From Candidatus Baltobacteraceae bacterium (lineage in GTDB: Bacteria > Vulcanimicrobiota > Vulcanimicrobiia > Vulcanimicrobiales > Vulcanimicrobiaceae): a stretch of 64,000 nucleotides of DNA. Below, one piece after another: positions 1-64,000 of the stretch. The stretch is taken from the NCBI GenBank assembly GCA_036489885.1, contig DASXEW010000003.1, positions 744,001-808,000 of the forward strand, given 5' to 3'. The notes under the pieces were generated by a model. That model saw only the letters and a program-made list of their open reading frames with translations, searched no databases and was not told the DNA's origin. Position 1 is the first letter of the stretch, and every line of letters starts with the position of its first letter. The translations under genes were made by a program, and so were the position numbers.

Positions 1-987
1 AAGACCGATCCATCCGGTGCGGCGCGACGGGTCGCGCGGCGTTGGCGTTTCGATGCGGCGAGCGTCGGCTTCGGCAAGGATCAGCTCGGTGAGCGCGAGG
101 TTGTGCGCGCGAACCGCAGGCTGACCGACTTCGGCGATCAGTTGATGTCCGGCACGCGCTTGCAGATAGGCTTGCACGCTCGGAGTTCCGTTTCCGAAAC
201 GTTTCATGCCGTCGGCATAACGCATCGGTGGCGGTTCGAAGGCGAACGGCGAGGCGTGCGCCATCCATCCGGTCGCCGTCGGATCGAAATTCGAGCGCAG
301 CTCCGGACGTACGTAAATGTAGCCGCATCCGGGACCCCCGCATAGCCATTTGTGACTGCCGCCGACCGCAACGTCGACGCCGAGTGCGCGCACGTCGACC
401 GGAATGATGCCGGCGGTTTGATAAATGTCGAGCACGACCAGAGCGCCCAGGTCACGCGCGCGTTTTGCGATCGGCGCGACGTCAACGACGGAGCCGGATT
501 GGAAGTACGCGTGCGAAAGGACGACGACGCGCGTCTGCTCGTCGATCGCATCGATGATACGCTGGGTCGGAATCGTACGGCCGTCGTCAGTCGGAACGCA
601 GCGCGGGACTGCACCGCGGCGGCGCCACGCATCCCAAACGTATATCAGCGACGGAAATTGCAGCGCTTCGTAGACGACGACGTTGCGCTTGTCCTCGAAC
701 TGGAGCGCGGATGCCAGCGTCTCTTGCAGCGATGAGACGTTGGGTGCAAGCCCGACGCTGCCCGCGGGCGCGCCGATGATCTTGCCGATGCCATCCGCGA
801 CGTCGTCGATTGCCGGAAGCCAGCGTTCCCACGCTTCAGGTCCGTCGTGCGACCAATCATCCCAAAAGGCGACGAGCGCGTCCCGTGCTGCGAGCGGAGC
901 TGCGCCCATCGAATGGCTGATCAGATACGTGCACGAGTCGAGCTCGGCGAACCGTTCGCGTAGACGCGGCTGACCCAGAGCGATCAT
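1..987 (-). CDS. kynU: Kynureninase-like PLP enzyme (3' end cut by window edge)
   Basis: The frame is open from an ATG at 987 to the window edge (329 codons, no stop), so the C-terminus is missing. It is an aminotransferase class V-fold protein: Asp187 (LDIYQTAG) would hold the pyridine nitrogen and Lys213 in GGSHKWLCGGPG is the expected PLP Schiff-base lysine. Kynureninases carry a closely similar lysine motif and cleave kynurenine to anthranilate and alanine. The ATG overlaps the stop of kynA as ATGA, so the two are translationally coupled. That context favours kynureninase over cysteine desulfurase-like relatives. Whether kynurenine formamidase lies further left cannot be seen. Confidence 0.85.
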   Translation of the reverse strand, partial: MIALGQPRLRERFAELDSCTYLISHSMGAAPLAARDALVAFWDDWSHDGPEAWERWLPAIDDVADGIGKIIGAPAGSVGLAPNVSSLQETLASALQFEDKRNVVVYEALQFPSLIYVWDAWRRRGAVPRCVPTDDGRTIPTQRIIDAIDEQTRVVVLSHAYFQSGSVVDVAPIAKRARDLGALVVLDIYQTAGIIPVDVRALGVDVAVGGSHKWLCGGPGCGYIYVRPELRSNFDPTATGWMAHASPFAFEPPPMRYADGMKRFGNGTPSVQAYLQARAGHQLIAEVGQPAVRAHNLALTELILAEADARRIETPTPRDPSRRTGWIGL

Positions 988-1763
988 TGCGTGGAGACCT
1001 CCGTTCCGAGTACGGTGCGAACCTCCCAAAGCTCCGGAAAGAATTTCTTCTGTAGAGTCGTCTCCAGATAGCGTACGCCCATCGAGCCACCGGTCCCGGG
1101 CTTGAACCCGATCATGCGCTCGACCATGCGAATGTGCCGGCCGCGCCATAACAAGAAACGTTCGTCGAACTCGATAAATGCCTCGAGCAACATGTAAAGG
1201 TCGACGTGCTGATCGGCGCCGTCGTAGATTTTGCGAAACGTCTCGATCAACGCGTCGTGGTCGCCGGTCTTGTAGCCGCGCCGCGCGAGAAAACTTTTGA
1301 GCGCGTCGTAGACGGTCGGTGAGTTCAAGCGCTGTTCGAGGCGCTGACGTTCGGTATCGTTTTGTTCGAGAAGCTCGAGATACGCCGTCTTGCCGACGCC
1401 GCACAAGAATTCGAGCTCACGAAATTGCACGGATTGAAAGCCGCTGGCCGGATTGAGAAGATTTCGGAAGGCGTTGAATTCATGCGGCGTCATTGTTTCG
1501 AGGACGTCGACCTGTTGCTCGATGACGCGCTGCACGGCATGAATGCGTCCGAAGGCACGCGTCGCTTTGAGCGGATCGTTCGCGTCTAGGTAGTGTACGA
1601 CGGCTTCGACTTCGTGCAGCATCTGCTTGAACCACAGCTCGTACACCTGATGGATGATGATGAAGAGCATCTCGTCGTGATGCACGGGTTCCGATTGCGG
1701 ACGCTGCAACGCGAGAAGGTCATCAATGTTGAGATACGAGCCGTAGGTCAACTTAGCGTTCAC
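984..1763 (-). CDS. kynA: Tryptophan 2,3-dioxygenase
   Basis: 259 residues. It is a heme enzyme that opens the indole ring of tryptophan to give N-formylkynurenine, the first step of the kynurenine route. Family hallmarks are the N-terminal TYGSYLNIDDLLALQ, the DEMLFIIIHQVYELWFK stretch, the heme-ligand region WRGRHIRMVERMIG and the GTGGSMGVRYL substrate loop. The length is slightly below the usual 270-300. The start is GTG at 1763; the ATG at 1767 is out of frame and closes after four codons. It overlaps kynU by 4 bases (ATGA). Confidence 0.95.
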   Translation of the reverse strand: MNAKLTYGSYLNIDDLLALQRPQSEPVHHDEMLFIIIHQVYELWFKQMLHEVEAVVHYLDANDPLKATRAFGRIHAVQRVIEQQVDVLETMTPHEFNAFRNLLNPASGFQSVQFRELEFLCGVGKTAYLELLEQNDTERQRLEQRLNSPTVYDALKSFLARRGYKTGDHDALIETFRKIYDGADQHVDLYMLLEAFIEFDERFLLWRGRHIRMVERMIGFKPGTGGSMGVRYLETTLQKKFFPELWEVRTVLGTEVSTQ

Positions 1764-1918
1764 TCATCAGGACTAGCGCGGACACGGCGACATTCCCTCG
1801 CCGGGACGCCCGCGTTTTGCCACTCCTGGCAAAACGCTACTGCCTTCGCGCGCCCTCTCGCCATCCTGGCTCCGGGCGCGCCTCAGAGCCCCGGCTCGGA
1901 AATGTCACCGCGTCCGCG
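1764..1918. other. Intergenic region with two nested hairpins
   Basis: This spacer lies between two minus-strand genes. It holds a perfect 11-bp inverted repeat with a 4-nt loop at 1812-1837 (arms GCGTTTTGCCA and TGGCAAAACGC). A second GC-rich element lies at about 1849-1882, with outer arms GCGCGCCC/GGGCGCGC and inner arms GCCA/TGGC. No U-run follows on the minus strand, so these are not classical intrinsic terminators. They may end the upstream depolymerase transcript or belong to a dispersed repeat; the 12-mer AAAACGCTACTG at the end of the first hairpin recurs near 4067. Confidence 0.5.
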
Positions 1919-3028
1919 CTATTGACCCATGAGACGTTGGATCATCTTGTACACAATCGAGATCTGCGTACCGGACTTCACCGAATAGTTCGGGTCGTCG
2001 TAGCCCCACCAATCCCAGCAGCCTTGCGGGTTGTACGGCACGGTCGCGGATTTGATCGCGTACGGATACAGCACGATGATACCGTTTGAATCGGCCCACG
2101 GATCGATACCGCTCTCGGTTGCGTACTTGTTTCCGATGTCGGCTTGCGTTTGCAAGCAGCCGTGAAATGCGACCACGAGTCCGCAGCGTTGTCCCTGCGC
2201 GCATGAACGCGGAACGTAGACGTAACCGGTCGTGTCCATCGAGTTGCTCGCGGTTGCGCCAAATTCGCTTTGGTTGAATTGAACGAGCTGACCGCGAAGC
2301 GTTCCGTTATTGCGCGGCGACAGCCGTCCGAAAAACATTTGCAGCCACGTTTGCTCGGAGTCATACACGCGTGAGCCACGATCGCAGGCGATCATATACG
2401 GCTCGCCGAGCGTCCCGCACGCAAGCGAACCTTCGGGCGATTCCCAGCCGTGCTCGGCCGGATAGCTGCTGTCGTAGACGATGGGACGCGCGCCGTAGTG
2501 TTCGTACTCGGTTTGCAGATCGTTCATCTCTTTCGGATTAACGACGGTGTCGTTGGCTCCGGACCAAAGATAGACGGGCTGGCCGGCGAGGTTGGATTTG
2601 TTGTCGATCAGGCCTTGCGACGAAGCCAGATCGAGATAAGCTTCGGATTCAGTCAGGGTGCCGGCGTACAGACCTTCACCGCCGCACGCGGCGAGCGCGA
2701 TCGCGACGCTGTTCTGTGCGCAGTAGTAGACACCACCCGCGTAAACGGCGGCGCCTTTGAAAGTCGCCGAGTGTGCAACCTGCATTTGCACGGCGAAAAA
2801 GCCGCCGGACGAAATGCCGGCGACGAACACTTTGCCCGGATCGATTCGGAAACTAGGTAACGACGTGACGCCTGACGTTTCCGCCGCTTGTGTGAGCGAT
2901 TGCGTCGAGAGTTGCGGCGCGTTTGCGACCGGAAGATTCGTGTTGTTGCTCCCGCTGCCCGACGAGCAAGCGGCGAGCATAAGAAGACCGAGCGGGACGA
3001 GGAAGCGCCGGAACGTCATGTCCGGCAA
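1919..3028 (-). CDS. PHB depolymerase-like esterase, lipoprotein
   Basis: 369 residues. An N-terminal signal with lipobox-like LMLAAC (Cys21) is followed by a low-complexity Ser/Gly/Asn linker, so the enzyme is probably membrane-anchored and faces outward. The catalytic order fits type II poly(3-hydroxybutyrate) depolymerase domains: lipase box GISSG (Ser73), Asp160 (SGANDTVV), His193 (AEHGW), then the oxyanion motif FHGC (His289) and the aromatic NPQGCWDWWGY near the C-terminus. The likely substrate is a polyhydroxyalkanoate or a related polyester; this is inferred from the family. No binding or linker domain of secreted depolymerases follows. Confidence 0.85.
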   Translation of the reverse strand: MPDMTFRRFLVPLGLLMLAACSSGSGSNNTNLPVANAPQLSTQSLTQAAETSGVTSLPSFRIDPGKVFVAGISSGGFFAVQMQVAHSATFKGAAVYAGGVYYCAQNSVAIALAACGGEGLYAGTLTESEAYLDLASSQGLIDNKSNLAGQPVYLWSGANDTVVNPKEMNDLQTEYEHYGARPIVYDSSYPAEHGWESPEGSLACGTLGEPYMIACDRGSRVYDSEQTWLQMFFGRLSPRNNGTLRGQLVQFNQSEFGATASNSMDTTGYVYVPRSCAQGQRCGLVVAFHGCLQTQADIGNKYATESGIDPWADSNGIIVLYPYAIKSATVPYNPQGCWDWWGYDDPNYSVKSGTQISIVYKMIQRLMGQ

Positions 3029-3049
3029 TGTACCCCGTCCCGCGCTTTT

Positions 3050-4030
3050 TTATGGCGTGAGGATCAGCTTACCGGTGGTCTTGCGGGCCTCGAGATCGCG
3101 ATGCGCGCGCTCGGCGTCGGCAAGCTTGTACTCGCCGCCGTGACGGATCTTGAGTTTTCCGTCCTTGATCATGTTCAGGACCTCGCCCGCGCGCCATAGG
3201 AGTTCTTTGCGCGTGCGCGTGTAGTTCACGATTGTCGGGCGCGTGATATAGAGCGAGCCTTTCGGCGCAAGCTCCGCCAAGTTGAACGGCGGTACCGCTC
3301 CGCTCGATGCACCGAAGAGAACCATATAGCCGCGGGGCGAGAGACAATTGAGTCCCTTATCGAACGTCGTCTTTCCGACGCCGTCGTACACAACAGGTAC
3401 GCCCGCATTGTTCGTGATGCGTTTGACTTCGACTTCGAAGTCTTGCTTCGTATAGTCGATCGTGTCGTCGGCGCCGTCGCCGCGTGCAAGTCTTGCTTTC
3501 GCATCGCTGCCGACCGTGCCGATCACGCGCGCGCCGCGCATCTTTGCCATTTGCACGAGCAATTGTCCGACGCCGCCGGCGGCAGCGTGGATTAGGACCG
3601 TATCACCTTCCTTAATCGGATAGGTGTCGACGCTCAAGTAGTGCGCCGTCATGCCCTGCACCATCGCAACGCACGCATCGGGGAATGAGACGCCGTTCGG
3701 AATCGGGATGAGCTTTTCGACCGGCACGACGGCATATTCAGCATAAGTCCCCGCGAAGAACACGAAGACAACGCGGTCGCCGATCTTCATGCCCTCTTTC
3801 GCGAGGTCCGTACCCTCGCCGACGGCTTCGATCGTCCCGGCGCCTTCCTGCCCGGCCGTAAACGGAACGTCTTTCTTGTACATCCCGGAGCGGAAGTACG
3901 TGTCGATGTAATTGATGCCGGCTGCACCGATCTTGATCAGCGCTTCGCCCGCCAGCGGCGTCGGCTTGGGGACGTCCTTGAACGTCAAAACCTCGGGGCC
4001 GCCGACCTTTTCGATGACGATCGCGTTCAA
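3050..4030 (-). CDS. qor: NADPH:quinone oxidoreductase, zinc-free MDR family
   Basis: 326 residues. It is a medium-chain reductase without zinc-ligand cysteines. The GQEGAGTIEAVG signature lies in the N-terminal GroES-like domain and the NADPH-binding glycine motif HAAAGGVGQLLVQMA in the Rossmann domain. Members reduce quinones one or two electrons at a time, often for detoxification. The start is TTG at 4030, chosen because AAAGGAGC sits 6-7 nt upstream and the protein aligns from its first residues; no in-frame ATG offers a better site. It lies 42 nt downstream of the M48-like/RDD gene. Confidence 0.9.
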   Translation of the reverse strand: MNAIVIEKVGGPEVLTFKDVPKPTPLAGEALIKIGAAGINYIDTYFRSGMYKKDVPFTAGQEGAGTIEAVGEGTDLAKEGMKIGDRVVFVFFAGTYAEYAVVPVEKLIPIPNGVSFPDACVAMVQGMTAHYLSVDTYPIKEGDTVLIHAAAGGVGQLLVQMAKMRGARVIGTVGSDAKARLARGDGADDTIDYTKQDFEVEVKRITNNAGVPVVYDGVGKTTFDKGLNCLSPRGYMVLFGASSGAVPPFNLAELAPKGSLYITRPTIVNYTRTRKELLWRAGEVLNMIKDGKLKIRHGGEYKLADAERAHRDLEARKTTGKLILTP

Positions 4031-4051
4031 AATGGCTCCTTTCGTTCAGTC

Positions 4052-4078
4052 GCGTTTGCGGACCACAAAACGCTACTG
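4052..4078. repeat. Short hairpin sharing a 12-mer with 1831-1842
   Basis: In the spacer between the quinone oxidoreductase and the upstream gene, GCGTTT (4052-4057) can pair with AAACGC (4068-4073). The 12-mer AAAACGCTACTG (4067-4078) is identical to the one ending the hairpin at 1812-1842. Two copies in 2.3 kb, both in spacers, hint at a small dispersed element, but two is too few to be sure. Confidence 0.3.
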
Positions 4079-5380
4079 AGTCAAAGCAGGTTGCGTTTCG
4101 AGCCGGGCGCTCGCGCTCACGAGGCGCGTGCCGGAAAGACGGTCGTAAGGTTGGACTCGTCGCAAACCCCAGATGAAGATCGGAAAGATGAAAACCAGGC
4201 TCATCGCAGCCAGAAAATAGCGTGCAATCGTATTCCAGATCGTAGGGCGTTCGAGATCGGTCCGAACGACGCGGAGGTCCATGATCATCATTCCAATCGT
4301 CCGTCCCACGACGGCGACGAGTACGATCGCGTAAATCCAAAGATAGAAGAGGCTCTGCGAAAAGAGAAGCCCGGCCATCAGTTTGGGCATGAATTTGAAA
4401 GCTTCTTCGATTCCGAGATGCTTACCGTTCTCCGTGACCTGTGTGAGTTGCGAGAATTGCGAAAGGACCATTGTGACGACCGAAAAGTCGATGAGCCACG
4501 CACCCACGCGTCGCCACCAGCCGGCGAACATCCGGCGCGAGGCCGTTTCGACACTTGGTCTCGGCAATGGCACTGCTGCAGATCGAAATCGCTCGAGCCA
4601 GGTTCGAGCCAGCGGTGTCGATGCAAACTGAATCAGGCCCGCGATGCGCCGGGCGGCATATGGCGATGAGCCCAGCCATTCGCCGGCGCGAAGGGTCGGC
4701 TCCAAGCGCAGCTCGCGCAGCTGATCGGCAACCACGGTAAGATCGACTTCGCGTCCGAGATGATGAAAGCTCGCGATCGCGATTGCCATGATCGCGCTCT
4801 CGATCGAACCGCATGCGCATAGCGCGACGCGATCGGCCGTGTATTCGGTACGGCGCAGATAGGCGCCAAAGACAACCGAAACCGGAGTGTTCTCGCGGCC
4901 GTTAACCGAGAGAACCGATGAGATGCGCGTGTGACCGGCCCGGATGTGTGCGAGCTCCCGTGCGATAAGATACTTGAGCTCGTCATCCTTGAGATGCTGC
5001 AGCCAGTGACTCGAGATCACAAGGGCATACGGCTCTGCAACGCCGACGGCGGCTATCGGAACGTTCACGTCGTCGCGTATGAAGACTTGGGGATTCGTTA
5101 CGTCCAAGATTCGCGCGCACTCCGCGACCAAGCTCGCGACGTGCGGCAGTTGACCGGCGTGAACGTGAATACTGTCGCCGAGCAGGCGTCCGCGTGAGAT
5201 CGAAACGTATAAGAGCGCACCGATCCCAATTAAGAGTAGCCGCGATGCAGTGATCGCTTCCGAAAGCAACGCCCCAATGATCAGAAGCGAGACCGGTAGC
5301 ATGAAGATGCACACGATCAGTCCCCGGCGTTCGCCGGAATCGCGCAGCGATTCGGAGCCGCTGAGCAGCGGGTCTTTCAT
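4073..5380 (-). CDS. M48-like peptidase domain with REXXH, fused to an RDD domain
   Basis: 435 residues from the ATG at 5380, which overlaps the upstream stop as ATGA. Two N-terminal membrane helices (about 21-60) lead to a domain resembling M48 (HtpX/Ste24) metallopeptidases. The zinc motif HEXXH reads R141-E-L-A-H145, so the first histidine is arginine; the distal glutamate (E179 in TEYTAD) is kept. The C-terminal third is an RDD domain: RRVGAWLIDF (290-299), GRTIGMMIMDLRVVR (359-373) and a terminal PYDRLSGTRLV. If zinc binding is lost, the protein may have a scaffolding rather than a proteolytic role. The gene ends the ubiD-ubiA operon. Confidence 0.75.
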   Translation of the reverse strand: MKDPLLSGSESLRDSGERRGLIVCIFMLPVSLLIIGALLSEAITASRLLLIGIGALLYVSISRGRLLGDSIHVHAGQLPHVASLVAECARILDVTNPQVFIRDDVNVPIAAVGVAEPYALVISSHWLQHLKDDELKYLIARELAHIRAGHTRISSVLSVNGRENTPVSVVFGAYLRRTEYTADRVALCACGSIESAIMAIAIASFHHLGREVDLTVVADQLRELRLEPTLRAGEWLGSSPYAARRIAGLIQFASTPLARTWLERFRSAAVPLPRPSVETASRRMFAGWWRRVGAWLIDFSVVTMVLSQFSQLTQVTENGKHLGIEEAFKFMPKLMAGLLFSQSLFYLWIYAIVLVAVVGRTIGMMIMDLRVVRTDLERPTIWNTIARYFLAAMSLVFIFPIFIWGLRRVQPYDRLSGTRLVSASARLETQPALTQ

Positions 5381-6534
5381 CGAACGATGTAGCTCGACGG
5401 ATGGGCGGCCCGCACGTAGTGCCAATTTCCGCCCTCGAGACGGTAAAAATAGACGTTCGGATCCATCGGGTCTCCGAACGCATCGAACGTGAATGTGCCG
5501 ACCAACGTTTGAAGCGGAATCGGTTGCGCGATTGCGCGCGCGATCATCACGCGCGACGTCGAGCTGAAGCGTTGGATGGCCGTGACGAAAATCTGCGCGG
5601 CTGAATACGCAAATGCCGCAATCGGCGACATCGGACCGTAGGTGCCCTCGTACTGAGATTTGATGGCCAGTGCCGCAGGGACGATCTGTAACGGTGGCAT
5701 CGACGTTGATACGATCAGACCTTCGATTTGTTTCCCGTACGAGGGCCAGAGGCCGGAGTCGAAAAACGCGGCCGAGCCGTCGAACTGTCCGTTCCAACCG
5801 GCGCTTCGCAATGCGGGAATCAAGCGCCCGAGCACCGGCGCCAAGCCGGCAAAGAAAACGAGGTCGGCTTGCGATTGCACGATCGTCGTTGCTGCGCCCT
5901 CAATATCGGGTCTATCGTTCGAGAGCTTGACGTCGATCGGATTGAAACCATCGCCACTGGTTTGCTTGATGAACGTTCCGGCCACGTCCGGTCCGTAGTC
6001 GCCGTCCAAGTACACGACTGCGACTTTCTTGCCGCGCTTTTCTTTCGCGATGAATTTCGCGTGCAGCGTGCCTTCGACCGAGTCTTTGGTTGTCAGTCGA
6101 AAGACGTTACGATAACCTTGGGCCGTAATCGAATCGGTTGTCGCAGCCGGGACGACCAGCGGCATGTTGGCGTCGGCATAATATCGCAACACCTGGCTGG
6201 TTATCTTGCCGCTGAGATGCCCGATCGCACCGGATTGCGTTTGATCCTCGATCGCAAAGCGCGAGACGAGCAGCGCATTCGCGAGCGTGTTCTGGTCGTC
6301 GAACGGCCGCTCGGACCAGAAACGCGTTGAAACTGCCGCGCGCAAACCGTTGACGTCATCGAAGCAGCCGCGCACCCCATTGACGAGGTCCTTGCCGAGC
6401 TGAGCCTGAGGTCCGCTTTCGGGGCCCAGCACGGCCACACTCGCAAGCGGCGCCAGCTGAGCTGATACAGGGGATGCGGCTGCTGCGGCTGCGACGGATG
6501 CCGCGCCGCCGAGAAATGCACGGCGGTTCGTCAT
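5377..6534 (-). CDS. Periplasmic substrate-binding protein, LivJ/amino-acid type
   Basis: 385 residues. The N-terminus MTNRRAFLGG plus an Ala-rich stretch ending SPVSA looks like a twin-arginine export signal. The rest matches type I periplasmic binding proteins of branched-chain amino acid ABC importers, with ASVAVLGPESGP at the first strand and VVYLDGDYGPDV before the second lobe. No permease or ATPase of that family is nearby. Instead the gene is coupled by ATGA overlaps to a UbiA upstream and an M48-like/RDD protein downstream, so it may serve as a sensor or chaperone. The ligand is unknown. Confidence 0.8.
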   Translation of the reverse strand: MTNRRAFLGGAASVAAAAAASPVSAQLAPLASVAVLGPESGPQAQLGKDLVNGVRGCFDDVNGLRAAVSTRFWSERPFDDQNTLANALLVSRFAIEDQTQSGAIGHLSGKITSQVLRYYADANMPLVVPAATTDSITAQGYRNVFRLTTKDSVEGTLHAKFIAKEKRGKKVAVVYLDGDYGPDVAGTFIKQTSGDGFNPIDVKLSNDRPDIEGAATTIVQSQADLVFFAGLAPVLGRLIPALRSAGWNGQFDGSAAFFDSGLWPSYGKQIEGLIVSTSMPPLQIVPAALAIKSQYEGTYGPMSPIAAFAYSAAQIFVTAIQRFSSTSRVMIARAIAQPIPLQTLVGTFTFDAFGDPMDPNVYFYRLEGGNWHYVRAAHPSSYIVR

Positions 6535-7388
6535 CGTTTTGCTACGTATGCGGCGACGGTTGTCGCTAAGAATCCCACTGAGAATGCCATGTTCGTCACG
6601 AAGACGCGTTCGTTGAGTGCAAAGATGTTCGAAGCAAGTGCGATCAGTCTGCTCTCATATACGACGAGCAGCACAGCCAGCATGACGCCGACGAAGTAGA
6701 TCGACGTCGCACCGGCCAGAATGCCGGCCGACCAAAGGCTCAGCACCATCAGCACGTGTAGCACGATCGGTAGCGTGCGGCTTGCGCGTTCCCCGAAGCG
6801 CACCGGAACCGAGCGCAGATTCTGGGCGACGTCGACGTCATAGTCCATCAGCGCGTAGAGAATGTCGAAACCGGCCACCCAAATGGTCACCGCCAGGAAC
6901 AGCAGCAGCGCAGGAAACGTGATCGTTCCCGTAACGGCGATGAATGCGCCGAGCGGTGCAAAGCCGTCGACGGCCCCGAGCAAGAAGTGCGAAGCCCACG
7001 TGAAACGCTTGCAGAGCGGATAAACGATGAGCGCGAGCGCCGCAAGCGGTAACAGCGCAACGCACAGCGGATTCAACTGCCATGCGGCAACGAGCGTCAC
7101 CAGCAAGCCCGCCACGATCGCTATCGCCATCACCGACGGCGATAGCGCGCCGCTCGCCGTTGGCCGATTTTGGGTGCGTGGGTTTTTTGCGTCGATCTTA
7201 CGATCGAAGTAACGGTTAGCGGCCATTGCTGCGGTGCGCGCCCCGACGACGGCCACCGTGATCCAGAACATTTGCGCAAATGTCGGCAGTCCGCGCGAGC
7301 CCATTACCGCGCCGACGTACGCAAATGGCAAACCGAAGAGCGTGTGCTCGATGCGAATGTCGCGCAGAAAGAGTCGGAGATAATGCAT
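6531..7388 (-). CDS. UbiA-family prenyltransferase (MqnP- or UbiA-like)
   Basis: 285 residues from ATG 7388; a longer frame to 7457 would run into ubiD and is rejected. It is a polytopic membrane protein with the two aspartate-rich motifs of aromatic prenyltransferases: N58-xxx-D62-xxx-D66 (NRYFDRKID) and the second around D182-D186 (MDYDVD). These bind the Mg-diphosphate of a polyprenyl donor. Directly downstream of a UbiD-family decarboxylase, it would prenylate an aromatic acid during quinone synthesis. The pairing is compatible with ubiquinone (UbiA/UbiD) or the futalosine menaquinone route (MqnP/MqnL); the sequence alone does not decide. Confidence 0.88.
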   Translation of the reverse strand: MHYLRLFLRDIRIEHTLFGLPFAYVGAVMGSRGLPTFAQMFWITVAVVGARTAAMAANRYFDRKIDAKNPRTQNRPTASGALSPSVMAIAIVAGLLVTLVAAWQLNPLCVALLPLAALALIVYPLCKRFTWASHFLLGAVDGFAPLGAFIAVTGTITFPALLLFLAVTIWVAGFDILYALMDYDVDVAQNLRSVPVRFGERASRTLPIVLHVLMVLSLWSAGILAGATSIYFVGVMLAVLLVVYESRLIALASNIFALNERVFVTNMAFSVGFLATTVAAYVAKR

Positions 7389-7392
7389 GCGG

Positions 7393-8913
7393 TTACGGAC
7401 GATCCAATAAGCGTCCCAGTGCGCCCGGACCCTGGCCGGACCACGCATTCGAGACACTCTTGCGCTCTAGAACGCCGTCCAACCCGTACTCCTTCCAGCG
7501 CGAGCTAACCAAGCCGCGCGTCGCTTCGTCCATCACCATGTCGGGCGGCCATTCACGCTCGTAACCTTCGTCGGCGCCTTTGCGCGTCGCATCGATGCCG
7601 ATCTTATGACCGAGCGCAGCGAGATATGAGCCGCTATGATCGAGATCGTCGACCGGACCTGGTATGACAACCAAGTCGCGCTTCGGATCGACGTTGTTGA
7701 GCGCGAACCACGCCACCGCACGGATGTCATGCACGTCGATGTCGGCGTCGACGACGAGCAGCGTGCGCGTCAACATCATCATATGGCCGAGTCCCCAGAG
7801 TGCGTTCATCACTTTGAACGCATGACCGGGATACGACTTGCGAATCGAGACGATGCACAGATTGTGAAATCCGCCCTCGACAGGAAGATTGTAGTCGACG
7901 ATTTCGGGCACGACCATCTGCAAGAGCGGCAAGAAGATGCGCTCCGTTGCTTTACCGAGCCATGCATCTTCCATCGGCGGCTTGCCGACGACAGTCGCTG
8001 CCCAGATTGGTTTGCGGCGATGCGTGATGGCCGTGCAGTGGAACGTCGGGTAGAGATCGGCGAGACTGTAGACGCCGGTGTGGTCGCCGAACGGACCTTC
8101 CGTACGCAGATCGGTGTTGTCGACGTAGCCTTCTAAAATGAATTCGGCGTCGGCCGGTACTTTGAGGTCGATGGTCTTCGCGTGCGTGACCTTCACCGGC
8201 TTACCGCGCAGAACTCCCGCGAACGCAAGCTCGTCGACGATCGGCGGTAGCGGCGCAGTCGCTGCATACGTCACGGCGGGATCGGTTCCGATTGCAACGG
8301 CGACGGGAACACGATCGCCCCATTTCTTGGCTTGCGCGCGTCCGTGCTTGTGACGCTGCCAGTGCATGCCCGCAGTCTTCGAATCGAAGATCTGCATGCG
8401 GTACACGCCGGTGTTCTGAACGTGCGTTTGCGGATCGCTCGTGATGACGAGCCCGAGCGTGATAAACGGTCCGGCGTCGAGCGGCCACGTGGTCAGCACC
8501 GGAAGCTGCCGTAAATCGGGTTCTTCGATCACGACGTCTTGGCACGAGCCAGCGCTGACCGTTTTCGGTACGGCGTTCATGAGCGGTGCAAACGACGCCA
8601 GCTTCGCGATGCGCGAGGCTAGTGATTCCGGAACTGAGAGATCGAGCAAGCGCCGCAAGCGCGAAGCGACCTCATCCAGGTTCTGTGCGTCGAATGCCAT
8701 TGCCATGCGGCGTTCTGTACCGAACTGATTCGTCAGAACACGGACGTCGGAACCGCGAACGTTCGTGAACAACAGGGCCGGCCCGCCGGCTTTGACGACG
8801 CGATTCGTGATCTCGGAGACTTCGAGATACGGATCGACTTCGGCAGAGATTTCGACGAGCTCGCCGCGGTGCTCCAATTCCGAAACGAATGCATCCAATG
8901 AGTCGAAGGGCAT
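7393..8913 (-). CDS. UbiD-family (prenyl-FMN) decarboxylase
   Basis: 506 residues from ATG 8913. A GTG at 8940 is a possible longer start, but anything further upstream would invade the divergent GNAT gene. UbiD enzymes use prenylated FMN to decarboxylate aromatic or alpha,beta-unsaturated acids. The family core is visible: NTGVYRMQIFDSKTAGMHW, the acidic active-site segment TEGPFGDHTGVYS, and KVMNALWGLGHMMM. Decarboxylation after prenylation is a step of both ubiquinone and futalosine-type menaquinone synthesis, matching the UbiA gene 4 nt downstream. The UbiX-type flavin prenyltransferase is not in this window. Confidence 0.92.
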   Translation of the reverse strand: MPFDSLDAFVSELEHRGELVEISAEVDPYLEVSEITNRVVKAGGPALLFTNVRGSDVRVLTNQFGTERRMAMAFDAQNLDEVASRLRRLLDLSVPESLASRIAKLASFAPLMNAVPKTVSAGSCQDVVIEEPDLRQLPVLTTWPLDAGPFITLGLVITSDPQTHVQNTGVYRMQIFDSKTAGMHWQRHKHGRAQAKKWGDRVPVAVAIGTDPAVTYAATAPLPPIVDELAFAGVLRGKPVKVTHAKTIDLKVPADAEFILEGYVDNTDLRTEGPFGDHTGVYSLADLYPTFHCTAITHRRKPIWAATVVGKPPMEDAWLGKATERIFLPLLQMVVPEIVDYNLPVEGGFHNLCIVSIRKSYPGHAFKVMNALWGLGHMMMLTRTLLVVDADIDVHDIRAVAWFALNNVDPKRDLVVIPGPVDDLDHSGSYLAALGHKIGIDATRKGADEGYEREWPPDMVMDEATRGLVSSRWKEYGLDGVLERKSVSNAWSGQGPGALGRLLDRP

Positions 8914-8952
8914 CGCAGGATGCTTGGACGGACCCCGCACAAACCCCGGTAG

Positions 8953-9414
8953 ATGCCCACGTTTTCCATACGCGAAGCCGGTCCCGAAGACGTCGATCTG
9001 ATCGCGCGACGCCGCATCATGATGGCGGAAGAGTCCGGCGGTACGAAGGTGAGCGCGCAGCTCGCTGAAGCGACGCGCCGCTGGCTTCGCGAAAACACGC
9101 AGCGCGGGACGCTTTGCTCGTGGGTTGCCCAAAGCGATGGAAAGGTCGTCGGTTCCGTCAGCTGCCGCATTCGCGAGACAAGCCCGCGCGAGTTCGATCT
9201 TGCCGGCAGAGAGGCGTACGTCCAGCATCTTTACGTCGATCCGCCGTACCGCGGACTCGGCATCGGCCGGGCGCTCATGCAGACCTTGCTCGATTGGTGC
9301 GCGGCAAACAATCATTCACGCATCGCTCTGCGCACAAGCGAGATGGCACGCTCTCTCTACGAGCGGATGGGTTTCGTTTCAGATCGCGTCATGACGTACG
9401 AGGGCAAGACTTAG
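8953..9414 (+). CDS. GNAT-family N-acetyltransferase
   Basis: 153 residues. The acetyl-CoA pyrophosphate loop is clear in YVDPPYRGLGIGRALM, followed by the motif B region ending SLYERMGFVSD. The acceptor substrate is unknown. The gene diverges from ubiD with a 39-nt spacer, and its TAG (9412-9414) overlaps the TAA of the decayed VOC gene on the other strand. Confidence 0.85.
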   Translation: MPTFSIREAGPEDVDLIARRRIMMAEESGGTKVSAQLAEATRRWLRENTQRGTLCSWVAQSDGKVVGSVSCRIRETSPREFDLAGREAYVQHLYVDPPYRGLGIGRALMQTLLDWCAANNHSRIALRTSEMARSLYERMGFVSDRVMTYEGKT

Positions 9415-9718
9415 GCGGATGACACGGTGGGTCGGCGGCAGACGATTTCGAGACGGTTGCCGCTCGGATCGCGGAAGAACGCCGCGTAATACGTTCCGAA
9501 TATTCGGGATAACGCTGCGGGCCTTCTTCGACGCTGAGATCCGCGGCTTTCATCGCCTTTGCAACGGCGTCGACTTCATCGTACGTCGCGGCATAGAATG
9601 CGAGCACGGTTTCGGTCGCGCGATGCGCGGGCTCTTCGAATAGGATAATGCACTCGGCCGGCATCAGGACGTCATAAAATGATGTGACCTCCGCGATGCT
9701 GCGCACGCGGAGGTCCAC
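9411..9718 (-). pseudogene. Decayed glyoxalase/VOC-family gene (frameshift and internal loss)
   Basis: From GTG 9718 the frame reads a VOC-like start (MDLRVRSIAEVTSFYDVLMPA) and middle, up to EEGPQRYPEYS. The matching C-terminus (GTYYAAFFRDPSGNRLEI, ending at TAA 9411-9413) lies in another frame, so about one base is missing near 9497-9503. Compared with typical single-module VOC proteins, roughly 20 residues between LMPA and ECIILFEEPAH also appear to be absent. Two lesions favour a real pseudogene over a sequencing slip. Intact relatives are small metal-dependent dioxygenase/lyase folds. Confidence 0.7.
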
Positions 9719-9744
9719 ATGATCGAATACGGGACGGTCGGGCG

Positions 9745-11991
9745 TTAGTCGGGACGACGCCGGCGCGTACGCCCTGCGGGCGCACCGAGGCGATCGCCAC
9801 CACCACCGCCGCCGCCGTTGCGACGTCCGCCACCGTCACCGCCGGGCCGTGGCCCACGCGGCTGGTAGTCGTCGGGAATTCCGGCATCGCCGTTCAGTAC
9901 GGCCTTGCGTGACAGATTGACGCGGCCTTGCGAATCAACTTCCATCACTTTGACCATGATCTGATCGCCGATCTTGACGACGTCCTCAACCTTCTCGACG
10001 CGTTGCGGCGCGAGCTGGCTGATGTGAACGAGGCCTTCTTTGCCCGGCAAGAATGCGACGAATGCGCCGAAGTTCATGAGTCGCGTAACCGTACCGAGGT
10101 ACGTTTCGCCGACCTGCACTTCTTTGGTGAGTGCTTCGACCATCTCTTTGGCTCTGTTCGCGCCTTCGCCGTCCGGCGATGCGATGAACACGCGGCCATC
10201 GTTTTCGATGTCGATCTTGACACCGGTGTCGGCGATGATCTTGTTGATGATCTTGCCGCCTGGTCCGATGACGTCTTTGATCTTTTCGGGATTGATCTGC
10301 AGCACGAGCATGCGCGGCGCGTAGGTCGAAAGTTCGGCACGCGGTTCGGCGATCGTTTCCTTGAGCTTCTCGATGATGAACAAGCGAGATTTCTTCGCTT
10401 CCGTCATCGCTTCGCGCATGATGTCGATCGTGATCCCCGTGACCTTGATATCCATCTGGATCGCGGTGATGCCGTCAACCGTGCCGGCGACTTTGAAATC
10501 CATCTCGCCGAGCGCGTCTTCGATGCCCTGAATGTCGGTGATGACGCGATGCTTTTTGCCCTTGAGGATGAGTCCCATCGCGACGCCTGCGACGTGCTTC
10601 TTGATCGGAACGCCGGCGTCCATCAGCGAGAGCGTGCTCCCGCACACTGACGCCATCGACGACGAGCCGTTTGATTCGAGGGTTTCGCTCATGACGCGCA
10701 TCGTGTACGGAAAGTCGTTCACGTCCGGCAATACCGGAACGAGCGCGCGTTCAGCGAGGTGGCCGTGTCCGATCTCGCGACGGCCGGGGCCGCGCATTGG
10801 GCGCGTCTCGCCCACCGAGTACGGCGGGAAGTTGTAGAAGTGCATGTAGCGTTTGTTGGGGACAGCGATGATCCAATCCAAACGCTGCTCGTCACTGATC
10901 GAGCCGAGTGTCGCCGCGGAAAAGACCTGCGTCTGTCCACGCTGGAACACGGCACTGCCATGGACGCGCGGCACGTAGTGTACCTTGCTCCAGATCGGGC
11001 GAATCTCGTCGGGCTTGCGGCCATCGGGACGCAGACCTTCGTCGACGACCATCGTGCGAAGCTCGTCCTCTTCCATGCCCTTGAGGATCTTGTCGAAATC
11101 CTTATTGCCGGAATCTTCGAGCATCTTGCGTAGCGATTCGTCTTTGCACTTCGCGATCGCAGCGTCGCGCGTGATCTCGGCGAAGGCATCGTTGCGCGCT
11201 TGCTTCTCCATGATCCGCATCGCTTTGGCGACGTCTTTCGAGAATGTTTTCTCGACGAACTTTTTGAGCTCCGCGTCCGGTTTATGAACCGGGTACTCCC
11301 GCTTCGGTTTGCCGACGCGCTTCGCGAGCTGGTCGATCGCTTTGACGATCAGCTTGATATTGTCGTGCGCGAACGAAACCGCTGCGAGAAAATCATCCTC
11401 GCTCAACTCGTTCATGCCGCCTTCGACCATCATCACGGCGTCAGCCGTGCCTGCGACGACGATATCCATGCCGCCGGTTTCGTATTGCGGAAGCGTTGGG
11501 TTGCAAACGAGATTGCCGTCTTCGTCGCGTCCGACGCGAACCGAAGCCACAGTCTTTTCGAACGGAATGTCCGAAAAGGCGAGTGCCGCGCCTGCAGCAC
11601 AAACTGCGAGCACGTCGGCATCAAGCTCCGGATCGATCGAGAGAACCGTCGCAATGACTTGCACGTCGTTGCGGAATCCCTCGGGAAACAGCGGCCGGAG
11701 CGGCCGGTCGATTTGACGCGAGCTCAGCGTCCCGTGTTCGGTGGGACGGCCTTCGCGCTTGATGTATCCGCCCGGAATCTTTCCGGCCGCGTACATCTTC
11801 TCTTCAAAATCGCAGGTGAGTGGGAAAAAGTCGACGCCTGTCCGCGGGTTTGCGGAGGCGGTTACGGCACACAGAACAACATTCTGGTCGCCGTAACGGA
11901 CGAGAGCGGAACCGTTCGCTTGCTTGGCAAGTTCGCCGGTCTCGATGACCAGCGTACGGCCGCCGATCTCGAGTGAGATCGATTCTGGCAC
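9745..11991 (-). CDS. pnp: Polynucleotide phosphorylase
   Basis: 748 residues. It is a phosphorolytic 3'-5' exoribonuclease of the RNA degradosome. Two RNase PH domains (about 10-145 and 320-455) flank the helical domain, followed by a KH domain (GPGGKIINKI) and an S1 domain (YLGTVTRLMNFGAFVAF). The tail is a Gly/Arg-rich low-complexity stretch that probably adds RNA contacts. The start is GTG at 11991 with AGGAG five nt upstream. The 84-nt leader between rpsO and pnp is A-rich near the start codon. The rpsO-pnp order is the conserved bacterial arrangement. Confidence 0.97.
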   Translation of the reverse strand: MPESISLEIGGRTLVIETGELAKQANGSALVRYGDQNVVLCAVTASANPRTGVDFFPLTCDFEEKMYAAGKIPGGYIKREGRPTEHGTLSSRQIDRPLRPLFPEGFRNDVQVIATVLSIDPELDADVLAVCAAGAALAFSDIPFEKTVASVRVGRDEDGNLVCNPTLPQYETGGMDIVVAGTADAVMMVEGGMNELSEDDFLAAVSFAHDNIKLIVKAIDQLAKRVGKPKREYPVHKPDAELKKFVEKTFSKDVAKAMRIMEKQARNDAFAEITRDAAIAKCKDESLRKMLEDSGNKDFDKILKGMEEDELRTMVVDEGLRPDGRKPDEIRPIWSKVHYVPRVHGSAVFQRGQTQVFSAATLGSISDEQRLDWIIAVPNKRYMHFYNFPPYSVGETRPMRGPGRREIGHGHLAERALVPVLPDVNDFPYTMRVMSETLESNGSSSMASVCGSTLSLMDAGVPIKKHVAGVAMGLILKGKKHRVITDIQGIEDALGEMDFKVAGTVDGITAIQMDIKVTGITIDIMREAMTEAKKSRLFIIEKLKETIAEPRAELSTYAPRMLVLQINPEKIKDVIGPGGKIINKIIADTGVKIDIENDGRVFIASPDGEGANRAKEMVEALTKEVQVGETYLGTVTRLMNFGAFVAFLPGKEGLVHISQLAPQRVEKVEDVVKIGDQIMVKVMEVDSQGRVNLSRKAVLNGDAGIPDDYQPRGPRPGGDGGGRRNGGGGGGGDRLGAPAGRTRRRRPD

Positions 11992-12075
11992 GTGTACTCC
12001 TAAATTTCTTTTCTTCTACCTATTATTATTTCGCGAGCGCCTTCGGGGATCGCAATAGGACGCCCTGGTCCGGCC

Positions 12076-12345
12076 TTAGCGGCGCAGACCGAGGTCGCCG
12101 ATCAGTTTGCGATAACGCTCTAAGTCGATGCGCTGCAGATAGTTGAGCAAGCGTCGACGCTGCCCGACTTGCATGAGCAACCCGCGGCGGCTGTGATGGT
12201 CCTTCTTGTGCACCTTGAGGTGCTCAGTCAGCGCGTTGATCGACGCGGTGAGGACCGCAATTTGTACGTCGGCCGAACCGGTGTCTCCGGATTTACGGCC
12301 GAACTTGACCGAAAGCTCGGTCTTCTGCTCTTTGGTGAGCGGCAT
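12076..12345 (-). CDS. rpsO: 30S ribosomal protein S15
   Basis: 89 residues, the normal length. Hallmarks are the N-terminal [26 protein letters not shown] split by the family turn, then [19 protein letters not shown] and the C-terminal [12 protein letters not shown]. It binds 16S rRNA helices 20-22 in the platform of the small subunit. It is transcribed ahead of pnp from a promoter visible at 12418-12447, and its leader contains a strong hairpin at 12375-12400. Confidence 0.98.
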
Positions 12346-12374
12346 GATGCTCCTGACTCAGGATAGGCTCGCTC

Positions 12375-12400
12375 GGCTCCAGCCCACCGAATGGGCAGCC
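12375..12400 (-). promoter_or_regulatory. rpsO leader hairpin, candidate S15 autoregulatory site
   Basis: On the transcribed strand GCCCA and TGGGC pair around a 5-nt loop (TTCGG); the stem is extended by GGCT/AGCC with a 3-nt bulge. It sits 30 nt upstream of the rpsO start codon. S15 represses its own mRNA through leader structures in several bacteria, but these differ between lineages, so the function here is inferred from position only. Confidence 0.4.
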
Positions 12401-12417
12401 GGGCCGGCGACCGCGGC

Positions 12418-12447
12418 ATCATAGCACGCCGGGCCGCCGCCAGCCAA
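12418..12447 (-). promoter_or_regulatory. Probable sigma70-type promoter of rpsO-pnp
   Basis: On the minus strand TTGGCT (12447-12442) and TATGAT (12423-12418) are separated by 18 nt. The -10 box is preceded by TG one base away, giving an extended -10. Transcription would begin near 12411, leaving a leader of about 65 nt that contains the hairpin at 12375-12400. Confidence 0.55.
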
Positions 12448-12460
12448 GTACTCCCCTCGC

Positions 12461-15085
12461 CTAGCCTGCTTGCTCGTAAACCTCGCGGGCACGCAAGGCA
12501 CGCGCGGCGTCGGCACGCATCGCCTCGAGGTGAGCGTGCGTCTGAACGTCGGACGTCTTGTGCAGCGCGACGTCGATGCGTGCCTCCAAGTCGCCGAGCT
12601 CGTAGCGGGCTAGTGCCTGCGCGTCGTATGGCGTTCCTTTGGTCGGAACCGACGCCAGCTTCGCAAGCAACGCAGTGTATCGGCGTTGCAGATTGCGGCG
12701 CACGCTCGACGCGTGCGCGATTGCACCGTTATGCAAGTCGCCGAAGATCGCGTTCTGATTCCACGTGAAGAGATCGGCCATCGTCATCGTTCCGGCACCT
12801 TTGCTGGGAAGATCGGCGATGCGTTGCAGCACGATGGGCGAGAACATGTATCCGAGCGCGATGTCTTGGAAACGCGCGGCGACGGTTGCAACCGAAACGT
12901 CGAAGCGTGGAAGTTCCGTATAGCCGAAATCGAGGAACGGTTCGTGCTCGCTATACACGAGCCGGCGAAGCGTCGTCGGCGAGAAGTGCCAGGCCGAATC
13001 CTCGAACATGTAGCGATCGAGAATCCCGAACGCGTGACGTTCATCATTGCGTGAGACGGCCGTCAGCGGCAACGCTGAGTGCGGATCGCCGACGCGTGCG
13101 CGTGAGAGATATTCGCCGCCGATGAAGTGCGACGCAGCAAGGCTGCAGCGCGAATACTGTGAGAGCACGGTTCCGAAGGCTGCGCGCTCTTCGTCCCAGC
13201 TGTGCTGCGGCCGTGGAAATTCGCTATCGAGCCGACTCAGCACGGCGTGCTCGATCGAAAGCTGTTGGTCGCACCAGCCAAGCTGATCGCCCGTCAGCAA
13301 GAATTGCGCAACGCGCGGATCTATCGCGTGACCGTTCCACTCGACGTCTTCGTCGGAGGCAAACATGTAGCGCGGATCGCTCCAAGCCGATGCGATACGG
13401 TGCAGCGCCGGCAACTCGGCATCAGGCGTCGTTGCGCCGGGAAAGCGTGCGTAACCGTATTCGATTGCGTGATAATCGTACGGACCAAGCACCGGTTGGA
13501 AAAGATCTCCGTTCGGCGCGCCGCGCGGCGCGAGATTGAACGGGATGTAATCCATCACGGAGGTCGACAGACCCCAGGCCTGCGTGAATTTCTTGCTGCG
13601 TAGATCGGCGAGAGTGTACGCATCGTGGCCGATGAAATTGTGCATCAGCCCCCAATCGTGCCCGACTTCGTGAAGCACGATGGAATGAAGGAAGGGCCCG
13701 ACCTCGCGGCGCGCGATCGCTTGCGGGTCTTCGCCGGTCATTACCGCTTGCGCGTACGCGCCGTATGCGAACTGCTCCGCCATCTGCGCGCCGTCGTTGT
13801 GAGCCGCGAATCCGCGCGGATTCGGCGTCTCATCGAGCGCCGTGCCTTGCGGTGCGTACACCTCGAGTGCGCGGCTGCCGAAGTGAACGAGATCGCTGTC
13901 GATCAAAACGCCGCCGCGGAATACTTCACCGGTCCGGGGATCCCAGACGAGCTGCGCCTCGGCGAAGCCGCCGCTATTGGCTTCCGTCAGCCAACGAATT
14001 ACGTTATAACGCACGTCGTCGGGATCCCATGCGGGATCGGCCGGCTGGTCTTGAACCTGCACGACGTTCGAAACGCCGACTCGTTCGAAGGCTTTGTTCC
14101 ACGCCAGAACGGCGCTGCGGATCGGTTCGCGGTACTCGAGCGGGATTGTGTTGCTGAGCGTAAAGACGATCGGGTTCTTCGCGGGCGAGACCCGCTGCGT
14201 CGGATCTGACGGCTGCACGTTCCAGCGGATGATGTAGTGCACGAAGTCGTCGGCCGCACTCATGTTGTTGAAACTAATGTGCGTGTCTTCGAAATAACCG
14301 ATGCGGTCGTCGGCAAACCGCGGAACGTAGCCGTCATTCTCGGGCAACGTGATGAAATTGTACGTGATGCGCATCTGCAGGCTGCGCGGGTCAGTGACGG
14401 TGTTCATCTTCTCGGGAGGCTTGGGCGAGGAGAACGTCTCGTCGGCTTCGATCACGACGTTTTGCGGAAAGGCTTTCGATTTTCCAAAATACGTGCGCGC
14501 TGGATCGAGATGATATTGCGTTAGCGGATCCTTCGGATCGGCTAGTGCTTTACGCATTGCGCCCGTCATGTCCAAGACGTCGCCGAGCAACGCGCTCATG
14601 TCGACGACGATGCTTTCTTTTCCATTCTCGCTGACGACGGGCGCCATCCCGAGGACGGAGTCTGCGGTCGAAAGACGGACTGCGTCGGCAAGCGGCGTGT
14701 TCGGCAGCGCGCTGAAGCGCGTTTGCGGCCACACGATCGCGACCGTGCGTCCTTCACGAACGAAGCGCACCAAGCGCGCTTCTTGCATGAACATCTGGCC
14801 TGACTGAATTCCGTAACCGCCGAGTCCGTTGGCCGGAACGGCAGTTTCCAGATAATCTTTGTCGAGCTGATCGATTTTTATCTCGAGATAGATCTTGGCG
14901 TCTTTGCGCCAGACCGTGAACAGGCCGTCTTGTTTCTCGGCATCTTTCGTCCACGACGAATAGGCGGGGAGAGGCGGCGGCGATCCGGTCGGTCCGCCGG
15001 CCGGCGGCGTTTGCGCGCCCACGTGAGCCGTAAGAAAGCCTATGAACGTGAGGACCGTGCCAATGCGCGCGAGTAACCGAATCAT
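12461..15085 (-). CDS. Secreted zinc metalloprotease, DUF5117/DUF4953 type
   Basis: 874 residues. A signal peptide (about 1-25, ending HVGAQ) and a Pro/Gly linker precede the enzyme. The extended zinc motif is complete: HEVGHDWGLMHNF at 472-484, giving ligands H472, H476 and H482 and catalytic E473. Family members are large periplasmic or secreted metallopeptidases of unknown substrate, usually annotated as zinc-dependent metalloprotease with DUF5117 N-terminal and DUF4953 catalytic regions. It is transcribed alone; the next minus-strand gene, rpsO, follows 115 nt later with its own promoter. Confidence 0.85.
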   Translation of the reverse strand: MIRLLARIGTVLTFIGFLTAHVGAQTPPAGGPTGSPPPLPAYSSWTKDAEKQDGLFTVWRKDAKIYLEIKIDQLDKDYLETAVPANGLGGYGIQSGQMFMQEARLVRFVREGRTVAIVWPQTRFSALPNTPLADAVRLSTADSVLGMAPVVSENGKESIVVDMSALLGDVLDMTGAMRKALADPKDPLTQYHLDPARTYFGKSKAFPQNVVIEADETFSSPKPPEKMNTVTDPRSLQMRITYNFITLPENDGYVPRFADDRIGYFEDTHISFNNMSAADDFVHYIIRWNVQPSDPTQRVSPAKNPIVFTLSNTIPLEYREPIRSAVLAWNKAFERVGVSNVVQVQDQPADPAWDPDDVRYNVIRWLTEANSGGFAEAQLVWDPRTGEVFRGGVLIDSDLVHFGSRALEVYAPQGTALDETPNPRGFAAHNDGAQMAEQFAYGAYAQAVMTGEDPQAIARREVGPFLHSIVLHEVGHDWGLMHNFIGHDAYTLADLRSKKFTQAWGLSTSVMDYIPFNLAPRGAPNGDLFQPVLGPYDYHAIEYGYARFPGATTPDAELPALHRIASAWSDPRYMFASDEDVEWNGHAIDPRVAQFLLTGDQLGWCDQQLSIEHAVLSRLDSEFPRPQHSWDEERAAFGTVLSQYSRCSLAASHFIGGEYLSRARVGDPHSALPLTAVSRNDERHAFGILDRYMFEDSAWHFSPTTLRRLVYSEHEPFLDFGYTELPRFDVSVATVAARFQDIALGYMFSPIVLQRIADLPSKGAGTMTMADLFTWNQNAIFGDLHNGAIAHASSVRRNLQRRYTALLAKLASVPTKGTPYDAQALARYELGDLEARIDVALHKTSDVQTHAHLEAMRADAARALRAREVYEQAG

Positions 15086-15140
15086 AAGCGCCCGCCTTTC
15101 CGAAAAAGCCGCGGCGGACGAGGTTAAATCGACAGTGCCT

Positions 15141-15434
15141 CTACGCCTTCATTGGCGGAGCTTGGTCAGTCAGTGCAGTTCGTATACGATCGCGCAACGT
15201 CGCGATCGATGGGTCGAGCGTGGTGTTCTGCTGCGCCAGCATTTCGAGTGCGGTCAACACGGCCATCGCGTCCGGCCGCTCGACCGGGACGAAGATGTTC
15301 TTGCTGAGCTCGTCATCGAGACGTTCCAAGGCGCGTTTCGCCATGTTGGCTTGCCCGAACGAGTACGCATGGTGGCTCGCGTTTCCCAGAAGTTTGAGCT
15401 CGGACTCGAGCCAATCGCGATAGTCACGAAGCAT
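15141..15434 (-). CDS. Small hypothetical helical protein
   Basis: 97 residues from ATG 15434 (MLRDYRDWLESELK), preceded by AAGGAAA at good spacing. A longer upstream frame exists but would overlap the divergent Rieske gene. The protein is charged, probably all-helical, and lacks a signal peptide, membrane segment or cysteine. I do not recognise the family. The codon pattern looks like that of its neighbours. Confidence 0.6.
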   Translation of the reverse strand: MLRDYRDWLESELKLLGNASHHAYSFGQANMAKRALERLDDELSKNIFVPVERPDAMAVLTALEMLAQQNTTLDPSIATLRDRIRTALTDQAPPMKA

Positions 15435-15483
15435 GGTATTTCCTTTCGTAGGGCGGGTCAGCCGTGCGTCGAAATAGTTCGTT

Positions 15484-15804
15484 GTGATCGACGAGTACGT
15501 AACGGTCGCTTCCGTCGACGACATACCCAAAGGGACTGCCAAAAACTTCACCGTCGGAGAAAATCAGATCGCCGTCTTTCACGTCGACGACGATTGGTAT
15601 GCGCTCGAGGGTAACTGTCCCCATCAAGGTGGGCCGCTCGCGGAAGGCTGGATACACGAGAAAACGGTCACGTGTCCGTGGCACGCCTGGTGCTTCTCGC
15701 TGGAGACGGGGCGCATGGCGATCCTCGAAATGGAAGGGGTCGCGACGTACGACGTCCGCATCGAAGGCAGCATGGTCGCAATCAACCCGAAGCCTCGGGA
15801 GTAA
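15484..15804 (+). CDS. Rieske-type [2Fe-2S] ferredoxin
   Basis: 106 residues starting at GTG 15484. The cluster ligands are visible: C45-P-H47 (NCPHQGG) and C64-PW-H67 (TCPWHAW), the spacing of soluble NirD/BphF-like Rieske ferredoxins that pass electrons to oxygenases or reductases. No oxygenase or reductase partner is adjacent. The last 23 bases overlap the 3' end of the convergent isopentenyl-diphosphate isomerase gene. Confidence 0.88.
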   Translation: MIDEYVTVASVDDIPKGTAKNFTVGENQIAVFHVDDDWYALEGNCPHQGGPLAEGWIHEKTVTCPWHAWCFSLETGRMAILEMEGVATYDVRIEGSMVAINPKPRE

Positions 15805-16807
15805 GCAAAGCTCCGCGCAAGTTCGCAATCGTTCGCGAGCCGCTCGCGAACATCGCGATGCGCAATCCTTCGATTATCTCGGTGAGCGCTTCGCCGACCG
15901 CGTCCGCAGATCGCGTCGCGGGCTCGAGAAACGGAAGCGCGATGCCGGCCAGGTCGGCGCCGAGCGCGAGCGCTTTCGCAACGTCGACGCCCGAGCGAAT
16001 ACCGCCGCTTGCAACAATCGTCGCGTTCGGAAACGCAACCCGCATGGCGCGCGTCGCGCGCGCCGTTGCAAAACCCCAATCGGCGAACTGCTCGGCCAAC
16101 TTCGCACGCAGCGGATCGTCCGAGCGTTTCCCCTCGACGCGCGCCCAGGACGTACCGCCCGCGCCGGCGACGTCGACTGCGGCAATGCCCGCATCGAACA
16201 AGCGCTGCGCCGTGCTCGGCGCGATCCCGGAGCCGACGCTCTTCGCAATCACCGGGACGTCGAGTGCACGAACCAGTGCGGCGATCTTCGGAAGCAGACC
16301 GCGAAAATTGGTGTCGCCGCGCGGCTGGAGCGATTCTTGCAGCGGGTTTAAATGAAGGTAGAGACCGTTTGCTCCGATGGCTTTGACCGCGCGGCGCGCG
16401 TCCTCGATCCCGACCCCGTAGTTGAGCTGCACGGCGCCGAGGTTTGCGAACAGCACGACCTTCGGCGCGACCTCGCGCACAGCGTACGTCGCGAACAGCT
16501 CCGGATTCTCGATTGCGGCGCGAATACTGCCGAGTCCGAGTGCGATCCCTGCGGTCTGTGCGGCGATTGCAAGATTGCGGTTGATTGTCGACGCGCGCTC
16601 GGTGCCGCCGGTCATCGACGAAATCATCAGCGGCGCGTGCAGCGTCGCTCCGAGAAACGTCGTTTGCAGCACGACGTCTTCGAGCGCGATTTCGGGTAAA
16701 GCCTCATGCCGCAAACGCACCGCGCTAAAGCCTGCCTCGAGGGTCGAGGCGACATCGTCGTTGAGGCAGATGTCGAGGTGCCGGGTCTTACGCTGCTCAG
16801 TACTCAT
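15782..16807 (-). CDS. fni: Isopentenyl-diphosphate delta-isomerase, type II (FMN)
   Basis: 341 residues from ATG 16807 (MSTEQRKTRHLD); the 13 extra upstream codons have no support. It interconverts isopentenyl and dimethylallyl diphosphate using FMN and NADPH. Diagnostic stretches are APLMISSMTGG, the HLNPLQESLQPRGDTNF substrate loop, VIAKSVGSGI, DVAGAGGTSWARVE and the phosphate loop ASGGIRSGVDVAKALALGA. It feeds polyprenyl synthesis and therefore the UbiA substrate. The 3' end overlaps the Rieske ferredoxin gene tail to tail. Confidence 0.95.
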   Translation of the reverse strand: MSTEQRKTRHLDICLNDDVASTLEAGFSAVRLRHEALPEIALEDVVLQTTFLGATLHAPLMISSMTGGTERASTINRNLAIAAQTAGIALGLGSIRAAIENPELFATYAVREVAPKVVLFANLGAVQLNYGVGIEDARRAVKAIGANGLYLHLNPLQESLQPRGDTNFRGLLPKIAALVRALDVPVIAKSVGSGIAPSTAQRLFDAGIAAVDVAGAGGTSWARVEGKRSDDPLRAKLAEQFADWGFATARATRAMRVAFPNATIVASGGIRSGVDVAKALALGADLAGIALPFLEPATRSADAVGEALTEIIEGLRIAMFASGSRTIANLRGALLTPEASG

Positions 16808-17017
16808 TTTTAAAAGGCGCTCCGCCCCAGGCTGCGCGCCCCCCACGCTTCGCGTTGGGCCCCCATTTGCGCTCGGCCCACCACTATTATCTCAGGGCAC
16901 TGTTTATTGCGCCGGCCTCGCAACAACGCCGTTGCCGTTGCCATCATTCAAAATCTCTCATGCCGCCTTTAGAACGCTTGGCAAGATACACCTCGCCTAC
17001 GAGGAATGCCGGGAGCG
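16808..17017. other. Divergent intergenic region with GC-rich hairpin
   Basis: A spacer of about 200 bases separates the divergent isomerase and SGNH-lipoprotein genes. It contains a GC-rich imperfect hairpin near 16845-16865 (CCCACGC, loop TTC, GCGTTGGG with one bulged T). A less GC-rich stretch (16880-16960) probably carries the promoter of the plus-strand gene, but no convincing -35/-10 pair could be fixed. Confidence 0.4.
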
Positions 17018-18016
17018 ATGAGAACCTGGCTGCTGCTATTTTTGATCTTTGCGACCGTGGGCATTGCGGCCGGGTGCAAGGGGTCCGGGTCGTCCACCGC
17101 CACTGCGACGCCATATCCAACGCAGTCCGCCCGCGGGGGCTCGGACGAAGCCGTGTTCGGCGATGATTTCAGCGTCGGCATGGGCACGGTGTTTTGTGGA
17201 GTCTCCTTTAGCAGCGGACCATGCCAGACGGGGCCGAGCGCACCGGGCGTGAGTGCTGCGGTAAATCCGACGGGTTGGGCGCAGCGCTTTTCGGGCTCGC
17301 TCTCTCTTCCGCGGTATGCTCCAACCGCCAGCATCGTTCTCGGCGTGAACGGTGCGCTGAGTGGCGACGCACCGAAAACGGAGGGCTTCGGCGGCGACGT
17401 GCTGAGCAATCCCTCGCAGTTCGGCGCTCTCACGACGCTCGCGACGAACGTTCGCTCGCAGAACATTCGCATGATCGTGATCGTTCAAAGCGGCATCAAC
17501 GACGTGTTCGATGCGTATTATTCGGCGTTGTGCGTCTCAAACGGCGGAACTGTTGCCGGCGGCGGCAGCGCAACGCAATCCGCACCGTGCACCGCATCTG
17601 GAACGACGCTCGCCGATTCGAGCAACAACGTGCGCAACGGAACGTTGTACAGTGCGTTCCGCTCGATGCTTGCGAACTTGAATGCTCTTAAGGGCGGCGC
17701 TCCGGAAGCCACGCTGATCGTTGGTGTCCCCGACGTCGGTTCGCTGCCGTACTCGATTGCGAACTTTACTTCATCGCAGCGCGCAACGCTGACGGCGGAT
17801 TCACAGCTCGCGAATCAAGCCATGCAAGCAGCGATCGCGGATGCTACCGATAAGGCCGTTGCGTACGTCGATTGGTACAACTATTTCGCGGCGAATCCGC
17901 AGTATTACACGACGAATTACTACGCCTCGGACCTCCTGCACCTCAACGACCAAGGCTACGCCGTGCTGGAGACCCTGATCTTCCAGTCGTTTACGACCGC
18001 ATTTCCCTCGTTCTAG
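17018..18016 (+). CDS. SGNH/GDSL-like hydrolase, lipoprotein, altered nucleophile block
   Basis: 332 residues from ATG 17018; another ATG at 17006 is possible but abuts the GAGGA. The signal ends in a lipobox-like AAGC (Cys20). SGNH blocks III (QSGIND, Asn161) and V (DLLH, Asp305/His308) are present. Block I reads FGDDFSVG, with Asp50 where GDSL enzymes have the serine; Ser52 lies two residues on. It may be inactive, use Ser52, or be a divergent carbohydrate esterase. The following PfpI-like gene is on the same strand. Confidence 0.7.
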   Translation: MRTWLLLFLIFATVGIAAGCKGSGSSTATATPYPTQSARGGSDEAVFGDDFSVGMGTVFCGVSFSSGPCQTGPSAPGVSAAVNPTGWAQRFSGSLSLPRYAPTASIVLGVNGALSGDAPKTEGFGGDVLSNPSQFGALTTLATNVRSQNIRMIVIVQSGINDVFDAYYSALCVSNGGTVAGGGSATQSAPCTASGTTLADSSNNVRNGTLYSAFRSMLANLNALKGGAPEATLIVGVPDVGSLPYSIANFTSSQRATLTADSQLANQAMQAAIADATDKAVAYVDWYNYFAANPQYYTTNYYASDLLHLNDQGYAVLETLIFQSFTTAFPSF

Positions 18017-18048
18017 GGGAATGCGCGCCGGAGGCGTATTTCGGGCGC

Positions 18049-18606
18049 ATGTCCATTGAAGGCAAACGAGTCGCTGCTCTGATCGGCGACGGATTCGAAG
18101 AAGCAGAACTGACCGAGCCGCGCAAGGCGCTTGAGGGCGCGGGCGCGATCGTAACAATTGTGGGCGCCGACGAGAAGTCGCGCCAGAAAATACGAAGCAA
18201 GCGAGGGCTTGATGATGGCGGCCAGCAGAAAGCCGAAGAGCTCGCCTCTGACGTGACCGGAGACGACTTCGACGCGCTGCTCATCCCCGGCGGGACCTCG
18301 CCGGACCGGCTGCGGGGCAACCGGGACATTCAGCGGCTCATCCGCGAGATCGACGGCGCCAAGAAACCGATCTTCGCGGTCGGTCATGGGCCGCAGGTGC
18401 TGATCTCTTCACAGGTCGTGCGTGGGCGTCAGCTCACCGGTGCGCCTTCGATCGCGGACGACATCCGCAACGCGGGTGGTCTCTATCGCGATCAACCGGT
18501 CATTCAGGACGGGAACTGGGTGACGACGCGCACGGCATCGGACATGCTCGTCTTCACGCGCGCAATGCTCGAGAAGCTCGCGAGCGCCGTACCGGTACAG
18601 GCCTAA
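18049..18606 (+). CDS. PfpI/DJ-1 superfamily protein lacking the catalytic cysteine
   Basis: 185 residues from ATG 18049. The fold is that of PfpI/YhbO: VAALIGDGFEEAEL at the N-terminus, DALLIPGG, and the nucleophile elbow. In place of the usual (A/I)CHGP the elbow reads AVGHGPQVLIS, so the cysteine is Gly112 while the neighbouring His113 is kept. Active family members are peptidases or deglycases depending on that cysteine, so this one should lack that chemistry. It lies 32 nt downstream of the SGNH-like lipoprotein. Confidence 0.8.
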   Translation: MSIEGKRVAALIGDGFEEAELTEPRKALEGAGAIVTIVGADEKSRQKIRSKRGLDDGGQQKAEELASDVTGDDFDALLIPGGTSPDRLRGNRDIQRLIREIDGAKKPIFAVGHGPQVLISSQVVRGRQLTGAPSIADDIRNAGGLYRDQPVIQDGNWVTTRTASDMLVFTRAMLEKLASAVPVQA

Positions 18607-18609
18607 GAC

Positions 18610-19722
18610 TCAGTAGTCTTTCGGAACGATTGCCAACCGTGGGTTGGGCCGCTCGGGGCGCCCGACCTTATGGCATTCGCGCCACTCGCCGTCGATTTGA
18701 ATCGCCGAGATGTCGGCCGTGAAATCGAAGTGTCCGCTGCCGTCAAAAAATGCGCTTCCGACTGCGTATGCGTCGACGGGCACTTTCAAGCTCTCGAACA
18801 TGCGAATCTTCTCGGCGTTGAAGCCGCCGCTGACGACGATCTTCACTTGCGTGAAGCCTTCGGCATCGAGCGCATTGCGGACGTTGTGCACCAGCTGCGG
18901 ATTCACACCGGTCGGCGTAAACGTCGACATCTGCGGCCAAATCGATTTATCGACCAGCGTCGAGCTCGTATCCATCCGCACGCCGTATAGGCGATTTCCG
19001 AGCGCGCGCGCAAGTTTGAGCGACGTCCCGACGCAATCGTTCTCGAAGTCGACGAGCGCGATGACGTTGACGCCCGGCGGCATGTATTGTGCGAATTTTT
19101 GAGTCGCAAGAACGGTGTCGCCCTTATATGCTGCGATCAATGAATGCGGCACCGTCCCCATTCCGCGGCTGCCCCACCACTCAGCATTCGCATCGGTCGA
19201 GACCCCGAGCGCGCCGGAGATGTACGCCGCGTAACCATCGCCGGTCTGCACGTGATGATGGTCGAAGCGCGCGGGAAAGAACAGGACGTCCTTGCCGTTG
19301 GCAGCGTCGACGATTTCACGCGCGTTGGTGGCGATGCGCGTGCGGCGCGCGAGGACGCCGAGATAGAGCGTCTCGAGGTGCGCGAAGAGCGCATAGTCGC
19401 CTTCGACCGTCATAACCGTCTCGTATGGACCGATCGCATCGCCGTCGTAGAGCGCACGCACGGTGAGCTCGTTCCAACCGTCGGTCCAGCTACCGCCTGA
19501 GTCGCGCCCGCTGCACAAGCGCAAGATCGCCAGCGCTTCGTCGATTCCGCCCAGGTAAGAATGGCTGCGCTGAAAGACTTGCATGCGAACGCGCGGCGAG
19601 TAACTGTCGGCAATCAATATCTCTCTCGAGCGATTGAAATACGTGTCGGAATAATATCCTTCACGCATCTTTTCGACCGGTAGCTGAAAAATTGCGGGCG
19701 ATAGACGTTGTCTGGCCGGCAT
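18610..19722 (-). CDS. pncB: Nicotinate phosphoribosyltransferase
   Basis: 370 residues. It joins nicotinate to PRPP, the salvage entry to NAD. Characteristic stretches are REGYYSDTYFNRSREIL, the conserved GSRGMGTVPHSLIAAYKGDT, ALVDFENDC, GVRMDTSS and VVSGGFNAEKI before the C-terminal PRPP-binding part. It is convergent with the PfpI-like gene, with stops only 3 nt apart. It is of interest beside kynA-kynU, which breaks down tryptophan, the precursor of de novo NAD in some bacteria. Confidence 0.93.
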   Translation of the reverse strand: MPARQRLSPAIFQLPVEKMREGYYSDTYFNRSREILIADSYSPRVRMQVFQRSHSYLGGIDEALAILRLCSGRDSGGSWTDGWNELTVRALYDGDAIGPYETVMTVEGDYALFAHLETLYLGVLARRTRIATNAREIVDAANGKDVLFFPARFDHHHVQTGDGYAAYISGALGVSTDANAEWWGSRGMGTVPHSLIAAYKGDTVLATQKFAQYMPPGVNVIALVDFENDCVGTSLKLARALGNRLYGVRMDTSSTLVDKSIWPQMSTFTPTGVNPQLVHNVRNALDAEGFTQVKIVVSGGFNAEKIRMFESLKVPVDAYAVGSAFFDGSGHFDFTADISAIQIDGEWRECHKVGRPERPNPRLAIVPKDY

Positions 19723-19759
19723 GGGACGGCTCTACGCTTGCGGCGAATGAGGTCCTGTT

Positions 19760-21553
19760 GTGAGCACGAGCCACAGCCTACCGCGGGAGCCGCGCTCGAA
19801 CGCCGATATCGCGCGGAGCTTGCGCGAGATTCGTGCGCTCATGGAGTTTGCGGGCGAAGATTACTTTCGATTTATGGCGTACGAGCGGGCTGCCGACGCC
19901 GTCCACAATGCACCGCCGCTCGCGGATTTGATCGCCGCAGGCGAGCTCACCTCGCTGCCCGGCATCGGCAAGTCGATCGCCGAAAAAATCGCAGCCATCC
20001 TCAAGAGCGGCACGTGCGACTACCTCGAGGAGCTACGCGCGCAATATCCTCCGCGGTTAATGGAGGTTCTCACCGTTCCCGGAATCGGAATCAAGACGGC
20101 GCGAATGCTCTTCGAACAGTTTGAGATCGGATCGCTTGCCGATCTCGAGCTTGCGCTGGATAACGGGACGCTGGCCGGCGCGCCGCGCCTCGGCAAGAAA
20201 TCGCTCGAGAATCTGCGGCGCGGAATCTTGGCGTCGAAAGGACGTTCGCGCCGCTGGCCGCTCGGCATCGCTCGGCCGATCGCCGACGAGCTGATCGAAT
20301 ACTTGCGTGCAAACGTTCCGGCCAACAGTCTCACCGCCGCCGGAAGCTTGCGGCGCGCCGAACCGACCGTCGGCGACATCGACATCATCTGTACGTCCGA
20401 CGAACCGGATGCCGTCATCAAAGCGTTCGCGACGTTCTCGCGCGCACAGGCCGTCGTGGCGGAAGGTTCGACGAAGGGAAGTATTTGGCTCGAAACAGGA
20501 TTGCAGATCGATTTGCGCGTGCTGCCTGCGCATCTTTTCGGCAATCTGCTCCAGCATTTCACGGGCAGTCGCGAGCACAACATTCAGCTTCGTGAAATGG
20601 CTGTGCGTAAGAGTTTGCGCGTTAGCGAAAACGGAATTCTGAATCTCGAGACAGGTGATAACATCACGTGCACGACCGAAGAGGAAGTGTATACGACGCT
20701 CGGACTCGCGTACATTCCGCCCGAGATGCGACTGGGTCTCGGCGAGATCGATGCCGCTCGCAGCGGAACGTTACCGCGCTCGATCGAGCTTGGCGATCTG
20801 CGTGGCGACTTTCACATGCACTCGAGCTACAGCGACGGCCGGAACACGCTCGAGGAGATGATTGAAGCTTGCGCAGCGTGCGGCTATGCATATCACGCGA
20901 TCTCGGACCATTCGCAATTTCCGGCTCGCGGCGGCGACGTCGGCTTGACGCCCGAAGCTGCGCGCAAGCAGCGCGAGCACGTGCGCAGTCTTGGCGAGCG
21001 CTTCGGCATTCGGACGTTGTGCGCGACCGAAGTCGACGTGCGTCCCGACGGTTCGCTCGTATTCGACGACCGCACGCTTTCCGAATTCGATCTCGTGATC
21101 GCAAGCGTGCACACCGGGACGAACGCGTCGCGCGACGAGATGACGCGGCGGATCATCGCGGCGTGTGAAAATCCGTACGTTTCGATCATCGGTCATCCGA
21201 CAGGCCGATACGTCGATGCGATGTCAGAATTCGGGGGTTACGAATTCGACTATGATGCGGTCTTTGCGGCGGCTGCGCGCACGGGGACCGCGCTCGAGAT
21301 CGACGGACATCCGGCCCGGCTCGATCTTCCAAGCGCGCTGGCGCGCCGTGCCAAAGGGTTCGGGGTCACATTTACCTGTGACTCGGACGCCCACTCGACC
21401 TCGGCGCTGGGCAACGTCTCATATGCCGTCGGCCAGGCCCGGCGTGCATGGCTAGAGGCCTCGGACGTCCTGAACACACGTTCGGTCGAGGACGTCCTGA
21501 CGTTCGTGGCCCAAAAACGGGCCTCGGCGGCTCTCCCTGCGAATAAGCAATAA
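19760..21553 (+). CDS. polX: Family X DNA polymerase with PHP exonuclease domain
   Basis: 597 residues, starting at GTG 19760. The N-terminal 8-kDa-like region and helix-hairpin-helix motifs (SLPGIGKSIAEKI, TVPGIGIKTARML) are followed by the polymerase palm with metal-binding VGDIDIIC and QIDLRV. From about 340 comes a PHP phosphoesterase domain beginning DFHMHSSYSDG, with further ligands in ISDHS, CATEVDV, IIGHP and CDSDAHS. Such PolX proteins fill short gaps and trim 3' ends in base-excision repair. The gene is followed 8 nt later by the sensor kinase, so they may share a transcript. Confidence 0.94.
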   Translation: MSTSHSLPREPRSNADIARSLREIRALMEFAGEDYFRFMAYERAADAVHNAPPLADLIAAGELTSLPGIGKSIAEKIAAILKSGTCDYLEELRAQYPPRLMEVLTVPGIGIKTARMLFEQFEIGSLADLELALDNGTLAGAPRLGKKSLENLRRGILASKGRSRRWPLGIARPIADELIEYLRANVPANSLTAAGSLRRAEPTVGDIDIICTSDEPDAVIKAFATFSRAQAVVAEGSTKGSIWLETGLQIDLRVLPAHLFGNLLQHFTGSREHNIQLREMAVRKSLRVSENGILNLETGDNITCTTEEEVYTTLGLAYIPPEMRLGLGEIDAARSGTLPRSIELGDLRGDFHMHSSYSDGRNTLEEMIEACAACGYAYHAISDHSQFPARGGDVGLTPEAARKQREHVRSLGERFGIRTLCATEVDVRPDGSLVFDDRTLSEFDLVIASVHTGTNASRDEMTRRIIAACENPYVSIIGHPTGRYVDAMSEFGGYEFDYDAVFAAAARTGTALEIDGHPARLDLPSALARRAKGFGVTFTCDSDAHSTSALGNVSYAVGQARRAWLEASDVLNTRSVEDVLTFVAQKRASAALPANKQ

Positions 21554-21561
21554 ATCTCGGT

Positions 21562-24282
21562 ATGATCTCGGGTACTTTTACCTCAGAGTCGGCTCGGCTC
21601 GAGGCGCTCTACGATTATCAGATCCTCGACACACCGGCTGAGGAAGTCTTTGACGTATTCACCCGGTTGGCTTCGCAATTGTGCGGGACGCCGATCGCTT
21701 CGATCACCCTGATAGAGGACGACCGGGTCTGGTTCAAATCCCATGTCGGGTTGATCGGGATCAGCGAGATCGCGCGCAAAGACTCGTTCTGCGCGGCGAC
21801 GCTCGCCAGCGCGGACCTCTTCGAGATTCACGATTCCAAGAACGATGAACGTTTCCGCCGTTCTGTGCTGGTCCGCGACTATCGTGTTCGCTTCTATGCC
21901 GGCATGCCGCTCGTCACGCGTGGCGGATACGTGATCGGTACGCTCAACGTGATGGACGAGCAACCGCGCACGCTGACCGACGTGCAGTGCGGCGTCTTGC
22001 GGACGCTGGCTGCCGGCGTCATCGAACAGCTCGATGCGCGCCGGACGCTGATGCGGCTTGTCGACGCCTCGCGTAGTGAGCTCTATCACTTCGATCTTTC
22101 GACACAGCGGATCGTTTTCGCGAGCGAAGGCGCGCTACGCAATCTCGGTTACTCCGCCAAAGAGATGCGTGATCTCCCTGTGGAGTCGCTGCTTCCTCGC
22201 TTACAATCGCCGTTCTCAACGGAGCGTTTGATGCGCAGCATCGCTGCACGCGACGGCGAGCCGCTGATCATCAATACCGTTGCGCGCCGCAAAGACGGAA
22301 CCGTCTATCCGATCGAGTTGCGCGTCGAGTTGGTGCGCTCGTTCTCGCGTCCGCTCGTGTACGTTTTCGGCGTCGATATGTCCGAACGCCGCGCCAGCGA
22401 GGATCGCATCCGTCTGCTCTCGACTGCAGTCGAAAACGCAAGCGACGCCGTAGCGATCTACGCGCCGTCCGATCCGCCCGATCCCAAGAAGCCGTCGACC
22501 GTCGTTTACGTCAACGACGCTTTCTTGCAAAGCGTCGGCTATACGCGCGACGAGATCATCGGCAAGAACAGTGCGATGTACGTCGGTAAGGGTAACGATC
22601 GTAAGGTCGTTGAGGAAGTGCGCGCGCGCGTTCTGCGCGGAGAAACCGCGCGTTTTCGCACACGCACGTATCGTAAGGACGGCTCGACGTTCTGGAGCGA
22701 GCAATCTCTCCGCCCGATGGTCGATGCCGCCGGCAAGGTTTCGCACATTATCGCCGTGCGCCGCGACGTCACGTCCGACGTCATGCACGAAGCCGCGCTT
22801 GCAACGCAAAACGATATTCTCACCGCGCTCACGAGCGTAGCGCGCGAGCTGTTTGCGGCGCTCGTCCCGCGTGTGCTCGTCGACCGGTTGCTGGTCGGCG
22901 CGGCCGCGATGACCGGAACGACCGTTCGCTTCTGGGTCGCTTTGCCGAGTGGCGGCGTCGCGCAGAGTCAAGATCTCAGCGTGCCGCCGGATACGCCTGA
23001 TGAAGGCGATGACTTCCTGCGCGAAGCGCTCTTCTCTGAAGTCGTCCTCGTCGATGATGCGGCGCACCGAGCGGTCGCGCGCATCCCGACCCCGGATGGT
23101 CCGGGCTGGTTGCTCGAGGCGCGCTCCAGCGGGAATGAACCGCTGGCTACCAACAGCGTCTTCGCGCTCGGATTGCTCGCGCAGTATGCGGCCGTCGCAG
23201 TCCGTAACGTCGAGTTGTACGGTGAGCTCGATGCGCGCCGTGGCGCAGTCGTCGAGCTGAATCAAGTCAAGGCCGATTTAATCGCGATGCTGGCGCACGA
23301 TTTCAAGGGTCCGCTGACCTCGATCGTCGGTTTCGCGCAGGTCCTTGCGGAAGATCCGAAGCTCGATGCGCAGTCGCGCCAGTTCCTCGATACGATTACG
23401 CAGAACGCGATGCGGCTCTCGAATCTGGCTAGCGATACGCTCTCGCTTTCGCGTCTGGAAAGCAGCGATTTCTCGCTCGCGCGGCAACCGATCGAATTCG
23501 GGGATCTCGTTCGTGACGTTGCGCAAACGTTCAGCGAGCGGCGCAAGATCGACGTGCAGATTGACGCGGAAGATGCCCTCGTTACCGGCGACATGCAGCG
23601 CCTCGGACAAGTCCTGGAAAATCTGTTCGGAAACGCGATCAAGTACTCGCCGAACGGCGAGCCGGTTGGCGTGAAGGTTCAGCGCGTTGAGGGCTGGATC
23701 GAGATCTCGGTCAAAGACCGGGGCATCGGCATCCCACAGCCCGAGGTCGCCAATCTGTTTTCGCGCTTCGCACGCGGCTCGAACGCAAGGCGCCTGGGGA
23801 TTACCGGGACGGGATTCGGCCTCTATCTGGCGAGGCTGATCGTCGAGAAGCACGCCGGCACGATCGGCGTGGAGAGTGTCGAGGGCAAAGGCAGCACGTT
23901 CGTCGTTCGCCTTCCCGCCGCGGTTCTGGGCGAAGAAGACGACCGTACGAATCGCTTGCTGCTGGTCGATCCGGAAGGAGAGACCCGCTCGTTCACGGCG
24001 CACGCGCTCCGCGGCGGTCACTACCGTCTGCGTGTCGTTCAGTCGGTCGGTGAAGCTCTCGTGCTACTCGCCGATGAGCGCTTCGATGCCGCGTTGATCG
24101 ACGGCGACGACGAAGAGATCCTCAAGAAAGTACCGCGCCGCGTCCGGCGCGAGGTCGCTTTCATTCGTATCGGCGCGACAACCGAAAAAGGCTGGGATAA
24201 CGTACTGGGCAAGCCATTCCTCAGCAAGGATTTGCTTGCTGCGATCGAGTCCGCCGTCGAGCGTCAGGTGCGCGCGACCTAA
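21562..24282 (+). CDS. Hybrid sensor histidine kinase (GAF-PAS-PAS-GAF-HisKA-HATPase-REC)
   Basis: 906 residues without membrane helices. A GAF domain (about 10-160, LEALYDYQILDTPAEE) is followed by two PAS domains (about 165-275 and 285-415), a second GAF-like region (about 425-555) and HisKA with phospho-acceptor His579 (AHDFKGP). The ATPase has its N-box at 687-691 and G-boxes DRGIGIP and GTGFGLYL. The C-terminus (about 792-905) is a divergent receiver: Asp847 (LIDGD) and Lys884 (GKPF) are kept, but the acidic pair reads LVDPE. It is probably a cytoplasmic redox, light or gas sensor; no partner regulator is nearby. Confidence 0.88.
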   Translation: MISGTFTSESARLEALYDYQILDTPAEEVFDVFTRLASQLCGTPIASITLIEDDRVWFKSHVGLIGISEIARKDSFCAATLASADLFEIHDSKNDERFRRSVLVRDYRVRFYAGMPLVTRGGYVIGTLNVMDEQPRTLTDVQCGVLRTLAAGVIEQLDARRTLMRLVDASRSELYHFDLSTQRIVFASEGALRNLGYSAKEMRDLPVESLLPRLQSPFSTERLMRSIAARDGEPLIINTVARRKDGTVYPIELRVELVRSFSRPLVYVFGVDMSERRASEDRIRLLSTAVENASDAVAIYAPSDPPDPKKPSTVVYVNDAFLQSVGYTRDEIIGKNSAMYVGKGNDRKVVEEVRARVLRGETARFRTRTYRKDGSTFWSEQSLRPMVDAAGKVSHIIAVRRDVTSDVMHEAALATQNDILTALTSVARELFAALVPRVLVDRLLVGAAAMTGTTVRFWVALPSGGVAQSQDLSVPPDTPDEGDDFLREALFSEVVLVDDAAHRAVARIPTPDGPGWLLEARSSGNEPLATNSVFALGLLAQYAAVAVRNVELYGELDARRGAVVELNQVKADLIAMLAHDFKGPLTSIVGFAQVLAEDPKLDAQSRQFLDTITQNAMRLSNLASDTLSLSRLESSDFSLARQPIEFGDLVRDVAQTFSERRKIDVQIDAEDALVTGDMQRLGQVLENLFGNAIKYSPNGEPVGVKVQRVEGWIEISVKDRGIGIPQPEVANLFSRFARGSNARRLGITGTGFGLYLARLIVEKHAGTIGVESVEGKGSTFVVRLPAAVLGEEDDRTNRLLLVDPEGETRSFTAHALRGGHYRLRVVQSVGEALVLLADERFDAALIDGDDEEILKKVPRRVRREVAFIRIGATTEKGWDNVLGKPFLSKDLLAAIESAVERQVRAT

Positions 24283-24296
24283 GGTCGTCACGGCGC

Positions 24297-24315
24297 GAAA
24301 CGACCCGGTCGTTTC
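24297..24315. terminator. Hairpin between convergent genes
   Basis: A perfect 8-bp stem GAAACGAC/GTCGTTTC with a 3-nt loop lies 14 nt after the sensor-kinase stop and between convergent genes. No T-run follows, so it is either a Rho-dependent-type end or a bidirectional structural terminator. The remaining spacer to 24394 shows only a GC-rich CCGGCCGGGCCG run. Confidence 0.45.
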
Positions 24316-24394
24316 AAGTCCGGCCGGGCCGTCTAGCCCTAATCCCTAACCGAGCAAGTTCTCGTTAATAAATGGGAGACCCTGGGATTCGAGG

Positions 24395-25093
24395 TCACCG
24401 CTCGCGCGTTGAGCCTTGCACGATCGTGCGAATCTCACGTACCCCATCGAGCGCTCGTAGCGCATCGGCGATGCGATGTACTTGTGCCGGATCGTAGCGC
24501 ATGACGAGTTCGATCCGATCGCGTTCTTTTTCGTTGTCGAAGTGCAAGTGAATGCGCTGCAGGCTTCCCCCGGCGTCCGAGATGATTTGCCGCACCTGTG
24601 ATTCCGCAAACCCCCGGGCCGAGCAGGTCATAATGATGTGGACGCTGCGGCGCGAGCCAAAGAGCATGACCTCGAGCGGGCGCATCGCCGCCAAGACGAC
24701 GAGCACCAGCACCGACGCGATGATCGCAGCTAGGTACATGGCGGCGCCGCACGCCAGCCCAATTGCTGCCACCGTCCACACGCTCGCAGCAGTCGTCAGA
24801 CCGCGAACGATCTCGCGGCGCAGAATGATCGTTCCGGCGCCCAGAAAACCGATACCGCTGGCAACCTGCGCTGCAATTCGTGAAGGGTCCAGAACCACGT
24901 GATCGCCGAGAACCGACGCAAAACCGTACGCCGAGATGATCATGAAGAGTGCTGCGCCGAGCGAGACGAGCGCGTGCGTGCGCAGCCCGGCCACGTGCTC
25001 GGCGCGCTCGCGTTCGATTCCTACGATCGCCCCGAGAACGGTCGCCGCAAAAAGCCGAACGATGATATCCGTAGTCGAGGCAGTGGGAATCAT
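24395..25093 (-). CDS. MgtC/SapB-family membrane protein
   Basis: 232 residues from ATG 25093; the longer frame would overlap ilvE. Several membrane helices carry the family signatures VGIERERAEHVAGLRTHALVSLG and GIGFLGAGTII. The soluble C-terminus (about 150-232) resembles an ACT-like domain (VHIIMTCSARGFAESQVRQI). MgtC-type proteins are linked to low-magnesium survival and control of ATP synthase in pathogens; the role in environmental bacteria is not settled. It is divergent from ilvE. Confidence 0.88.
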   Translation of the reverse strand: MIPTASTTDIIVRLFAATVLGAIVGIERERAEHVAGLRTHALVSLGAALFMIISAYGFASVLGDHVVLDPSRIAAQVASGIGFLGAGTIILRREIVRGLTTAASVWTVAAIGLACGAAMYLAAIIASVLVLVVLAAMRPLEVMLFGSRRSVHIIMTCSARGFAESQVRQIISDAGGSLQRIHLHFDNEKERDRIELVMRYDPAQVHRIADALRALDGVREIRTIVQGSTRER

Positions 25094-25164
25094 CACAGCG
25101 ATCTTAGCGGCCGGGATGCTTGCTCCCCCGGGGCCGTGAACCCGGAAGCTCGAACCGCAGGACA

Positions 25165-26115
25165 ATGGAACTTGACGATCTGATCGTTTACGCTCGCGGT
25201 GAATTTCGCCGCTATGCCGATGCAAAAATCGGCCTGCTGACGCATGCTCTGCAGTACGGAACCGGATGTTTTGAAGGCGTCCGTGGCTTCTGGGATGCGG
25301 ACGAGCGCGAGCTCTATCTCTTGCACGCGCGCGATCACTATCGCCGCCTGCACGACTCGGCCAAGATTCTCATCATGAACCTCCCGAAATCGGCCGACGA
25401 GCTGGTCGATATCACGCTCGAGCTGTGCGTGCGCAACAAATTCGAGTGCGAAGTCTATTTGCGGCCCTTCATTTACAAGGCGGACGAGGCGATCGGCGTA
25501 CGGCTCGAAGGCGTCAAGGATGAGTTCGCAATCGTCGCAATTCCGTTCGTCGGCTACTTCGGCGAAGCGAAGGGTCTGCGAACGTGCCTGAGCTCGTGGC
25601 GCCGCATCGAGGATACCGTTGCGCCCGCTCGTGCCAAGATTACCGGAATCTACATCAACTCGGCGCTTGCAAAGAGCGAGGCGATCGCTAACGGCTTCGA
25701 TGAAGCCATCATGCTTTCGCACGACGGCCACGTCTCGGAAGGTTCGGCCGAGAATCTGTTCATCGTAAAGAACGGCGACTTGATAACACCGGATCCGACC
25801 CAGAACATCCTTGAAGGCGTCACTCGCCGCTGCGCGATGACGATCGCGCGCGATCTCGGTGTAAACGTCATCGAGCGCGCCATCGATCGCAGCGAGCTGT
25901 ACACGGCGACCGAAGTTTTCCTAACGGGAAGCGCAGCGGGAATCATGCCGGTCGAATCGATCGATCGCCGTCCGGTCGGAGATGGTAAGACGGGCAAAAC
26001 CACGAAGGCGATCATGGACGTTTACGAGCGCGCCGTGCACGGCAAAGAGCCGAAATATCGCGACTGGGTTACGCCTGTCTATGCGAATCGACGCGTGAAG
26101 GCAGCCGCTGGTTAA
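25165..26115 (+). CDS. ilvE: Branched-chain amino acid aminotransferase
   Basis: 316 residues from ATG 25165, preceded by AGGA; 15 codons further upstream are not supported. It is a fold-type IV PLP enzyme: LLTHALQYGTGCFEGVRG at the N-terminus, Schiff-base lysine in ARAKITGIYINS, EGSAENLF and the C-terminal TATEVFLTGSAAGIMPV. It performs the last step of Leu, Ile and Val synthesis or the first of their breakdown. It stands alone and is followed by a hairpin with an internal palindrome. Confidence 0.94.
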   Translation: MELDDLIVYARGEFRRYADAKIGLLTHALQYGTGCFEGVRGFWDADERELYLLHARDHYRRLHDSAKILIMNLPKSADELVDITLELCVRNKFECEVYLRPFIYKADEAIGVRLEGVKDEFAIVAIPFVGYFGEAKGLRTCLSSWRRIEDTVAPARAKITGIYINSALAKSEAIANGFDEAIMLSHDGHVSEGSAENLFIVKNGDLITPDPTQNILEGVTRRCAMTIARDLGVNVIERAIDRSELYTATEVFLTGSAAGIMPVESIDRRPVGDGKTGKTTKAIMDVYERAVHGKEPKYRDWVTPVYANRRVKAAAG

Positions 26116-26117
26116 GG

Positions 26118-26166
26118 AACTGAGCCTCCAAACGTAATTACGTAAAGGTAATAGCCCGGCTCAGTT
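26118..26166. terminator. Hairpin after ilvE containing a 12-bp palindrome
   Basis: AACTGAGCC (26118-26126) pairs with GGCTCAGTT (26158-26166), a 9-bp stem starting right after the ilvE stop codon. The 31-nt loop contains the perfect palindrome ACGTAATTACGT (26132-26143), which is AT-rich in a GC-rich region. It may be a terminator, a protein-binding site, or both. The rest of the spacer to 26333 shows no gene. Confidence 0.45.
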
Positions 26167-26333
26167 TCGCAGAATTTGCGTGCCGCGCGATAGGTTGAGT
26201 TTGCTGCGCCGGCGAGTGGCCAGGGTGGTACGTATTTGTGCGTTGCTACTGGGGCTTCACTCGGGCTCGTGCAGCCTCGACTCTCTTCGAAGGAGGCGGG
26301 CTTCGCCTGTATGATTGGGTCGGAAGCATTCGG

Positions 26334-26849
26334 CTATTGCGTCAGATCGAACGGCATCGGATTTTCGCTGACGACATTGGAGTTCGCGCTGCTGTAGGTC
26401 GCATGATCGACCGACTCCGGGATCTTGCACGTTACCATTCCTCGCGCGTCCCAGTGAAAAAGGGCATCGCCAGTTGATTGCGCACTGAGCACGCTCCAAA
26501 GTGAGATGCTTTCGACGGCGGTTGGAAAACGGACGTACAGCGGCTGAGAGACGTACACTGCGCGCTGCCGATGCGTGCTCGAATTGTGCAAGCGCTCTAC
26601 GAAAACGACGAGGTTCGTATTCGGGAAATCGATCGTGTACGAACCGTCGTTCGTATCGACGAGCAGCGTGCCATGCACGGTTCGCGCCGACGCCGCCGAA
26701 AGTACGAACGAGTACACGCCGCCCCCGAGGCTGTGACCATTTTCGAGCACGGCCGGGCAATACTCAGTGACTGCGTACGCGCGCGCGTGCAGCAAAGCAA
26801 AGACAGCAACCGCAAATGCCACGCTGAGAACGACTCGCGCGCGGTGCAC
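26334..26849 (-). CDS. Secreted hypothetical protein
   Basis: 171 residues from GTG 26849, chosen because it lies 5 nt after the VOC stop and opens directly into a signal peptide (VVLSVAFAVAVFALLHARAYA). The mature part is rich in Ser, Thr and Val and probably beta-stranded, with two cysteines (EYCP and VTCKIP) that could form a disulfide. I recognise no family. It is the last gene of the formate dehydrogenase gene string, but a functional link is not shown. Confidence 0.6.
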   Translation of the reverse strand: MHRARVVLSVAFAVAVFALLHARAYAVTEYCPAVLENGHSLGGGVYSFVLSAASARTVHGTLLVDTNDGSYTIDFPNTNLVVFVERLHNSSTHRQRAVYVSQPLYVRFPTAVESISLWSVLSAQSTGDALFHWDARGMVTCKIPESVDHATYSSANSNVVSENPMPFDLTQ

Positions 26850-26854
26850 GGTTC

Positions 26855-27274
26855 TTACTCGGTCGGCATCGAGCTCTTCTTCGATGGATCGATGGGACTC
26901 ATCAAACCAACGTCGTTGCCGCTCGGATCGGTGACGATTGCATAACGTGCACCCCAAAATGCGTCATGCGGCGGCTTCACGCCTTTGTGTCCGGCGACGA
27001 TGAGTTTTGTGTATAAAGTATCGACAGCTTCGCGAGATTTAACCGAGAAGCCGATAACGACGGCCGAACTGCTGCTGTTGCCGCGCCACATATTCACCAT
27101 CGGTGTGTTGTCGAATTCGAGGCGTGTTCCGTTGGGAAGTTTTATGTCGACATGCCGCGCGCCGCTGCCGGGCGGCCAATCTCGGCCGTCGTCTTCGATG
27201 CCGAGTCCGAGTGCTCGATAGAAGGCGAGCGTTGCGTCCATGTCCTCGACGATGAGATTCAGCTGGTCGAACAC
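26855..27274 (-). CDS. Glyoxalase/VOC-family protein
   Basis: 139 residues from GTG 27274, which overlaps the 3' end of fdhD by 16 nt. It has the two half-barrels of the vicinal oxygen chelate fold: FDQLNLIVEDMDATLAFYRALG, then HVDIKLPNGTRLEFD, and the second half ending YAIVTDPSGNDVGLMSP. The positions that would ligate metal (His and Glu) are only partly present, so it may bind a small molecule rather than catalyse. Its substrate is unknown. Confidence 0.8.
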   Translation of the reverse strand: MFDQLNLIVEDMDATLAFYRALGLGIEDDGRDWPPGSGARHVDIKLPNGTRLEFDNTPMVNMWRGNSSSSAVVIGFSVKSREAVDTLYTKLIVAGHKGVKPPHDAFWGARYAIVTDPSGNDVGLMSPIDPSKKSSMPTE

Positions 27275-28127
27275 GCAGCCAGTCTTTCGTTTCCCGAATA
27301 GACATTGAAGCGCGAACCGCGCAGAAAACCGATCAGCGTCATCCCGAACTCGCGCGCCAGCCCGACCGCCAGACTGCTCGGCGCTGACACGGCACACACC
27401 ACAGGGACGCCGGCGACGAGTGCCTTCTGCACGATCTCGAAGCTCGTACGTCCGCTCACCATCACGATTGCATTCTGTAACGGAAGCTTGCCGTTCATCA
27501 ACGCCCAGCCGATCAATTTGTCGAGCGCGTTATGCCGTCCGACGTCTTCGCGCAGTGCGAGCAACGCGCCGTTCGCGTCGAAGAGCGCGGCCGCGTGCAA
27601 GCCGCCGGTCGACGCAAAGACACCTTGTGCCGCGCGAAGCTTATCCGGTAGCGAGGTGACGAGTTGCGGGTTGAGCGCCGGTCCAGCGCTAAGGTTGGGA
27701 ACGTTGCGCATGCGCAGCGATTCGATGCTGGCCTTTCCGCAAACGCCGCATGCGCTCGTCGTGAGGAAATGGCGCTCGAGGCGGTCGATCTGCGGCCATG
27801 CGCTGCGCGCCAGCTCGACGTTGACGATATTGTAGCGCTGTTCGGCATCGACGTCGCGATCGACGCAATAGGAAAGGCCACGCAGCTCGCCGCTATCGGC
27901 GATGACGCCTTCATTGTTCAAGAACCCCGCAACGAGCTCGAAGTCGGCACCCGGCGTGCGCATCGTGATCGCAATCGTCCGGGTTTCACCCCCGAGCACG
28001 AGGCGAATCTCGAGCGGCTCTTCGGTCGCGACTTCGTCAAAACGATGGCGTACGGCACCATCTTCGACGGCGTCGATACGAAATTCGGTTTTTGGACCCG
28101 GTCGCTCCGGCTCCCAGGTTACGTCAT
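27259..28127 (-). CDS. fdhD: Formate dehydrogenase sulfurtransferase FdhD, start disrupted
   Basis: FdhD passes sulfur from IscS to the molybdenum cofactor of formate dehydrogenase. The sulfur-carrying cysteines are in TSACGVCGKASI; DVGRHNALDK and MVSGRTSFEIVQKA are family motifs. The conserved segment EEPLEIRL lies upstream of the first in-frame start (GTG 27999). The coding frame runs back to about 28145 without an ATG, GTG or TTG. The ATG at 28127, which overlaps the nrfD stop as ATGA, is one base out of frame. Adding one base after it gives a normal FdhD N-terminus, so an indel or a rare start codon is likely. Confidence 0.85.
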
Positions 28128-29041
28128 TGGAATTGGGCGCTGTAAATCACCACGAATCGCAGGATGAGAACGCCAACTATGACGATGATGGCGCTGGTTC
28201 CCGTCCCCGCGAGGACGCGCGTCGCTGCGACCGCACCGCCGCTGGCGGTATAACGCACGCGACCGCCGCCGGCCAGCCTTCGTAGCGATGGTATGAAGCT
28301 TGCGAAAATGAGGATCCAGCCGATCAGCCACGGCGTTGCCGTCTCGCGCCAGAGCTCGCCCGCACCGGAGAGCGTGACGAAGAAGGCGATGATCATGATC
28401 AGCTCGAGCAGCACGAACCATGCGTCGGCTGCTTCCAAGCGGGCTTCGGTTGGGATCGCGTCATCGGAGCGAAAGCGCGACATGAAAGCCAGAAACGCTG
28501 CCGACGCGCTGAGCGCCGACGCGACGAAGAGTCCGCCGATCGCGTAGCTGTCACTCCAGACCGGCTGGTTCGAGACGCTGAGCACGACGCCGGTGTACGA
28601 CGCGAGAAACAGGGCGACGAGCGAGCCGACGATGTTCCAGACGATCATCGTGCCGCTGACGTTGCGGTCGTTGCCACGTTTGGTCATGACTTCCAAAAAC
28701 GAGACGAACGCGAACAAGCTGAAGATCAACAGCGCCCAAGTACCAAGCGAGATCGGCGACCAGGGCTTGAAATTCAAACCGAGCGATCCCGGCGTCGTAT
28801 TGACCATCATGTGCCAGAACCGCAACGGCTTCCCGAGATCGATCGTCAAGAGGATTCCGCAGACAACCACGATCGGGAAGGACCACATGAAGGCAATGCG
28901 CGCGGTCGCCTCGTCGCGCTGTGAACCCCAAAGACGCAGCATCGTCCCGAGCGTGTACGATCCGCCCGCGATACCCGCGAGGAAGAAGTAGAGCGTGATC
29001 CAGACTTCCCAATGTGGAGGCTGAACGAAATGCTCGGCCAT
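28124..29041 (-). CDS. NrfD/PsrC-type membrane subunit of formate dehydrogenase
   Basis: 305 residues with eight or nine membrane helices. The N-terminal WITLYFFLAGIAGGSYTLGTMLRLWG and LLTIDLGKPLRFWHM are typical of NrfD/PsrC subunits, which bind quinone and carry no heme. It takes the place of the cytochrome b subunit (FdnI) of the E. coli enzyme, so electrons would go from the iron-sulfur subunit directly to menaquinone. It overlaps the ferredoxin gene by one base (TAATG). Confidence 0.9.
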   Translation of the reverse strand: MAEHFVQPPHWEVWITLYFFLAGIAGGSYTLGTMLRLWGSQRDEATARIAFMWSFPIVVVCGILLTIDLGKPLRFWHMMVNTTPGSLGLNFKPWSPISLGTWALLIFSLFAFVSFLEVMTKRGNDRNVSGTMIVWNIVGSLVALFLASYTGVVLSVSNQPVWSDSYAIGGLFVASALSASAAFLAFMSRFRSDDAIPTEARLEAADAWFVLLELIMIIAFFVTLSGAGELWRETATPWLIGWILIFASFIPSLRRLAGGGRVRYTASGGAVAATRVLAGTGTSAIIVIVGVLILRFVVIYSAQFQ

Positions 29042-29841
29042 TACGCGCTCCTTTGCGATTCGTCGGAGTTTTGGCGTATTGCAATCAGGCCTGCGAGGAC
29101 GCCCACTGCGGCGGTTAAGAACGCGCCGAGATAACCTTTGGCGTTATTGCGGCTCGGAAGCTTGGCATTTTGCGCGTTCGGCAAGCCGTAGATCTCAGGT
29201 TTGTCCATCAATAAGAAGAACGCGCCGAGGCCGCCGTAGACCGAATCGTCGCGACCGTACAGTTGTGCCTTGTCGTAACCTTGTGCTTGCAGCGTAGCCA
29301 TACGCGCATCGGCCTTCTTGTGCAAATCGCTGAGCGTGCCGAACTGAATCGATTGCGTCGGGCAGGCCTTTGCGCACGCCGGCGTCATGTTGGCTTGGAG
29401 GCGGTCGTAGCAGAACGTGCACTTCGAGACGACGCCCGTCTGTTCGTTGAAGCCGATCACGCCATACGGACACGCCGACATGCAATCTCGGCAGCCGTTG
29501 CAGACTTCGGGTTGGATGTAGACGGTGTTGTACTCGGTCTTCACGATCGCGTTCGTCGGGCAGACCTCCATGCAACTTGCATTCGCGCAGTGCTTGCAGA
29601 TATCGGACATCATCAGCCAGGCTGCGCCGTTACCGGTGATAATATTCGCCGATTCCGGAACGAGATCGATGAACTTGACGTGCCGGTAGTTTTCCGCATC
29701 CAGCTTTCCGGTATTATCGAAGCCGTCGAGGTACTTGGGTGGATCGCCGGGCAGCTGATTCCACTCTTTGCAGGCGACTTCGCAGGCTTTACATCCGATG
29801 CAGATGCTGGTGTCGGTAAAGAATCCAACCTGTTCAGGCAT
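29041..29841 (-). CDS. fdhB: Formate dehydrogenase iron-sulfur subunit (4 x [4Fe-4S])
   Basis: 266 residues. Four cysteine clusters are visible: CIGCKACEVAC, CKHCANASCMEVCP, CNGCRDCMSACP and CTFCYD with CAKACP further on, the arrangement of FdnH/HybA-type electron-transfer subunits. A single membrane helix near the C-terminus (GYLGAFLTAAVGVLAGLIAI) anchors it. It bridges the catalytic subunit and the NrfD-like subunit. There is no Tat signal; export would ride with the catalytic partner. It lies 3 nt after fdhE. Confidence 0.93.
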   Translation of the reverse strand: MPEQVGFFTDTSICIGCKACEVACKEWNQLPGDPPKYLDGFDNTGKLDAENYRHVKFIDLVPESANIITGNGAAWLMMSDICKHCANASCMEVCPTNAIVKTEYNTVYIQPEVCNGCRDCMSACPYGVIGFNEQTGVVSKCTFCYDRLQANMTPACAKACPTQSIQFGTLSDLHKKADARMATLQAQGYDKAQLYGRDDSVYGGLGAFFLLMDKPEIYGLPNAQNAKLPSRNNAKGYLGAFLTAAVGVLAGLIAIRQNSDESQRSA

Positions 29842-29844
29842 TGC

Positions 29845-30705
29845 TTAAAACCCCATCAGATTCGGCACGATTTTGTTGAGACCGTGTTCGGCGGCGTAGA
29901 GGCTGAGTGGAATGGCTGCGATCTCATCGACGACCGGGACGCTGCGGCGGTCGCGTTCGAGATCGAGACTGAGAAGAAACTTCGAGCACGTTTTGCATCC
30001 GTCGACGCGCATGTGCGGGAAATGCGCCGGCGGCAATTTCGAAGCAGTTCCGGAGCTGCGCGCTTTGATGATGTTTTCGGAAAGCTCGGCTTGCGTCGTT
30101 CCGATCTCGCCGTAGATCGTGAGCTCCTTGCTCTCGTTCTGGCCGCACGAAGCGCATGTGAGCCGTGGGAATTTCCAGGTCCATGCGCAGCGCGAGCACA
30201 GCAAGTGCCGGTGCGCGGTGACGAGATCTTCTTCCGACGGCGCAAAGTAGCTGAGTTGCGGCGGTCCGCCGCACTGCGGGCAGAGATGATCGTCGCGCTT
30301 TTGGCCGAGGTCGAATGTCGAGCTCAGCGCTTCGAGCACCGGCCCAGCAGATGCGCGCGCGAGGTACCGCTCCACGGCGCTCAGGTTCTCACCCAGCAAC
30401 CAGGCTTCAATCGTGGGCTCGAATTCCGATTCGTGAAATGCGGTTAGCACCGATTCGGTCATGCCGGGCGGTCCGCTAGCCACGCTCGCTTCTATGATGC
30501 TCGGCAACACGCGTTCCATTGCGTATGCCGCGATCTGGTCGCGCGCAGGACGGTCGCCGAGCGCGGCATCGAAGGCGCGCTCTTGCGCATCGAGGAGCGC
30601 ACGGTAGAAGTGCAACACTTCCGCCGCAAAGCTCCAGCGCTCCGTAAGCTCGCTTGCGCGTTCGCGCCGTTCCGACCAGCGTTTGTCCAGAACCGGCTGC
30701 AGCAT
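29845..30705 (-). CDS. fdhE: FdhE, formate dehydrogenase maturation protein
   Basis: 286 residues from ATG 30705, which overlaps the catalytic-subunit stop as TGATG; the GTG one codon upstream is the alternative. FdhE is a cytoplasmic rubredoxin-like protein needed for assembly of respiratory formate dehydrogenases. Four CxxC pairs are visible (CPQCGG, CSRC, CASCG, CKTC), as expected for its metal sites. Its position between the catalytic and iron-sulfur subunits, rather than at the end of the operon as in E. coli fdo, is unusual. Confidence 0.92.
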   Translation of the reverse strand: MLQPVLDKRWSERRERASELTERWSFAAEVLHFYRALLDAQERAFDAALGDRPARDQIAAYAMERVLPSIIEASVASGPPGMTESVLTAFHESEFEPTIEAWLLGENLSAVERYLARASAGPVLEALSSTFDLGQKRDDHLCPQCGGPPQLSYFAPSEEDLVTAHRHLLCSRCAWTWKFPRLTCASCGQNESKELTIYGEIGTTQAELSENIIKARSSGTASKLPPAHFPHMRVDGCKTCSKFLLSLDLERDRRSVPVVDEIAAIPLSLYAAEHGLNKIVPNLMGF

Positions 30706-33700
30706 CACGCCTTGTCGATGGCGACGAGGAACGACTTGAACTCGGGCGTTCGTGAATTGGCGTCGCCGACGAACGGCGTGAGCGCATTAGCAAGCCAATA
30801 TTTCGCGCGATCGGGATTCTTGTCGGCTTGAATGCCGACCGTACCCCAGTGGATCGGAATACCGACCTGCCATGCTTTCGTGCCGCCAAGCGTCAGTTGG
30901 CCAACCCGGTTCGTGACGAGTGCGCGTACGACCATCTGCCCACGCTTCGACTTGACCGTAACCAGATCGCCGTTTTTGATGCCCTTCTCTTGCGCGAGAC
31001 CCGGAGGCATTTCGACGAACGGTTCGGGTTGCAGCGCGACGAGCAACGGAACTTGCTGCGTGAGGTAATGCTCGTGCTCGGTCAACCGATATGTCGTCGC
31101 GATGATTGGGAAGTCGGCGCTCGTTCCAAAGCGGTCCGGACGTCCGGCCTTCTGATCGTACAAGTACACGACCGGATCGTTTTGAACACTCGGATGCAAC
31201 GCGTTTTGCACCGGCGATTCCATCGGCTCGTAATGTTCGGGGAGTGGGCCGTCGACGCAGGTGTTGGAGAACAGCCGGCCCGTGCCCTCACCGTTCATGA
31301 TGAACGGCAACCAGGCTTTCGGATCGTGGGGGCTCATCGCCGGCGGATAATCGGGGACGTCACCTACCCATTTCGTACCGTTCCACTTGATGCCCGGACG
31401 CTTCGGATCCCATGGATTTCCGTTCGTGTCCGCCGATGCGCGGTTGTAGATGATGCGACGATTGAGCGGCCAGCTCCACGACCATTGCGGATAGAAACCC
31501 ATGCCCGTCGGATCGTTTTTCGCAGGATCGGAGATGCCCATGCGGCGTTTCATCATATTGCCTTTGGGCGTGTAACTTCCAACGTAGATCCAGTCGCCCG
31601 ACGAGGTCGAGCCGTCGTCGGCGAGCTTGGCGAACGTCACCATCTGCTTACCGGTCTTGAGATCTTTGCCGTTGATCTCGCGAGCCAGCTCGTCGAAATC
31701 CGGCTTGCGCGGATCCTTATAATCCATCGTAAGATGCATGACCGGATCCGGGAACTTGCCGCCTTCCTTTTGATAAAGCGACTTGACGCGCTGGAAGATC
31801 TCGGCGGTGATCCAGTGATCGTGCCTGGCTTCGCCTTCAGGCGGAATGACTTGGTCTTTCCACTGCGACCAGCGTCCGCTATTCGTGAAGCTTCCCGATT
31901 TTTCGATCCAGTGAGTCGTCGGGACCATGAAAACTTCGGTTTGGATCTTAGCCGGATCCATGTCGACGGCCGTGTGCCAAAATTCCGATGTGGTCGTCGG
32001 AAAAGGATCCATTACGACGAGCCATTTGAGATTTGAAAGCCCCTGCAAGACTTGATTCGTATCAGGGCCGATGCTGGTTGCCGTCATCCCCGAGAGGAAG
32101 ACGCCTTCCATCTTGCCTTGGATGGCTTGATCCCAAATCGTAATCCACGACGAGTTGCCGTCGGGCTTCGGCAGATAACTGAACGCAAAGTCGTTGTCTT
32201 TTGTCGCGGTATCGCCATACCACGCTTTGAGCAAGCTGACTAAAAACTTCTTGTAGTTGGTGCCGAAGAAGTTCCAGGAATTCGGATCGAGCTTCTTCGA
32301 CGCACTCGCCTTGAGGTAGTCGTCGATATTCTTCTGGCCCGGCAGTGGGACTTTGAGATAGCCCGGCAAGATTTCCCACGAGATCGCGTGGTCGGTGTTG
32401 CCCTGAATGTTGGCGTGTCCGCGCTCGGCATTCATACCGCCGCCCGGCCGCCCCATGTTGCCGAGCAGCAACTGGAGCAACGCACCGGAACGAATCAACT
32501 GCACGCCGGTGGTGTGCTGGGTGAGGCCGACCGCATAAACGATCGTCATGACTTTGTCGGGACGGCCCATTTCGCCGACAACCTCGGCGATCTTCAGAAA
32601 GTCGGCTTGCGGTATGCCGGTGATCGTTTCAACCATCGCCGGCGTATAGCGCGCATAGTGCGCTTTCATGAGCTGGAAGACGCAGCGAGGATGCTGCATG
32701 CTAATGTCACGTTGCGCGAAACCGTCGGCGCCTAAGTCGTAATTCCACGCGGTTGCTTCGTAGCTGCGTTTTTTCGGATCGTAGCCGTTGAAGAGTCCGT
32801 CGGAGAATCCGTACTTTTCGTTGACGATGAACGTTGCGTTCGTGTAATTGCGCACGTACTCGTCATGGAATTTGTTGTTCTGCAGCACGTAATTCATCAA
32901 GCCGCCGAACATCGCAACATCGGTGCCCGTGCGGATACGCACGTATTGATCCGCCACTGCCGACGTACGCGAGAACCGCGGATCAACGTGGATGATCTTG
33001 GCGCCGCCGCCCTTGCCCGGGCCACGCGCCGGATCCAGCTTGGCGCGCATGAACCATTGGAATCCGACCGGATGGGCTTCCGCCGGGTTCGCACCGGCGA
33101 TGAAGATGACGTCGGCGTTCTTGATGTCACGCCAGTGATTCGTCATTGCTCCGCGTCCGAACGTGGCGGCCAAACTGACCACCGTCGGACCGTGTCAAAC
33201 CCTGGCTTGCTGCTCCAAATGTGTCAGGCCGAGCCCGCGCATCACTTTGGCGGCGAAGTAGCCTTCTTCGCTCGAAAACGCAGCGCCGCCGGCAAACGAG
33301 ATTCCGTCTGTGCGATTGACGAGATTGCCCTTTTTGTCGACTTGGACGAAGGTGCGGTCGCGGGAGTCTTTCACGCGACGGGCAATCTTGTCGAGCATAT
33401 CGTCCCACGAGATCTTTTGCCACTCGGTCGCACCGGGAGCGCGGTAGAGCGGTGACTCGACGCGCCGGCTCGAAACTGCGAGCTGCATCGCGGTCGCACC
33501 CTTGGGGCAGAGGCGGCCCTCGTTGATAGGGCTATCGGGATCGCCCTCGATCTGCAAGATATTGACCGTCCCGTCGGCATTTTGCCGCGTGTACGCGATC
33601 ATCGAGCATCCGACCGCGCAATAGGGACATACCGAGTGCGCTTCGGTCGCGCCGGCGATTCTAAGCTGCTTCTTGATCTCCGTCGCTTTCGCAACGTCGA

Positions 33701-33779
33701 ACCCCAGCTCGGAGGTCAGCAGAACTCCGGCGCCAGCGCCGGCAAACTTGAAGAAGTCTCCCCGTGTCACCTTAGCCAA
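30705..33779 (-). CDS. fdhA: Formate dehydrogenase catalytic subunit, selenocysteine protein
   Basis: One gene of 1025 codons with an in-frame UGA at 33197-33195 (residue 195). The context ARV-UGA-HGPT followed by a SLAATFGRGAMTNHW-type stretch is that of E. coli FdnG around its selenocysteine. The N-terminus holds the [4Fe-4S] ligands Cys51, 54, 58 and 91 (SVCPYCAVGC, RLCPKG). His196 after the Sec is the conserved active-site histidine. The remainder is a bis-MGD molybdopterin oxidoreductase; length matches FdnG. It oxidises formate to CO2 at the periplasmic face. The start is TTG 33779 with GGAGGGG upstream; the Tat motif is degenerate (VTRGDFFK). Confidence 0.95.
33165..33183 (-). promoter_or_regulatory. 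Bacterial SECIS hairpin for fdhA
   Basis: On the mRNA strand GGUGGUC (33183-33177) pairs with GGCCGCC (33171-33165), seven pairs including two G-U, around the loop AGUUU. It begins 11 nt after the UGA, the same spacing as in E. coli fdhF, whose loop (AGGUCU) also presents a GU pair to SelB. The stem lies in coding sequence, as is usual for bacteria. Confidence 0.8.
33195..33197 (-). other. In-frame UGA selenocysteine codon
   Basis: TGA on the minus strand between codons for ARV and HGPT of fdhA. Frame, alignment to the known Sec position and the SECIS hairpin downstream all support selenocysteine insertion rather than termination. Confidence 0.93.
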
Positions 33780-33864
33780 CGGTGCCCCTCCCGGAAGAGT
33801 ATGCGCTGCGTGGGCCGGTTCCTGAAGCCGTCTTGTCGGACCTTTGCCGGCTTGGGGCGCATCC

Positions 33865-35337
33865 CTAGATGACCTTGATCTTACCCATCATTCCGCCATC
33901 TTCATGATCGGTGAGATGGCAATGGAATAGAAAGGTCCCGCGGATGATGGGATCGCGAAAATCGACGATGATGCGGAGCTTCGCGCGGGGCGGGACGTCG
34001 ACGACGTCGCGCCACTCGTGGGTCGCCTCGACGACGAAGTGGACCTGATGGATATGAAACGCATGGACTTCATCGCTGCGGTTGTCGAGCGTCCACTCTT
34101 CGGTGGTCCCGGCACGCGCGACGAACATCGGCCGATCGCCGGGTGAAAAGCGCTTCCCGTTGAGCGAAAAGCCGTTCGCGTCTTCACGGAAGTAAATTGT
34201 GCGGTGCTGCGCGACGCGCGCGGGGAGCGCCGTGTAATCGCGATCGTTCGCGACGCCGAAGGGCGGTGCAACACGCGTGGTGACATTTGTGCCACGATCG
34301 TCGACAAGCTCACCGAAGATGACGCCCGGATTCGGTTCGCCGGCTTTGCCGCCGTCGTAACAGCGCGAGAGCAAGAGTTGCGGATGCGCTGCGCCGGTGA
34401 CGACGATCTCAGCGCGTCCACCCGGCGGCAGCAACACATGATCGATGTCGTGTTCCGGTGTTTTTTCCAGCAGCTTGATCGGAATGCCGTCGCGAGCCGC
34501 GAGCTGCATACGCACACCTGCAATCGCAAGATCGTAGTGTCGCTTGCCGGACGCATTGAGCACGCGCCAAAGCTGGCGTTCGCCGGGCGCTATTGCGAGC
34601 GTTGCGCTTGGGATTCCGTTAATCGTAGGTTGCGCGTCGGCATCGACTCCGCAGGGCGTATCGCCTTGATAATCTTCATCGTCCATACCGACGTGCGTCT
34701 GCGCTTGCGCAGTCGGTAGCGGGCCTGCCGTCAATTGCTGTTTGCTTTCGGCTGCACCGACGCTCGGATCGCGCGGGATGTCGCGCAGCACGATTACGCG
34801 TTCGCGCAATCCGGCCAGACTCGGAACCTCGTCCGCAATTCCCTCGATTACGATCGCGCCCGCCATGCCGTTTCCGAGCTCCCAATTCGCAAGCCCGTGA
34901 GCGTGCGGATGATACCAGTAGAGTCCGGGAGGCTGATTGCGTCCGATGCGCACCGTGTAATCGAACGCACGTGCGGGCGCCACCATTGTTGTCAGTACGT
35001 CGTCACCGGGCGGACGCGGCGAAGTCGTGAGTCCGTGAAAGTGCAGGTTCGAATCCGAGACCATGCCAAGCCCGCAAAATTCAGGCAACGCGTTGATGTA
35101 ATGGACGCGAATCACATCGCCGGGACGCACTCGAATCGTCGGCGCGACTTCACGACCGTGCCAAAAGAACGCCGGGCGCCCTTGCGGATCGAGTTCGGCG
35201 CGCAGCGTCAGCGCGGCGACGCCGCTCTGAGCGTGCACTTCGGGTATTTCTGGAAGATCGGGAGCGCCGAGCGTGGACGGGCCGCGCCAACCGAGCAGCG
35301 CGGCGAAGACCAGAACGAACGCTAAGACGAGTGGCAA
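33865..35337 (-). CDS. Multicopper oxidase
   Basis: 490 residues, starting at TTG 35337 and overlapping the upstream gene by 16 nt; an N-terminal hydrophobic segment acts as signal or anchor. All four copper-binding strings are present: NLHFHG, YWYHPHAHG, HAFHIHQVHF and FHCHLTDHEDGGMMG, the last giving the type 1 Cys, His and axial Met. It is a laccase/CueO-like three-domain oxidase that oxidises phenols or metal ions with O2 in the periplasm. It is co-directional with the phospholipase C-like gene and precedes the formate dehydrogenase genes. Confidence 0.92.
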   Translation of the reverse strand: MPLVLAFVLVFAALLGWRGPSTLGAPDLPEIPEVHAQSGVAALTLRAELDPQGRPAFFWHGREVAPTIRVRPGDVIRVHYINALPEFCGLGMVSDSNLHFHGLTTSPRPPGDDVLTTMVAPARAFDYTVRIGRNQPPGLYWYHPHAHGLANWELGNGMAGAIVIEGIADEVPSLAGLRERVIVLRDIPRDPSVGAAESKQQLTAGPLPTAQAQTHVGMDDEDYQGDTPCGVDADAQPTINGIPSATLAIAPGERQLWRVLNASGKRHYDLAIAGVRMQLAARDGIPIKLLEKTPEHDIDHVLLPPGGRAEIVVTGAAHPQLLLSRCYDGGKAGEPNPGVIFGELVDDRGTNVTTRVAPPFGVANDRDYTALPARVAQHRTIYFREDANGFSLNGKRFSPGDRPMFVARAGTTEEWTLDNRSDEVHAFHIHQVHFVVEATHEWRDVVDVPPRAKLRIIVDFRDPIIRGTFLFHCHLTDHEDGGMMGKIKVI

Positions 35338-36905
35338 GCCAGTGGTTGTTGTTCGAAGTCGAAGGCGTTCAGAAGCGGATTTGCGCGCATGTCGTGCGAG
35401 CCGAGGCTAGGCAGCCCAAAGCGGCGCTCAATCAGCGCGAGAATCGAAGCGGTCTCATATTTAGTGTGATCGACGAAGTGGGGTTTTGCGTATGGAGATA
35501 CGATGATTGCGGGGACGCGGGTTCCCGGTCCCCACTCGTCGACCTTCGGCGGCGCCACATGATCCCAACGTCCGCCGTTTTCGTCGTAAGTGACGATGAT
35601 GACGGAATCTTTCCAATAAGATGACGTGCAGATCGCGCTTATGAGCTTCTGGAGGTGCTGACCGCCGCGCGCGAGCGTCGAATAGTTGGGATGCTCGTTG
35701 TCGAGGCCGACCGGCTTGACGAAGACGACGCCCGGCAGCGTCTTGCTTTCGAGGTCGCTGAAGAAGTGCGATTCGTCTTGAAGATGCTCGGCTTTGGCCG
35801 CCGAGCCGTCAGTGCCCCATCGTTGAAAATATGCGAACGGCTGGTGATGATACTGGAAGCACAATCCCGCGGGCGTCGGATTCGGGTCAGCCGCGCTAGG
35901 ATTCGGGCAACCGTTTGCGCGTGGATCGTGCGCGAGCGCAAGATCCCAACCGCCGCTATACCATTTCCACGAAACGGATGGCGAGTGATCGGTCAAAAGG
36001 TCACCGATCGTCTTTTGTGACGGCGGAATTGGGCGTAGGAGCTGGTCGGGCTTTACGCGGCTTGGATGCGGGCTATTCTGGGTGAACGTCGTGTTCACGA
36101 CCCATAGCGGTCCGCTGCCGCCCGGTCGCGGCATCGTCGTGAGATTCGAATCGTTGAGCGTGTGCGTTTTGGGATCCCACGACGAAGCGAAACCTGGTGC
36201 GCCGGCGGGTAACGGCTGATTCCACTCGGGCGTGCACGCGCAGATCAACCACTGATGGTTCAGGTACGAGCCGCCGAACGCGCTGTGAAAAAAGTTGTCG
36301 GCGAGCGTGTAATGCTGCGCGATAACCCCTTCGGGGAGATGCGTCGCATTGTAGTAGCCGAACACCAGTCCGGGGTTGCTCGCGTACGCCGAGAACTTGT
36401 CCATGGGCGCCGGACCGGCGGCCTCGAGTGCGCCGTTGTCGATTTGCAACTGCTCGTGCCAGAAGATGTGCCAGAGATCGCCCGTCAGCGCAGACGTCGG
36501 AATGAAATCAGTCAGGTCGTACGGCCGCAGCGGAAGTCCGAGCGGAATGTGCGGATCTTGCTCGCCGCCGGCGAGACCTTGCCAACCACAGGGCCATGGG
36601 CCGGTCGGACGACCCGCGCGAATGAGTGCCGGCGGAAGTCCAGTCATCGCCGTATAGTTGTCTGACCCCGTCGGACATTGGAGCTGCGGCGTTCCGCGGC
36701 CGTGCGCACCGTTCGCGCCCGGATACTCGGAATAGAGCCCATCGAAGCTCCAGTTCTCTTCATATATAACGATGATGTGGTTGATCTTCGAACGTAAGCC
36801 CGCAAGCTGGGACTCACCTATCGGCGCGGCGCTCGTATCGACGGCGCCGGTGAAGGCGCAGAACGAAAAGAGAAACAACGCAGCGGTACGCACAAACAGT
36901 CGCAT
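35322..36905 (-). CDS. Secreted phosphoesterase (phospholipase C/AcpA family)
   Basis: 527 residues with a signal peptide (about 1-27). The N-terminal IIVIYEENWSFDGLY and the C-terminal IIVTYDENGGRWDHVAPP carry the metal-binding and nucleophile positions of the phosphoesterase superfamily that includes phospholipase C and acid phosphatase AcpA. DNFFHSAFGGSYLNHQW is also typical. It would release phosphate from phospholipids or organic phosphate outside the cytoplasm. The stop codon overlaps the start of the multicopper oxidase. Confidence 0.88.
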   Translation of the reverse strand: MRLFVRTAALFLFSFCAFTGAVDTSAAPIGESQLAGLRSKINHIIVIYEENWSFDGLYSEYPGANGAHGRGTPQLQCPTGSDNYTAMTGLPPALIRAGRPTGPWPCGWQGLAGGEQDPHIPLGLPLRPYDLTDFIPTSALTGDLWHIFWHEQLQIDNGALEAAGPAPMDKFSAYASNPGLVFGYYNATHLPEGVIAQHYTLADNFFHSAFGGSYLNHQWLICACTPEWNQPLPAGAPGFASSWDPKTHTLNDSNLTTMPRPGGSGPLWVVNTTFTQNSPHPSRVKPDQLLRPIPPSQKTIGDLLTDHSPSVSWKWYSGGWDLALAHDPRANGCPNPSAADPNPTPAGLCFQYHHQPFAYFQRWGTDGSAAKAEHLQDESHFFSDLESKTLPGVVFVKPVGLDNEHPNYSTLARGGQHLQKLISAICTSSYWKDSVIIVTYDENGGRWDHVAPPKVDEWGPGTRVPAIIVSPYAKPHFVDHTKYETASILALIERRFGLPSLGSHDMRANPLLNAFDFEQQPLACHSS

Positions 36906-36947
36906 ACCAAGAATGATTAGCGCGCTAAGGCTAAGATTACTTTAAGG

Positions 36948-37694
36948 TCAACCCGCCATCCGAAAGTTTTCGCCTAGGAAGAAACGTCGCGCTTCGGGGT
37001 TGTCGACGAGCTCCTCGGGGACTCCGGACGCGATTACCTTTCCGTTGTGAATCACGTACGAACGGTTTGTTATGGCGAGCGTGTCGCGCACGTTGTGGTC
37101 GGTGATCAAGATGCCGTATCCGTCGCCGCGCAGCTCCGCGATGAGCCGTTGGAGCTCGGAGACCGTAAGGGGATCGATCCCACTGAATGGCTCGTCGAGC
37201 AGCAAATATGACGGCGCGGTGACGAGCGCGCGTGCCACCTCGACGCGCCGTTGCTGTCCGCCCGAGATCGTGTCGCCGCGCATCTCGATGATGGGCTGAA
37301 GATTGAAGCGCTCGACCACACGTTCGAAGATCGCGGCGCGCCGCTCCGGCTCGGAGTCGCGCATCTCGAGGATTAAGCGCAGGTTGTCGGCGACACTGAG
37401 CCGGCGAAAAATCGAACGCTCCTGTGAAAGATATCCGAGACCTTGCCGGGCGCGTTCGGACATCGACATCTCGGTGATGTCCGTCCCGTCGACGATCATT
37501 TTGCCGCCGTCAGCCTTGACGTTGCCGACGATCATGCCGAAGCTGGTCGTTTTGCCGGCGCCGTTCGGTCCGAGTAGCCCGACGATTTCGCCGGGTTCGA
37601 CCCGAACCGTCACGCCATCGACGACCCACCGCGCGCCATAGCGCTTCCGGAGGTCCTCGGCGACAAGCGCGCGCGCAGGTTCAGCCATTGTCAT
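36948..37694 (-). CDS. lptB: LPS export ABC transporter ATPase LptB
   Basis: 248 residues from ATG 37694; a second ATG at 37688 is possible, and a long upstream extension is rejected because it runs through the divergent phosphoesterase. Walker A is GPNGAGKTT, the signature SGGQQRRVEVARAL and Walker B LLLDEPFSGIDP. The close match to LptB (GYLSQERSIFRRLSV, GILITDHNVRDTL) implies lipopolysaccharide transport and thus an outer membrane. The membrane partners LptF/G and LptA/C are not in this window. Confidence 0.92.
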   Translation of the reverse strand: MTMAEPARALVAEDLRKRYGARWVVDGVTVRVEPGEIVGLLGPNGAGKTTSFGMIVGNVKADGGKMIVDGTDITEMSMSERARQGLGYLSQERSIFRRLSVADNLRLILEMRDSEPERRAAIFERVVERFNLQPIIEMRGDTISGGQQRRVEVARALVTAPSYLLLDEPFSGIDPLTVSELQRLIAELRGDGYGILITDHNVRDTLAITNRSYVIHNGKVIASGVPEELVDNPEARRFFLGENFRMAG

Positions 37695-37718
37695 CCGGGG
37701 AGAGTTCTCAATCCACAT

Positions 37719-38435
37719 ATGCGAGTCCTGATCATCTCCGATATTCACGCAAATCTTGAGGCATTGCGCGCCTTGCCCGCAGCCGACGCAATCGTCTGTG
37801 CCGGCGATGTGGTTGGCTTCGGCCCCGACCCGAGCGGCGTCGTTGCGGAGCTGATGCGTTTGGACGTGCAGTGCGTTCGAGGTGAAGAAGACGACGCGGT
37901 CGCGCGCACGGCAAAGCAGCATCCCGTCCCGCCTGCGCTCGTTCAGGCGGCGAAAGCGCATCGCGATCATGCGCGCGCATCGCTGAGTGCGGCGCAGATG
38001 CGTTGGTTGCGTGCGCTGCCACCCGAGCTCGAGCTGACGCTGGACGGAGTGCGCATCGGAATCACGCACGCCTATCCCGGAGATTACACGCGCTACGTCG
38101 CTCCGACGCCCGAAGAGCTCTCGCGAACCATGCGAGCATTCCCGCACTGCGACGTCGTCGTCGTCGGGCACACGCACCGGCGCGGAACATGGAAAGGACA
38201 AGCACTCGTCGTCAATCCGGGCAGTGTCGGAATGCCGCAGCGGCCCGGTTACGCATCGTACGCGTTCCTCGAAGGCGGAAAAGTGCGATTCGGTTCGGCG
38301 CGCTACGATCCGAGCGAGACGCTAGCCGCCATGCGTGAGCTCGGCATCAGCGAAGAAGCCTATCACGAATACGAAGGGGAGTTAACGCGCGGGTCGCTGC
38401 GTCCGCATCAACGGCTCGCTCGCGCGTCCGGCTGA
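37719..38435 (+). CDS. Calcineurin-like metallophosphoesterase with altered GNHD motif
   Basis: 238 residues, divergent from lptB with only 24 nt between starts. The metal motifs SDIHANL, AGDVVGFGPDP and GHTHRRG, and the NPGSVGMPQ tail of the YfcE-like group, are present. The GNHD motif reads G55-E-E-D58, so the metal-ligand Asn and catalytic His are both Glu. Some phosphodiesterases tolerate changes here, but losing both suggests altered catalysis. The 3' end overlaps the convergent TPR/ATP-grasp gene by 28 nt. Confidence 0.85.
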   Translation: MRVLIISDIHANLEALRALPAADAIVCAGDVVGFGPDPSGVVAELMRLDVQCVRGEEDDAVARTAKQHPVPPALVQAAKAHRDHARASLSAAQMRWLRALPPELELTLDGVRIGITHAYPGDYTRYVAPTPEELSRTMRAFPHCDVVVVGHTHRRGTWKGQALVVNPGSVGMPQRPGYASYAFLEGGKVRFGSARYDPSETLAAMRELGISEEAYHEYEGELTRGSLRPHQRLARASG

Positions 38436-39853
38436 ATGCGCTCGCGCATCATCGCGTGTACGGCTTCGATGATGTGCTCGACCGGTTTGCGCCGGTAATC
38501 CCAGATCGGTTCGGACGGCGGCGGCTGCACGATCATCGTTGCGTTTGCTTCGAATAACACGACTTTGCCGCTCGGATCGATCGAGAAGTCGATGCCGCCG
38601 TAGTCGAGCGCAAGAGTCTCGACGATCTTTTCGAGCGCAGCGAATGCGCGTTCGCCGATTATGCCGCGCGGATCCGCGAGGAACGCCGCGTCTTCGGCGC
38701 GGTGACTTTCATTGTCGACCATGTCGGCGCTGAAATAGTGGACTTTCCAGTCGTTCGAGACGGCGAGATGCAGCGGAAAGAGTTTGCCGTTCACCGTGAT
38801 CATGCGGTACTTGCGAAATGCGCCGTCGGCGTTATGCGTATCGAGGAACGCGATTGCGATAACAGCATTCGCGGGCAGAGTTTTGAGCGCTTTTGCGACG
38901 TCATCCGGATGATCGACTTTCACGAAATGCTGTCCCGTGTGAAAACCGGGCGCACGCAGCAGCACGGGCCACGTAAAGCCGCTCGCTTGGAGAACTGCCG
39001 CGGGATCGGTGCGATCCAAGAGCCAGCGCGGAAAGATGGCGAAGCGCGGCGCGATGACGTCCGGTATCGCACCAAGACGCTCACCGTTTGCAACGCGTCC
39101 CGTCAGCAGGATAGTGCTCGGCGGATTGATGACCGGAGCTTCGCTGCGAGCCAGCAGCGTCGCCGCAGCCGTAAGCTCAAGCGCGCAGCGATCGGCATCG
39201 CCGATTGCATTGAACACGACGTCGTGTGGCGGAAGCGGTTTTTCCGCGTCATAGAAACCGACGAGCAGCGAAGCGACCGCGAAGATCCGGTTATCGAAGA
39301 GACTCTTCGTAGGAACGTTACCGTCGCTCTCGACGCCGAGGATCAACACGCGAATCGGTTCGCCGTCGCCTCGAAACCGCCCGAACGTAATCGGCCGATG
39401 CGTGTATCCGAGCCTTCGTTCGCGAGCGGCAGCTTGTTCGTCGCCGCGTTCAGAGAAGATCGATGCGAGCCCGTGATGCGCGGAGGCCATCGTAGGGTCG
39501 AGTTCGATAGCACGCTGGAAGTGCTCGGTTGCCTCATCGGCATGGCCTTCACCATGCAGAGTCGTGGCTAAATGGCTGTGAGCTATTGCGCTATTCGGAT
39601 GGCGCTCCACGAGCAGCCGGTACGCAGCAAGCGCGGCGCGCGGCGAGCGTCGATCCGTCAGCTGTACGGCGAGATTGTTGAGCGCGCCGAAATGGTCGGG
39701 ACGTTGGCGCAGCACGTCGCGATATGCTTGGATTGCATCGTCGGCACGTCCGAGCGCGCCCAGGATACACGCGCGCTCAAAGCTTTTATCGAGCGCATCC
39801 GGATCGAGGACGAGAGAAAGCTCCAGCTCGTCGAGCTGCATCTCCAGTGCCAT
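38408..39853 (-). CDS. TPR protein with C-terminal ATP-grasp-like domain
   Basis: 481 residues. Residues 1-145 hold about four tetratricopeptide repeats (for example AIAHSHLATTLHGEGHADEATEHFQRAIELDP). After a linker the C-terminal half looks like an ATP-grasp ligase: PVLLRAPGFHTGQHF for nucleotide binding, YRMITVNGKLFPLHLA in the core and the metal-binding end YGGIDFSIDPSGKVVLFEANATM. ATP-grasp enzymes join a carboxylate to an amine or thiol; the substrates here are unknown. It lies 22 nt downstream of the beta-lactamase-like gene. Confidence 0.75.
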   Translation of the reverse strand: MALEMQLDELELSLVLDPDALDKSFERACILGALGRADDAIQAYRDVLRQRPDHFGALNNLAVQLTDRRSPRAALAAYRLLVERHPNSAIAHSHLATTLHGEGHADEATEHFQRAIELDPTMASAHHGLASIFSERGDEQAAARERRLGYTHRPITFGRFRGDGEPIRVLILGVESDGNVPTKSLFDNRIFAVASLLVGFYDAEKPLPPHDVVFNAIGDADRCALELTAAATLLARSEAPVINPPSTILLTGRVANGERLGAIPDVIAPRFAIFPRWLLDRTDPAAVLQASGFTWPVLLRAPGFHTGQHFVKVDHPDDVAKALKTLPANAVIAIAFLDTHNADGAFRKYRMITVNGKLFPLHLAVSNDWKVHYFSADMVDNESHRAEDAAFLADPRGIIGERAFAALEKIVETLALDYGGIDFSIDPSGKVVLFEANATMIVQPPPSEPIWDYRRKPVEHIIEAVHAMMRERIQPDARASR

Positions 39854-39875
39854 TCGCGCGTAATGCGCGGGAAGA

Positions 39876-40841
39876 TCAGTCGGCGCCGGCGCTCTCGTCC
39901 TTCGAGGTGTCCGCGGGCAACCACATGCGCAAATCCGGCGAGAGGGGAGGCGCCGCGAGCGTCTCCGATGGATGCGCGAAGCTCTCGACCGGGGTGAGTC
40001 CCGAAGTCTCGCGCCAGCTCGCGAACTGAATCATTGCGTTGTAGGTGAGTCGCGAGACGCCACGGATAAAACTGCGTCCGACGTCAAGCGTCGGCAGTGA
40101 CGTCGTCATGACGGCGATGACGTACGGTTCGCGGTCGTCCTCGACGATCCCGACGTCGTTGAGCGTATCGTGCAGCTCGCCGGTCTTGTGCGCGATCTTC
40201 ACGTCACGCGGCAGTGGAACCGGCAACAAGCTATTGTGCGTCTGCCCTTCAAGGATCATCATCATTTGACGCGAGCTCCACTGATCGATTAGCTGGTCGC
40301 GTGCGATCGCATCGAGCAAGTGCGCCATGTCGGCCGCGCTGGAACGCAGCGAACGAATGTCTCCGTCGGAACGGATGTAATCGGCGACCTGCGTGCTCCG
40401 CAAGCCCAGTTCTTGCATCGTCGCGTTGATGCTCTGGCGGCCAACGAGACGAATCAGCATGTTCGTCGCAGTGTTGTCGCTCTGCGTGATCATCTTCCAC
40501 AGCAGCGTTGAAACGGTGTAACGGCTTCCGAGCGGCGCGTCACACAGTTCGCCCCAGCCCCAATCGCGATCGCTGGCCATCAAGTGAATGGTTTGATCGA
40601 GCGAGACGCGGCCTTGCGACATCTGCTCGAATACTTCGACCATCACCGGGACTTTGATCGTCGACGCGGCCGGCATGCTCGCGTTTGCGTTGATGCCGGA
40701 AATCGTGCCGGTTGCGAGATCTTCGATCGCAATTCCGACGCGTGCCGGAAGCCGCTGCGCCACGGTACGCAGTCGCGTTTGCAAATCGGAGAGTGGGTTC
40801 GACATCGCAGCGCACGGTGCACTCATACACAGCGACGTCAC
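39876..40841 (-). CDS. Class A beta-lactamase-fold serine hydrolase
   Basis: 321 residues from GTG 40841. Motifs are STIK (Ser60, Lys63), SDN (121-123) and HKTGEL. The omega-loop glutamate that deacylates penicillins in true class A enzymes is not evident (SDGDIRSLRSSAADMAHLL region), so it may be a peptidase or transpeptidase-like protein rather than a resistance enzyme. The same frame continues upstream into a good signal peptide core (FLVLVAIV) without ATG, GTG or TTG; only a CTG at 40877 is available. The true start is therefore uncertain. Confidence 0.85.
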   Translation of the reverse strand: MTSLCMSAPCAAMSNPLSDLQTRLRTVAQRLPARVGIAIEDLATGTISGINANASMPAASTIKVPVMVEVFEQMSQGRVSLDQTIHLMASDRDWGWGELCDAPLGSRYTVSTLLWKMITQSDNTATNMLIRLVGRQSINATMQELGLRSTQVADYIRSDGDIRSLRSSAADMAHLLDAIARDQLIDQWSSRQMMMILEGQTHNSLLPVPLPRDVKIAHKTGELHDTLNDVGIVEDDREPYVIAVMTTSLPTLDVGRSFIRGVSRLTYNAMIQFASWRETSGLTPVESFAHPSETLAAPPLSPDLRMWLPADTSKDESAGAD

Positions 40842-40930
40842 AATGGCAACAAGAACGAGGAACGTACGAACCTTCAGAGCCTTGTACCCCCGGGCGCCCC
40901 AAAGACAACTTGTTCGTTCGTCTCCTGGCG

Positions 40931-41782
40931 TTATCTTCTATATGGGACGCCGTCTGCAGCCGGCGCTCGAGCACGACCCGCGAATCCCGCGAGTGCGATC
41001 AGTGCGGCAACATACGGCAAAGCCTGCATGAACTCGACCGGAATGCCCGTGCGTTGGAGCGTGAATTGTAAAGCTTCGAACGCTCCGAAGAACAACGCCG
41101 CGGCGGCTGCGCCGAGTGGGTTCCAGCGTCCGAAGATCACGGCGGCGAGCGCGATGAAGCCGCGCCCCGCGCTCATCCCGTCGGAATATAAATCGAGCTC
41201 GGCCATTGCGAGGAACACGCCGCCCAGTGCCGCGAACGCGCCGCCGGCCGTCGTCGCCCAGAATCGTACGCGCAGCGGGTTGATACCGGCGACGTCGGCA
41301 GCGCGAGGATTCTCGCCGCATGCGCGCACGTGTAATCCCGGCCGCGTCCAAAAAAGGAAGACGTGTAAGAGCCCCGCGAGCGCGAGCGCCAAGCAGACCA
41401 TTGCAATCTCGCCGGTCGGCCCAAGCGCGTTCACTTCTTTTGATGCGCCGGGTTGTCCGAAGACGACGACGAGTCCGTACGCGGAGCCGCCCAGGGCGAT
41501 CAAATTGATTCCGGTTCCCGCGACGATCTGCTCGACGCGAAAACGAGTTGCAGCCAATCCCAGAATGGCGCCCAGCAGCGCGCCTGATGCGACGCCGCCG
41601 ATCGCGCCCAGAATTGCACTTCCGGTTGCAAACGAGATCGCGACGCCGCTGAACGCGCCGATTGCGATCATCCCTTCGAGCCCGATGTTGAGCACGCCGG
41701 AGCGCTCGCACAACACGCCGCCAAGCGCCGCGTAGACGAGTGGCGCAGACTTCACGAGCATCAGCCACAAGAATGCAAACAT
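40931..41782 (-). CDS. BMP-type nucleoside ABC importer, permease 2 (NupQ-like)
   Basis: 283 residues, about nine membrane helices. It belongs to the RbsC-like permease family (AALGGVLCERSGVLNIGLEGMI near the N-terminus; RACGENPRAADVAGI in the cytoplasmic loop). It partners the permease encoded just upstream, with which it shares a 1-nt TGATG overlap. Together with the ATPase and lipoprotein upstream it forms a nucleoside or purine importer of the YufNOPQ/BmpA type. Confidence 0.9.
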   Translation of the reverse strand: MFAFLWLMLVKSAPLVYAALGGVLCERSGVLNIGLEGMIAIGAFSGVAISFATGSAILGAIGGVASGALLGAILGLAATRFRVEQIVAGTGINLIALGGSAYGLVVVFGQPGASKEVNALGPTGEIAMVCLALALAGLLHVFLFWTRPGLHVRACGENPRAADVAGINPLRVRFWATTAGGAFAALGGVFLAMAELDLYSDGMSAGRGFIALAAVIFGRWNPLGAAAAALFFGAFEALQFTLQRTGIPVEFMQALPYVAALIALAGFAGRARAPAADGVPYRR

Positions 41783-42795
41783 CAGTCGGCTCCACTCCGC
41801 GTGATGATACGGCGGCCTGCCAAAACGAGGATGATCAAACCTTCGATTGCCGTCACGACGTCACGCGGAACGTTCGCGGCGGCCTGCATTCCGATTGCGC
41901 CGTTCTGCAGGATGCCGAAGACGAATGCGGCGACGGTAACCCACAACGGATCCAGCTCGCCGACCAGCGCGACCGCGATACCGATGAATCCGTAGCCGGG
42001 CGAGAGCGCGAGATTGAAGCGGTGCAGCACGCCCAGCACGATCGTCGCCCCGCCGAGACCGGCAATCGCGCCCGACGCCGTCATCGTCCAAAAGCGCATC
42101 TTCGCCAAGTCGATCCCGGCTCGCTGTGCCGTTCGCGGCGCGTCACCAACGGCGCGCAGTTGATAGCCGATCACCGTTGAGCGCAACAGCCAGCGCAGAA
42201 GAAATGCGAGCACGAGCGCCAGAACGAGCGCGATCGTCAATCGTGTATCCGGCAAGATCGTCGGAAGAAACGACGATGCAGGCAGCTCGCCCGTCTCGTT
42301 GCCTGCGCCCGTCGCGCTTTTCAAGGGTCCGGTTATCGCGTACGCGGCGACTTGAATCGCGACGTAGTTGAGCATCAGCGTGGCGATGACTTCGTTGGCG
42401 GAAAAGCGCGCGCGGAGCCAGCCTGCCAAAGCTCCCCACGCTCCGCCGCCGACAGCACCCGCGAGCAGTAGCACCGGGATTGCGATGAAGCCGGGTGCGA
42501 TGAACCGTTCGCCGATTACGCCCGCGAGCAAGCCACCGATGAGCAGCTGCCCCTCGGCGCCGATGTTGAACAGTCCAGCCCGAAATGCAAGCGCAATCGC
42601 AAGCGCCGGAAAAAGCAGTGACGTCGTCTGCACGAGCGTCTCGGCGGTCTCCGGAACGTTTCCGAGCGCACCAATCAGAAGCGCACTAAAACCATCGATG
42701 GGGTTTACGCCGGCGAGGAGCATCGCGAGGCTGCCGAACACCACGATGATTCCGAAGGCGATTGCCGCGTCGCGCGCGCCGCGTGAAAGGTTCAT
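41782..42795 (-). CDS. BMP-type nucleoside ABC importer, permease 1 (NupP-like)
   Basis: 337 residues, polytopic. It is an RbsC-like permease with the loop LRAVGDAPRTAQRAGIDL and ATLMLNYVAIQVAAY, typical of the longer of the two BMP-system permeases. The start overlaps the ATPase stop by 4 nt (ATGA). The substrate is inferred from the family: purine nucleosides or related bases. Confidence 0.9.
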   Translation of the reverse strand: MNLSRGARDAAIAFGIIVVFGSLAMLLAGVNPIDGFSALLIGALGNVPETAETLVQTTSLLFPALAIALAFRAGLFNIGAEGQLLIGGLLAGVIGERFIAPGFIAIPVLLLAGAVGGGAWGALAGWLRARFSANEVIATLMLNYVAIQVAAYAITGPLKSATGAGNETGELPASSFLPTILPDTRLTIALVLALVLAFLLRWLLRSTVIGYQLRAVGDAPRTAQRAGIDLAKMRFWTMTASGAIAGLGGATIVLGVLHRFNLALSPGYGFIGIAVALVGELDPLWVTVAAFVFGILQNGAIGMQAAANVPRDVVTAIEGLIILVLAGRRIITRSGAD

Positions 42796-44249
42796 GACGA
42801 GCCGGCCATCAGGGCGCCGATGCGTCCGCGATCGAACGCATCGCGGCTGAACTCGCCGACGACCTTGCCGCGATAGAGAACGACGACGCGGTCGGCGAGC
42901 GCGAATATTTCGTCAAGCTCGAACGAAATCAGAAGAATCGCAGTCCCGGCGTTGCGTGCTTCGATGAGGCGGGATTGCACGAGTGCGGCAGCTCCGACGT
43001 CGATCCCGCGCGTCGGTTGGTACGCGAGCACAAACGTTGGCTGGCCGGCGAGCACGCGTCCGACGACGATCTTCTGTTGATTTCCACCCGAGAGACCACT
43101 CACGCGTGCATCGACGCGAGGTGGTCGCACGTCGAAGCGCTCGACGATCGTCTGCGCAAACGCGCGCGTAGCGGCCGGATCGATCTGAAGTCCGCGCCGC
43201 AGCTCCGGATTGCGCTCGCGGCCGAGGATTGCGTTTTCGGTGACGCTCCAATCCAGGACCAGCGCTTCGTGCTGGCGGTCTTGCGGGATGATCTGCATTC
43301 CGCGTGCGATGCGGCCGCGCGGGCCGAGTGCGGAGGGCAGCTCCTCATCTCGAAATCGGATCGTGCCTTCGTATTCCGTCACGCCCGCAAGCGCATCGGC
43401 GAGCGCAGTTTGTCCGTTCCCTTCGACGCCCGCGACGCCTAGAATTTCACCGGCCGCAAGCGCGAGATCGAGACCGCCGATCTCATCCGGACCGGCTTTC
43501 GCGCGAAGCCCCGTGATGTGCAGGATGGGAAGCACCTGCCGCGGGAACGCAATTCGCTGCGCGAGCGGCGGGATCTCGCCGCCCACCATCGCGCGGGCGA
43601 GATCATCGGCAGTCGTTTGGGCTGTGTCGAAGCGCGCCACGATCTCCCCGGCGCGCATCACGCTCACTTTTGACGTGTAGGCAATCACTTCGGCCAGTTT
43701 GTGCGTCACGACGAGGATTGCGATTCCTCGCTTCGCAAGCCCGGCGATCGTCGTGAAGAACGACTCGATCTCGCTCGGTGCAAGCACCGCGGTCGGCTCA
43801 TCGAGCAGCAAAATTGCGGGCTCGCGTTCCAGCTCGCGCAGAAGCTCGACCCGTTGCTTGAGTCCGACCGGGAGCGTTTCGACGATTGCATCGGGATCGA
43901 CGTGCAGGCCGTAGCGTTCGCCAAGCTCGCGGACGCGCGCGCGCGCCGCGGCGACGTCGAGCCGCCAACCTTTGCGTGGCTCGCGACCCAGCAGCACGTT
44001 TTCCCAAACACGGAGGCGTTCGACGAGCTGAAAGTGCTGGTGGACGAGGCCGACGACGCCGTTACGCTCGATGGTTCCCTCGTCGGCAACAATCGCGCCG
44101 AATGCGATGTTCGCGAGAGTCGATTTCCCCGCCCCGTTCTCGCCGATCAATCCGACGATCGCGCCCGGCTCGAGATCGAGATCGACGCCGCTCACCGCGA
44201 CGAGATCGTCAAAGCGCTTAACGATCCCGCGCAGCGCGAGTGCCGGCAT
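42792..44249 (-). CDS. BMP-type nucleoside ABC importer, double ATPase (NupO-like)
   Basis: 485 residues with two fused ATP-binding domains, as in sugar and nucleoside importers of the RbsA/NupO class. The first has Walker A GENGAGKS, a Q-loop LVHQHFQLV and Walker B ILLLDEPTAVL. The second has the weaker GVEGNGQTALADAL, signature SGGNQQKIVVGR and AYQPTRGIDVGA, typical of the degenerate second half. Its start overlaps the lipoprotein stop by one base (TGATG). Confidence 0.93.
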   Translation of the reverse strand: MPALALRGIVKRFDDLVAVSGVDLDLEPGAIVGLIGENGAGKSTLANIAFGAIVADEGTIERNGVVGLVHQHFQLVERLRVWENVLLGREPRKGWRLDVAAARARVRELGERYGLHVDPDAIVETLPVGLKQRVELLRELEREPAILLLDEPTAVLAPSEIESFFTTIAGLAKRGIAILVVTHKLAEVIAYTSKVSVMRAGEIVARFDTAQTTADDLARAMVGGEIPPLAQRIAFPRQVLPILHITGLRAKAGPDEIGGLDLALAAGEILGVAGVEGNGQTALADALAGVTEYEGTIRFRDEELPSALGPRGRIARGMQIIPQDRQHEALVLDWSVTENAILGRERNPELRRGLQIDPAATRAFAQTIVERFDVRPPRVDARVSGLSGGNQQKIVVGRVLAGQPTFVLAYQPTRGIDVGAAALVQSRLIEARNAGTAILLISFELDEIFALADRVVVLYRGKVVGEFSRDAFDRGRIGALMAGSS

Positions 44250-45283
44250 CAGGGGATCGGAACCGGTTTGAATTTTGCGAGGTCTTCGCGCGTCGAGGGC
44301 GGCACGATCTCGCCGGCGACGATCGCTTTACGAATGCGGGCGACGCGTGCGATGTTGGCCGCGCCGATCAGAGTCTTCGTATATTGAAAGTCGGTCAGAC
44401 CGACGCCGTCTTCGCGCAGGCCGAGAACCAAATGTCCGGAAAGCGTGCGATGAGCAGAAGCGTCTTCGCATACCCGCTGAACGGCGTTGTCGACGTGCTT
44501 GACCATGCTCGTGAGAACCTTGCCGGGCAAGAGCGCATCTTGATTCGAATCGACGCCGATCACGTAGCTGTTCGGACGGTTCTTCGCAACCTCGAACGGT
44601 CCCAAGCCGGATTTGCCGGCTGCAGAGAATATGATGTCGGCGCCTTGCGAGTAGAGCACGTCGGAAAGCTCTTTACCGGACGCGACGTCTTCGAACGAGC
44701 CGACGTACTTGACGAGCACTTTTACTTTCGGATCGATTTCGTGCGCTCCGGCGGTGTAACCGGCTTCGAACTTGCGCAAGAGCGGAATGTCGACGCCTCC
44801 CAAAAATGCGATCGTACGCGTCTTCGAAACCAGCGCCGCGAGGGCGCCCGCCAAGAATGAGCCGTCCTCTTCTTTAAACGTCACCGACTCGACGTTCGGA
44901 TCGTCGACCACAGCGTCGATGATCGCGAAGTGATTGTTGGGAAAGCGCTTCGCGACTTCGTCGAGATCGCGATTCATGAGAAACCCGATCGCAAACGTCT
45001 CATCGAACCCTTCGGTCGCGAAGACGGTCAGGTTCGGCTGATAGTCGGCGGCCGATTTTGATTGCAGCACTTGGACGCGGGCGCCGACGCTCTTCTTACA
45101 CGCGAGCAAACCTCTGTATGCGCCGTCGTTGAATGAACGGTCGCCGAGGCCGCCGACGTCCGTGACCATGCCGACTTTCACCGACGATGCCGGACCTGTA
45201 GTGTTCGATTCGTGAGCGCAAGCCGTTGGAATAAGGCTCGACGCTAAAGCTACGGCGAGGCAAACCGCCGTGCGAGCGATCAT
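44249..45283 (-). CDS. BMP-family basic membrane lipoprotein, nucleoside binder
   Basis: 344 residues from ATG 45283, preceded by AAGG; the extra 23 codons upstream would cross into the divergent gene. A signal peptide ends with PTAC as a likely lipidation site. The BMP fold begins VGMVTDVGGLGDRSFNDGAYRG, the hallmark of PnrA/BmpA nucleoside-binding proteins; VIGVDSNQDALLPGKVLTSMVKHVDNAV is equally typical. It delivers its ligand to the permeases encoded downstream. Confidence 0.93.
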   Translation of the reverse strand: MIARTAVCLAVALASSLIPTACAHESNTTGPASSVKVGMVTDVGGLGDRSFNDGAYRGLLACKKSVGARVQVLQSKSAADYQPNLTVFATEGFDETFAIGFLMNRDLDEVAKRFPNNHFAIIDAVVDDPNVESVTFKEEDGSFLAGALAALVSKTRTIAFLGGVDIPLLRKFEAGYTAGAHEIDPKVKVLVKYVGSFEDVASGKELSDVLYSQGADIIFSAAGKSGLGPFEVAKNRPNSYVIGVDSNQDALLPGKVLTSMVKHVDNAVQRVCEDASAHRTLSGHLVLGLREDGVGLTDFQYTKTLIGAANIARVARIRKAIVAGEIVPPSTREDLAKFKPVPIP

Positions 45284-45344
45284 GGCTGGCCTTGTACGCG
45301 AATTTCTTCGGAGGGCCTTCGCGCACGGGGGATAAGGACCGCAC

Positions 45345-46481
45345 ATGGCCACCCGGGGTGACGACTCAAAACGTCTGACCGCGCTGCAAGTCCTCGCGAC
45401 GCTGGCGTTGACCGGCCTACTCGTGTACGGGATCGCGATGTTCTTGCTGCGGGTGCAAGCCGTCCTCGTGATCGCGATCGTCGCGATCTTCCTAGCCTAC
45501 GTGATCTATCCGCTCGTCCATTGGCTCGCGCGTCGCATGCCGGTGATCGTCGCGATTCTGATCGTCTATCTGGTGGTCGCGATCACCCTCGCGCTGATTA
45601 CGATCTTCATGGTTCCCCCGTTGATCGCCGACACGGCGACGTTCGTGCGCAGCGTTCCTCGGACGATCGTCGAGGTCTCGCGCGACATCGTCGATCCCCG
45701 CAATCCGCTTTTCGCCTGGCTGCCGGCCCCGATACGCGCCTACCTTTCGACGCTGCCGGGGGAACTGGTCGGCTTCACCGAGCGCTACGCGTTTGACGCG
45801 ATCCATCAGATCGCGACCTATCTCGTCTCTGCCGTTGCGCTGATCGCAACGCTGATCGTCGTGCCGATTCTCACGGCCTACATGCTGCTCGATCAGGAAA
45901 ATCTCGTACGCGTGTTTCTCGGTCTCTTTCCGAGTCGCACGCGCCCGAAGGCAAAAGCCGTTCTCCTCGATCTCGATCACGTGCTGGGCGGATTCATTCG
46001 CGGGCAAATGATCGACGCCGTCATCGTGGGCGTCCTGATGTTCGTCGTGCTCACGATCTTCCGCGTGCCGTATGCGTATTTGATTGCCGTCTTCTCCGGC
46101 GTCTTTCAGGTGATTCCGTATCTGGGCGCGGTGGTCGCGTTCTTTCCCGCCGTGACGCTCGCTCTGGTCTACAATGGCGACGGAAACGCGCTGGCCGTTG
46201 CGATCGCCGTCGTCGCGATCCATCAGCTGGACGGTAACGTAATCGCTCCGCGCATCATGCGTGACAGCGTCGGCCTCTCACCGCTATGGGTAATCATTTC
46301 CGTTCTGGCATTTACCGAGCTGTTCGGTTTTCCCGGAACGTTTGTCGCCGTTCCGACGGCCGCGATGCTCCGCGTCTTGAAGATGCATTTCTTGCCGGCG
46401 CCGGTCGAGGCCGAAGACGTGCCTGCTACGCCGCGCGACGAGTCGCTTCGAATGCAGGACGAGATCACGAATGTCAGCTAA
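45345..46481 (+). CDS. AI-2E family transporter (PerM/TqsA-like)
   Basis: 378 residues with about eight membrane helices. Family marks are FLAYVIYPLVHWLARR, the long soluble segment after helix 3 and the C-terminal GVFQVIPYLGAVVAFFPA and NVIAPRIMRDSVGLSPLWVI. Members export autoinducer-2 or act as Na+/H+ antiporters; most are uncharacterised. GGATAAGGA lies upstream of the ATG. The 3' end overlaps arginase by 11 nt, so the two are coupled. Confidence 0.9.
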   Translation: MATRGDDSKRLTALQVLATLALTGLLVYGIAMFLLRVQAVLVIAIVAIFLAYVIYPLVHWLARRMPVIVAILIVYLVVAITLALITIFMVPPLIADTATFVRSVPRTIVEVSRDIVDPRNPLFAWLPAPIRAYLSTLPGELVGFTERYAFDAIHQIATYLVSAVALIATLIVVPILTAYMLLDQENLVRVFLGLFPSRTRPKAKAVLLDLDHVLGGFIRGQMIDAVIVGVLMFVVLTIFRVPYAYLIAVFSGVFQVIPYLGAVVAFFPAVTLALVYNGDGNALAVAIAVVAIHQLDGNVIAPRIMRDSVGLSPLWVIISVLAFTELFGFPGTFVAVPTAAMLRVLKMHFLPAPVEAEDVPATPRDESLRMQDEITNVS

Positions 46482-47346
46482 CGCGCAGCGGCGCGTCGAC
46501 ATCTTGGGTGTGCCGATGGATTTGGGTGCCGACCGGCGCGGCGTCGACATGGGACCGTCCGCGATTCGGTACGCGCGACTGCACGAGCGCTTGCGCGCAC
46601 AAGGCATTACCGAAATCATCGACCGGGGCAATCTCGTCGTTCCGGATCGCGATCTCGAGAAGATTCAGCAAGGCGACCCGAAGTATCTCGGCCTGATTCA
46701 AAGCGTCTGCAACGTACTTGCCGATTTCGTCGAAGGTTCGGTAAAAGACGGCGCATTTCCAATCGTTCTTGGCGGCGATCATTCGATTGCGATCGGCACG
46801 CTCGCGGGGCTGCGGCGCGCACGCGGTGAGTCACCCGGCCTGATTTGGTTTGACGCGCACGCCGACATCAACTCACCTAGAACGTCGCCCTCGGGAAACG
46901 TTCACGGCATGCCGGTATACTATGCGGTTGAGGCCGGCGACATGAATCCGAAGCGTAGCGTCCTTATCGGCTTGCGCGACGTCGATCCCGGTGAGAAGAC
47001 GACGATACGCGAGCTCGGAATCTCGGCATTTACGATGACCGATATCGATCGTCTCGGGATGGAAGCGGTCGTTGCACGCGCGCTCGAGATCGTGGGCGCG
47101 GGACAAGTGCATGTATCGTTTGACATGGATGCCATCGACCCGAGTGAAGCACCCGGTGTTGGAACGCCGGTCAAAGGTGGGATCACGTATCGCGAAGCAC
47201 ACCTCGCGCTTGAAGAGATCGCGGCTTCGGGCCGCATCGGTTCGCTCGAAATTACCGAGATCAATCCGATCTTGGACAGCGAGAATCGCACCGCGATCTT
47301 GGCCGTCGAACTCATTCTCAGCGCGCTTGGGAAGACGATATTATGA
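46471..47346 (+). CDS. rocF: Arginase
   Basis: 291 residues. It hydrolyses arginine to ornithine and urea with a binuclear manganese site. The ligands are in GGDHSIAIG, WFDAHADINSP and SFDMDAIDP, and the substrate loop SPSGNVHGMP is intact, which separates arginase from agmatinase. EITEINPILD at the C-terminus is also typical. The gene overlaps the AI-2E transporter upstream and, tail to tail, the TonB-like gene by 29 nt. Confidence 0.93.
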   Translation: MSANAQRRVDILGVPMDLGADRRGVDMGPSAIRYARLHERLRAQGITEIIDRGNLVVPDRDLEKIQQGDPKYLGLIQSVCNVLADFVEGSVKDGAFPIVLGGDHSIAIGTLAGLRRARGESPGLIWFDAHADINSPRTSPSGNVHGMPVYYAVEAGDMNPKRSVLIGLRDVDPGEKTTIRELGISAFTMTDIDRLGMEAVVARALEIVGAGQVHVSFDMDAIDPSEAPGVGTPVKGGITYREAHLALEEIAASGRIGSLEITEINPILDSENRTAILAVELILSALGKTIL

Positions 47347-48127
47347 GCGTGCCCTCAAACGCAATGCCGTCGCGTTCGACCGTCGCGTAGCGCGCCGCCA
47401 GGAGACGTGCGCGCAAGTCGGCGATGATCGCCGGGTCGAGACCCGGCGCATCGATTCGTACAGCGGTTGCGTGGCCACTGTCGTCGACGGCGATCGAAAT
47501 CTTTCCGCCCTTCGGCAACTTCGCCAGCACGTCGTCGTTCAACGTACGGTCGAGCAACACGGGCTTATCGAAATGGGAGCCCCAATTCGCGGGACCCGTT
47601 TGCGATTCGACGCTTCTGGTTTGAGAGACGGGAGGCTTGTCGGCGCTCGACGGATTCGCTGAGATCGTGTTGGGTTGCAACCGCGATGCGGCCACGTCCG
47701 TTTGCGTTGCCGGCATTGCGATGCTCACGTTCGGGTTCGTTCCCTCGAGGCCACTCGTTGAAAGCTGCGCCTTTACAGCCGCCGCGTGTTCGGGCGCGAG
47801 GTGGTGTGAGGTCGAGGTCGCGCGGTAACTCCGGATCGGGCGCTGCGCAATCACGGTCTGACTCGCCACCTTTGGCATGATCGTTTCCGTGATGCGCTTG
47901 ATCCCTTCGGTCGCAGCGGCTCGCGCGCGGCGTTCGATCCGAATCGCGAAGACGCGGCCACAGGGCGACGCGCATATCGCTGCCACGTCGCGCAAACCGT
48001 AGCCGTTCACGGTGATGTGCCATAGTGGAATGAGCGCCGCGACCAAGCCGAGCACGCAGAGATGCAACGCGATCGAGAGCGCGAACGCGGGCGTTCGGTA
48101 CGACGGTTGTTTCGCAGCGGAAATCAT
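47318..48127 (-). CDS. TonB-like protein, single N-terminal membrane helix
   Basis: 269 residues from ATG 48127. One membrane helix (about 13-36, FALSIALHLCVLGLVAALI) has the His-containing pattern often seen in TonB N-termini. A long low-complexity periplasmic region follows (no clear Pro-Lys repeats), then an 85-residue C-terminal domain resembling TonB C-terminal folds (DRTLNDDVLAKLPKGGKISIAVDDSGHATAVRI). No ExbB/ExbD or TonB-dependent receptor is nearby. Identification is by architecture and only moderate. Confidence 0.55.
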   Translation of the reverse strand: MISAAKQPSYRTPAFALSIALHLCVLGLVAALIPLWHITVNGYGLRDVAAICASPCGRVFAIRIERRARAAATEGIKRITETIMPKVASQTVIAQRPIRSYRATSTSHHLAPEHAAAVKAQLSTSGLEGTNPNVSIAMPATQTDVAASRLQPNTISANPSSADKPPVSQTRSVESQTGPANWGSHFDKPVLLDRTLNDDVLAKLPKGGKISIAVDDSGHATAVRIDAPGLDPAIIADLRARLLAARYATVERDGIAFEGTLIISSSQAR

Positions 48128-48216
48128 GCGGCCAAGCCCCCGGCGGCGGTCACGCTCACTACCCGGCGACCGGGGACGCAACCTTCATGCGGTGCCACGC
48201 GTTTGGTTGTGAAGCC

Positions 48217-48480
48217 ATGGGAAGATCGACCGATATCGTGCTCTATCAGGCGGAGTGGTGCCCCTACTGCGCCCGCGTCCGTAAGAAGCTCACCGATCTC
48301 TTGCTCGACCACAAGATCGTAAACGTGCCGCGCGATCACGGCTCGCGCGATGAGGTGGTCAAAGTCTCAGGTCAGACGTCGATTCCGGTCATGGTCGACG
48401 GCGAGGTCACCCTCGACGATGATGACGACATCATTCCATACCTCGAGCAGAAGTACGGGCGCGAGCTGTCATCCCGCTAA
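48217..48480 (+). CDS. Glutaredoxin-like protein (CPYC)
   Basis: 87 residues from ATG 48217; an ATG at 48187 would add ten residues. The thioredoxin-fold start IVLYQAEWCPYCARVRKKL carries the glutaredoxin CPYC active site and is followed by the cis-proline SIPVMVDG. It also resembles the N-terminal domain of glutathione transferases, but no C-terminal domain follows. It is divergent from the TonB-like gene, and its end overlaps the DUF92 gene by 12 nt tail to tail. Confidence 0.85.
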   Translation: MGRSTDIVLYQAEWCPYCARVRKKLTDLLLDHKIVNVPRDHGSRDEVVKVSGQTSIPVMVDGEVTLDDDDDIIPYLEQKYGRELSSR

Positions 48481-49236
48481 GAAAAGACCGGCCGAGACAA
48501 GAGCGCCGCTAAGGGTGGCTAGCGCGTTGACGGCGTCGTTCGTCATCCAGCGCAAGCCTCGCCAGGGCGTCGTTTGCGAACCGCAGACGTGCGTCACCGT
48601 TTCGGCTGGGCGTTCGCACGTCGGGCAAAACGCGATCGACTGAAGTGTAGCTCCGAGCAGCGAGTCGAGGAGCGCGCCGACAACGCCGCCGAGCATCACG
48701 GACCCAAACGCTTGCGCACTGTGAAGCGTGAGCGCAAGGACGAGTGCGATCCAGGCCGCCCCCGCGAGCATCGCAAGCGTACCGAGCAGGGTGATGCCGC
48801 CCGATAGGCCCGCGGCGACCGGTGCGAAGCCGGCGATCGAACGCGGCTTGCCGCCGTACGCGCTGCCGATTTCCGTCGACCAAGTGTCGGCCGTTGCAGC
48901 TGCATATGCGCCCGCAAACGCCCACAACAGAGCGTAAGCAAGATGCGACGGCTCTGCACCGCGCGTCATCAGAGCCGCAAAAACGGCGCACAGCGTAGCA
49001 ATTCCGCCGTTAGCCGCTACTTGCCAGGCGTTGCGCGGGCCGCCTTTCGGAATGTCGACGAGTTGTTGTTTGCGTTTTCGTCCGGCGTACGAGAATCCAA
49101 CCGACGTGATGAAGAATGCGAACAGTACCTCGAATGGGAGCGCGACGTTCGCCCAACCATAACGGCCGCCGGCGTACGTCAACGCGCCGACGGCGAGCGC
49201 TCCGAGCGCTCCACCGGCGGTGAGCGGCTTGCTCAG
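48469..49236 (-). CDS. DUF92-family membrane protein
   Basis: About 255 residues if it begins at CTG 49236. That CTG overlaps the hemD stop as CTGA, mimicking the ATGA couplings seen elsewhere here, and no ATG, GTG or TTG lies near. The conserved DUF92 core is clear: LTAGGALGALAVGALTYAGG, FFITSVGFSYAGRKRK and AGAYAAATADTWSTEIGSAYGG. Plant and cyanobacterial homologues (VTE6) phosphorylate phytyl phosphate; the bacterial role is open. The usual first membrane helix before LTAGG is missing. It closes the tetrapyrrole operon. Confidence 0.8.
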   Translation of the reverse strand: MSKPLTAGGALGALAVGALTYAGGRYGWANVALPFEVLFAFFITSVGFSYAGRKRKQQLVDIPKGGPRNAWQVAANGGIATLCAVFAALMTRGAEPSHLAYALLWAFAGAYAAATADTWSTEIGSAYGGKPRSIAGFAPVAAGLSGGITLLGTLAMLAGAAWIALVLALTLHSAQAFGSVMLGGVVGALLDSLLGATLQSIAFCPTCERPAETVTHVCGSQTTPWRGLRWMTNDAVNALATLSGALVSAGLFLAG

Positions 49237-50735
49237 CGGAGAATCGGCGCCGCGATCAGCGCGCGCGCCAACCCTTCCGTTGTGAATTCTTCCGCGACGA
49301 CGCTGACGTCGAGGCCCGCAGCCTTCGCCGCGTCGGCCGTGATCGGGCCGATGCACGCCACGATCTTGCCGCGTGCGGCCTGTATGGGGTCCGGAAGCTG
49401 CGCAACGAAGCTGCGCACGATGCCGGCACTCGTGAACGTGAGCACGTCGCTTTTCGCAACGCGCTCGGCGAGATCCGCAACGTCGTTGCGAACGGCTCGA
49501 TATGCGGCGACGATCTCGACGTTGCGGCCGGCATCGCGCAGCATGTCGGGAAGCGCGTCGCGCGCTTCTTGCGCGCGGAAGAGCAAGATGCGATCGTTCG
49601 GCTCGGTGCGCGCGAGCAGTCCTTCGCCGACGCTTTCGCCGACATAACGCGAGGGAATGAAATCGGCCATAATGCCGTGCTCGGAGAGGGTTTCGGCAGT
49701 TTTCGGTCCGATTGCGGCCACCTTCGTCGTGGCAAAGGCGCGCGCATCACGCCCGCGCGCTTGCAGCTCGCCCCAGAACGCATCGACGCCATTGCGGCTT
49801 GAAAACACGATCCACTTGTACGACGTTGCGGACTCGACGGCGCGTATGATCTCGCGCGTATCTTCGGGCGGAACGATGCGAATTAAAGGTGCGAGGATCG
49901 GCTCGCCGCCGGCCTCCCATAAACGCGCCGCAAATTCGAGGCTGCCGCTTGCCATGCGCGTGACGAGCACACGTTTCCCGAAAAGCGGCAATTGGTCGAA
50001 CCAACGCAGCTCGTCGCGCAGGCGCACGACTTCGCCGACGATCGCAATGGCAGGCGGCGCGATGGGGACGTGCTCGATCTCGGAAGCGATCGTTCCAAGC
50101 GTAGCAACGAGCGTTTGCTGCGAAGGTTTCGTCCCTTCGCGCACGATTGCAATCGGAGTCGAAGGGTTCAGACCATTGCGCACGAGCTCGGCTGCGATCG
50201 AGGCAAGATTGCCCATCGCCATGTAAAGGACGAGCGTGTGATTGGGCGCCGCGAGCTTGGACCAATCCAGAGTCGAGAGCTGCTTTACGGCGTCTTCGTG
50301 CCCGGTCACGAACGTAACCGCCGTGTTGTGATCGCGGTGCGTCACCGGGATTCCGGCGTACGCGGCCGCCGCGATTCCGGACGTCACGCCGGGGACGATC
50401 TCAAACGCGATGCCGGCCGCGTGCAGTTCTTGCGCTTCCTCGCCACCGCGTCCGAACACGAGCGGATCGCCGCCCTTAAGCCGCACGACGTTTTTGCCTT
50501 CGCGTGCCAAGCGGATGAGGAGCGTATTGATCTCCTCTTGCTCGAACGTGTGCGCGCGCGCTTTCTTGCCGACGTAGATGCGCTCGCAATCCGGTGGTGC
50601 GAGCGCGACGATCGGCTCGGCCGCGAGATAGTCGTAAACGAGAACATCGGCGCTCTCGATGGCGCGTTTACCCTTGATGGTCAAAAGCCCGGGATCACCC
50701 GGGCCTGCGCCGACCAAGAAGACTTTGCCCGCCAT
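49233..50735 (-). CDS. cobA-hemD: Fused uroporphyrinogen III methyltransferase and synthase (CobA-HemD)
   Basis: 500 residues. The N-terminal half (1 to about 245) is a SAM-dependent methyltransferase: VFLVGAGPGDPGLLTIKG, VVRLKGGDPLVFGRGGEE and PGVTSGIAAAAYAGIPVTHR, which converts uroporphyrinogen III to precorrin-2. The C-terminal half (about 255-500) is HemD (KRVLVTRMASGSLEFA, VFSSRNGVDAF, LTFTSAGIVRSF), which closes and inverts hydroxymethylbilane to uroporphyrinogen III. One polypeptide thus makes and consumes uroporphyrinogen III. It follows hemA after 16 nt. Confidence 0.95.
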   Translation of the reverse strand: MAGKVFLVGAGPGDPGLLTIKGKRAIESADVLVYDYLAAEPIVALAPPDCERIYVGKKARAHTFEQEEINTLLIRLAREGKNVVRLKGGDPLVFGRGGEEAQELHAAGIAFEIVPGVTSGIAAAAYAGIPVTHRDHNTAVTFVTGHEDAVKQLSTLDWSKLAAPNHTLVLYMAMGNLASIAAELVRNGLNPSTPIAIVREGTKPSQQTLVATLGTIASEIEHVPIAPPAIAIVGEVVRLRDELRWFDQLPLFGKRVLVTRMASGSLEFAARLWEAGGEPILAPLIRIVPPEDTREIIRAVESATSYKWIVFSSRNGVDAFWGELQARGRDARAFATTKVAAIGPKTAETLSEHGIMADFIPSRYVGESVGEGLLARTEPNDRILLFRAQEARDALPDMLRDAGRNVEIVAAYRAVRNDVADLAERVAKSDVLTFTSAGIVRSFVAQLPDPIQAARGKIVACIGPITADAAKAAGLDVSVVAEEFTTEGLARALIAAPILR

Positions 50736-50751
50736 GTTTAAAGGCGCGACA

Positions 50752-52089
50752 TTACTCTGTGTCGATTCCCGCGTTCGACATTTCGCGGATTAGCGCCGCT
50801 GAATATTCCGGGATTGCAGCGCCCAAATCGAACAGCTCGTCAACGATGCGAGCGTGCAGCAGCGCTTCGGGCTGATTGCTGACGGCTTTCTCGCGAATCC
50901 GCGAAATCGCGCTGTGCAATAGTCGTGAGACGATCGTGAGCGACATGCCCGTGATCAACATGCGTTCGCGTTCGGTGAGGTCGGGGCAGCGTGCGAACAG
51001 CCGCTCGAGCTCAATCTCGCGAATGGCGTCGGCTTTTTGCGTAAGCGACGCGATAACCGGGACGGTCGCTTGCGATTGATACCAATCCACGAAACGCCGC
51101 GCGTGCTCTTCGATGATCTCTTCGACAAACGGAATCGCCTCGCGCCGGGCCTCGAGCGTTTCGTCGACGACAGCGGACAGTGCGTCGATACCGACCAACG
51201 CGACGCCCGGAATTGCGGCTACCTCGGGATCGACGTCGCGCGGGACGGCGATGTCAACGATGAACAGTGGACGTTCGCTGCGCGCGGTCATGGCGTCCGA
51301 AACCTTTTGTGTATCCAGAATGAAGTGCGAAGCTCCCGTCGACGTGATCACGACATCCGCATCGAGGAGAGCACCGGCTATCGCCGGCAACGGCTTCGTT
51401 TCGCCCGTTCCAAGACTCGCAGCCAGCTCGGCGGCACGCTCGTGCGTGCGGTTGAGCAGAACGAGTCGTGCGCCTTCCGATTTCAAGCGCCGAGCTGCGG
51501 TTGTTCCCATCGAACCCGCACCGACGACGACAACCGTTTTTCCGGCCAGGTCTCCGACGTGCGACTTTGCCATGTCGATGGCAGCGGTCGCAATGCTGAC
51601 GGAATCATTTCCGATCTTCGTCTGCGACCGGGCAGCTTTGCCCGCGCTGAGCGCTTCACGAAACAATTGGTGCAGTGATTTTCCGAGCGACCCTGCGCGT
51701 TGCGATTGCACGTATGCTTCTTTGACTTGACCGAGTATCTCGGCTTCGCCGATGAGCATCGAATCAAGACCGGTCGAAACGCGAAAGAGATGTTCGATCG
51801 CTTGCCGGCCGAGTAGCGTATACATGTACGATTGCATATCGTACTCGACGTTGCCGTGCCGGAAGTTTCCGAGGAACGCTTTGATCTGTTCGGTGCCGGC
51901 TTCGTAATCTTCGAGCTCGGCATAGATCTCGAGCCGTCCGCATGTTGCAAGCACGACCGCTTCGACGACCGCTTCGTAATCACGCAGCGCCATCAGCGTT
52001 TCACCGAGCATCGAGCTCGGAAACGCGTGACGTTCACGCACCTCGACGGGCGCGGTTCTGTGCGAGAGACCTAGGCAGACTAGCGGCAC
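50752..52089 (-). CDS. hemA: Glutamyl-tRNA reductase
   Basis: 445 residues, starting at GTG 52089. It reduces Glu-tRNA to glutamate-1-semialdehyde, the committed step of C5-type tetrapyrrole synthesis. GLSHRTAPVEVRE at the N-terminus, the catalytic cysteine in LATCGRLEIYAE (usually CNR), the NADPH fold VVVVGAGSMGTTAARRL and the C-terminal dimerisation helices are all visible. It sits between hemL and cobA-hemD. Confidence 0.96.
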   Translation of the reverse strand: MPLVCLGLSHRTAPVEVRERHAFPSSMLGETLMALRDYEAVVEAVVLATCGRLEIYAELEDYEAGTEQIKAFLGNFRHGNVEYDMQSYMYTLLGRQAIEHLFRVSTGLDSMLIGEAEILGQVKEAYVQSQRAGSLGKSLHQLFREALSAGKAARSQTKIGNDSVSIATAAIDMAKSHVGDLAGKTVVVVGAGSMGTTAARRLKSEGARLVLLNRTHERAAELAASLGTGETKPLPAIAGALLDADVVITSTGASHFILDTQKVSDAMTARSERPLFIVDIAVPRDVDPEVAAIPGVALVGIDALSAVVDETLEARREAIPFVEEIIEEHARRFVDWYQSQATVPVIASLTQKADAIREIELERLFARCPDLTERERMLITGMSLTIVSRLLHSAISRIREKAVSNQPEALLHARIVDELFDLGAAIPEYSAALIREMSNAGIDTE

Positions 52090-52111
52090 GGCTCAGAATT
52101 TCCGGGTTCGA

Positions 52112-53410
52112 TCATCCGGCAACCTGCATGAGCTCGTTGATCGTTGCGTCCGCGGCTGCTAGGGTTGCCTCGACGTGCGCATCAGTATGCGCCGCCGACA
52201 AAAATCCGGCTTCGAACTGCGAGGGCGCGAAGTACACCCCGCGCGACAGCATGCGGTGAAAGAAGCGTGCATACAGCTCGGTGTCGGACGTCTTCGCAGT
52301 TTCGAGGTCGACGACGGGTACGTCGGTGAAGAAAAATCCCACCAGCGATCCGGCGCGCGAAACTTGATGCTTGATGCGGTGCCGCGTGAAGACGTGGGCG
52401 AGTCCTTCGACGAGTCGCGTTGCAAGCCGATCGAGCTCCGCATACACCGTGTCCGTCAATCCGCGAATTGTCGCAATCCCGGCGCTCATCGCAAGCGGAT
52501 TTCCCGAGAGCGTACCGGCTTGATAGACCGGACCTTCGGGCGACAGCTCGCTCATGATGTCCGCGCGTCCGCCGAACGCACCGACGGGGAGTCCGCCGCC
52601 GATGATCTTGCCGAGCGTCGTGAGGTCGGGCTTGACGTTCTCTCGCTCTTGCGCGCCGCCGCGTCCGACGCGAAACCCGGTGATGACTTCATCGAAGATC
52701 AAGAGTGCGCCGGAAGCGTTGGCAATCTCGCGCAATCCGCGCAGAAAGCCCGGCGTCGGAAGCACGAGTCCCATGTTGCCCGCATAGGGCTCGACGAAGA
52801 TAGCCGCGATCTCATCGCGATTTGCAGCGACGGCATTGCGCACGGCCTCAAGGTCGTTGTATTCGACGACGATTGTATCGCGCGCGGTACCTTCGGTGAC
52901 GCCGGGTGAGTTCGGGACGCCGAACGTCAATGCGCCGCTGCCGGCCGCGATCAGAAACGAATCGCCGTGCCCGTGATAGTTGCCGGCAAACTTGATAACT
53001 TTATCGCGCTTGGTGAAGCCGCGCGCCAAACGCAGCGCCGACATCGTCGCTTCGGTACCACTGGACACGAACCGAATACGTTCAATCGAGGGCATTGCCG
53101 ATGCGATCAGCTCGGCGAGCTCGGTTTCGAGCTCCGTCGGCATGCCGTACGACGTACCGCGGGACGCTGCGGTTTGAATCGCGCGAACGACTCCGGCCGG
53201 CGCATGTCCGAGAATCAACGGTCCCCACGACATCACGTAGTCGATGAACTCGCGTCCGTCGAGGTCGATGAACGTTGCGCCCTGCGCGCTGCGCACGAAT
53301 AACGGCGAGCCGCCGACCGCACGGAATGCGCGCACCGGTGAATCGACGCCGCCCGGAATAACGCGCTTTGCGCGGAGATATGCGTTTATCGAACGCTCGT
53401 AGGTTGCCAT
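52112..53410 (-). CDS. hemL: Glutamate-1-semialdehyde 2,1-aminomutase
   Basis: 432 residues. It is a PLP enzyme that turns glutamate-1-semialdehyde into 5-aminolevulinate. Key stretches are IPGGVDSPVRAFRAVGGSP, NYHGHGDSFL, FDEVITGFRVGRGGAQ with the cofactor aspartate and TLGKIIGGGLPVGAFGG with the PLP lysine. It lies 22 nt upstream of hemA, so substrate and product enzymes are consecutive. Confidence 0.97.
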   Translation of the reverse strand: MATYERSINAYLRAKRVIPGGVDSPVRAFRAVGGSPLFVRSAQGATFIDLDGREFIDYVMSWGPLILGHAPAGVVRAIQTAASRGTSYGMPTELETELAELIASAMPSIERIRFVSSGTEATMSALRLARGFTKRDKVIKFAGNYHGHGDSFLIAAGSGALTFGVPNSPGVTEGTARDTIVVEYNDLEAVRNAVAANRDEIAAIFVEPYAGNMGLVLPTPGFLRGLREIANASGALLIFDEVITGFRVGRGGAQERENVKPDLTTLGKIIGGGLPVGAFGGRADIMSELSPEGPVYQAGTLSGNPLAMSAGIATIRGLTDTVYAELDRLATRLVEGLAHVFTRHRIKHQVSRAGSLVGFFFTDVPVVDLETAKTSDTELYARFFHRMLSRGVYFAPSQFEAGFLSAAHTDAHVEATLAAADATINELMQVAG

Positions 53411-53420
53411 AGTCTCGTTT

Positions 53421-54023
53421 CTAAGCCATCCAGGCTATTGCCGCGGCATAGTCCGCGGGCGTGTTGACGTTGGTGAACAGCCGCTCATCCTCGCGGCTCA
53501 CGGGAAACTCGCGGATATGCATGTGCGCGACGGTTGCGTGCAGAGATTCGTTGCTGCTCCCGAGCGCTTTCGTACCTTCGCGTAAAAAAGCGGCGCGATC
53601 GTAAAGCGCCGCCAGAGGTTCGAGACGTTTACCCGTTTTGCCCGGGTGCGCCGGTACGACCGCTTCATCGCCCGCCTCCCATACATTCGCTAGGCGATCG
53701 ATGAACGTCGAATCGATGAACGGTGCATCACCTGCGACGGCAAAGACCAGTGGCGTCTCCATGACTTCCATCGTCGAGACGAGTCCGCCGAGCGGACCGC
53801 GGCCCGGCCAGCGATCGACGACCATCGGACAGTCGAGTAGCGCGTCGAGGTGCGGTGAAAAACTGCCCGCGCACGAGATGTACGTTTTGCGTCCCACAGA
53901 GACGTTGCGATACACGCGAACGAGCATCGGAACGCCGCCTGCTTCAAGCTCGAGCTTCTTAGGAAGCCGCGTCGCGCCGCCGCCGGCGAGGATCACGACC
54001 CCGATTTCGGGTCGCTCAGGCAT
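53421..54023 (-). CDS. mobA: Molybdenum cofactor guanylyltransferase
   Basis: 200 residues from ATG 54023, overlapping hemB by 8 nt. The nucleotide-binding start [22 protein letters not shown] is that of MobA, followed by [12 protein letters not shown] and VAGDAPFID with the Mg-binding aspartate. It links GMP to molybdopterin to make the dinucleotide cofactor needed by the formate dehydrogenase at 30.7-33.8 kb. Its place inside a heme operon is unexpected. Confidence 0.88.
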
Positions 54024-55011
54024 GCCGTCGCGCGTAATCCTTTGCGAAATACGTAATGATGATGTCGGCGCCGGCACGGGCGAACGAAAGCAGCAGCTCG
54101 TCGACGATTCGCTCTTCATCGATCCAGCCGTTTTGCGCGGCGGCTTTCACCATCGCGTATTCGCCGCTGACATTGTACACCGCGACCGGAAGGTCGACGT
54201 GATCGCGTACGCTGCGCACGACATCGAGATACGCCAACGCCGGCTTGACCATGACGACGTCGGCGCCTTCGTCGATGTCGAGGAATACTTCGCGCAACGC
54301 TTCACGTGCATTGGCCGGATCCATCTGATAGCTACGCCGGTCGCCGAACGCGGGCGTCGAATCGGCGGCTTCGCGGAACGGTCCATAGAACGCGGATGCA
54401 TATTTCGCCGAATACGCCATGATCGAGACGTTCGTGTATCCGTCGTCGTCGAGCGCGCGCCGGATTGCGCCGACGCGCCCGTCCATCATGTCGGAGGGTG
54501 CAATGACGTCGACGCCGGCTTGTGCGTACGTAAGCGCCGTGCGAACCAGTATCTCGACCGTTGCATCGTTCTCGACTTCACCACGTGCATCGAGCACGCC
54601 GCAATGTCCGTGATCGGTGTACTCGCAATTGCAAAGATCGGCGATGACGAGCATTTGCGGAAGCGCGGCTTTGATGGCGCGCGCGGCATTCTGCACGACA
54701 CCGTGCGGATCGTAGTTCGACGTTGCGGTCGCGTCTTTGAAATCCGGAATCCCGAAGAGCAACACCGCGCGAATGCCGGCGCTCGCGAGCTCCTTCGCTT
54801 CGGTGACGGCGACGTCGGCGGAGATGCGCGCAACGCCCGGCATGCTCGAGATGGGTTCGCGCACGCCGTTCCCCGCGACGATGAACATTGGCTGGACCAG
54901 GCCGGCCAGATTGACCCGCGTTTCGCGGACCATATCGCGGATCGCTGGGTTCGCCCGCAGGCGCCGGGGGCGGCTCACGAGCGTGAGGATCCGCTTATCT
55001 TGGAGCTGCAT
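54016..55011 (-). CDS. hemB: Porphobilinogen synthase
   Basis: 331 residues from ATG 55011 (MQLQDKRIL); ten upstream codons are not needed. It condenses two 5-aminolevulinates to porphobilinogen. The Schiff-base lysines lie in MAYSAKYAS and [10 protein letters not shown]. The zinc-binding cysteines are in [14 protein letters not shown], placing it in the zinc-dependent rather than the magnesium-only group. It overlaps the upstream fusion gene by 17 nt and mobA by 8 nt. Confidence 0.96.
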
Positions 55012-56368
55012 CCGTCGCTCTTTCGAGGGGTAGGCTCGCAAATTCCGCCGCTAAGGCCGTACCCAGTTGCTCGGCCTCGTCCGTGCCGGTCGCCGGCCCT
55101 CCGCGTTCGGCGCGGAGCACTCGCCCGTCATCCAGACCTACCGCCGCCCGGACGATCATCATCCGCGAAGCGGCGTCGAGGACGGCATTGGCCCCGATCG
55201 GTGCGGCGCAGCCGCCGCGCATGGTCCGCATAAAGGCGCGCTCGGCGATCACTTCCAGCTCAGCGTTCCCATCGTTGAGCGCGCTTCGCAAAACTGCCCC
55301 GAGCGGATCGTCGCGCCGTGCTTCGACTGCGAGCGCACCTTGCGCCGCGGCTGGTACCAGCGTTTCGCTTGGAAACGGGATGCTGTAGCGCGCACTCTCT
55401 CCGAGCCGATCGATTCCGGCGGCCGCCAGAACGATTGCATCGAACTCGCGCTCGGCGAGCTTACGCAAGCGTGTATCCACATTGCCTCGAATCGTGACGT
55501 ATTCGAGATCACCGCGTATGGCCGCAAGCTGAGCGCGCCGCCGCGGGCTGGATGTACCGACACGCGCGCCGCTCGGTAGCGCATCGAAATTTTCGAAACG
55601 GTCGCTGCAGAAGACGTCGCGGGGATCGGCGCGTTCGACGATCGCGACAATCTCCATATCCTCAGGCAGCGTGCTGGGAAGATCTTTACACGAATGGACG
55701 GCATAATCAGCGCGGCGATCGCGCAGTGCAAGCTCGAGCTCGCGCACGAAGACGTTGTCTGTGCCGATGGCCGTAATGGCACGGTCTTGCACTTGATCGC
55801 CCTTCGTCGTGATGTTGACGACGGTCGATGCAATGCCGCTGCGCGCAAGCTTTGCCATGACGAGCCGGGTTTGCGTCATCGCAAGCCGGCTCGCGCGCGA
55901 CGCGCATACGAGCGTTTCCGAAAGGCTGCGCTCGACGAGTGCGCCGATGCGTTCGCGCACGAGCTTTGCGACGGCGGGAGACGTCCCGCTCGTGTCGACC
56001 GCGATCGTCAGCGAATCGCGGCGATGCACCGAAGGTGTCGAGAAATCGCCGCGCTCGGCCCGGCTCGCATCGTTGACCAGGATCCCGTGCGCACGTGCCG
56101 CTTCGACGACTGAGGCGTTGACCGTGTCGTCATCCGTCGCCGCGAACACGAGCGAAGCGCCCGCGACGTCCGAGGCCTCAAAAGGTCGCTGCTGCACTTC
56201 TATGCGACGTTCGTCGGACAGCTGCGCGAGCGCCGGTGTCAAACCCGGTGAGACCACACGCACCGTTGCGCCGGCATCCAAAAGGACGGCAATCTTACGC
56301 TCGGCGACGCTGCCGCCGCCGATGACGACTGCGAGACGCCCGCGCATGTTTAGCGCGATAGGATACAC
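54995..56368 (-). CDS. hemC: Fused precorrin-2 dehydrogenase and porphobilinogen deaminase
   Basis: 457 residues from GTG 56368. Residues 1 to about 148 match the CysG/Met8p N-terminal domain: [24 protein letters not shown] binds NAD, and [15 protein letters not shown] includes the catalytic-aspartate region. It oxidises precorrin-2 to sirohydrochlorin and may insert iron. Residues 151-457 are HemC: HSCKDLP (224-232 region), [11 protein letters not shown] and the dipyrromethane-cofactor cysteine Cys387 in [10 protein letters not shown]. HemC builds hydroxymethylbilane. This fusion joins steps before and after uroporphyrinogen III. Confidence 0.93.
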
Positions 56369-56422
56369 GCGTTTCCCGTTCGCGCCGGGAGGCGCTGCGC
56401 CCCCGAACGAAGCTCGCCGCCC

Positions 56423-58054
56423 ATGTCAGGCGCCATGCGCACGGCGCTCTTAGGAGCGCTTGTCGCCGCGATCGCCACGCTTCCGGGGCTCGGAACGGGG
56501 ACACTTTGGGACAATAGTGAGACCACCTACGGTGAGGTCGCTCGCGAGATTTTGCTGACCCACGATTGGGTCGTTATGCATTTGAACTTGACGCCTTGGT
56601 TCGTGCAGCCGCCGCTTTACTTCTGGACCGCAGCGGCGTTCGCGAAAATCTTCGGGGTGGGCACCTTCGCCTTGCGGCTCCCCTCGGCGCTCGCAACGGT
56701 CGCGATGGGTGCGACGATCGGTTACGCGACCGCGACCCTGGCGGGCTCGCGCGTCGGCCTGTATGGAGCAGTCGTTCTCTCGACGAGCTTGATGCAAGCG
56801 GTGATCGGACGCATGGCGATCATGGACGCGCTGCTCGATCTCGCCATCGCCGTCGGGATTCTCGCACTCTTTCGCGCCTTTACCGGAGGCAGACCGGTTC
56901 TTTCGGTAATCGGCGCCGGGCTTGCAATCGCGCTCGGAATTCTCGCCAAGGGTCCCGTTGCGTTCGTCGTCGTCGCGATCGTCATCGTGCCGTGGTTCGT
57001 GTGGGAGCGATATTCGGGCGCGCGTCTGTCGTATCCGCCGGTGTGGTCGTGGTTTGCGGCGCTCGCGCTCTTGCTGGCGATCGACACGCCGTGGTTCGCG
57101 CTGTTTGTTTCGCACGCCGGCCCTTCCGCCTTCGACGAGTTGATCGGACACTACACGTTCGGCCGTTACGTCGGTACCATCGAGAATCAGAGTGGCCCGA
57201 TTTGGTATTACGTGCCGGTTGTGATTCTCGGATTCTTTCCGTGGATCGCGTACTTGCCCGGAGCAATCGCGAGTGCATGGCGGCGTGCAAGCACGCCGAA
57301 CGGTCTCGGCATTCACGTCGCGCGGCTCGCACTGGTGTGGAGCGTCGTGCCATTCGTCTTTTTTAGCCTGGCGGGAACGAAGCTTCCGAACTATTTAGCG
57401 GTTGAGCTGCCGGCGCTTGCGATCCTCGTTGCACTCTGGTTCGATCAGCTTGCCCAAGGCGAACATCGCCGCAGCGCCGTCATTGCGACGGCCGTCATTC
57501 CCCTTACGATCGGCGCCGTCGCAATCGCGATCGCCGTCTTTGCGCGCAACGCACACATCCTGGCCGGAACGGAAGCGGTGCTCGGTGACCTCGCGATCAT
57601 GGGCGCGATCATCTTCGTCGGCTCGATCGCAACGCTCGTGTTCTTATGGATGAACCGGACTGCGACGGCACCCTACGTGTTCGCCGCAACTGCGATTGTA
57701 ATGGTGACGTATACGGTCCTCGTTGGCGAGCCGCACGCCGAGCGCTACAAGCCGGTTCCGCAGCTCGCAGCGGTTATTCGCGCGCAGGCGCACGAGGGAG
57801 ACGTCGTTGCGATTCAGGGCGTTGCCGGCGGCTACGGTTTGATTTTCTACACGCAACCGCACGTCGAGGTCATCGGTGCGGACGCCGATGCGCACGGCGT
57901 GCTCTGTCCGGCTCGCCGTGCGTTCTTCATCACCTCGAAGCAGCGCGCTCGCGGCGCCGACATCGACGGACATGAAAAGCACGTCGTCGCCACCTCAGGC
58001 AACGACGTGCTCTTGCTGTTTACTTCAGTTCGGCCTGAACCTGAGCCGTGCTAA
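56423..58054 (+). CDS. GT39/ArnT-like membrane glycosyltransferase
   Basis: 543 residues with about twelve membrane helices. The acidic first loop DNSETTYGEVAREIL corresponds to the catalytic D/E motif of ArnT/PMT family enzymes (usually DE-R-Y-E). TPWFVQPPLYFW and GTKLPNYLAVELPALA are also typical. It would transfer a sugar from a polyprenyl-phosphate donor to lipid A, a protein or a glycan. It is divergent from the tetrapyrrole operon, and its last 35 nt overlap the cytochrome b/c gene tail to tail. Confidence 0.87.
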   Translation: MSGAMRTALLGALVAAIATLPGLGTGTLWDNSETTYGEVAREILLTHDWVVMHLNLTPWFVQPPLYFWTAAAFAKIFGVGTFALRLPSALATVAMGATIGYATATLAGSRVGLYGAVVLSTSLMQAVIGRMAIMDALLDLAIAVGILALFRAFTGGRPVLSVIGAGLAIALGILAKGPVAFVVVAIVIVPWFVWERYSGARLSYPPVWSWFAALALLLAIDTPWFALFVSHAGPSAFDELIGHYTFGRYVGTIENQSGPIWYYVPVVILGFFPWIAYLPGAIASAWRRASTPNGLGIHVARLALVWSVVPFVFFSLAGTKLPNYLAVELPALAILVALWFDQLAQGEHRRSAVIATAVIPLTIGAVAIAIAVFARNAHILAGTEAVLGDLAIMGAIIFVGSIATLVFLWMNRTATAPYVFAATAIVMVTYTVLVGEPHAERYKPVPQLAAVIRAQAHEGDVVAIQGVAGGYGLIFYTQPHVEVIGADADAHGVLCPARRAFFITSKQRARGADIDGHEKHVVATSGNDVLLLFTSVRPEPEPC

Positions 58055-59519
58055 CGGCCGAGGCTTTGTTGCCCCACGTGCTGCGAATGTACGTGAGAAC
58101 GCCCGCAATCTCGTCCGGTTTGAGCTGAGCTTTCCACGGCGGCATCGTTCCGTTGTAGGTCGTTCCGCCAACGTTCAGCGGACCGGTCTTACCGTTGAGA
58201 ACGATGTGAATGATGTCTTTGGGATCAGCCGCGGTGACTGCGCTGTTGCCGGCGAGCGGCGGGAACGCGCCGGGCGTACCCTGACCGGTTGCGCCGTGGC
58301 AAGCCGTGCAGTTATTGTTGTAAACCGTCGCGCCGGCTGACGAGGCAGCGCTTACGCCGGGCTGGCCTGCAGCCGAACCGGTCGGCGCAAGCGGCGCAGC
58401 TGCAGCGGCTGCGACTTTCGCAGCGTCGGCACCGCCGGGGACTGTCGGCGCAGTTTGCCCGCGCGCATCGGCCTTAGCGTTGACGGTTGACTGACCGCCA
58501 ATCGAAAGTCCGGCAGCAATAAGGATGAAGACGGCGGTGACGACGAGCGCCGCAGGCCGCCTGTGAACCTCACGGCTCGGATTGCGATCGAGCCACGGCA
58601 AGAGAATGAGGAACAGTACGCCGAGAGTGGGGATGACGATCGTGCCGACGAGCTGCCCGAATTGCCCCGGGAAGATCTCCAGCAAGAAATAGAGCCCCAT
58701 GAAATACCAAGCCGGCGAGGGGACGAATTGATCGTTATTCGGATCGGCTTTGGCATCGAGCGGCGCCGGTGAAAGCACCGCAAGAATAACGATGACCAGC
58801 AACACGACGAGCGAGGCGACCGTGTCCATGAACATCTGATTGGGCCAGAAGCGCCCCGGCTTGAGCTTCGAGCGGTCGTCTTTCGGCGGCCCAGCGGAGC
58901 CGTTGTGCCGGAAGATGATGAGATGCACGGCAACCAGCAAGACGAGGATCAGCGGCGTCAACCACACGTGGATGCCGAAGAACTTGTTGAGCGTCAGCGT
59001 GTTCATGACCGGGCCGCCTTGCAGCCAGTTCTGCAAGAACGGACCCGCGATCGGCGCCGCACCGGTGATGTTCAGCGAGACTTGCGATGCGAAGTACGCG
59101 TTGAGATCCCAGGGCAGCAGATAGCCGGTGAGTCCGAGCACGAGCGTCAGAATGAAGAGCACGATGCCGACGACCCATTGCAGCTCGCGCGGGCGCTTAT
59201 ATGCACCCCAGACCGCGACTTGCACGAGGTGCATCGCGACCAGTGCGATCATCGCCGTCGCACCCCAATAGTGCAGGCTGATGATAAACTGACCGAACGG
59301 AACTTTTTGATAGATGAAGAGCGTCGACTCCCACGCGCTCGCCGCGGACGGCGCGTAGTACATCGTGAGGAAAATGCCCGTGACGATCTGTAAGATCATT
59401 GCGAACAACGTCGCGCTTCCGAAAACGTACCAATAAGACGGTCCGCCGGGAACATCCTCGGTTAGGAAACTCTTCGTCATGCTGACGAAGCCGGTGCGTG
59501 ATTCGAGCCAATTCATCAT
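58020..59519 (-). CDS. Cytochrome b fused to cytochrome c (bc complex)
   Basis: 499 residues. The cytochrome b part (1 to about 345) has heme ligands H83/H97 and H184/H199. The 14-residue gap in the second pair is the cytochrome b6-type spacing. The Qo motif PEWY reads P269-A-W-Y272. After an Ala/Pro-rich linker, residues 395-499 form a cytochrome c domain (CTACH at 404-408, axial Met in GTMPPW). The fusion would carry electrons from quinol via the Rieske protein to a terminal acceptor. It lies 9 nt downstream of the Rieske gene. Confidence 0.93.
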   Translation of the reverse strand: MMNWLESRTGFVSMTKSFLTEDVPGGPSYWYVFGSATLFAMILQIVTGIFLTMYYAPSAASAWESTLFIYQKVPFGQFIISLHYWGATAMIALVAMHLVQVAVWGAYKRPRELQWVVGIVLFILTLVLGLTGYLLPWDLNAYFASQVSLNITGAAPIAGPFLQNWLQGGPVMNTLTLNKFFGIHVWLTPLILVLLVAVHLIIFRHNGSAGPPKDDRSKLKPGRFWPNQMFMDTVASLVVLLVIVILAVLSPAPLDAKADPNNDQFVPSPAWYFMGLYFLLEIFPGQFGQLVGTIVIPTLGVLFLILLPWLDRNPSREVHRRPAALVVTAVFILIAAGLSIGGQSTVNAKADARGQTAPTVPGGADAAKVAAAAAAPLAPTGSAAGQPGVSAASSAGATVYNNNCTACHGATGQGTPGAFPPLAGNSAVTAADPKDIIHIVLNGKTGPLNVGGTTYNGTMPPWKAQLKPDEIAGVLTYIRSTWGNKASAVSTAQVQAELK

Positions 59520-59528
59520 GATGCGCGC

Positions 59529-60197
59529 TTAACTGTAACTAACGATGACGCGGTCAGGCGTCGAGCTTTTATAACGGATCCACGTGACCTCGGCTTTGCC
59601 GGTTTGTTCGCGCAGCGGCAGCGGATCGAGTCCGCGCGGCGCGGGACCCGCAGTACGCTCGCCGTTACGATCGTACGTCGAGTTGTGGCACGGGCAGAAG
59701 AAAATGCTCTTGCTGTCATCCCATGCGAAACGACAACCCAGGTGCGGGCAGATCGACGAGAAGATCACGTAGCCCGCCGTGTAAATCTGATCCGTGTACG
59801 GCACCTGTTCGGCTTTCGACGCATCGGGCGGGAAAAGATCGGTGCGCTCCGTTTTCATCTTTTCGAACTGCGCCGGGCTCATCTTCACGCCCCAAACGTA
59901 GTCCGAAGTCCCTTCCGGTAGGAAGTAACCGTCGGTCGTTTTGCGCGTGAACGAGATCTTCAGCGGTGCTGCGCTCGTCGTGAGCTTCGTCCAGTCGTTT
60001 TGATCGACTGGTGACCATGCCTCGGCGGAAAGCTCATTGATCTTTTTACCGGGCACGCTGTATGCAAGCAGCGGCACGCCGATAACGAGACCGATCACGG
60101 TTCCGAGTACGATCGTGGCATTCGCCATGAATGCCCGACGGCTTTGCTCTTCCGGCGTTCCCGGATCGAGGTACGCCTCCGCGTGGACTTGTGACAC
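59529..60197 (-). CDS. Rieske iron-sulfur subunit of the bc complex
   Basis: 222 residues from GTG 60197 with AGGAG upstream. A twin-arginine (SRRAF, 19-23) and a membrane helix (about 27-47) precede the cluster domain. Ligands are C150/H152 and C168/H171, with C155 and C170 placed for the stabilising disulfide (CPHLGC and CPCH). It accepts the first electron from quinol and hands it to the cytochrome c domain of the neighbouring fusion. Confidence 0.95.
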   Translation of the reverse strand: MSQVHAEAYLDPGTPEEQSRRAFMANATIVLGTVIGLVIGVPLLAYSVPGKKINELSAEAWSPVDQNDWTKLTTSAAPLKISFTRKTTDGYFLPEGTSDYVWGVKMSPAQFEKMKTERTDLFPPDASKAEQVPYTDQIYTAGYVIFSSICPHLGCRFAWDDSKSIFFCPCHNSTYDRNGERTAGPAPRGLDPLPLREQTGKAEVTWIRYKSSTPDRVIVSYS

Positions 60198-60286
60198 GAA
60201 GTTGTCTCCTAAGACTTAAAAGGAGTGCGACCAGGCCAGCTTAGCCACACGCGACCTACACCCTTGCCGACTTTTTCGGCAGGCGC

Positions 60287-61738
60287 TCAGCTAGAACAAC
60301 TTACTACCAGATGGCGGCCCCACTCGGGTGGGGGCGCGGCATAGGCATCGTGCTCGGGTTGTTCGTCGAACGGACGCCGTAAGACGGCGAGTAGCCGGCG
60401 GACCTCTGAGAAGTCTTTCTGCTCGGCTTTCTCGATCGCGGTTTGCGCGAGGTAGTTACGTAGGACGAACTTCGGATTGACCGCGTTCATCTTCGCACGA
60501 CGCTCGGCGTCCGCGCTGCCTTCATGCATAAGGCGAGTCCGGTACCGTTCGAGCCACGCGGCGATCCGTTCGCGATCCGTGAACCACCCGCTGAACTCGA
60601 CGTCCTCGCTTTGCGTGACGGTCGAAAGCGAGCGCCACGCGCGTGAGTAGTCGCTATCGTCGAGATCCATCGCTTCCATCAGATCGCCGAGCAACAACGC
60701 GTCATCGTCTTCAATCGTACGCAGTCCGAGCTTCGCGCGCAGCTCGCCGAGATACGCGTCACGGAAAATCGGCTCGAAGCCCTCGAGCGCGGCTTTGGCC
60801 GGCTCGAGCTCGAGCAGCGAGCTCATCGCCTCGGCGAGCGCATAACAGTTCCACAGCGCGATCGTCGGCTGCCGGTCGAATGCGTAGCGGCCAGTCTCAT
60901 CGGTATGGTTGCAGATGAAGCCGGGCTTGTAGGCATCGAGAAAACCGTACGGACCGTAGTCGATCGTCAGCCCGAGGATCGACATGTTGTCGGTGTTCAT
61001 GACGCCGTGCGCAAAGCCCACGGCCTGCCATTTGGCGATCAGACGTGCCGTGCGCTCCACGATCTCGCGGAGCAACGCGATGTATGGCTGCTCTTCATCA
61101 CGGAGTTCCGGATAGTAGCGTTCGAGCAGATAGTCGGCAAGACGCTTTACGAGATCGGTGCGTCCGCGATAGTGGAAAACCTCAAAGGTTCCAAAGCGCA
61201 CGTGCGAAGGCGCAAGGCGTGAAAGCACCGCAGCGGTTTCGGCGCGCTCGCGGTAGACCGCTTCGTCGCTACCGACGAGGCAAAGCCCACGCGTCGTCGG
61301 AATGTCGAGCGCGTGCATGGCCTCGCTGCACAAGAATTCGCGAATCGTCGAACGCAACACGGCGCGTCCATCGGCCCAGCGCGAAAACGCGGTTAGGCCC
61401 GCGCCCTTGAGCTGCCATTCGTAACCGTTGATCTCTCCAAGCGTGATCGCGCGGCCGTCGCCGAGCTGAGGAACCCACGCTCCGAATTGATGTCCCGCGT
61501 AAACCGTTGCAATCGGTTGCGCACCCGGCGGTACCGCGTTGCCGGCGGCGATGGCGAGAAAGCCGGGATCCTCAGCGGCGGCGACGGGGTCGACGTCGAC
61601 AAGCCGAGCTGCGTCAGGACTGATCGCCACCAGATACGGGTCCGGCAGCGGCGAGGGCTCGCGCTGCTCGTAAAACTCAGGTGGTAAGAATGCGTAGCCC
61701 GCTTTTGTCATCCCGAGCGTAGAGGGATCGCCGATCAT
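60287..61738 (-). CDS. selO: SelO/YdiU protein adenylyltransferase
   Basis: 483 residues from ATG 61738 (another ATG at 61711). It is a pseudokinase-fold AMP transferase that modifies Ser, Thr and Tyr of redox proteins. Stretches typical of SelO include YAGHQFGAWVPQLGDGRA, GAGLTAFSRWADGRAVLRS, HGVMNTDNMSILG and DYGPYGFLD. The C-terminus ends VVSCSS, with cysteine where animal SelO has selenocysteine (U-S-S). It is divergent from the M20 peptidase. Confidence 0.94.
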   Translation of the reverse strand: MIGDPSTLGMTKAGYAFLPPEFYEQREPSPLPDPYLVAISPDAARLVDVDPVAAAEDPGFLAIAAGNAVPPGAQPIATVYAGHQFGAWVPQLGDGRAITLGEINGYEWQLKGAGLTAFSRWADGRAVLRSTIREFLCSEAMHALDIPTTRGLCLVGSDEAVYRERAETAAVLSRLAPSHVRFGTFEVFHYRGRTDLVKRLADYLLERYYPELRDEEQPYIALLREIVERTARLIAKWQAVGFAHGVMNTDNMSILGLTIDYGPYGFLDAYKPGFICNHTDETGRYAFDRQPTIALWNCYALAEAMSSLLELEPAKAALEGFEPIFRDAYLGELRAKLGLRTIEDDDALLLGDLMEAMDLDDSDYSRAWRSLSTVTQSEDVEFSGWFTDRERIAAWLERYRTRLMHEGSADAERRAKMNAVNPKFVLRNYLAQTAIEKAEQKDFSEVRRLLAVLRRPFDEQPEHDAYAAPPPEWGRHLVVSCSS

Positions 61739-61770
61739 GCTCGCATCAACCCCGGGGAGTCGCATTCTCG

Positions 61771-62910
61771 TTGCAGAAACGCGCGCCCGTGAAGTCTGCA
61801 CTAGAAACGCTGCGGGAACGCCGCGGCGAGATGCTCGAAGATTTGCGCCGCTGCGTCGAAATCGAAACACCGTCGCGTGACAAGGCGCGCTGCGACTCGT
61901 TCATTCCGTTTTTCAGCGAGCTCGCGACCCAATACGGCGCGCGCTGCGAACGCATCGCCAACCCTGAGGGCGGCGATCACGTTGTCTTGCGCTGGGGTTC
62001 CGAGAAAGCGCCCGTTCTCTTCGTCGGTCACTACGATACGGTTTGGCCGGCCGGAACGCTCGCGCGCAAACCGTTTACCGTTGCGGACGGCGTCGCACGC
62101 GGCCCAGGAATTTTCGACATGAAAGCCGGCTTGGTGCAAGCGCTCTGGGCGGCGAAACTCTTGCACGAAGAAACGAGCGCACCGCCGATCGTTTTCTTTG
62201 TAAATTCTGACGAGGAGATTGGTAGCCTGACCTCCAGAGGTCGGATCGAACAAGAAGCCCGAGCGTCGCGTGCGACGCTCGTGTTCGAGCCCTCGTTTCA
62301 CGGCAAAGTAAAAACGGCGCGCAAAGGCGTCGGCATCTATACCGTCGAGGTCGAGGGCCGCGCCGCGCACGCGGGCTCCGAACCGGAAAAAGGCATCAAT
62401 GCAATCCACGAGCTGGCGCGCGCAACGCTTGCGATCCACACGCTGAACGATCCCGCGAAGGGGACGACCATCAACGTCGACGTCGTTGCGGGCGGTACGG
62501 TTCGCAATACGATTCCGCCGTACGCGCGCGGTGAGATCGACATGCGCGTCGCGACGAATGCGGAGGCCGAGCGCATCGAAAAAGCCATGCGGGCCTTGCA
62601 TCCGCATCATCCGGAGGCGAAATTCACGATAACGGGAGGACTCAACCGTCCGCCGATGGAGCGCACGCCAAAGATTGCCGCGCTCTACACACGCGCACGC
62701 GAAGTCGCTTCACGCCTGGGTTTCACGCTCGGCGAAGCCTCGGTCGGCGGTGGAAGCGACGGCAATTTCGCGGCCGCAGTCGGCGCGGCCGTCCTCGACG
62801 GCATCGGTGCGCTCGGAGAAGGCTCGCACGCCGAGCACGAGCACGTCATCGTCGATGGGCTGGCCGAACGTACGGCACTGGTCGTCGAGCTGCTGCGCTC
62901 GTTACCCTAA
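61771..62910 (+). CDS. M20-family metallopeptidase (carboxypeptidase G2-like)
   Basis: 379 residues from TTG 61771; a GTG at 61789 is an alternative. Zinc-binding and catalytic positions are visible: VGHYDTVWPAG (first His and Asp), GPGIFDMKAG (bridging Asp), NSDEEIGS (catalytic Glu pair) and GGGSDGNF. A dimerisation domain (about 180-290, GRAAHAGSEPEKGINAI) interrupts the catalytic one. Members remove C-terminal glutamate or hydrolyse dipeptides. There is no signal peptide, so it is probably cytoplasmic. Confidence 0.9.
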   Translation: MQKRAPVKSALETLRERRGEMLEDLRRCVEIETPSRDKARCDSFIPFFSELATQYGARCERIANPEGGDHVVLRWGSEKAPVLFVGHYDTVWPAGTLARKPFTVADGVARGPGIFDMKAGLVQALWAAKLLHEETSAPPIVFFVNSDEEIGSLTSRGRIEQEARASRATLVFEPSFHGKVKTARKGVGIYTVEVEGRAAHAGSEPEKGINAIHELARATLAIHTLNDPAKGTTINVDVVAGGTVRNTIPPYARGEIDMRVATNAEAERIEKAMRALHPHHPEAKFTITGGLNRPPMERTPKIAALYTRAREVASRLGFTLGEASVGGGSDGNFAAAVGAAVLDGIGALGEGSHAEHEHVIVDGLAERTALVVELLRSLP

Positions 62911-62924
62911 GCTGATCGCCGGCG

Positions 62925-63908
62925 TCAGACTTTGTACGAGTGCAACCCGCTGATCCAGATGTTCACGCCGAGATAGCAAAACATAATTGTCGCGAATCCG
63001 AACACGGACAGCCACGCCGAGCGCATGCCGCGCCACGCGATACGCGTGTGCAAGTGCATGTACGACGCGTAGACGATCCAGGAGACGAGAGCGGCCGTCT
63101 CTTTTGGATCCCACTGCCAATAGGCGCCCCACGATTCTTTCGCCCACATCGCGCCGGTGATGATTCCGATCGTGAGCAGCGGCAAGCCGACGCCGACGAC
63201 CCGATAGATCATCACGTCGAGCTTGGCGAGACTCGGCAATGTCGCGAGCCACATTGCAACGGCGTCGCCGTTTTCTGCGGCGGCTGCGATCGCCGGCGTA
63301 TCGCCGCGCGGCGTACCAATCACAATCTCATCATCCGCAAGCGCCGAGTACGTACTTTGCACCGTCACCGGGATCGAACCCGCCGGTGTTGCGGCGGCAG
63401 CTTTCACGGAAGAACCGCTGGCGAAGCGCCGTTCGCCATAATATTTGATCAGATACAGTACCGAGACGACAAACGAAAGCATGAACGACGCATACGACGA
63501 GACGACCAGCGGAACGTGAATTTTGATCCAGTAGGATTGTAGCGCCGGAACCGGCGGCATGAAGCCTTCATTCCAGGTCGTCGCGTAGCCCAGTGCGATC
63601 GCCGCGATCAACAACACAAATCCGCCCGCAAACCACAACCGGTAGCGGAAGGCGAAGATCAGGAAAATGAGGACGCCCATCGCCGAGAAGAGCGACAGCG
63701 AGCCGTACAGGTTGGTGAGCGGCCAAATGCCCGAGATGGCCCAACGCGTGCCGAGCTCGGCAAATTGTGCGAGGCATCCCACGATTGCGAGCGGCATTCC
63801 AAAGCGCTGCATCAGCTCGCTTCGAGAGAGGAAGTACGCGATCAACACGAGTGCGCCGGTCACGTACGCGGCGAGCGCGATCGCGAGCAAAATTTGATCT
63901 AACTGCAT
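62925..63908 (-). CDS. ccsB: Cytochrome c biogenesis protein CcsB/CcsA (system II)
   Basis: 327 residues, about eight membrane helices. The heme-handling WWD-type segment reads WGAYWQWDPKETAALVSW, and conserved histidines flank it (YMHLHTRIAW). With ResB/Ccs1 it transports heme and attaches it to apocytochromes c. A periplasmic insert (about 160-215) is Ala-rich. Its start overlaps the preceding probable resB by 10 nt. The substrates include the cytochrome c domain at 58.0-59.5 kb. Confidence 0.93.
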   Translation of the reverse strand: MQLDQILLAIALAAYVTGALVLIAYFLSRSELMQRFGMPLAIVGCLAQFAELGTRWAISGIWPLTNLYGSLSLFSAMGVLIFLIFAFRYRLWFAGGFVLLIAAIALGYATTWNEGFMPPVPALQSYWIKIHVPLVVSSYASFMLSFVVSVLYLIKYYGERRFASGSSVKAAAATPAGSIPVTVQSTYSALADDEIVIGTPRGDTPAIAAAAENGDAVAMWLATLPSLAKLDVMIYRVVGVGLPLLTIGIITGAMWAKESWGAYWQWDPKETAALVSWIVYASYMHLHTRIAWRGMRSAWLSVFGFATIMFCYLGVNIWISGLHSYKV

Positions 63909-64000
63909 GCGTTCGTTTCTCCTCGAATGGCCGCGCGGCGTAATGCCACAACGAGCTCACGGAACTGATCTTCGAAAACTTCGTAACCCTTGACCGTCGT
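63899..64000 (-). CDS. resB: C-terminal end of a probable ResB/Ccs1 protein (partial)
   Basis: Only the last 33 codons and a TAG at 63901-63899 lie in the window. The peptide (TTVKGYEVFEDQFRELV, then an Arg/Ala-rich tail) resembles the cytoplasmic C-terminus of ResB, and resB directly upstream of ccsB is the standard system II order. Identification rests mainly on context. Confidence 0.5.
   Translation of the reverse strand, partial: TTVKGYEVFEDQFRELVVALRRAAIRGETNACS

Follow-up and report, generated by a model that had tools for sequence, protein, structure and literature searches.

This locus raises the question of whether two adjacent open reading frames on the minus strand are the remains of a broken gene or a single gene whose internal UGA codon is read as selenocysteine (Sec). 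Both lie in the window, the 64,000-nucleotide stretch of DNA analyzed here (C3:744001-808000), which belongs to a genome of 3.48 Mb in four contigs with a completeness of 95.9%. The first-pass annotation had claimed that a 194-codon ORF (33195-33779) and an 825-codon ORF (30705-33182) share one frame and are separated by a UGA, and this was confirmed from the sequence: the minus strand from 33779 to 30705 holds a single frame of 1,024 codons, and the UGA at 33197-33195 is its sole break. The count of 825 codons begins at an internal GTG, while the open frame past the UGA comprises 829 codons. The gene starts with a TTG at 33779, with GGGAGGGG just 5' of the start, and its terminal stop (codon 1025, 30707-30705) is again a UGA. 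The accompanying expectation that automatic annotation would report two truncated proteins was too strong, since such genes need not be split: on an E. coli plasmid in RefSeq, fdnG is annotated as a single full-length CDS. All features are summarized in Table 1.

Table 1. Coordinates of the formate dehydrogenase genes, the recoding signals and the selenocysteine genes. Plain numbers are window positions; C3 marks positions on the window's contig outside the window.
Feature	Position	Strand	Basis or remark
fdhA/fdnG-like, selenocysteine formate dehydrogenase-N alpha subunit	30705..33779	minus	TIGR01553, 1KQF alignment, Pfam
Predicted Sec UGA (codon/residue 195)	33195..33197	minus	Sequence; aligns with FdnG Sec; TGA in 93/93 loci
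Putative SECIS apical hairpin GGUGGUC-AGUUU-GGCCGCC	33165..33183	minus	Covariation; 11 nt past UGA; -10.7 kcal/mol
Rfam SECIS_3 (RF01989) match	33142..33200	minus	64.5 bits (gathering score 63); E 9.4e-13
FdhE-like accessory protein	29845..30708	minus	TIGR01562 E 8.9e-12, under curated cut-off; PF24859 and PF24860 just under cut-off
FdhB/FdnH-like iron-sulphur (ferredoxin-type) beta subunit	29041..29841	minus	TIGR01582 E 3.1e-48, under curated cut-off; PF13247
NrfD-type membrane subunit instead of FdnI cytochrome b	28124..29041	minus	PF03916 75 bits, over cut-off
FdhD sulphurtransferase, needed for formate dehydrogenase maturation	27259..27999	minus	PF02634 228 bits
selA	C3:937562-938890		Window's contig
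selB	C3:938930-940774		Adjoins selA
tRNA-Sec, anticodon UCA (TCA)	C3:963841-963930		Window's contig
selD	C3:303143-304069		Window's contig; L049:1450-2511

Read through the UGA, the protein scored 1301 bits against TIGR01553 (residues 4-1023 on model positions 2-1009), for which the curated cut-off is 814, and 1013 bits along the length of E. coli FdnG (1KQF). The UGA codon aligns with the X that stands for Sec in the 1KQF chain, and in both proteins the site is preceded by QARV and followed by HGPTV, so the proposed match of the flanking residues to FdnG holds around the E. coli Sec. Pfam assigned Molybdop_Fe4S4, Molybdopterin and Molydop_binding domains to the alpha protein, including the N-terminal 4Fe-4S domain (PF04879, residues 46-100), and its UHGP is an instance of UHxP, the published Sec motif of formate dehydrogenase (PMC13188914). 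The locus resembles its E. coli counterpart in the full-length homology, in the position of the Sec within QARVUHGPT, in a SECIS right after the UGA (Rfam SECIS_3) and in an adjoining gene for the Fe-S beta subunit. However, the identity to FdnG is only approximately 47%, the start codon is TTG, an FdhE-like gene sits between alpha and beta (operon order fdhA-fdhE-fdhB-nrfD-type-fdhD), and an NrfD-type membrane subunit is encoded rather than an FdnI-type cytochrome b gamma subunit.

A nonsense mutation or a sequencing error could have split a Cys-type gene, in which case the two halves would be a pseudogene. Homologues with Cys at the site do exist, namely ten from Bradyrhizobium, yet these are distant (29-30% identity), are the only ones with Cys there and form a Sec/Cys pair with the present gene. 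The codon is TGA at every one of the 93 loci with an alignment across the site, some genomes being counted twice as two collections were searched (e.g., L019 and L056). These loci span several phyla (Eremiobacterota, Chloroflexota/Dormibacterota, Rokubacteria and Pseudomonadota), and locus L041 also has a stop at the site. Close relatives with a sense codon, named by the first-pass annotation as the observation that would favor a nonsense mutation, were looked for, and none was found among the 93 covering loci. Differences by codon position are furthermore alike before and after the UGA, which places the second half under the same protein-level constraint, and the SECIS is selected at silent sites, as described below. 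With the UGA kept throughout the lineage and constraint acting downstream of it, the pseudogene or sequencing error was ruled out as an explanation, its residual probability being very slight.

Even less probable is a changed genetic code, in which UGA would be an ordinary residue throughout the organism and selenium would not be involved. Reading UGA as sense would keep the frame open, though no support for such a change was found, and general reassignment was ruled out because the gene itself ends in UGA. The same terminal codon was seen in 56 of the 58 close homologues with a visible end, meaning that UGA serves as both a sense and a stop codon within one message, and the genome holds a complete set of Sec genes.

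The Sec reading calls for a SECIS element, and a hairpin with arms GGUGGUC/GGCCGCC and loop AGUUU, starting 11 nt after the UGA, had been described from the sequence. It was confirmed at 33183-33165, with the SECIS_3 match over the cut-off. This was the sole Rfam family matched in the window as well as the sole SECIS_3 match in the genome, and among 14 control genomes the family was matched in E. coli only. With a stem of 7 bp and 18 nt from UGA to loop, the hairpin agrees with the published bSECIS model, which specifies a G within the first two loop positions, a stem of 4-16 bp, 16-37 nt from UGA to loop and an MFE of -7.5 or lower; the AGUUU loop has the N1-G-U-N-N2 form of that model (PMC13188914). 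The folding energy of the 51-nt stretch is modest (z of -1.83) and on its own is weak evidence; it is the covariation that makes the hairpin convincing.

A gap-free layout of 11 nt, a 7-nt arm, a 5-nt loop and a second 7-nt arm was readable in 59 distinct sequences. Most of them keep the hairpin, with compensatory changes that include paired silent codon positions, and the loops are AGUUU (35), GGUCU (17), AGUCU (5) and GCUCU (2). In a few more distant sequences (e.g., L104, L106, L107, L115-L118, L120 and L122), between one and four of the seven pairs are missing, chiefly at the stem base. The covariation test used 17 representatives hand-picked from the closer types, a sample that leans towards structure, and here 99.2% of the cells pair, compared with 28-53% in slid versions. 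The covariation score reached 0.579 against 0.258 (sd 0.032) in shuffles. Third codon bases covary while the protein stays unchanged, in 39 of 40 cases for Val(+5)/Ala(+9) and in 18 of 18 for Pro(+6)/Leu(+8). The permutation p of 5e-5 takes no account of relatedness. This covariation at silent positions rules out that the SECIS match reflects mere coding homology and, as far as sequence can tell, is a clean sign of selection on the hairpin at the RNA level.

The first-pass annotation had further implied selA, selB, selD and a tRNA-Sec gene elsewhere in the genome, and the genome search recovered all four outside the window but on its contig (Table 1). The encoded SelB has a C-terminal winged-helix domain (PF09107), and its binding to the hairpin is predicted. 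The selD gene has an in-frame UGA of its own (TSGUASK), followed by a hairpin approximately 32 nt downstream, and is probably a second selenoprotein gene of this genome, which would then encode at least two likely selenoproteins. Across 60 genomes of the lineage, a formate dehydrogenase match was present in 36 of the 52 with selB over the cut-off or a tRNA-Sec match scoring more than 60 bits, whereas none was present in the 8 that lacked both (one-sided Fisher test, 3e-4; the statistic ignores kinship); the SelB profile score in relatives is partly below the cut-off in incomplete MAGs.

With regards to the open frame, the SECIS, its covariation, the complete Sec gene set and the lineage-wide UGA, the locus almost certainly encodes a Sec-containing formate dehydrogenase-N alpha subunit, within the fdhA-fdhE-fdhB-nrfD-type-fdhD operon, whose UGA at codon 195 is read as Sec. 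In the proposed mechanism, SelB would carry the Sec-tRNA(UCA) and also bind the SECIS hairpin 11 nt downstream of the UGA, which would lead the ribosome to read codon 195 as Sec, whereas the later UGA at codon 1025 would terminate the protein. Active-site Mo or W would have the Sec as a ligand, and the complex would oxidize formate and pass the electrons via the Fe-S beta and NrfD-type subunits to quinone. We infer the insertion of Sec at codon 195 from the sequence, and likewise the metal, the electron acceptor and the membrane side of the complex.

The altered twin-arginine motif is one oddity of this enzyme that invites follow-up. Whereas FdnG has RR, the Tat motif of the alpha subunit (33747-33779, minus strand) reads VTRGDFF, with RG; the twin-arginine signal belongs to the E. 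coli protein and to most relatives but is no part of the TIGR01553 model. Among the class-1 relatives, RG recurs in L056 and L057 and RQ is found in L058 and L096, with RR in the others where readable. The enzyme could be a Sec formate dehydrogenase whose alpha subunit is no longer exported, leaving the catalytic unit in the cytoplasm on the NrfD-type anchor. The non-RR motifs of these relatives would fit this, as would the TatC gene and the RR-type N-terminus (MKSVSRRQF) that occur elsewhere in the genome. However, a hydrophobic signal-like stretch is retained in the alpha N-terminus, and the RR relatives L068 and L098 are nested among RG and RQ relatives in the tree, so export with one arginine could still take place, and we consider a loss of export unlikely. 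The altered motif makes the enzyme's location uncertain, and the complex as a whole looks like a Tat-exported, membrane-bound formate dehydrogenase with an NrfD-type anchor. For the lineage, we only tentatively propose that a subset of Eremiobacterota lost the second Tat arginine and kept the NrfD anchor, such that either the active site would face the cytoplasm or Tat would tolerate a single arginine. If true, a cytoplasm-facing active site with an NrfD anchor would give a formate dehydrogenase that is linked to quinone and has an unusual topology.

Among bacterial selenoproteins, FdhA is the most widespread and of the best-known and commonest kind, and both the Sec mechanism and the enzyme are textbook knowledge. 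At the level of genes, the present analysis documents the use of selenocysteine, together with the full set of Sec genes, in Eremiobacterota (WPS-2), a soil lineage that has been little studied. In the open-access literature searched, no paper linking Eremiobacterota or Vulcanimicrobiota to selenocysteine or selenoproteins was found, and the sole match for WPS-2 was an unrelated paper about tea; absence there is no proof of novelty. Among named organisms, the gene has its closest relatives in Candidatus Eremiobacterota (WPS-2) MAGs (77-80% identity), with which it groups in the tree at a local support of 96-98. Sec formate dehydrogenases of soil Chloroflexota/Dormibacterota, Rokubacteria and Nonomuraea are alike in identity (65-80%), in the TGA at the site and in hairpin and loop type, but unlike the present protein they have RR in the Tat motif wherever it is readable. 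A quick tree places the homologues of Nonomuraea gerenzanensis (L135:6529) and of Rokubacteria MAGs (L079, L081 and L093), with 65-68% identity, among those of Eremiobacterota and soil Chloroflexota, a pattern suggestive of misbinned MAGs or of transfer of the gene across phyla.

A second type of Sec formate dehydrogenase (L024-L047) is widespread in the lineage of the window's organism and was not found in its own genome at E 1e-60. This type has the TGA at the same site and the same SECIS geometry, but differs in its identity of 39-43% over the length, in the lack of a recognizable Tat motif, in UHSST after the Sec and in a SECIS loop that is mostly GGUCU instead of AGUUU. Finally, directly upstream of the formate dehydrogenase operon and on the same strand (33865-36905, minus), the window encodes a 490-aa multicopper oxidase, identified by Pfam, and a protein of 527 aa that, judged by eye, may be a phosphoesterase.

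Follow-up and report, generated by a model that had tools for sequence, protein, structure and literature searches.

Alanine fixed in place of the Qo-site acid in a cytochrome b6-subunit IV-cytochrome c fusion of the class Eremiobacteria

The window, that is, the whole stretch of 64,000 nucleotides that was analysed, carries near its end a two-gene locus for a Rieske/cytochrome b complex. Its features, with the basis of each, are the following:

58020..59519, minus strand: fusion of cytochrome b6, subunit IV and a mono-haem cytochrome c (QcrBC-like), 499 aa (open reading frame and Pfam)
58074..58340, minus strand: C-terminal cytochrome c domain, residues 394-482, with CxxCH at 404-408 and a possible axial Met459 (Pfam and motif)
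58704..58715, minus strand: Qo motif PAWY, residues 269-272, with the Ala270 codon GCT at 58710-58712 (sequence; fixed in 102/102 orthologues)
58923..59273, minus strand: span of the four haem b ligands His83, His97, His184 and His199 (alignment)
59100..59123, minus strand: Qo cd1 region YLLPWDLN, residues 133-140, where Tyr133, Asp138 and Asn140 correspond to Tyr147, position 152 and Met154 of R. capsulatus
59529..60197, minus strand: Rieske [2Fe-2S] protein (QcrA-like), 222 aa, GTG start, with CPHLGC and CPCHNS boxes (open reading frame and Pfam)

Pfam assigns residues 25-206 of the 499-aa reading frame to Cytochrome_B, 268-355 to Cytochrom_B_C and 394-482 to Cytochrom_C, which, together with the CxxCH from residue 404, bears out the C-terminal c-type domain described in an earlier note on this DNA. 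Nine bases lie between the Rieske gene and the fusion gene that follows it. The two adjoin in 95 of the 102 orthologous loci, the remaining seven beginning at contig ends, and the adjacent Rieske protein has both Cys-His ligand boxes that mark members of the Rieske/cytochrome b complexes. One family (f3) had seemed to be devoid of a Rieske gene, an idea that was rejected when its box was found to read CPHLNC or CPHLQC, the search pattern having required CPHLGC. Nothing about the Rieske side looks unusual: all 87 Rieske proteins read by pattern have the serine of box II (at a position where the pattern also permitted Gly or Ala), and two places further on they have Tyr (45) or Phe (42). Both this serine and the tyrosine increase the potential of the cluster, according to passages of PMC12954380, and a high-potential Rieske cluster is possible in the fusion complex. 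The surroundings of the locus are haem-related: with genes named here from their Pfam families, hemA, hemL, hemB and a SirC/Met8-HemC reading frame occupy 50.7-56.4 kb, and 62.9-63.9 kb holds a CcsA-type protein for cytochrome c assembly.

The earlier note had taken the protein for a full-length cytochrome b, a description that has to be replaced by that of a b6 plus subunit IV with seven predicted membrane helices. Seven long membrane helices are present in an AlphaFold model (mean pLDDT 73, 19 sequences), hydropathy gives the same seven once overlapping peaks are merged, and lysines plus arginines number 14 in the cytoplasmic versus 2 in the periplasmic loops. With seven helices, the C-terminus, and hence the c domain, would lie in the periplasm, the side on which a c-type haem has to be, so that a cytochrome c at the end of a b6-IV fusion is no paradox; on this predicted topology, the c domain would stand in for cytochrome c1 or f. 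The fold is that of cytochrome b, with Z scores of 27.8-31.6 to the 50 structures listed, all of them cytochrome b chains from bc1 or bcc complexes. In the match to R. capsulatus cytochrome b (1zrt_C; Z 29.1, rmsd 3.2, 325 aligned), residues 21-349 of the model lie on residues 35-386 of the chain, in keeping with the further equivalences given by the alignment, namely Glu295 to Ala270 and Tyr297 to Tyr272. The four haem b ligands H83, H97, H184 and H199 are invariant in 102/102 orthologues, with 13 intervening residues in the first pair (H83/H97) and 14 in the second (H184/H199). The 14-residue spacing, which had been singled out as b6-type and as unusual in combination with a full-length b, is thus real, but it is the common state, found in 43 of 46 aligned rows including the gamma-proteobacterial (Pseudomonas) and Aquifex bc1 complexes; a spacing of 13 occurs only in three alpha-proteobacterial rows, and haem spacing was rejected as a marker of the clade.

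Cytochrome bc1, in its proteobacterial and mitochondrial form, is by definition composed of an eight-helix cytochrome b and a separate cytochrome c1, whereas here seven helices are predicted and the c domain is fused. The b6f complex and the QcrABC complex of Firmicutes, which we take to consist of a b6 (QcrB) and of a subunit IV joined to cytochrome c (QcrC) besides the Rieske protein, keep b6 and subunit IV separate, whereas here both are part of one 499-aa chain. The fusion locus shares with Firmicutes QcrABC the Rieske protein, b6, subunit IV and a C-terminal mono-haem cytochrome c in identical order, and probably the use of menaquinol; it differs in that a single chain holds the b6, IV and c parts in Eremiobacteria, in the PAWY motif, and in the absence of the cysteine for haem cn. 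In Chlamydomonas, Cys35 of b6 binds this haem covalently. The cysteine is found in 0/102 fusion orthologues (one row being a gap; the window protein has Val32) and in 6/6 split b6 proteins of the same phylum. The acid (Glu or Asp) of the Qo motif is likewise absent, with Ala in 102/102, even though this is not a strict criterion for bc complexes, as PVWY enzymes exist. The fusion protein belongs to neither of the textbook classes, bc1 or b6f.

The reading of the PEWY glutamate as Ala270, made from a single sequence, holds for the open reading frame and for all 102 distinct orthologues of the class, which come from 101 genomes (four strong but fragmentary matches, in G079, G081, G047 and G122, were left out). 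The b parts of these proteins are 51-100% identical in pairwise comparison, with a median of 63%, and only 78 of their 339 columns are invariant, including 6 of the 34 columns with an alanine majority. PAWYF and the four b-haem histidines are among the invariant residues, and the columns beside the motif drift: Y, S, A or T occurs at 268, and 274 and 275 are variable. The codon for Ala270 is GCG in 37 orthologues, GCC in 36, GCA in 17 and GCT in 12; the third base has varied freely while the alanine stayed, a mark of selection for alanine and not of a lost role. PAWY is neither a sequencing error nor drift, the error or the oddity of one genome being excluded by its presence in 102 orthologues. 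Of the possibility raised beforehand that the motif would prove common and neutral in this lineage, the first half stands, since it is universal there; the second does not, since it is fixed. In one orthologue (L030), where the first pattern match lay at another site, PAWY was confirmed at the motif itself.

Of the 149 genomes of the phylum, 123 gave a match at E 1e-20 or better. The fusion is matched strongly in 105 of the 117 genomes counted as class Eremiobacteria and in none outside the class. A motif scan of genome contigs gave 19 loci, using patterns that favour close relatives, so that PAWY may also occur in other phyla; the viral contigs scanned gave 0 matches. In the library of papers searched, none pairs "PAWY" with "cytochrome b", and among the papers listed there for Eremiobacterota with cytochrome bc1 or Rieske none was listed as being on this motif.

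Maximum-likelihood trees were calculated for 46 and for 50 rows, with the motif columns included and with 22 Eremiobacterial rows taken from the 102; in both, the Eremiobacterial proteins form one clade with support of 100/100. They are part of a larger group of b-c fusions, supported at 96/93 and 97/98, together with fusions from Bacteroidetes MAGs (PEWN) and from Deinococcus plasmids plus genome G133 (PDWY). By these groupings the fusion is older than PAWY, which on this sampling had a single origin. The 50-row tree came with a long-branch warning that named no branch within the Eremiobacterial clade, and the minimum number of changes at position 295 (R. capsulatus numbering, used for 147, 154 and 295 from here on) on it is seven; row L136, misaligned at the motif, was excluded from the counts at 295. 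The distinct menaquinol-oxidising clade proposed in the earlier note therefore exists as a clade with PAWY fixed, and its use of menaquinone is a probable one, judged from the gene searches described below.

The nearest relatives differ from the Eremiobacterial proteins in the Qo site. The Deinococcus plasmid fusions (L144, L178, L179), which come with a Rieske protein, and the protein L126 of G133, a genome of the same phylum as that of the window, share the fusion, the tree group, a polar residue 154 and the absence of the haem-cn cysteine; unlike the Eremiobacteria they have PDWY and a Gln at the Tyr147 position. The Bacteroidetes fusions (L050-L052) share the b6-IV-c order and the tree group, with 39% identity over the aligned chain and 41% in the b part, and differ by PEWN, an Ala at the Tyr147 position, an Arg at 154 and two CxxCH motifs. 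A search of plasmids for more fusion lineages gave Deinococcus only. Other motifs without an acid are PVWY in Pseudomonas, Legionella, Neisseria and Aeromonas, PQWY in G032, PPWY in G013, and APWY in G140 and Aureibacter, the last of which belongs in the 50-row tree to another group than the b-c fusions. The cytochrome bc1 of Pseudomonas aeruginosa (8smr), in which cytochrome c1 is separate, resembles the fusion in its non-acidic Qo residue (PVWY) and its 14-residue haem spacing, and differs by a longer ef loop and by Met154.

What the loss of the acid may imply is best seen against R. capsulatus. There, according to passages of PMC10583091, the E295V mutant still grows, with its flash rate lowered from 380 to 110 s-1; the H276F/E295V double mutant is dead, and is rescued by M154T or N279S, which free Tyr147. 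Simulations assign the relay to Tyr147, Glu295, Tyr297 and water (passages of PMC12199298). In the fusion, both tyrosines, as Tyr133 and Tyr272, are kept in 102/102 orthologues, and the position of Met154 is taken by residue 140, an Asn in 60 orthologues and an Asp in the other 42. No clade-specific acid was found near the Qo site in the alignment of the 102 orthologues and outgroup rows. Two candidates were rejected: Glu281 of LLEIFPG, in place of which most orthologues have N, R, A or D, and Asp255, which as an essential substitute does not fit with Asp in 84 and Leu in 18 of the 102. Asp259 is present in 99/102, as part of a common ADP/ANP stretch. The search for a substitute acid that the earlier note had called for thus yields none specific to the clade, though alignment places an older Asp138 and an Asn/Asp140 in that pocket.

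From the lack of a clade-specific acid, the conserved tyrosines and the Asn or Asp at 140, we infer a route of tyrosine and water. The first Qo proton would leave by the Rieske histidine, as usual. The second, of which we are less sure, may pass by Tyr133 and water past the polar residue 140, and its destination would be a haem bL propionate or Asp259, the latter as acceptor being a guess; Ala270 would be kept for its small size, making room for Tyr133 and water. It can be observed as well that the ef loop resembles that of b6f in being short, and that His276 and Asp278 of R. capsulatus have no aligned counterpart; Asp278, the acceptor of that model, is missing because of the shorter loop in the fusion.

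We consider it unlikely that Asp138, or Asp140 in the 42 orthologues that have it, serves as first proton acceptor in direct replacement of the lost acid. Asp138 is invariant in the 102, none of them has anything but Asn or Asp at 140, both residues lie in the cd1 region by alignment, and the R. capsulatus model has residue 154 stacked against 147 and 295 (passages of PMC10583091); yet of 20 rows that do not belong to the fusion group 10 also have an Asp at 138, several of these with PEWY, which makes it an old residue and no substitute, and at 140 most orthologues have the amide.

Residue 154 has a history of its own. It is polar in the PDWY relatives (Asn or Thr in Deinococcus, Asn in G133) and an Arg in Bacteroidetes, so that its polarity did not arise in answer to the loss of the glutamate, and the gamma- and beta-proteobacteria with PVWY keep Met154, so that a polar 154 is not required wherever the acid is missing. 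In the 28 rows of b-c fusions, 154 is N, D, T or R, with Thr, as in the M154T suppressor of R. capsulatus, in Deinococcus AJ005 and D7000; in the 22 rows outside the fusions it is M, L, F or A. The 147/295 pairs of the fusions are Y/A in 22 rows (Eremiobacteria), Q/D in four (Deinococcus and G133) and A/E in two (Bacteroidetes), never both kept, whereas outside the fusions Tyr147 and the acid are both kept in 13 of the 21 rows readable at 295. A tentative and rather doubtful hypothesis, drawn from three lineages, would be that the fusion clade has a different Qo relay, in which Tyr147 and the acid at 295 stand in for each other instead of acting as partners, that a polar 154 made either dispensable, and that the Eremiobacteria fixed the tyrosine-only form for menaquinol.

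As to the quinone, 114 of 147 genomes, including that of the window (458.6 vs 428.1 bits), have MqnC, which belongs to the futalosine route to menaquinone, above cut-off, MenD is above cut-off in 0/147, and COQ7 has no match in the window's own genome and is above cut-off in three of the 147. The quinone used is therefore probably menaquinone made by the futalosine route. A cultured Eremiobacterota strain has menaquinone, given as MK-7 in a table and as MK-9 in the text of the consulted passages of PMC9758169. The second residue of the Qo motif correlates with the quinone species (passages of PMC9162462), and Kao and Hunte 2014 are cited for Glu with ubiquinone and Asp with menaquinone (passages of PMC12199298). 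With Ala at this position and menaquinone as the probable quinone, the Eremiobacteria would depart from the published pairing of Asp and menaquinone.

The window's own genome has a second complex of the actinobacterial type, with a di-haem cytochrome c, a Rieske protein and a cytochrome b with PDWY, that adjoins a COX1 gene for a haem-copper oxidase. This QcrCAB complex (L135) is, like the fusion complex of the same genome, a menaquinol-type bcc complex, and it differs by PDWY, a separate di-haem QcrC and only 26% identity in the b part. Searched for with this PDWY cytochrome b, the second complex was found in 43 of 147 genomes. In 34 of 34 genomes at least 90% complete, chosen for lacking it, the PAWY protein is the sole match to the cytochrome b N-domain; a 35th genome searched, G000, has two. 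Alternative complex III requires two NrfD. Of these 35 genomes, 15 have no NrfD and cannot hold that complex, and more than one NrfD gene occurs in G084 and G000. The PAWY complex is very probably the working complex III in genomes without the PDWY complex, and is the only candidate quinol:cytochrome c reductase in many members.

The same second complex bears on two other explanations. The alanine might be an adaptation to a low-pH periplasm, where a carboxylate would often be protonated and could be dropped for a small residue; many Eremiobacterota records come from bogs, palsas and other soils, and Kao and Hunte in 2014 reportedly described special Qo patterns in acidophiles, which counts for this reading. 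We hold it to be improbable, since the second complex of the same genome retains PDWY and the cultured strain was grown at pH 6.0 (passages of PMC9758169). That the site has decayed, or that the protein is an auxiliary, non-bifurcating reductase beside the complete PDWY complex and its neighbouring oxidase gene, is very improbable given the strict PAWY, the intact haem and Rieske ligands, the sole cytochrome b of the 34 chosen genomes and the limited spread of the PDWY complex.

Our preferred reading, to which as a whole we assign a probability of about 0.72, is that the two-gene complex of Rieske and b6-IV-c proteins oxidises menaquinol by a Q cycle, with a periplasmic cytochrome c or an oxidase as the recipient of the electrons, and acts as the ordinary complex III of the class Eremiobacteria, and that the second Qo proton would go via Tyr133 and water past residue 140.

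A missing Qo acid is not new in kind, as PVWY and similar motifs attest; what is new is an alanine fixed throughout a class of menaquinone bacteria. The role of the PEWY glutamate as acceptor of the second proton has been debated for decades, mostly on point mutants with a partial loss of activity. Here, a class of uncultivated soil bacteria has fixed an alanine where other bacteria usually have an acidic proton acceptor, and so offers a test of the need for the acid, in which residues 147 and 154 are pointed to as the ones that matter for testing an acid-free Qo site. The class Eremiobacteria would represent an experiment of nature, one that offers an evolved and native alternative to the acid, often with no other cytochrome b, and probably with menaquinone.

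Two reading frames lie near the PAWY fusion gene, and their positions in the window are as follows:

54998-56368, (-) strand: SirC/Met8-HemC fusion ORF, as assigned by its Pfam families
56423-58054, (+) strand: PMT_2-type glycosyltransferase ORF, convergent with the fusion gene

The former joins, in a single ORF, a SirC/Met8-like NAD-binding domain (residues 4-113) and the porphobilinogen deaminase HemC (154-443), representing a haem/sirohaem fusion within a haem gene cluster. The latter and the fusion gene overlap tail to tail by 35 bases (58020-58054). Regarding the Rieske proteins encoded beside the fusion gene, the first ligand box in family f3 (L162, L163 and L166-L171) reads CPHLNC or CPHLQC, not CPHLGC.

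The source genome, G000, also encodes the following:

Window 28130-29014 (G000:C3:772130-773014), (-) strand: NrfD-family membrane protein
Locus L135, 5724-8805 (contig C1 of G000): second, actinobacterial-type complex

This second complex consists of a di-haem cytochrome c, a Rieske protein and a cytochrome b with PDWY, and is adjoined by a COX1 gene; its cytochrome b is found in 43 of 147 genomes of the phylum.

Other non-acidic Qo motifs (L125, L131, L142, L177) include PQWY in genome G032, which also carries a PAWY fusion, PPWY in G013, and APWY in G140 and Aureibacter. In Bacteroidetes MAGs (L050, L051, L052), a b-c-c fusion of 642 amino acids has PEWN and an alanine at the position of Tyr147 (R. 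capsulatus numbering), so that two members of the Tyr-Glu-Tyr group (Tyr147, Glu295, Tyr297) are altered, a combination that PMC12199298 did not find among its 9993 sequences.

Since the Eremiobacterial fusion gene is also present on a contig labelled as a Rhodospirillales MAG (L042), this record is probably misnamed or mis-binned. For Vulcanimicrobium alpinus, PMC9758169 gives the major quinone as MK-7 in its table and as MK-9 in its text.

Finally, a possible electron carrier is encoded as follows:

L153, 5287-5688, (-) strand: small single-haem cytochrome c

This protein shares 48% sequence identity with the fused c domain and is a candidate mobile partner of the PAWY complex.
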